A stretch of DNA of 17,970 nt, taken from contig JAJRTR010000162.1 in the NCBI GenBank assembly GCA_024278215.1, positions 1 to 17,970 on the forward strand, written 5' to 3'. The notes below the pieces were generated by a model, which ran no database searches, was not told the origin of the DNA, and saw nothing but the letters and a program-made list of their open reading frames with translations. Shown here in pieces: positions 1-17,970 of the stretch (positions are counted from its first letter, which is position 1; each line of letters starts with the position of its first letter). The position numbers were made by a program, and so were the translations under genes. Origin of the DNA: a bacterium. Its GTDB lineage: Bacteria > UBP15 > UBA6099 > JAJRTR01.

Positions 1-71
1 ACGTTGGTTTTGATGCCGTTTCGCTGTCCATTAAACATACCATAGCACATACTTGCAAAAACGTCTAGTGT

Positions 72-93
72 ATGCAATAGTGCGCTATTGTAT
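72..93. promoter_or_regulatory. Inverted repeat upstream of the radical SAM gene
   Basis: ATGCAATAG (72-80) and CTATTGTAT (85-93) form a nine-pair stem with one G-T wobble around a TGCG loop. It lies about 50-60 bases before the first gene. It could be an operator, or the terminator of a gene outside the window, but no T-run follows, so a terminator is less likely. The rest of positions 1-140 shows no gene. Confidence 0.3.
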
Positions 94-140
94 GTCATTG
101 TGCTGCAACAGGGGTGTGAACGGTTACAAAAAATCCTGGG

Positions 141-1586
141 GTGAGGCGCGCAGTGGCGGAACAAACTATTGAACATGTTTTATTTGTCCGGCTCGATATG
201 GAGTCGGGGCCGGGCATGCACCCAAAAGACCGGACACTGCCGTTCACGCCCGTACTTGCCGCCGCGCAACTTGAAAATCGCGGTCATAAAACAAGTATGA
301 TAGACGTCCCGGCGGGCGGCGGTGTCCCGGCGCGGATCGTTGAAAAAGTCGCCGCGCATGACGGGCCTGTATTGATCGAGGTCCAGGCGGGCAAACTCGA
401 ACATTTCGCTGAATTTACGCAACAATTGAAATATCGAAATAATAAAACAGTCGCTGCCTACGGGTTTATCCCGACCCGGAACCCCGCGCGGTTGCTCGAA
501 ATGAATGTCGCGGATTACTGCATCGCCGGAGAGGGCGAAGGCATCATACCCGCATTTGTCGACTGGCTGCGTGCGCGGAACGAACCGCCGCCGCCGGGCG
601 TGATGTTTATGCGGAACGGCAGGCTGACGGGCTGCCCGGACGATTCGCCGCCGGGCACCGACGACATGCCTTTTATCCCCGCGGAAGTACTGAAAAGCAA
701 CAGGTATCACAAAGATTCGTTTCCACTGCAATTCGCCGGTCTGCGCTGGGGCTTCGTACTCGCCAACAGGGGCTGCCTGTACCGCTGCCCTTTCTGCACG
801 GGAATCGCGAGGCAATCGCTGCTCAGGAAATACAGGCCGTGCAGCCCGGCAAGGCTCGTCGACGAAATGCACTACCAGGTCAGCGAAGCGGGCAGGAACA
901 TCATCTCCATCGAAGACGACCTGTTCACCGGAAGGCGCGAATGGGTGATCGAAGTGCTCGAACTGCTCGAAAAACTGCCCCGTAGAATCCGCTGGATCGC
1001 ACAGACAAGATTCGATTGTCTCGATGAAGAACTGATAATAAAAATGAAGAACGCCGGGTGCGCGGGTCTGTCGCTCGGCATGGAATCGGGCAGTGACAGG
1101 ATACTCGATATACTCGGCAAAAACACCGATACACAGACGATAAGAAGGATCGGCGCACTGCTGCTCAAGCACGGCGTCGCGACAAGATATACAGTGATGC
1201 TCGGCGCGCCCGGCGAAAAGGCGCGGGATTTCGCGCTCACCGCCACCCTCGTGCGCCGCCTGAAACCACTTGTCGTACAAATATATTTCTGCACTCCATA
1301 CACCGATACTGTTCTGGACCCACATGTCGCCGACGGCTCCCTGAGAATGGCGGAACCGCAACCTGATATCTCCAACCTGTCCGGCCGCGAAATGGAGTCG
1401 CTCCGTCTCGCTTTCTATAGAAGCTACTACCTTTCTTTCAACTACCTGAGAACTCATTTCGTCCGGTTGCTCGCTTATTTCCTGCTCAACAGCAGGCAGG
1501 CGGTCAGGATAACAACTTTATTCATATCTTTTTTCCTGTCGGGGAGACGCGCAGGCGGGCAGACCGGCGAGACGCATCCCGCTTAA
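141..1586 (+). CDS. B12-binding-type radical SAM protein
   Basis: The product (481 residues) has the layout of cobalamin-type radical SAM enzymes. An N-terminal Rossmann-like region (about residues 10-145) resembles the B12-binding domain, although the DxHxxG cobalamin ligand motif is not visible. The radical SAM core starts at about residue 203. Its cluster motif is Cys212-x3-Cys216-x2-Cys219 (NRGCLYRCPFC), and later strand motifs include GLSLGMESGSD and the TRYTVMLGAPGE segment. Such enzymes use a 4Fe-4S cluster and S-adenosylmethionine for methyl transfers or rearrangements in cell-envelope or natural-product pathways; the substrate here cannot be told. The GTG at 141 has no well-spaced Shine-Dalgarno site. 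A GTG at 153 follows GGTGA (140-144) by 8 bases and is the better start. A DegT-type aminotransferase begins 26 bases after the stop, so the two are probably co-transcribed. Confidence 0.85.
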   Translation: MRRAVAEQTIEHVLFVRLDMESGPGMHPKDRTLPFTPVLAAAQLENRGHKTSMIDVPAGGGVPARIVEKVAAHDGPVLIEVQAGKLEHFAEFTQQLKYRNNKTVAAYGFIPTRNPARLLEMNVADYCIAGEGEGIIPAFVDWLRARNEPPPPGVMFMRNGRLTGCPDDSPPGTDDMPFIPAEVLKSNRYHKDSFPLQFAGLRWGFVLANRGCLYRCPFCTGIARQSLLRKYRPCSPARLVDEMHYQVSEAGRNIISIEDDLFTGRREWVIEVLELLEKLPRRIRWIAQTRFDCLDEELIIKMKNAGCAGLSLGMESGSDRILDILGKNTDTQTIRRIGALLLKHGVATRYTVMLGAPGEKARDFALTATLVRRLKPLVVQIYFCTPYTDTVLDPHVADGSLRMAEPQPDISNLSGREMESLRLAFYRSYYLSFNYLRTHFVRLLAYFLLNSRQAVRITTLFISFFLSGRRAGGQTGETHPA

Positions 1587-1612
1587 TATGTAAGAACGAA
1601 TAAACACGGCCC

Positions 1613-2818
1613 ATGATGATTCCGATGATTCCGAGAACGAGAACCCGCCATTTCAGGGGTCAGATATTCTATCTGATAAAAGCGCTGGTTTCGGGCGCGC
1701 GCGCGACGGATGTCGGAGTGTTCGAGCATCTCGTGGCGCAAATGGCGGGCACGAAATACGCCAGCTCTTTCGCGTCGGGCAGGTCCGCGTTAACAGCATT
1801 GCTCGACGCGCTCGACTACCCGCCTCAATCGACGGTACTGCTGCCGTCGCTGAACTACCCCGCAGTGCCGCGCACAGTGGCGGCCGCCGGTCTGCTTATC
1901 CACTGGATACCTGTTTCGCGAGAAGGTCTGCGACCTGATTTCGACGCGGTTGACACGGCAGTGATTCAGGAGGCGGTCGCCGTGATATGGCCGCACTATT
2001 ACGGTATACCGGCACCCGCGCAGGAAATCGCGCGGTTCTGCCGCCTGAACGACATCGACTATATTGAAGACAGCGCACACGCGCTGGGGGCGCGGGTAGG
2101 CGGCGCACCGGTCGGCGGTTTCGGACGCGCCGGCATCTTCAGTTTCGAGACATCCAAACCGGTCAACACTTTCGGCGGCGGCGTGATCGTCACAAACGAC
2201 GAATTTCTGGCCGACAGGCTTACAGCGATTCGCGACTCACTTGCCGCACCCGCAGCCGGCGACATTCTGCGCCATATTATTAAGAGCTATATCGAAGCTT
2301 TTGCCACTAATCCATGGATATATTCCATATTTGTACGGGCTGCGATTTCGGGCGCGAAAAGGGATTGCAGAAGTGATTTCCTCGAAGAAAGCGCCGATGC
2401 CCCGCAACCACGCCCGGCTGCCGCGCTCTCCGCGCTTCAGGCCGGGGCGGGAGTCCGCAGACTGGCCGGATACATGCGTGAACTGCCCGGGAAGCGCAGG
2501 CGCTGGAAAGCCGTTCAAGGGCTGCTCGATGCCGCGGAGCTTTCTGTCGCGCTCGATGCAGACTCGGAACCGAACGGCTATATGACGGTTGCCGTGCACA
2601 GCGACGCCAGGGCAGTCGCGCGCGCGTTTTTTTCGCGCGGCGTGGATGTGAAAATGGGATATATGAAAGATTGCCATTTGATATGTGAAGGCGGCGGCGC
2701 GGATTTGTGCAATTCGCTCGAGAACGAACTTTTTCACCTACCGCCCGGCACAGACCTTTCCCCGTCAGCTTTCGAAAAATACCTGTCGCTGATCGGCGAC
2801 ACCCTCCGAGACGTTTGA
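1613..2818 (+). CDS. DegT/DnrJ/EryC1/StrS-family PLP aminotransferase
   Basis: The product (401 residues) is a fold-type I PLP enzyme of the DegT/DnrJ/EryC1/StrS family, which mostly makes amino-sugar nucleotides for polysaccharide or natural-product pathways. Visible motifs are the cofactor-phosphate region near residues 53-58 (FASGRS), IEDSAHALGA (151-160) with the Asp that pairs with the pyridine nitrogen, and the Schiff-base lysine Lys182 in SFETSKPVNTFGGG. The C-terminal half is poorly conserved in appearance. The start at 1613 has no clear Shine-Dalgarno site; Met5 is an alternative. It lies 26 bases after the radical SAM gene on the same strand, so a shared pathway is likely. No nucleotide-sugar epimerase, dehydratase or glycosyltransferase lies directly beside the pair, so the product is unknown. 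Confidence 0.85.
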   Translation: MMIPMIPRTRTRHFRGQIFYLIKALVSGARATDVGVFEHLVAQMAGTKYASSFASGRSALTALLDALDYPPQSTVLLPSLNYPAVPRTVAAAGLLIHWIPVSREGLRPDFDAVDTAVIQEAVAVIWPHYYGIPAPAQEIARFCRLNDIDYIEDSAHALGARVGGAPVGGFGRAGIFSFETSKPVNTFGGGVIVTNDEFLADRLTAIRDSLAAPAAGDILRHIIKSYIEAFATNPWIYSIFVRAAISGAKRDCRSDFLEESADAPQPRPAAALSALQAGAGVRRLAGYMRELPGKRRRWKAVQGLLDAAELSVALDADSEPNGYMTVAVHSDARAVARAFFSRGVDVKMGYMKDCHLICEGGGADLCNSLENELFHLPPGTDLSPSAFEKYLSLIGDTLRDV

Positions 2819-2829
2819 AACCGGGTCTC
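2808..2829 (+). terminator. Weak hairpin at the end of the aminotransferase gene
   Basis: GAGAC (2808-2812) pairs with GTCTC (2825-2829), with a possible inner GTTT/AAAC pairing. A pyrimidine tract containing TTTTT (2835-2839) follows. The stem overlaps the stop codon and is short, so it is only a possible terminator. Confidence 0.25.
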
Positions 2830-3186
2830 CCCTCCTTTTTGCCCTTTCCACCTTCCTCCAGTGGGAGAGAATCGACTGAACATCTGCTTTCACAACCACA
2901 AGGAGTTTACACCACGCAACGGCACAAAAACGTATCACGCATAGGTGAAACGGCACGAAAATGTCCTATCACTTTAGAAACGCAAAATATGGCTAATAGT
3001 CACTATAAATAAATATATGCGTTAGATAAAGGGTTATTTGAGATTATCATGATAAATACATCACATGGCACTGATATTGAGCAACAAGCTGTGTCGAGAG
3101 TCTGAATGATACGACTGGGAACAATAACGCAGAAATTTCGGTGTGTATTTCAGAGCGCACAAGTTTAGCATGAAAGGTCAATTATT
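2830..3186 (+). promoter_or_regulatory. AmtB upstream region with a near-consensus sigma-54 site
   Basis: No gene is seen in this gap. TGGCACTGATATTGA (3066-3080) matches the sigma-54 pattern TGGCAC-N5-TTGC except for A in place of the -12 C, about 107 bases before the amtB start. Sigma-54 with NtrC control is common for amtB/glnK operons, but the mismatch falls on a key base. A degenerate direct repeat (ACGGCACAAAAACG near 2919 and ACGGCACGAAAATG near 2949) also lies here. The amtB start has a plausible Shine-Dalgarno AAAGGTC at about 3173-3179. Confidence 0.3.
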
Positions 3187-4524
3187 ATGCAGAAAAGATT
3201 GTTTTCGCCAGTTACTTTTATATTTATGCTGGTTTTTGGTATTATCGGTTTTGTATCCCCTGCGGCGGCACAGTCGGCGGCTGGAGACCTGCCGGTAAGC
3301 GCGGGAGATACAGCCTTTATTATGATTTCGGCTGCACTCGTGCTGTTCATGACAGTGGGGCTGGCGTTTTTCTATGGTGGGCTTGTACGTCGCAAAAACG
3401 TACTGTCCATCCTGATGCAGTGTTTCTTCGCCATGGGAATTCTCTCCTTGCAATGGATATTTTTCGGCTACTCGCTGGCGTTCGGACCGGATGTCGGCGG
3501 TTTCATCGGCAACCTGGACTGGATAGGCCTTAAGGGAGTGGGAATAACGCCGAGCCCTGTCTATGCGTCCACTGTTCCACATCTCGGTTTTATGATATTC
3601 CAGGGCATGTTCGCGGTAATAACGCCTGCGCTGATTATAGGAGCGTTTGCGGAGCGCATGAAGTTCAGCGCTTATGTGATATTCATCCTTCTATGGGTAA
3701 CATTCGTGTATGAGCCGGTATGTCACTGGGTGTGGGGAGGCGGTTTCCTGGCAGCGGCGGGAACGATGGATTTCGCAGGCGGTATAGTCGTGCATATTAC
3801 AGCAGGCATCGCGGGTCTTGTATGCGCAATAATGCTTGGAAAGCGGGCAGGCTATCCGGAACGGGGATTTCTGCCGCACAATCTTCCATTTGCCGTATTG
3901 GGGGCCGGTATACTGTGGTTCGGATGGTTCGGATTCAACGCGGGCAGCGCACTGGCGGCCAACGGAACAGCCGTCGTCGCATTTGTGGCCACAAACACAG
4001 CGGCGGCCTCCGCGGCCGTGGTATGGGCCTGCCTCGAGTGGGTCAGCAATGGCCGCAGACCTACTATGCTGGGTACCATAACCGGGTCCATCGCCGGCCT
4101 TGCGGCCGTCACTCCCGCCGCCGGTTTTGTCGGTCCTGTTTCCGCCGCACTCATCGGCATGATCTCCTCAATAATCTGTTTTATCTTTGTCACGAAGTTG
4201 AAACCTGCGCTGGGCTACGACGACTCTCTGGACGTTTTCGGGGTTCACGGTGTCGGCGGTATATTCGGCAGCATCGCGGTGGGGCTTTTCGCCTGCCTTG
4301 CAGTCAACGCCGGCGGCGCGAACGGCCTCTTCTTCGGCAGCGCGACACAACTGGTCATCCAGTTAAAAGCCGTAGCTATTACTATCGTATACTCTGTGAT
4401 TGTTACTTCTGTTATACTTAAAGGTATTGATATCGTAGTAGGACTGAGAGTTGACAGAAAAGAAGAAAGTTTCGGCATAGACCTTACGCAGCACCACGAA
4501 CGCGGCTACACGCTTTTTGACTGA
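3187..4524 (+). CDS. amtB: Ammonium transporter (Amt/MEP/Rh family)
   Basis: This inner-membrane trimeric channel takes up ammonium. The product is 445 residues, with a cleavable signal peptide (about 1-29, ending SPAAAQS) as in many bacterial AmtB precursors and then about 11 hydrophobic spans. Pore residues are in place: the twin histidines are His203 (VVHITAG) and His354 (FGVHGVGG), with Asp195 eight residues before the first and Trp183 in HWVWGGG at the periplasmic recruitment site. FQGMFAVITPALIIGAFAER carries the usual pore-gate segment. The C-terminal tail (about 428-445) fits the cytoplasmic segment that PII proteins contact. A PII gene lies downstream on the same strand after a 249-base gap; the order amtB then PII is the reverse of the common enterobacterial one. 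Confidence 0.96.
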   Translation: MQKRLFSPVTFIFMLVFGIIGFVSPAAAQSAAGDLPVSAGDTAFIMISAALVLFMTVGLAFFYGGLVRRKNVLSILMQCFFAMGILSLQWIFFGYSLAFGPDVGGFIGNLDWIGLKGVGITPSPVYASTVPHLGFMIFQGMFAVITPALIIGAFAERMKFSAYVIFILLWVTFVYEPVCHWVWGGGFLAAAGTMDFAGGIVVHITAGIAGLVCAIMLGKRAGYPERGFLPHNLPFAVLGAGILWFGWFGFNAGSALAANGTAVVAFVATNTAAASAAVVWACLEWVSNGRRPTMLGTITGSIAGLAAVTPAAGFVGPVSAALIGMISSIICFIFVTKLKPALGYDDSLDVFGVHGVGGIFGSIAVGLFACLAVNAGGANGLFFGSATQLVIQLKAVAITIVYSVIVTSVILKGIDIVVGLRVDRKEESFGIDLTQHHERGYTLFD

Positions 4525-4583
4525 TGTCCGAATTGATGAACTGCCCCGAGCAGCGGCGCAAGGCATTCTTTTCGAATGAATCC

Positions 4584-4601
4584 CGGACTGAATGAAGTCC
4601 G
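4584..4601. repeat. Dispersed palindrome, variant copy (CGGACT...AGTCCG)
   Basis: CGGACT and AGTCCG form a six-pair stem around GAATGA. It is related to the tighter palindromes at 4724-4739 and 9422-9435. ATTCTTTTCGA occurs next to this copy (near 4565) and next to the 4724 copy (near 4745), so flanks are shared too. Confidence 0.5.
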
Positions 4602-4615
4602 AGATAGCAAAAGAC

Positions 4616-4645
4616 GTGAGACAACTTCTGAAGAAGTTTTCTCAC
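4616..4645 (+). terminator. Long hairpin between amtB and the PII gene
   Basis: GTGAGA-C-AACTTC, loop TGAA, GAAGTT-T-TCTCAC: twelve pairs with a single C/T mismatch. A T-rich but interrupted stretch (4649-4663) follows. It could terminate amtB transcription, attenuate read-through into the PII gene, or protect the upstream mRNA. It is well formed, but its role is inferred. Confidence 0.5.
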
Positions 4646-4666
4646 ACTCTTTCAAAACTTTTTGTC

Positions 4667-4691
4667 GAGAAGCGCAAAAAGAGCGCTTCTC
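4667..4691 (+). terminator. Second hairpin between amtB and the PII gene
   Basis: GAGAAGCGC (4667-4675) pairs perfectly with GCGCTTCTC (4683-4691) around an A-rich seven-base loop. No clean U-tract follows, so it may be a processing or attenuation structure, not a classical terminator. Confidence 0.4.
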
Positions 4692-4723
4692 TCGCTGATG
4701 GGGCTTTCTTACCGCTAATTACC

Positions 4724-4739
4724 CCGGACTGAAGTCCGG
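4724..4739. repeat. Dispersed palindrome CCGGACT-GA-AGTCCGG
   Basis: This is a perfect seven-pair stem with a two-base centre, 34 bases before the PII start codon. The same core recurs at 9422-9435 and, loosened, at 4584-4601. The conserved core with varying flanks points to a small dispersed palindromic element, not a gene-specific operator. Confidence 0.55.
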
Positions 4740-4773
4740 AGAGAATTCTTTTCGATTAAAAGGAGTTGGAACA

Positions 4774-5115
4774 ATGAAATACATTACAGCAATCATACAG
4801 CCGGACAAGTTGCAGGCGGTACGCAAGAACCTGATCGCGAAAGGCATCAATCTCATGACCGTATCCGAAGTTATCGGACACGGCAGGCAGCAGGGAATCA
4901 CCCAGGTCTTCAGGGGCCACAAGGAAGCCGGCCATTTCCTGCGCAAAGTCAAGGTCGAGATCGCCGTCAACGACGAGTTCATGGAACCGGCTGTCGAAGC
5001 CATTATCGAAGCGGCGAATACCGGTCAACCCGGCGACGGGAAGATTTTCGTCACGGAACTGCTTCACACATACAGGATCGGAACTCGCGAGACGGGCAAC
5101 GCGGCTATAGGGTAA
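4774..5115 (+). CDS. glnK: PII nitrogen regulatory protein (GlnK/GlnB family) lacking the T-loop tyrosine
   Basis: The product has 113 residues, the normal PII length. PII trimers sense ATP/ADP and 2-oxoglutarate and plug AmtB when nitrogen is plentiful. Conserved parts include Gln39 and Lys58, the B-loop TGQPGDGKIF (83-92, with Lys90) and Arg101. The T-loop is unusual: Tyr51, the uridylylation or adenylylation site, is Glu51; Tyr46 is Phe; position 49 (Ser, phosphorylated in cyanobacteria) is His. Arg103, which normally contacts ATP phosphates, is Gly. Covalent control by GlnD at Tyr51 is therefore excluded, and control may rest on ligands alone. The start at 4774 has a good Shine-Dalgarno AAGGAGTTGG. 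Its place after amtB favours GlnK over GlnB, but the name is by context. Confidence 0.92.
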   Translation: MKYITAIIQPDKLQAVRKNLIAKGINLMTVSEVIGHGRQQGITQVFRGHKEAGHFLRKVKVEIAVNDEFMEPAVEAIIEAANTGQPGDGKIFVTELLHTYRIGTRETGNAAIG

Positions 5116-5215
5116 GCTTCTCCTGCCGTTTTTGACGATATTCAACGCTTGACGCTTGACGCGTCCTTATGTTGTTTCACGATTTCATATACGCAATTCC
5201 TATTGATAACCGCTA

Positions 5216-5379
5216 TAATCACCTCCGCCATCCGGTGCGGCTGATTTCTGTTATCGCGCAGCCTTTCGTTTTGTATGATCACCCGGCCCTGGAAACAGAC
5301 AGTCACGGGAATGCGGGAATACAACCGAAAAACACCGCCGCAATACCGGGCGGCGTTCTTGAATTTTCGATGGAAACGC
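5216..5379. repeat. 164-bp dispersed repeat, intact copy A (empty site)
   Basis: This copy runs from TAATCACCTCCGCC to TTCGATGGAAACGC. It matches 9720-10066 at 160 of 164 positions once the insertion there is removed. Hairpin potential lies at both ends: CCGC...GCGG on the left and CCGCC...GGCGG on the right. It sits in the convergent gap between the PII gene and the lipoprotein gene. The minus strand is open through it, but all four differences from copy B change the encoded residue, so it is not a conserved protein gene. The remainder of 5116-5491 holds nothing else recognised. Confidence 0.85.
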
Positions 5380-5491
5380 AAAGCAATGGTAACTTGCAGT
5401 TGAGGTGGATGAGTGATGACTATAAAATATTTGGAAACATGCAGAGTTGCATAGGTAGATACCGAACACGGATTTCTGTTCAACCCCGCAT

Positions 5492-7741
5492 TTATCTTAC
5501 ATAGCGAAATACGCCCGCGCCCTGGGTTGCAACGTAAATGACATCTTTAGACAGGGCGATATCACGAACGGATTTGTTTTCCAGACCTGTCATGGAACTG
5601 TCCGGGAACGCGGACCATGTGCTGCCCCCGTCCGTCGACCTGTAAATCCCTGAGTACAAATCTGCCGCAAAAACAGTGCTTGTGCTTTCTGGATCAATGG
5701 CGATTGTCATGATATATGGATTCCCGCTGCTGAACCCCGTGTTGTTCGGGCCAGTCCAGGATGTGCCCCCATCCGTACTTACGTGAACTCCATTATAAGC
5801 CTCGCCGACTATGATAACGGGTGTGGAACCTGAGAAGTCGATATCAAGTGCAATTAGCTGTTTCTGTCCCAGAGCTGAATTGCGGGTCCAGTTTGCCCCC
5901 GAGTTAGTTGTTTTGTACAGGCCGTCGAGAGTGGCTGCCCAAGCCGTGGTGGAGTCGGAAGAGTGAGGAATTATTTTTACTATGCTGACACCATCCATTT
6001 CCGTGCTGGTTTTTGTGAACGATGCGCCACCGTCTGTAGAAAGATAAAGCACAGAACTTCCTGTTGGAGCTTCAGCCAGAAAATCGACAGGATAAAGTGG
6101 AGGCATGCAAAGACCTGCGTATACGATATTGGAATTTGCGGGTGAAGCCGCTATGGTACAAAGACCATTGGGAGAATCCGGGTCATCAAGTACTTTTGAG
6201 AAGCTGCTCCCGCCATTAGTACTTCGAAAAGCCATGACTACATTCTCTCTACCTACAAGGACCGCACTGGAATTCGATGGGAGAGTCGTAATCGCGGCGT
6301 CTTCAGTGGAGCTCGCTTCAGTCCAGTTTGCGATGCCGCTCCAGGTGCTTGCGTAGTCCGTGCTTTTATACGGTCCGTTGCGGCTTGCAACATACACAGT
6401 GGAGCTGTTGTAATCAGGCACGTAAACATCGTAAACAATAAGACCTGTAAATCCTTTGCTCCAGGTTACCCACGTCTGCCCGCCGTCGGTGCTCTTGAAA
6501 ACACCTCCACCATAACTGTTAATGTAAACTGTGTCGTTATCGTCGGGGTCTATAGTCATGTCAATAGGAAAACCGCCTATTACATAGCCTGTTGCTCCCC
6601 AGTGAGCCACTGTTGGAAGAGTATATTTGATAAAAGTGTTTCCGCCGTCTGTACTGCGGTAAATAGCTCCTGCACTTCCCGCGTAAACGATATTTGAATT
6701 GGAAGAACTGACCCTGACGGTGATCATATGGTCGTCTGTGATAACCTCTGTCCAGTTGGCGCCGCCGTCGGTTGTTTTATATAGGCCGCCCACAGCGTTG
6801 GGGCACTCTGCCAGACCCGCTGCCGCGTACAGTACCTGATTGTTATTCGGGTCCATTCGCAGGCTGCCCACATACAAGCCTGAAAGTCCGTTGTTAATCT
6901 GGTTCCAGGTGACGCCTCCATCCGTGCTTTTGATTACTCCCACGCCGCCCGGCACTCCGCCGTTGCAATTAGAGTTATATGCCTCCCGGTCAAAGATCCC
7001 GGTTGACACGTACAGTGTGTTGTGGTCCTGCGGGTCGATTATCAGGTACCGTGCCAGATTGTCGCCTTCCCAAATTTCCGTCCAGTTGTCGCCGCTGTCG
7101 GTTGTTTTGTACACCCTGCCTTTTACCTTGTCGAAAACCATTCCCTCTTCTCCCACATTCACCTCGGCCTGGGCATAAACCAGGTTCGAATTGCCAGGCT
7201 CTATAGTAAATCCGCGAAAGGTCAAAAATTTATCTCCCGCTTCGAGAGAAATACCATTGATTTTTTTCGTCCAGGTCTGGCCGCCATCGGTACTCTTATA
7301 AATACCGAATTCCTTGGCTCCAGTCATATCGAGAGAAGCGTCCGTACCCACCCATACCGTATTCGGATCGTTGGGGTCAATGGTAAGCGAAAATATGGGG
7401 ACGGCATCGCTTGTGGGACCATAGTCCAGGTCAATTCCCGTGTTCGACTTTGACCAGTTGGCACCTCCGTCTGTGCTCCGGCCGATACCCGCATAATTAT
7501 CGGTAACGAACATTACACTCTTGTTCGTGGGATGTATGCGTACATCGTAGCCCAAACCGCCAATGGGGCCGCCTGTGGATTCCCACTGTCCGGTTTTCGT
7601 CAAACTTGTGTCGTCCGTTGATGGAGTCACAACTGTTGCGTTGCCTCCCCCTCCGCAGCCTGCAATATAAACTGATGTAATGACCAGAGCAGATAACGTG
7701 GCTGCAAAAAAACCTGCAATAATTCTTGTTCTCTGTTTCAT
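5492..7741 (-). CDS. Secreted lipoprotein with BNR/Asp-box beta-propeller repeats
   Basis: The product (749 residues) starts with a lipoprotein signal: basic MKQRTR, a hydrophobic stretch, and lipobox IAGC with Cys29, then a Gly/Thr-rich linker. From about residue 50 it is built of repeating blades with 13 recognisable Asp-boxes of the S/T-T-D-x-G-x-x-W/F kind, such as RSTDGGANW, KSTDGGQTW and KTTDSGDNW. This is the sortilin/Ycf48/BNR type of beta-propeller, seen in sialidases, glycosidases and photosystem assembly factors. No sialidase catalytic set (RIP/Arg triad) was seen, so it is more likely a binding or scaffold protein on the outer membrane. Its ATG overlaps the stop of the cytochrome gene (ATGA), with GAAAGGA about 10 bases before it, so translation is coupled. 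Function and ligand are unknown. Confidence 0.88.
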   Translation of the reverse strand: MKQRTRIIAGFFAATLSALVITSVYIAGCGGGGNATVVTPSTDDTSLTKTGQWESTGGPIGGLGYDVRIHPTNKSVMFVTDNYAGIGRSTDGGANWSKSNTGIDLDYGPTSDAVPIFSLTIDPNDPNTVWVGTDASLDMTGAKEFGIYKSTDGGQTWTKKINGISLEAGDKFLTFRGFTIEPGNSNLVYAQAEVNVGEEGMVFDKVKGRVYKTTDSGDNWTEIWEGDNLARYLIIDPQDHNTLYVSTGIFDREAYNSNCNGGVPGGVGVIKSTDGGVTWNQINNGLSGLYVGSLRMDPNNNQVLYAAAGLAECPNAVGGLYKTTDGGANWTEVITDDHMITVRVSSSNSNIVYAGSAGAIYRSTDGGNTFIKYTLPTVAHWGATGYVIGGFPIDMTIDPDDNDTVYINSYGGGVFKSTDGGQTWVTWSKGFTGLIVYDVYVPDYNSSTVYVASRNGPYKSTDYASTWSGIANWTEASSTEDAAITTLPSNSSAVLVGRENVVMAFRSTNGGSSFSKVLDDPDSPNGLCTIAASPANSNIVYAGLCMPPLYPVDFLAEAPTGSSVLYLSTDGGASFTKTSTEMDGVSIVKIIPHSSDSTTAWAATLDGLYKTTNSGANWTRNSALGQKQLIALDIDFSGSTPVIIVGEAYNGVHVSTDGGTSWTGPNNTGFSSGNPYIMTIAIDPESTSTVFAADLYSGIYRSTDGGSTWSAFPDSSMTGLENKSVRDIALSKDVIYVATQGAGVFRYVR

Positions 7742-9384
7742 TGGAAATCATTCCTTTCAACATATATCCGCTCACGGCTGAGTTCCAGATCCGGGATTTG
7801 CATATCCATAATGTTCTGCCAACTTTTATATGTCCTACGATATATCAGACAATTTTCAATTATAACGGGAAATCGGTTCTCCTTCAAATCGTCAAACACA
7901 TAAATTGAAGTGTCCACCCCGTCCGCGGGGATTCTGTTGTCGTAATCAATAATCGCCGGCCGCCAGTATGGAGCGGGATAAACTTGCGAAAAATGGCGAA
8001 CGCGGCGAGGTCCAGGATAGGGAGGAATGTCCTTGAATATTTTTGCAAAGCCTTTTCCAGGAAGGCCTGCGTAATTCCCTTCCGCGATGTCGCCCTCGCC
8101 ACCCCATTTCGGTACGGTCTCGCCTTCGACAAAAGTCAGTGGATTGCCATTTTTATCTATAGCATTCACCAGAAGAATCATATTCCGCATCGGGCTGCCC
8201 GTGGGGTAATGGTGCCCGGCTCCGGTGTTCCTGATCGCAACTGTCACCTTCAGGGTTTCACCATCCATCTCTCCCTTTGCATCAAGTTCGATTGTTTCCC
8301 TCATGAAATCTTCGTGTCTGACACCGAGTTGGAGATGCGATGGAATGCTCATCGGGTCCCTCGATATTCCCCCTGATTCAGGCGTGGTAAAATACTCCAT
8401 TTTCCCTGTCGCCGGCATGTGGCAGTTCTGGCACGTAATATTCCGTCTGGCATACGAGCTTTGTTCCCATTCACTGTATTCAGAATACACGAGATTATCC
8501 CAGAATTTCACGTTGTGGCACGGTGCGCAGTAAGAACTCTCCTTGTACTCAGGGTTGCCGGAACTCCTTTTGACCGAAGTGATGTCATCGTAGGGGCCGT
8601 AGAACACTTGGAAGCCTTCCTCGGGCCGAAGAAATTCATAAGACAGAATCCCGGGGAATCCTCCCGTATTGTCGACACTCGCGCTCTTAATCTTGTGGCA
8701 GAAGTCGCAGAAAACTCCTTCGGAGGGCACTCCTGTCACATCGCTCGGATCAACATCAAAAGGATTGACCATAGCTGCGGCGGGAACATGGCACGCGGCG
8801 CAGTTGCCGTTCGAATTTGGGAAATCATACTTGTATCCGATTCCCTTCCCATCCGGTCCTTTCCTGCCGTTGAAAAACGCCAGGAAAACCGGATTCTTCG
8901 CTGCCTGCGCGTGGGCGTTTTGCGCCCATTCTGAAACGATCTCCGGATGGCACTTCTCGCATGGTTTAACATCCTTGAAATTTTCCCTGAGATACGAGTC
9001 GTCTCCTTTGGAAAATGATGTGATCCATCTATATTGCGGGTTGTCTTTCGTGACTATCGGCTTTAATTCGATACGGTATTCCTTTTCTCCGGGCGATAAC
9101 GGAGTGCCCCAGTTGTAGTAGCCGGTCTTCCATGCGGTGATATTTTCCGATTTGATATCTTCATCAACATGTAGATAGAAACGCCCTTTTGAATCCGTAT
9201 ATCCCAAAAACGCCGTTCCCTGAAGGCGAACCGTGGCGCCTTCTATTGGTCGGCCAACATCATCTATAACAACTCCCAAAAACCGAACCGAAGAACCGCC
9301 TGTTTTCAGCAGTAGCAAATGGACCCAAGATAAAATAAAAACAAGCGTGATAAAAACCAACAATTTTAAGATTTTGCGGCGCAT
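7738..9384 (-). CDS. Membrane-anchored pentahaem c-type cytochrome with carboxypeptidase-regulatory-like domain
   Basis: Using the ATG at 9384 the product has 548 residues. A hydrophobic segment near residues 6-26 is a signal anchor. Residues about 32-110 form a carboxypeptidase-regulatory-like beta-sandwich (VIDDVGRPIEGATV...GYTDSKGRFYL). Five CxxCH haem motifs follow: CEKCH 142-146, CAACH 195-199, CDFCH 226-230, CAPCH 286-290, CQNCH 318-322. This is the cytochrome c554-like multihaem pattern. The C-terminal half has the GAGHHYPTGSPMRN segment often seen in such proteins. It should act in periplasmic or envelope electron transfer; donor and acceptor are unknown. A longer frame from TTG at 9447 would encode 21 more residues, but these come from a dispersed palindrome, so ATG 9384 is preferred. 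It overlaps the lipoprotein gene by four bases. Confidence 0.9.
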   Translation of the reverse strand: MRRKILKLLVFITLVFILSWVHLLLLKTGGSSVRFLGVVIDDVGRPIEGATVRLQGTAFLGYTDSKGRFYLHVDEDIKSENITAWKTGYYNWGTPLSPGEKEYRIELKPIVTKDNPQYRWITSFSKGDDSYLRENFKDVKPCEKCHPEIVSEWAQNAHAQAAKNPVFLAFFNGRKGPDGKGIGYKYDFPNSNGNCAACHVPAAAMVNPFDVDPSDVTGVPSEGVFCDFCHKIKSASVDNTGGFPGILSYEFLRPEEGFQVFYGPYDDITSVKRSSGNPEYKESSYCAPCHNVKFWDNLVYSEYSEWEQSSYARRNITCQNCHMPATGKMEYFTTPESGGISRDPMSIPSHLQLGVRHEDFMRETIELDAKGEMDGETLKVTVAIRNTGAGHHYPTGSPMRNMILLVNAIDKNGNPLTFVEGETVPKWGGEGDIAEGNYAGLPGKGFAKIFKDIPPYPGPRRVRHFSQVYPAPYWRPAIIDYDNRIPADGVDTSIYVFDDLKENRFPVIIENCLIYRRTYKSWQNIMDMQIPDLELSRERIYVERNDFQ

Positions 9385-9421
9385 AGAATTTTTATCCGAA
9401 TTCTTTATTGAGCGAATTCCT

Positions 9422-9435
9422 CGGACTTCAGTCCG
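9422..9435. repeat. Dispersed palindrome copy upstream of the cytochrome
   Basis: CGGACT-TC-AGTCCG is the reverse-complement form of the palindrome at 4724-4739, with matching GC-rich flanks. It lies 38-51 bases upstream of the cytochrome ATG, in its leader, and could form a hairpin in that mRNA. Confidence 0.5.
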
Positions 9436-9470
9436 GGGAGAGTTCAATTCTCATATTTTACTGGTTTGTA

Positions 9471-9498
9471 CGATTTCTGAATATATCTTCAGAATCGC
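9471..9498. promoter_or_regulatory. Inverted repeat in the cytochrome upstream region
   Basis: CGATTTCTGAA (9471-9481) pairs with TTCAGAATCG (9489-9498), with one bulged T, around TATATC. It lies about 90-115 bases before the cytochrome start. It may be a regulator site or a leader hairpin; no T-run supports a terminator in either direction. Confidence 0.3.
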
Positions 9499-9569
9499 AC
9501 GTTTCCATCCCTGCTTATTACTACGCAATGGGATAAATATAAATTGCGAGTTGAACTTTAAATTATGAG

Positions 9570-9585
9570 TGTGATTGTGATCACA
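9570..9585. promoter_or_regulatory. CRP/FNR-family-like operator
   Basis: TGTGATTGTGATCACA contains both CRP half-sites in consensus form, TGTGA-N6-TCACA. It can also be read as the perfect ten-base palindrome TGTGATCACA (9576-9585), flanked by GTGTG and CACAC. It is about 186 bases upstream of the cytochrome ATG and downstream of hicA. A CRP/FNR-superfamily regulator would suit a cytochrome operon, but no such regulator gene is in the window. Confidence 0.4.
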
Positions 9586-9702
9586 GCACACCCATTGAAT
9601 CGCTCATCATCTGTCATCCAAAACAAGAAACATGATTTCTATAAAAAAGCCGGGTAACATTAACTAAATTCAGTCAAATCAAAATTGCTGCTTAGTTATG
9701 CC

Positions 9703-10371
9703 TTACGTAACAAGGCGGGTAATCGCCTCCGCCATCCGGTGCGGATGATTTCTGTTATCGCGCAGCCTTTCGTTTTGTATGATCACCCGGCCCTGGAAAC
9801 AGGCAGTCACGGGAATGCGGGAATACAACCGGGGCAATTGCAAAATTCCGGTGCGGCTGCGGTCGGCTGCAATTGTCAACAGATGTGTTGTCGGCGCAAA
9901 ATCGTCCTCGACGTGCTCTGCAAATACGCCTGCGGGGATATTGCACCTACGCCTAGCTTCAGACCAATTTCGCTCGACCTCGCTACGAACATAATTTTGC
10001 AACTGGCTCAACCGAAAAACACCGCTGCAATACCGGGCGGCGTTCTTGAATTTTCGATGGAAACGCTTAATGAAAAGCGTCAGGCCGTGGAAAAGTTCAA
10101 ATACTGCGTTTGTTCGAGGAAACATGCAGAAGCGGAAACAAACTAAAGCACCTCGGAATTCGTCGACAGTTATACCGAAGTCCGAAATAATCGCTGCAAG
10201 AGTTTTCCTTTTAATATCTCTGCTGGGATGAACAGGTATGACAACCCGCCGCCTGTCGGATTTTCTCTTATAAATGGCATGGCTTGTCCCGGCCTGTCGC
10301 GAGTACTCAAAGCCCAGCTTTACTGCCACGCGGGTGACATCCTTTGAGGTTGCCGTGGGGAAACGCGGCAC
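9703..10371 (-). CDS. hicA: HicA-type mRNA interferase toxin with repeat-derived C-terminal extension
   Basis: Residues 1-76 match HicA, a small dsRBD-fold toxin that cleaves mRNA. The features are GFEYSRQAGTSHAIYKR with catalytic His31 in the GTSH motif, VVIPVHPSRDIKRKTL, then an IISDFGITVDEF helix where HicA proteins normally end. The frame does not stop there but runs on to residue 222. The tail is encoded by unrelated spacer, the 164-bp dispersed repeat (from about residue 102) and a 177-bp inserted element (residues 122-180). The expected end is near 10144. The GTG start at 10371 shares one base with the hicB stop codon, so translation is probably coupled. The toxin may be intact, weakened or inactive; the tail's effect is unknown. 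Confidence 0.8.
   Translation of the reverse strand: MPRFPTATSKDVTRVAVKLGFEYSRQAGTSHAIYKRKSDRRRVVIPVHPSRDIKRKTLAAIISDFGITVDEFRGALVCFRFCMFPRTNAVFELFHGLTLFIKRFHRKFKNAARYCSGVFRLSQLQNYVRSEVERNWSEARRRCNIPAGVFAEHVEDDFAPTTHLLTIAADRSRTGILQLPRLYSRIPVTACFQGRVIIQNERLRDNRNHPHRMAEAITRLVT
9720..10066. repeat. 164-bp dispersed repeat, copy B, interrupted by a 177-bp element
   Basis: The two halves, 9720-9831 and 10015-10066, rejoin to match copy A (5216-5379) at 160 of 164 positions. Between them lies the inserted element plus a six-base duplication. The whole copy lies in the 3' extension of hicA. Confidence 0.85.
9832..10008. mobile_element. 177-bp MITE-like element with TIRs and 6-bp target duplication
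   Basis: The left end GGGCAATTGCAAAATT and the reverse complement of the right end, AGCCAGTTGCAAAATT, match at 13 of 16 bases. The element is flanked by CAACCG at 9826-9831 and 10009-10014, present once in copy A. It encodes no transposase. Its length is exactly 59 codons, it lies in codon phase with hicA on the minus strand, and it has no stop in that frame, so it adds residues 122-180. The flanking duplication is visible in the protein as a repeated Arg-Leu. A transposase elsewhere must mobilise it. The alternative, a deletion between CAACCG repeats in copy A, is less likely given the inverted ends. Confidence 0.75.
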
Positions 10372-10598
10372 TAAACTGCGACCTTAACAGTAGTAATGGA
10401 AATCTCACCGTAGTGTACTTCATCTCCGTCGTAACGATAATCTTCGATCATCGCCTGAATCGCAGCCTTAAGTTCTGACAAGGTTTCCTCGTACGTTTCG
10501 CCCTGCACGTGACACCCTGGCAATGCCGGGCACGTGGCGAAATATCCGCCCTCCTCGCAAGGTTCAATCACCACAGTAAAGGAATGTTCTTTTTTCAT
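10371..10598 (-). CDS. hicB: HicB-family antitoxin
   Basis: The product (75 residues) has the HicB partial RNase H-like fold signature: FTVVIEPCEEGGYFATCPALPGCHVQGETYEETLSE, followed by an amphipathic helix (LKAAIQAMIEDY). HicB binds and blocks HicA. There is no visible C-terminal DNA-binding helix-turn-helix or ribbon-helix-helix, so autoregulation would be by another route, or this is the short HicB form. The ATG at 10598 has a strong Shine-Dalgarno GGAGG at a six-base spacing. The order is antitoxin then toxin, the reverse of the E. coli hicAB arrangement, with a one-base stop/start overlap to hicA. Confidence 0.88.
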   Translation of the reverse strand: MKKEHSFTVVIEPCEEGGYFATCPALPGCHVQGETYEETLSELKAAIQAMIEDYRYDGDEVHYGEISITTVKVAV

Positions 10599-10862
10599 GT
10601 GAAGCCTCCGCGAATATAGATACCCTGTCCTCCCAATTATTATTTTACTTCAATCCGGTGCTTCTTTCCAGCGCTCCCAGGATATGTAAATGATGCGGCG
10701 ATGCTTGAAACATGTAAACATAGTCCTGAAAAACAGTGCCTGTGTCGGAAAACATGCCTGCGAGAAAATTCCGTATGGCGTCCCCGGAATCTTCAAAAAC
10801 GCCGTTGCAATACCGGGTGGCGCTCTTGGTTTTTAGTAGCCAGTTTTAAGTTATAGTTGATG
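10599..10862. other. Intergenic stretch upstream of hicB
   Basis: No gene is seen. The part next to hicB is AT-rich on the antisense strand (TAAAATAATAAT), which could be the hicBA promoter. A partial dispersed repeat lies at 10795-10828. Confidence 0.4.
10795..10828. repeat. Dispersed repeat, right-end fragment (copy D)
   Basis: This stretch matches the right end of the 164-bp repeat (copy A near 5334-5367) at 29 of 34 positions, including the hairpin GCAATACCGGG-GGCG core. The left part is missing. It is an older, eroded copy. Confidence 0.6.
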
Positions 10863-11225
10863 ACTAGCAGGACATCGTGCACCCTGATGCGCATTGAACC
10901 TTGAAAACAAAATATCGTTCGTAGAACATTCTTCTCCAAAAGACCTGCTATCAGGAGTCAATAGTTGAGCAAAATAAGTGAACATCACAACACCTCAAGG
11001 GCGATAGGGCCGGTTGTCGGTCATGATGCGCCAGATGATATGGCACAGTTTGGCGGCCACGGCTGTGGCGGCGGCGTTGAAGTGTTTGCCCTCAGAGATT
11101 TTCTTTACCGACATCCATCAGCTTCAAGTTCGTATTGACGGTAAACTCTTCGAGGCTTTTGAATATTCGATCCCTTTCGAGTACGAACGATATTAAATTT
11201 TCAAGGTGCACGATGTGCTGCTAGT
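10863..11225. mobile_element. Degenerate element with long inverted arms around a transposase remnant
   Basis: The left arm (10863-10923) and right arm (11182-11225) are inverted copies. Both carry CTAGCAG-C/G-ACATCGTGCACC, then TTGAAAA and AATATCGTTCGTA. The left arm has 17 additional bases between the two blocks. Between the arms are an IS110-like transposase C-terminus and unassigned sequence. It could be an internally deleted IS or a non-autonomous derivative. No target duplication was identified. Confidence 0.5.
10995..11114 (-). pseudogene. IS110-family transposase, C-terminal remnant
   Basis: Only 39 residues remain in frame, from ATG at 11114 to a TGA at 10995. EGKHFNAAATAVAAKLCHII followed by WRIMTDNRPYRP resembles the end of the IS110/IS116/IS902 (transposase_20) domain, where a basic stretch precedes A-V-A-K-L and a Trp. 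An in-frame stop lies just upstream, so the catalytic DEDD and Ser domains are gone. The match is by memory of the family pattern, so it is moderate. Confidence 0.5.
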
Positions 11226-11230
11226 TCGGC

Positions 11231-11261
11231 GCCCCCATGGGGGCGGGCCTCTACGAGGCCC
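11231..11261. repeat. Two back-to-back GC-rich hairpins
   Basis: GCCCCCATGGGGGC (11231-11244) is a perfect palindrome. It is followed with no gap by GGGCCTC-TAC-GAGGCCC (11245-11261), a perfect seven-pair stem. Further partial copies of the arm motif follow in the minus orientation (near 11266-11282 and 11307-11321). This may be the border structure of a mobile element or a strong transcription block before the SH3b gene. Confidence 0.55.
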
Positions 11262-11440
11262 ATAGTGCACGATCTCCTGCAAGTTGTTTTTAGCAGTTTG
11301 GGTTACCGATGTCCTGCTAGCCAGCATATAGTTGGCAAGGAGTTGTAATTTCTGTGAAAAGTGGGGTAAATATGCAGAGGGGCTTGCATCTGTGGTATTA
11401 TTGCAGAAGTTACACAAAAGAAAGTGCATAAAGAAACAGT

Positions 11441-12325
11441 ATGGACAATGACATGATGAGAAGAATGAAATGGATATTAGTAGTTTCAATATTGGGAATG
11501 GTCGAAATTTCCGTATCATCTGCTTTTGTCAACGCAGCAAGTGGTGTCAGGGGCATGATTGTTGCTGACAATGTGCGAATCAGGGAAGAGCCGAACACCA
11601 AGTCAGAGATTTTAGCCGTAATGAAATGGGGAGATATTGTAGATATTCACAGTATTCAGAATGATTGGGCAAAAATCTGCTGGTATAGATTAGACGGAAA
11701 TGATGAAATCGTATGTGGATGGATATATGCAGCATTCTTTGACCCATGCCACAAACATTTTAGGAAGATAGAGCCACAGATTGAAAAGGGAATAGCCAAA
11801 TACAAATCTTGCATTCAACCATCTGAAGAAAAGAAAGAGGAAATAAAAAACTTTTTGCGAAGATTCAAAACAGCTTACATCGAAAAGGATTATGTATTTT
11901 TTAAAAAGCACTCTGCCGAAAGTATTTTAGATAACTATGGAAAATGTGAGCGCCATAGCAGAGAAGAGAGACCCGTTAGTAAATACGCATTTGAACATGA
12001 AAGTCTTGGCGATCTTCCCATAAAGATCATATCCGAAGGATGTACGGATTTACCAAAGTCATCATACTGTAAAATTTATGAGCTATCAGATTACTTAGAT
12101 GACAATAATTTCTTTATAGAAACTCCTGATTTAACTAATGATATGACTCAACTTCATAAATATAGTAGTGGGGATTGTACTGTTATTTATGGCACTGATT
12201 GGATAAGAGTGGTCAGTTATGGATATGAACAAGAGTCATATTGCGGCATTAGATCCTCAGTGTATTTTCGAAAGATAGACGACACTTGGAAACTCATAAG
12301 GGTAGATATATACGGTCCATGTTAG
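11441..12325 (+). CDS. Secreted SH3b-domain protein with uncharacterised C-terminal domain
   Basis: The product has 294 residues. A signal peptide (about 10-33, ending SSAFVNAA) is followed by a bacterial SH3 (SH3b) domain at about 38-100: VADNVRIREEPNTKSEILAV, then the WAKI and GWIYAAFF strands. Such domains bind peptidoglycan or cell-wall ligands. The rest (about 130-294) starts with helix-rich EIKNFLRRFKTAYIEKDYVFFKKHS and ends in strands with DDTWKLIRVDIYG, which hints at an NTF2/SnoaL-like fold; I do not claim it. Several cysteines suggest disulfides and an exported location. Base composition is clearly more AT-rich than the neighbours, and the gene sits alone beside IS remnants, pointing to transfer. 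Met5, Met6 or Met9 are alternative starts; no strong Shine-Dalgarno is seen. Confidence 0.75.
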   Translation: MDNDMMRRMKWILVVSILGMVEISVSSAFVNAASGVRGMIVADNVRIREEPNTKSEILAVMKWGDIVDIHSIQNDWAKICWYRLDGNDEIVCGWIYAAFFDPCHKHFRKIEPQIEKGIAKYKSCIQPSEEKKEEIKNFLRRFKTAYIEKDYVFFKKHSAESILDNYGKCERHSREERPVSKYAFEHESLGDLPIKIISEGCTDLPKSSYCKIYELSDYLDDNNFFIETPDLTNDMTQLHKYSSGDCTVIYGTDWIRVVSYGYEQESYCGIRSSVYFRKIDDTWKLIRVDIYGPC

Positions 12326-12424
12326 AATAAATTCGATTGTTGTATACATGAATTGCAAAAATCCTTAATACAATTCAGCATAATAGAGAGTGAATCCCAC
12401 TCGATTTCTGCAAAACAGCCATGA

Positions 12425-12452
12425 AACATGCAGTAACTCGCTACTGCATGTT
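12425..12452. terminator. Perfect 11-bp hairpin after the SH3b gene
   Basis: AACATGCAGTA (12425-12435) pairs with TACTGCATGTT (12442-12452) around ACTCGC. It lies 100 bases after the SH3b stop. No T-run follows in either direction, so it may be a Rho-independent-like structure without a tail or a repeat. The gap 12326-12769 holds no gene. Confidence 0.35.
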
Positions 12453-12489
12453 ACAGGCGTTGCGCCGACTCTTTGCCAACACCTACGAG

Positions 12490-12528
12490 TAATCGCCTCC
12501 GCCATCCGGTGCGGCTGATTTCTGTTAT
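12490..12528. repeat. Dispersed repeat, left-end fragment (copy C)
   Basis: Thirty-nine bases match the left end of the 164-bp repeat, with one difference from copy A and one from copy B. Similarity fades abruptly after TTCTGTTAT. This shared left boundary (TAATC) supports a real element end there. Confidence 0.7.
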
Positions 12529-12769
12529 TCCCCCGACTTCCAATCTTATATATGATCCGGGAACGGGCAATCATCCGCACACCCGCACAATCTTACAGAC
12601 TCACCACATGAGTGCTCTCATCTGAACCTGACTTCGATAATATGTCGGCCCAAACCTGTCAGATGTCTGCACAGGCGCAATTGGAACATCCGGCCTGCAC
12701 AGATTTTATCGACTGGACAGATTGAATGGAGGACGACATGAATATCAGGGTGAAATTCGGAAAGAATCC

Positions 12770-13060
12770 TTACGGCAACCGTTTCCCCTGCTCAGGTTTT
12801 GAGTTGACGACTTTCATCATCAGTGCCGTCCTGCACTCTGCGGCTACACGCTCGTATGCCTCTCGTATCGCATCGAACACGTGCGCGGTCTCTCCTGTCA
12901 CTATCGCGCTCATACAGCCACGGTCGACATCGATCCCCTTTTTCTCGATTATGTCGACGAAGCGTACTATGCGTTCGAGTACTTCCCCATCACACATCGG
13001 ATATAAACTTACCTCCACCATCACCTGCAACTGGTTCACCCCTCCCGGATTCCGCCACAT
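12770..13060 (-). CDS. Thiamine-binding-like (MTH1187/YqgV/YkoF) small protein
   Basis: The core MVEVSLYPMCDGEVLERIVRF..GIDVDRGCMSAIVTGE...AIREAYERV has the ferredoxin-like pattern of the MTH1187/YqgV thiamine-binding family (formerly DUF77): a first strand ending in a xxYP motif, a helix, a central GCMSAIVTGE strand where homologues read GTVIEG, and a second helix. Members bind thiamine or related hydroxymethylpyrimidine ligands; the role is otherwise unsettled. The ATG at 13060 has AGAGGT at a seven-base spacing and is preferred over the upstream GTG at 13102 and the internal ATG at 13021. It follows the membrane glycosyltransferase gene by 51 bases on the same strand. The assignment is by pattern and moderate. 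Confidence 0.6.
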   Translation of the reverse strand: MWRNPGGVNQLQVMVEVSLYPMCDGEVLERIVRFVDIIEKKGIDVDRGCMSAIVTGETAHVFDAIREAYERVAAECRTALMMKVVNSKPEQGKRLP

Positions 13061-13111
13061 TACATGCACCTCTGCCGCGAACGGCTGCCTCACATATTTC
13101 ACCGATGCGGG

Positions 13112-14380
13112 CTACCCGTTTTCAAGCCTGTCCGCCCGGCGGTTTTTTCTCAGTATTGATTCAAAAAACAGTGCATAGCACAGGATATGTGTTATAAACA
13201 TCGCACTTACATATCTTGGTTCATAATGAGTCAATCCATATAGTAGCACAATAAAAAACATCGGGAAAAAGACAAATAACATGTCGGGATTTTTCAGCAA
13301 TAATATTAACGCGTAAAGTATGGACGCAGCGCTCAGCAGAGCCAGGGCAATCTTCATCGCCATGACTGTTCCGGCTCCAATTCCGGTTATATCCTCGATC
13401 TTGTAATTCAACCCGCTGCTGCGGACCACCATGAACATCCTCTTTATCATGGCTTTTACAATGAATCCGGGATATTCCTTTACTGCTTTGAAGTATTTGT
13501 TTTTCCAGTATTCGTTGGCCTCATAACTGCCGTCGACAAGACCGAGCGCCACGACCTCTTTCGCTCTTGCTGCGTCGTCGCAGAGCGCTCCCATCGGGTT
13601 GTCGGGGTACACACATCCTATCGGCTCCCAGAATGCGTTCCATGAGCAGGTTGTCGTCGGAATAAAATGGCCGTATTTCTGATAATTTCTGATCGGCCAC
13701 CAGGAATACACAATGATAAAACCTGCAAAAAGAAGACCGATTTTCAACAGGTCGACCCTGAATCCATTCCTCTTTAACAATGAATAGGGTATCGCAAGCA
13801 GTACGACAAAAAACGGCATAACAAAGAATTCGCCACGCACATAAAACAACACAGCGATCACCACGCCGGTGACGGCGCTCAAATATATTTTATTCCCCTT
13901 GAATGAAGCTACTATCAGAAGCATCGCGATAAGAAAAAGCGCCGGCGACAACGCCTCGGCCATCGCAAATCCCGATTGTATGACAAACACAGGCATATAG
14001 GCATATCCCGCCGCTGCCAGTATTGATACTCCCGATCTGGCGAATATCATCATGCCGAGCCAGTAGACCAGAAGCACCGCCAGGGCATCTATCGTTATCT
14101 GGGCGATCCTGACTCTTGTCACCCACACATCCCTGTCTTTGTCGAAGAACAGAGACATGAAAATCGAATACCCGGGAAGACGGTTCACGTTGAATATCTT
14201 TTTGTTATGCACAAAATATTCGCCGGAAGAAAGATATATACCGTGGATTCCTCCAAAGTAGTTCTCTTGCGACCATTCCGTGTAGTTTCCATAACCCAGA
14301 CTTTTCACAACGCTGAACCGTAGTATCCAGCCGGTCACAACAAGCACAAAAAGTGTTATGAAAACGTATTTCCTGTTCAT
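13112..14380 (-). CDS. GT-C-type integral membrane glycosyltransferase
   Basis: The product (422 residues from ATG 14380) is hydrophobic with about ten membrane spans, beginning at residue 4. A large first periplasmic loop contains acidic residues and NRLPGYSIFMSLFF (from about residue 66), comparable to the R-P-P-x-Y-P segment of ArnT/PMT-like (GT39/GT83) enzymes that use polyprenyl-phosphate sugars. A second hydrophilic stretch lies at about residues 245-300. It probably modifies a surface glycan or protein; donor and acceptor are unknown. The ATG at 14380 has GAGGAG eight bases upstream and is better than a frame extended to 14428. It lies 67 bases after asnB and 51 before the thiamine-binding-like gene. 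Confidence 0.72.
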   Translation of the reverse strand: MNRKYVFITLFVLVVTGWILRFSVVKSLGYGNYTEWSQENYFGGIHGIYLSSGEYFVHNKKIFNVNRLPGYSIFMSLFFDKDRDVWVTRVRIAQITIDALAVLLVYWLGMMIFARSGVSILAAAGYAYMPVFVIQSGFAMAEALSPALFLIAMLLIVASFKGNKIYLSAVTGVVIAVLFYVRGEFFVMPFFVVLLAIPYSLLKRNGFRVDLLKIGLLFAGFIIVYSWWPIRNYQKYGHFIPTTTCSWNAFWEPIGCVYPDNPMGALCDDAARAKEVVALGLVDGSYEANEYWKNKYFKAVKEYPGFIVKAMIKRMFMVVRSSGLNYKIEDITGIGAGTVMAMKIALALLSAASILYALILLLKNPDMLFVFFPMFFIVLLYGLTHYEPRYVSAMFITHILCYALFFESILRKNRRADRLENG

Positions 14381-14447
14381 TTTTCCAGCTCCTCGACACA
14401 ACTTTTTGCGTGAAATATCCGTCGTCAATTGCTCGTCTCCGATATCT

Positions 14448-16343
14448 TTATGTGTTTACCGTATAATTATCCCACTGGTCCATACACTTGAGCAGAACGA
14501 AAAGATTCCATATTTTTTTCCTGTTGTCTTCATGGCCCGCGACGTGTCGTTCGAGTATTCCGCGCACCGCATCGGGTCTGAAAAGCCCGTCCCTGCCGAG
14601 CCGGTCGGCGGAAAGTGTGTCGAGAATCTCTTCTTTCAAGTCTTTTTTTATCCAGGCCGTGAGCGGTATGCCGAAGCCCTTCTTTTTGCGGGCGAGCACA
14701 AATGGCGGCACAACACCCGCGACGGCTTTCTTGAGAAGGTATTTCGTTTTCAGCCCCCTCAGTTTGAACCCGGCGGGCAGAGTGCAGACAAACTCGACGA
14801 TCCTGTGATCGAGCATCGGTGTGCGCACTTCGAGCGAGTGCATCATACTCGCCCGGTCCACCTTCGCCAGCATATTCTCGGCGAGAAAATAGCGCACATC
14901 GAGGAACAATGATTTGTCCAGATCGCTCATGCTTTGCATGTTGCTTCCCAGCGATTCCTCAGGCAGGCTGAAAATATTATTATTTTTGACTTTATCGTAT
15001 ATTTCGGCTGACAGCACGCCGCTTTTTTCATGCGGCGCGAAGGGGCCGAGCCATACAAAATGGCGCGCGACAGTATCGTAGTTCATGCCGTTGAGAAATT
15101 TGCCGAGCATATAAACAGGCGTAAGATTCTTTTCCGACACGGGCATCATCGCCACAGCCGCCGCGAGCGCTTTCCTGACAAAAGAAGGAAGTGCCCTGAA
15201 GTATGGGAAAAACTTGTGTGCCTGGTATGTCTGGTAGCCGCCGAAAAGTTCGTCCGCACCGTCGCCGCTGAGAGCAACCGTCACATGCCGCCGCGTGAAT
15301 CGCGACAGCAGGCTGGTCGGTATCAGCGACGGGTCGGACAGAGGTTCGTCGAGATACCCCAGCACTTCCGGCAGAATACCGGCCATTGTGCCCGGAGACA
15401 GCATTTCCTGCCTGTGGTCGGTGCCGATAGCGGCGGCGGCCCTGCGCGCGTATTCGGATTCGTCGAACGAAGGTTCCTCGAACCCGACGCTGAAGCTCTT
15501 TATGTTCGGAGAAAAGCGCGTGGCGACCGAGGCAATGCAGGTCGAGTCCAGACCGCCGCTCAGGAACGATCCCACCGGCACATCGGCGATGAGCCGCAGC
15601 CGCACGGCATCCTCGATCAGCTCCATCAGCCTCTCGGCGGCATCGTCTTCGCTCATTGTAAAGTCCGCCGCGCGTGGCAGGTCCCAGTATCTTTCAACTT
15701 TACATCTGCCGCCGGAATATATCAGCATCTCGCCGGGGCCAAGCTTGTTGATGCCGCTGATTATCGTTCCGGGCGGCGGCACATATTCATAAGTCAGGTA
15801 TTGATTGAGGCATTGAAAATCAATTTGCGAGTCGACGCCGGGTGCCGCGAGTATGGCTTTCATTTCCGAGCCGAAAATCAGCCGTCCGCGCCGTGCTGAA
15901 TAATACAACGGTTTTATACCAAGCCGGTCCCTGTACAGCAACAGTTTTTTCTTTCCTCTGTCCCATAGCGCGATGCCGAACATCCCGTTGAGGTGATGGA
16001 CGAAAGCGTCGCCGTATTCTTCATACAGGTGCGGGATGACTTCAGTATCTGAACTCGTTTTGAACCTGTGCCCCTTCGACTCCAGGCCGATCTTCAGAGC
16101 GCGGTAATTATATATCTCACCGTTGAAAACGACTTTGACCTTGCCGTCCTCATTTCCCATGGGCTGCCTGCCCGTGCTGAGGTCGATGATCGAAAGCCGG
16201 CGCATGCCGAGCGACGCACGCGCGCCGAAGTAATAGCCGTCTTCGTCCGGTCCGCGCCGCCGCAGCGTCTCGCACATCGCCCTGACCGCCCGCTCGAGCG
16301 GCCCCGTTTCACTTTCGTTGACTATTCCGCAGATTCCGCACAT
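14448..16343 (-). CDS. asnB: Asparagine synthase (glutamine-hydrolysing)
   Basis: The product is 631 residues, the usual length for the class with an extended C-terminus. The N-terminal Ntn glutaminase begins MCGICGI, so Cys2 is the nucleophile after Met removal. Its glutamine-binding residues Arg49, Asn74-Gly75-Glu76 and Asp99 are present. The ATP-pyrophosphatase domain has SGGLDST at 262-268 and later SGDGADELFGGY. Both active sites look intact. The reaction is aspartate + glutamine + ATP to asparagine + glutamate. Members of this length also amidate surface glycans or natural products, so with a GT-C gene next door an exopolysaccharide role is possible. The start is fixed by the catalytic Cys2; the Shine-Dalgarno is weak. 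The 115-base gap to the upstream exporter shows no gene. Confidence 0.93.
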   Translation of the reverse strand: MCGICGIVNESETGPLERAVRAMCETLRRRGPDEDGYYFGARASLGMRRLSIIDLSTGRQPMGNEDGKVKVVFNGEIYNYRALKIGLESKGHRFKTSSDTEVIPHLYEEYGDAFVHHLNGMFGIALWDRGKKKLLLYRDRLGIKPLYYSARRGRLIFGSEMKAILAAPGVDSQIDFQCLNQYLTYEYVPPPGTIISGINKLGPGEMLIYSGGRCKVERYWDLPRAADFTMSEDDAAERLMELIEDAVRLRLIADVPVGSFLSGGLDSTCIASVATRFSPNIKSFSVGFEEPSFDESEYARRAAAAIGTDHRQEMLSPGTMAGILPEVLGYLDEPLSDPSLIPTSLLSRFTRRHVTVALSGDGADELFGGYQTYQAHKFFPYFRALPSFVRKALAAAVAMMPVSEKNLTPVYMLGKFLNGMNYDTVARHFVWLGPFAPHEKSGVLSAEIYDKVKNNNIFSLPEESLGSNMQSMSDLDKSLFLDVRYFLAENMLAKVDRASMMHSLEVRTPMLDHRIVEFVCTLPAGFKLRGLKTKYLLKKAVAGVVPPFVLARKKKGFGIPLTAWIKKDLKEEILDTLSADRLGRDGLFRPDAVRGILERHVAGHEDNRKKIWNLFVLLKCMDQWDNYTVNT

Positions 16344-16458
16344 AAACCGTTTCCCGTTTCAAGGCAGCCTGCACGGCATATAAAGATCATTAACCTGAAG
16401 CAATTAGAAAATTCCGATTATGTCGCGACCGGCGGCATTCGGCTCCCCTGATTATTTA

Positions 16459-17481
16459 TCAGACACCGGAATACTTCCTGGAACTCGTCGCAGTGCGTAC
16501 CGGGTTATTCATGTTCGCAAGGTAAACACCCGCGATCACCGTCGCCGTGCCGCCGAGCAGCATCGGCGTAACCGGCTCGCGGATCGTCGCCCAGGCTATT
16601 ATCATAGTAATCGCGCATTGCAGGTATATCATGTTGGACACAAAAACTATGCCGAGCGCCGCCATCGTACGGTTCCACACAATAAACGCCAGCGCCGAAC
16701 AGAAGACGCCCAGGAAGATCACTCCCAGAAGTGATACAGGCGTGATAGCGGTCGCCCGGCCCGCGCTGAATTCCCAGGCGGAAAACGGCAGCAGGCAGAT
16801 CACTCCCGCGAAAATCATTTTCCTGGACACCAGCAGCGCGTCGTATTTCTCGACAATCTTTTTCCCCACAAGCGTGTAGGCCGCCCACGCCGCCGCGGAC
16901 AATACTATCATCAGGTCGCCCAGTGGGTTCAAATCGAAATTTACTTGGCCGTTCCACACAACAAACGCGCTGCCAAGGAACGCAAGCGCCGTGCCCGCCC
17001 AGTTTATCGGGCCGGGCCGCAGCCCGAAGAATAGCGACGCACCTATCAGTGTGAAAACCGGCGCGAGCGACACAATTATAGAAGCGTTTGTGGCAGTCGT
17101 ATGTATCAGCCCGAAGTTCTCGAATGTAAAGTATAGAAAAACACCGAAAACACCCATCAGGTACATCGTCGTGACATCCCGCCTGCCAGGCGGATGTTTC
17201 GCTTTGCCGTTGCCGCCGTTCGGCACCATATACAAAACAGCCAGAGCCAGGAGAAACCGCAGAAAAGCGAGTGTAAAAGGCGGGATGATCCCGTCGCGCA
17301 CCGTCAGCCTGATTATCACATAGGAAAAACCCCATATAACCATAACCAGGATCACGAGAAATACATTGAAGAAAAAGGTGAGCCTGCCGGTCGGTTGAGA
17401 CTTCCCACCAGCGCCTGTGTTCGCATCATGGTTCATCTCCGGGTTCACATTTCTGTTATTGTCAAAACCGGTTTCGGACAT
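16459..17481 (-). CDS. EamA/DMT-superfamily transporter
   Basis: The product is 340 residues. After a hydrophilic N-terminus of about 33 residues come ten hydrophobic spans in two EamA repeats, about 38-172 and 187-322. The first repeat opens with VIWGFSYVIIRL, matching the conserved W-G-x-x-x-x-x-K/R start, followed by the PFTLAFLRFLLA segment. Members export amino acids, sugars or metabolites across the inner membrane; the substrate cannot be told. ATG 17481 is used; Met16 is an alternative that would shorten the hydrophilic leader. It is first in the minus-strand run leading to asnB. Confidence 0.88.
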   Translation of the reverse strand: MSETGFDNNRNVNPEMNHDANTGAGGKSQPTGRLTFFFNVFLVILVMVIWGFSYVIIRLTVRDGIIPPFTLAFLRFLLALAVLYMVPNGGNGKAKHPPGRRDVTTMYLMGVFGVFLYFTFENFGLIHTTATNASIIVSLAPVFTLIGASLFFGLRPGPINWAGTALAFLGSAFVVWNGQVNFDLNPLGDLMIVLSAAAWAAYTLVGKKIVEKYDALLVSRKMIFAGVICLLPFSAWEFSAGRATAITPVSLLGVIFLGVFCSALAFIVWNRTMAALGIVFVSNMIYLQCAITMIIAWATIREPVTPMLLGGTATVIAGVYLANMNNPVRTATSSRKYSGV

Positions 17482-17970
17482 AATTCATCCACATTCGCGC
17501 ACCCATCGCCATAGTTCGCATACGCGCAAAACGATTGTTATTGATCATCAGATATTATTATACAATCAATGGTTAATAGGAAATATTGTTCGGTTTTCAT
17601 TTTACAAAACATGCAACTGTTCACTGGTGCAGATTTTGCAAAAACAGCTTATAATATCTGTAGCTTCTTCGCTTCACTCAGGATGACATCCCCCGGATTA
17701 TGAGTTTTATACAATGCTGTCAGTAAAGCATGGAATGCAAAAACGTCAGTTTTTGCGAAATGTATCTTTTATATTATGCCGTCTTCACACTTGCAGCGAC
17801 ACAGCCACTGCGTTCCAGGCTTTTTACTCCACCCGCAGTGAACAGTTTCAGGACTCCTGACCTGGGAGAAGGGTAAAAAAGAGGGCATGGCGAGAGAGGC
17901 ACACAAAAAAGCGTATGAATAAAGGGAAAAAGTTGAGTGGAGAGAAAGATAACAAAATATGACGGGACGC
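17482..17970. other. Gene-free stretch at the window end
   Basis: No convincing coding frame was found. The stretch at 17661-17697 (TTCTTCGCTTCACTCAGGAT plus GACATCCCCCGG) looks like the TTCGCT...CTCAGGATGAC repeat that I recall as common in diverse bacterial draft genomes. The upstream 80 bases before the exporter are AT-rich and could hold its promoter. Confidence 0.35.

Follow-up and report, generated by a model that had tools for sequence, protein, structure and literature searches.

Bacterial MITEs are 100-400 bp in length, lie mostly in intergenic DNA and at times form in-frame fusions (PMC10969869, PMC5896051). ERIC reaches up to 711 copies in Photorhabdus luminescens (PMC10969869), and QMITE1 and QMITE2 of Coxiella burnetii have 45 and 78 copies, respectively (PMC5896051). 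Chunjie of Geobacter uraniireducens has copies of 178-235 bp with conserved ends (PMC10969869). Rickettsia palindromic elements (RPEs) code for a conserved peptide; of their ten families, three are found inserted in frame within genes (PMC10969869).

The repeat family represented in the window (the whole 17,970-nt stretch of DNA analysed) shares with Chunjie, Correia elements and ERIC a length of 100-250 bp, terminal inverted repeats (TIRs), direct repeats and a mostly intergenic location, but differs from them, as compared by description, in having the TIR GAGCCAATTGCAAAATT, a C-WWWW-G target and a 4-bp target duplication (TSD). Like QMITE1 and QMITE2, the family consists of long palindromic MITEs with size variants, truncated copies and some copies that alter gene ends; the host, however, differs, and QMITE copies, again by description, are fewer. 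The family resembles RPEs in being a palindromic repeat of ~150-180 bp of which one copy lies in an open frame. Compared by features, however, its copies keep no common phase, are scarce in genes and show no detectable coding constraint, and it thus lacks two features of RPEs: in-frame insertion in genes, and a conserved peptide under coding constraint. The family is new and lineage-restricted, set apart from known families by their descriptions.

The original prediction for this locus was a 177-bp mobile element with inverted ends matching at 13 of 16 bases and a CAACCG duplication. The insert is present, its ends match at 13/16 bases as claimed, and CAACCG stands at both junctions (Table 1). 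The family consensus, however, extends the element to 179 bp (GGGGC...GGCTC) and reduces the duplication proper from 6 bp to 4 bp, AACC. CAACCG appears at both junctions because the element starts with G and ends with C in a C-AACC-G target; the outer C and G are a chance overlap between element ends and target.

Table 1. Positions of the insert, its junctions, the host repeat and neighbouring features in the window.
Feature	Position	Strand	Identity or basis
Uninterrupted host repeat, the empty site (ATACAACCGAAAAA)	5216..5379	+	
Open frame of 222 aa: HicA domain, then run-on through host repeat and MITE	9703..10371	-	
Host repeat, left half, including left TSD	9720..9830	+	97% to 5216-5327
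Target duplication AACC, left copy	9827..9830	.	family-wide 4-bp TSD
MITE copy, 179 bp, near-palindromic (GGGGCAATTGCAAAATT ... AATTTTGCAACTGGCTC)	9831..10009	.	genome BLAST, family boundaries, fold
Left TIR	9831..9847	+	2 mismatches to GAGCCAATTGCAAAATT
Right TIR	9993..10009	-	1 mismatch to family TIR
Target duplication AACC, right copy	10010..10013	.	family-wide 4-bp TSD
Host repeat, right half, including right TSD	10010..10066	+	98% to 5322-5379
HicB-like antitoxin	10371..10598	-	PF15919, 30.8 bits
Overlapping inverted repeats	10863-10887/11201-11225; 10895-10923/11182-11210; 10858-10884/11300-11326		

The DNA that received the insert is a 163-bp host repeat with two copies in the window, one intact (5216-5379) and one split by the insert (9720-10066). 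The split halves are 97-98% identical to the uninterrupted copy, which bears out the claim of an empty site in the same window. Genome-wide, the 163-bp repeat is confined to the window's contig, bar a few short partial matches. Whole or partial copies lie around the hicBA pair (5216-5379, 9720-10066, 10789-10846 and 12486-12539), and the repeat is perhaps itself a mobile or recombination-associated sequence. A second small element is possible at 10858-11326, where three inverted repeats, each 25-29 bp long, overlap one another.

The window's own genome is a fragmented assembly of 4.55 Mb in 207 contigs, 95% complete. A BLAST search of this genome with the insert returned at least 40 matches, most of them 87-92% identical over 168-178 bp, in agreement with the expectation of further copies in the source genome; the window copy is itself diverged, being 92% identical to the nearest copy among the matches listed. 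The end sequence, allowing up to three mismatches, occurs 375 times in forward and 379 times in reverse orientation, as compared to 1 and 0 matches for reversed-pattern controls, which supports the prediction of a mobile element and gives a genome copy number of several hundred, about 375 end pairs. The detailed copy set comes from 1.9 Mb of the genome and comprises 109 full-length copies among 196 distinct loci, some of which are fragments of 20-130 bp; part of this sample was picked for holding ends, and the genome-wide copy figure is therefore best taken from the end counts.

Full copies in the 1.9-Mb sample are most often 178 bp (52/106) or 179 bp (36/106) in length, with an indel separating the length classes. 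Family boundaries, set from 80-88 full copies, define 17-bp TIRs (GAGCC...) and a 4-bp TSD: left-flank positions -4 to -1 equal the right flank in 76-84% of 88 paired elements, and the duplication is perfect in 50/80 copies and agrees in at least three of four bases in 66/80. Target duplications are thus found in other copies, as had been anticipated. The target consensus is C-WWWW-G, with the flanking C and G present in about half of targets. The family model aligns over its full length to both strands of nearly all full copies, the element being one long imperfect palindrome, and the mean fold energy of copies is -73 and -63 kcal/mol vs. -46 kcal/mol in shuffles. Shorter versions that retain both ends measure 46, 62, 64, 106, 107, 122, 162 and 169 bp; the 46-bp version (L100:16952-16997, C6) contains little beyond the two inverted repeats. 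The family has the traits of a MITE: short length without a transposase gene, TIRs, a TSD of fixed length, and dispersed copies together with an empty site. We conclude, with high confidence, that the insert belongs to a non-autonomous DNA transposon family (MITE) that is restricted to its lineage and present there in high copy number.

The strong hairpin in both orientations and the intergenic location of copies could also be read as marks of a structured non-coding RNA, or of a terminator-like repeat, kept for its hairpin and not a selfish element. However, compensatory changes are no commoner than in slid controls, the window has no Rfam match, and the TSDs and the empty site show insertion; moreover, a hairpin and a preference for intergenic DNA are usual in MITEs (PMC10969869, PMC5896051). 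We consider a repeat retained for its hairpin very improbable.

The MITE lies in a minus-strand frame that starts as hicA and adjoins a HicB-like antitoxin gene. The HicA domain (PF07927; 57.7 bits; profile positions 2-58 of 58) occupies residues 10-67 of the 222-aa frame, and the MITE corresponds to residues 121-181. The frame stays open across the insert, which contains no stop, and codon 122 begins at position 10008, so that two parts of the original claim, the absence of a stop and the start on a codon boundary, are correct. The placement in hicA holds for the frame that begins at hicA and not for hicA proper, the domain of which is already complete at residue 67, and the predicted gain of 59 residues is replaced by a net gain of 61 codons (161 to 222 aa). 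Without the insert and one duplication, the 161-aa frame still runs into the host repeat. Since the HicA domain is complete and the frame without the insert still runs on, the extension is most simply explained as run-on of the frame past a HicA of normal length, and it probably has no function.

According to the original prediction, the family might be one of in-frame-tolerated MITEs. The family is a new one, as suggested, but the results in the 1.9-Mb sample indicate that in-frame tolerance does not describe it. Two of these results, the out-of-frame copies and the mostly intergenic location, had been named in the original prediction as evidence that would count against it. The commonest length plus the TSD (178 + 4) shifts the frame. 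Element length plus 4 is divisible by 3 in only 43/106 copies, so that out-of-frame copies are common. Copies are mostly intergenic: full-length copies lie inside ORFs of at least 200 aa in 8/117 cases, as compared to ~92 expected from the 79% coverage of such ORFs, and inside ORFs of at least 100 aa in 14/80, although these cover 87%; the gene calls came from a simple ORF rule rather than a gene finder, and on inspection by eye several of the ORFs of at least 100 aa that hold copies appear to be spurious or probably start downstream of the insertion. Among the 36 copies that are 179 bp long, raw variation is highest at third codon positions, read in the window frame (0.139 vs. 0.085 and 0.083 at the other two). 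A tree-aware count of changes per site, in which all 102 copies were taken together, gives 4.50, 4.30 and 4.45 for the three codon phases (p = 0.96). With codon phase absent from the tree-aware count of all copies, we ascribe the raw third-position excess in the 179-bp copies to probable shared ancestry, and we reject the coding reading of the element on which that excess had borne.

At least one of six frames is open in 92.5% of 80 copies vs. 29% of mononucleotide shuffles; because copies share ancestry, this excess is close to a single observation. In-frame read-through is possible in 62/636 copy-by-frame combinations, about 10%, so that a family of hundreds of copies is expected to produce the odd in-frame case. 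The sole copy examined whose ORF encodes a recognised domain (L097:9517-9694; C25:9516) ends an ARMT1-like phosphatase gene, contributing its last codons and its stop. An RPE-like family, with copies selected for an open frame and tolerated inside proteins, would account for the in-phase, open window copy, the open-frame excess and the raw third-position excess, but is very improbable, given the absence of codon phase, the frame-shifting commonest length, the avoidance of ORFs, the copy that ends the ARMT1-like gene instead of passing through it, and the lack of a Pfam match for the peptide. We conclude that the in-frame position behind the hicA toxin gene is a coincidence, the alternative that the original prediction had itself offered.

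According to the mechanism that we propose for the MITE, a cut-and-paste transposase provided in trans would insert the element at C-WWWW-G in A+T-rich, mostly intergenic DNA, generating the 4-bp duplication; TIRs together with a duplication of fixed length point to a DDE transposase. The window copy landed in one of the two host-repeat copies, downstream of the hicBA pair, where the hicA-derived frame was already open across the repeat. With the repeat already open, and the copy 179 bp long (+4 = 61 codons) and open in phase, the open frame continues.

The transposase with the same ends that the original prediction had envisaged was not found: neither the end pairs around genes in the 1.9-Mb sample nor five transposase Pfam families searched genome-wide yielded an autonomous partner. 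PF01609 has three genes in the genome, none with a pair of family ends; searches with PF13586 and PF05598 gave none; and PF13751 and PF13701 are present as remnants only. TIR pairs 0.6-4 kb apart enclose no recognised transposase. The autonomous partner may be missing from the fragmented assembly because it is unassembled. Two MITE end fragments, oriented as in an element, enclose a tocopherol-cyclase-like gene (C84:23948-25144, L119), with flanks that agree in three of four bases; given the density of copies, this arrangement may be due to chance.

Family ends are at chance level in 59 other genomes (6 belonging to the same order, the other 53 more distant) and have no match in phage, plasmid or viral-contig collections; among the matches listed, two in genome contigs elsewhere are single end-like matches that we judge to be chance. 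Within the genome, the closest copy pairs are up to 99.4% identical, and 16/84 of the contig starts fetched touch or lie inside a MITE, which suggests recent spread.

A single in-frame copy is no evidence of protein-tolerated insertion. That an open-frame length class of this expanded palindromic MITE occasionally adds new tails to host proteins, with HicA here and the new C-terminus of the ARMT1-like protein as candidates, appears unlikely; if real, MITE-added tails would make a minor contribution to the evolution of protein ends. Because the assembly breaks at the repeat, the family matters for the reading of such genomes. The family, which makes up roughly 1-1.5% of a 4.5-Mb genome, adds to a poorly sampled lineage a well-defined and very abundant MITE family for which the ends, target and duplication are determined.
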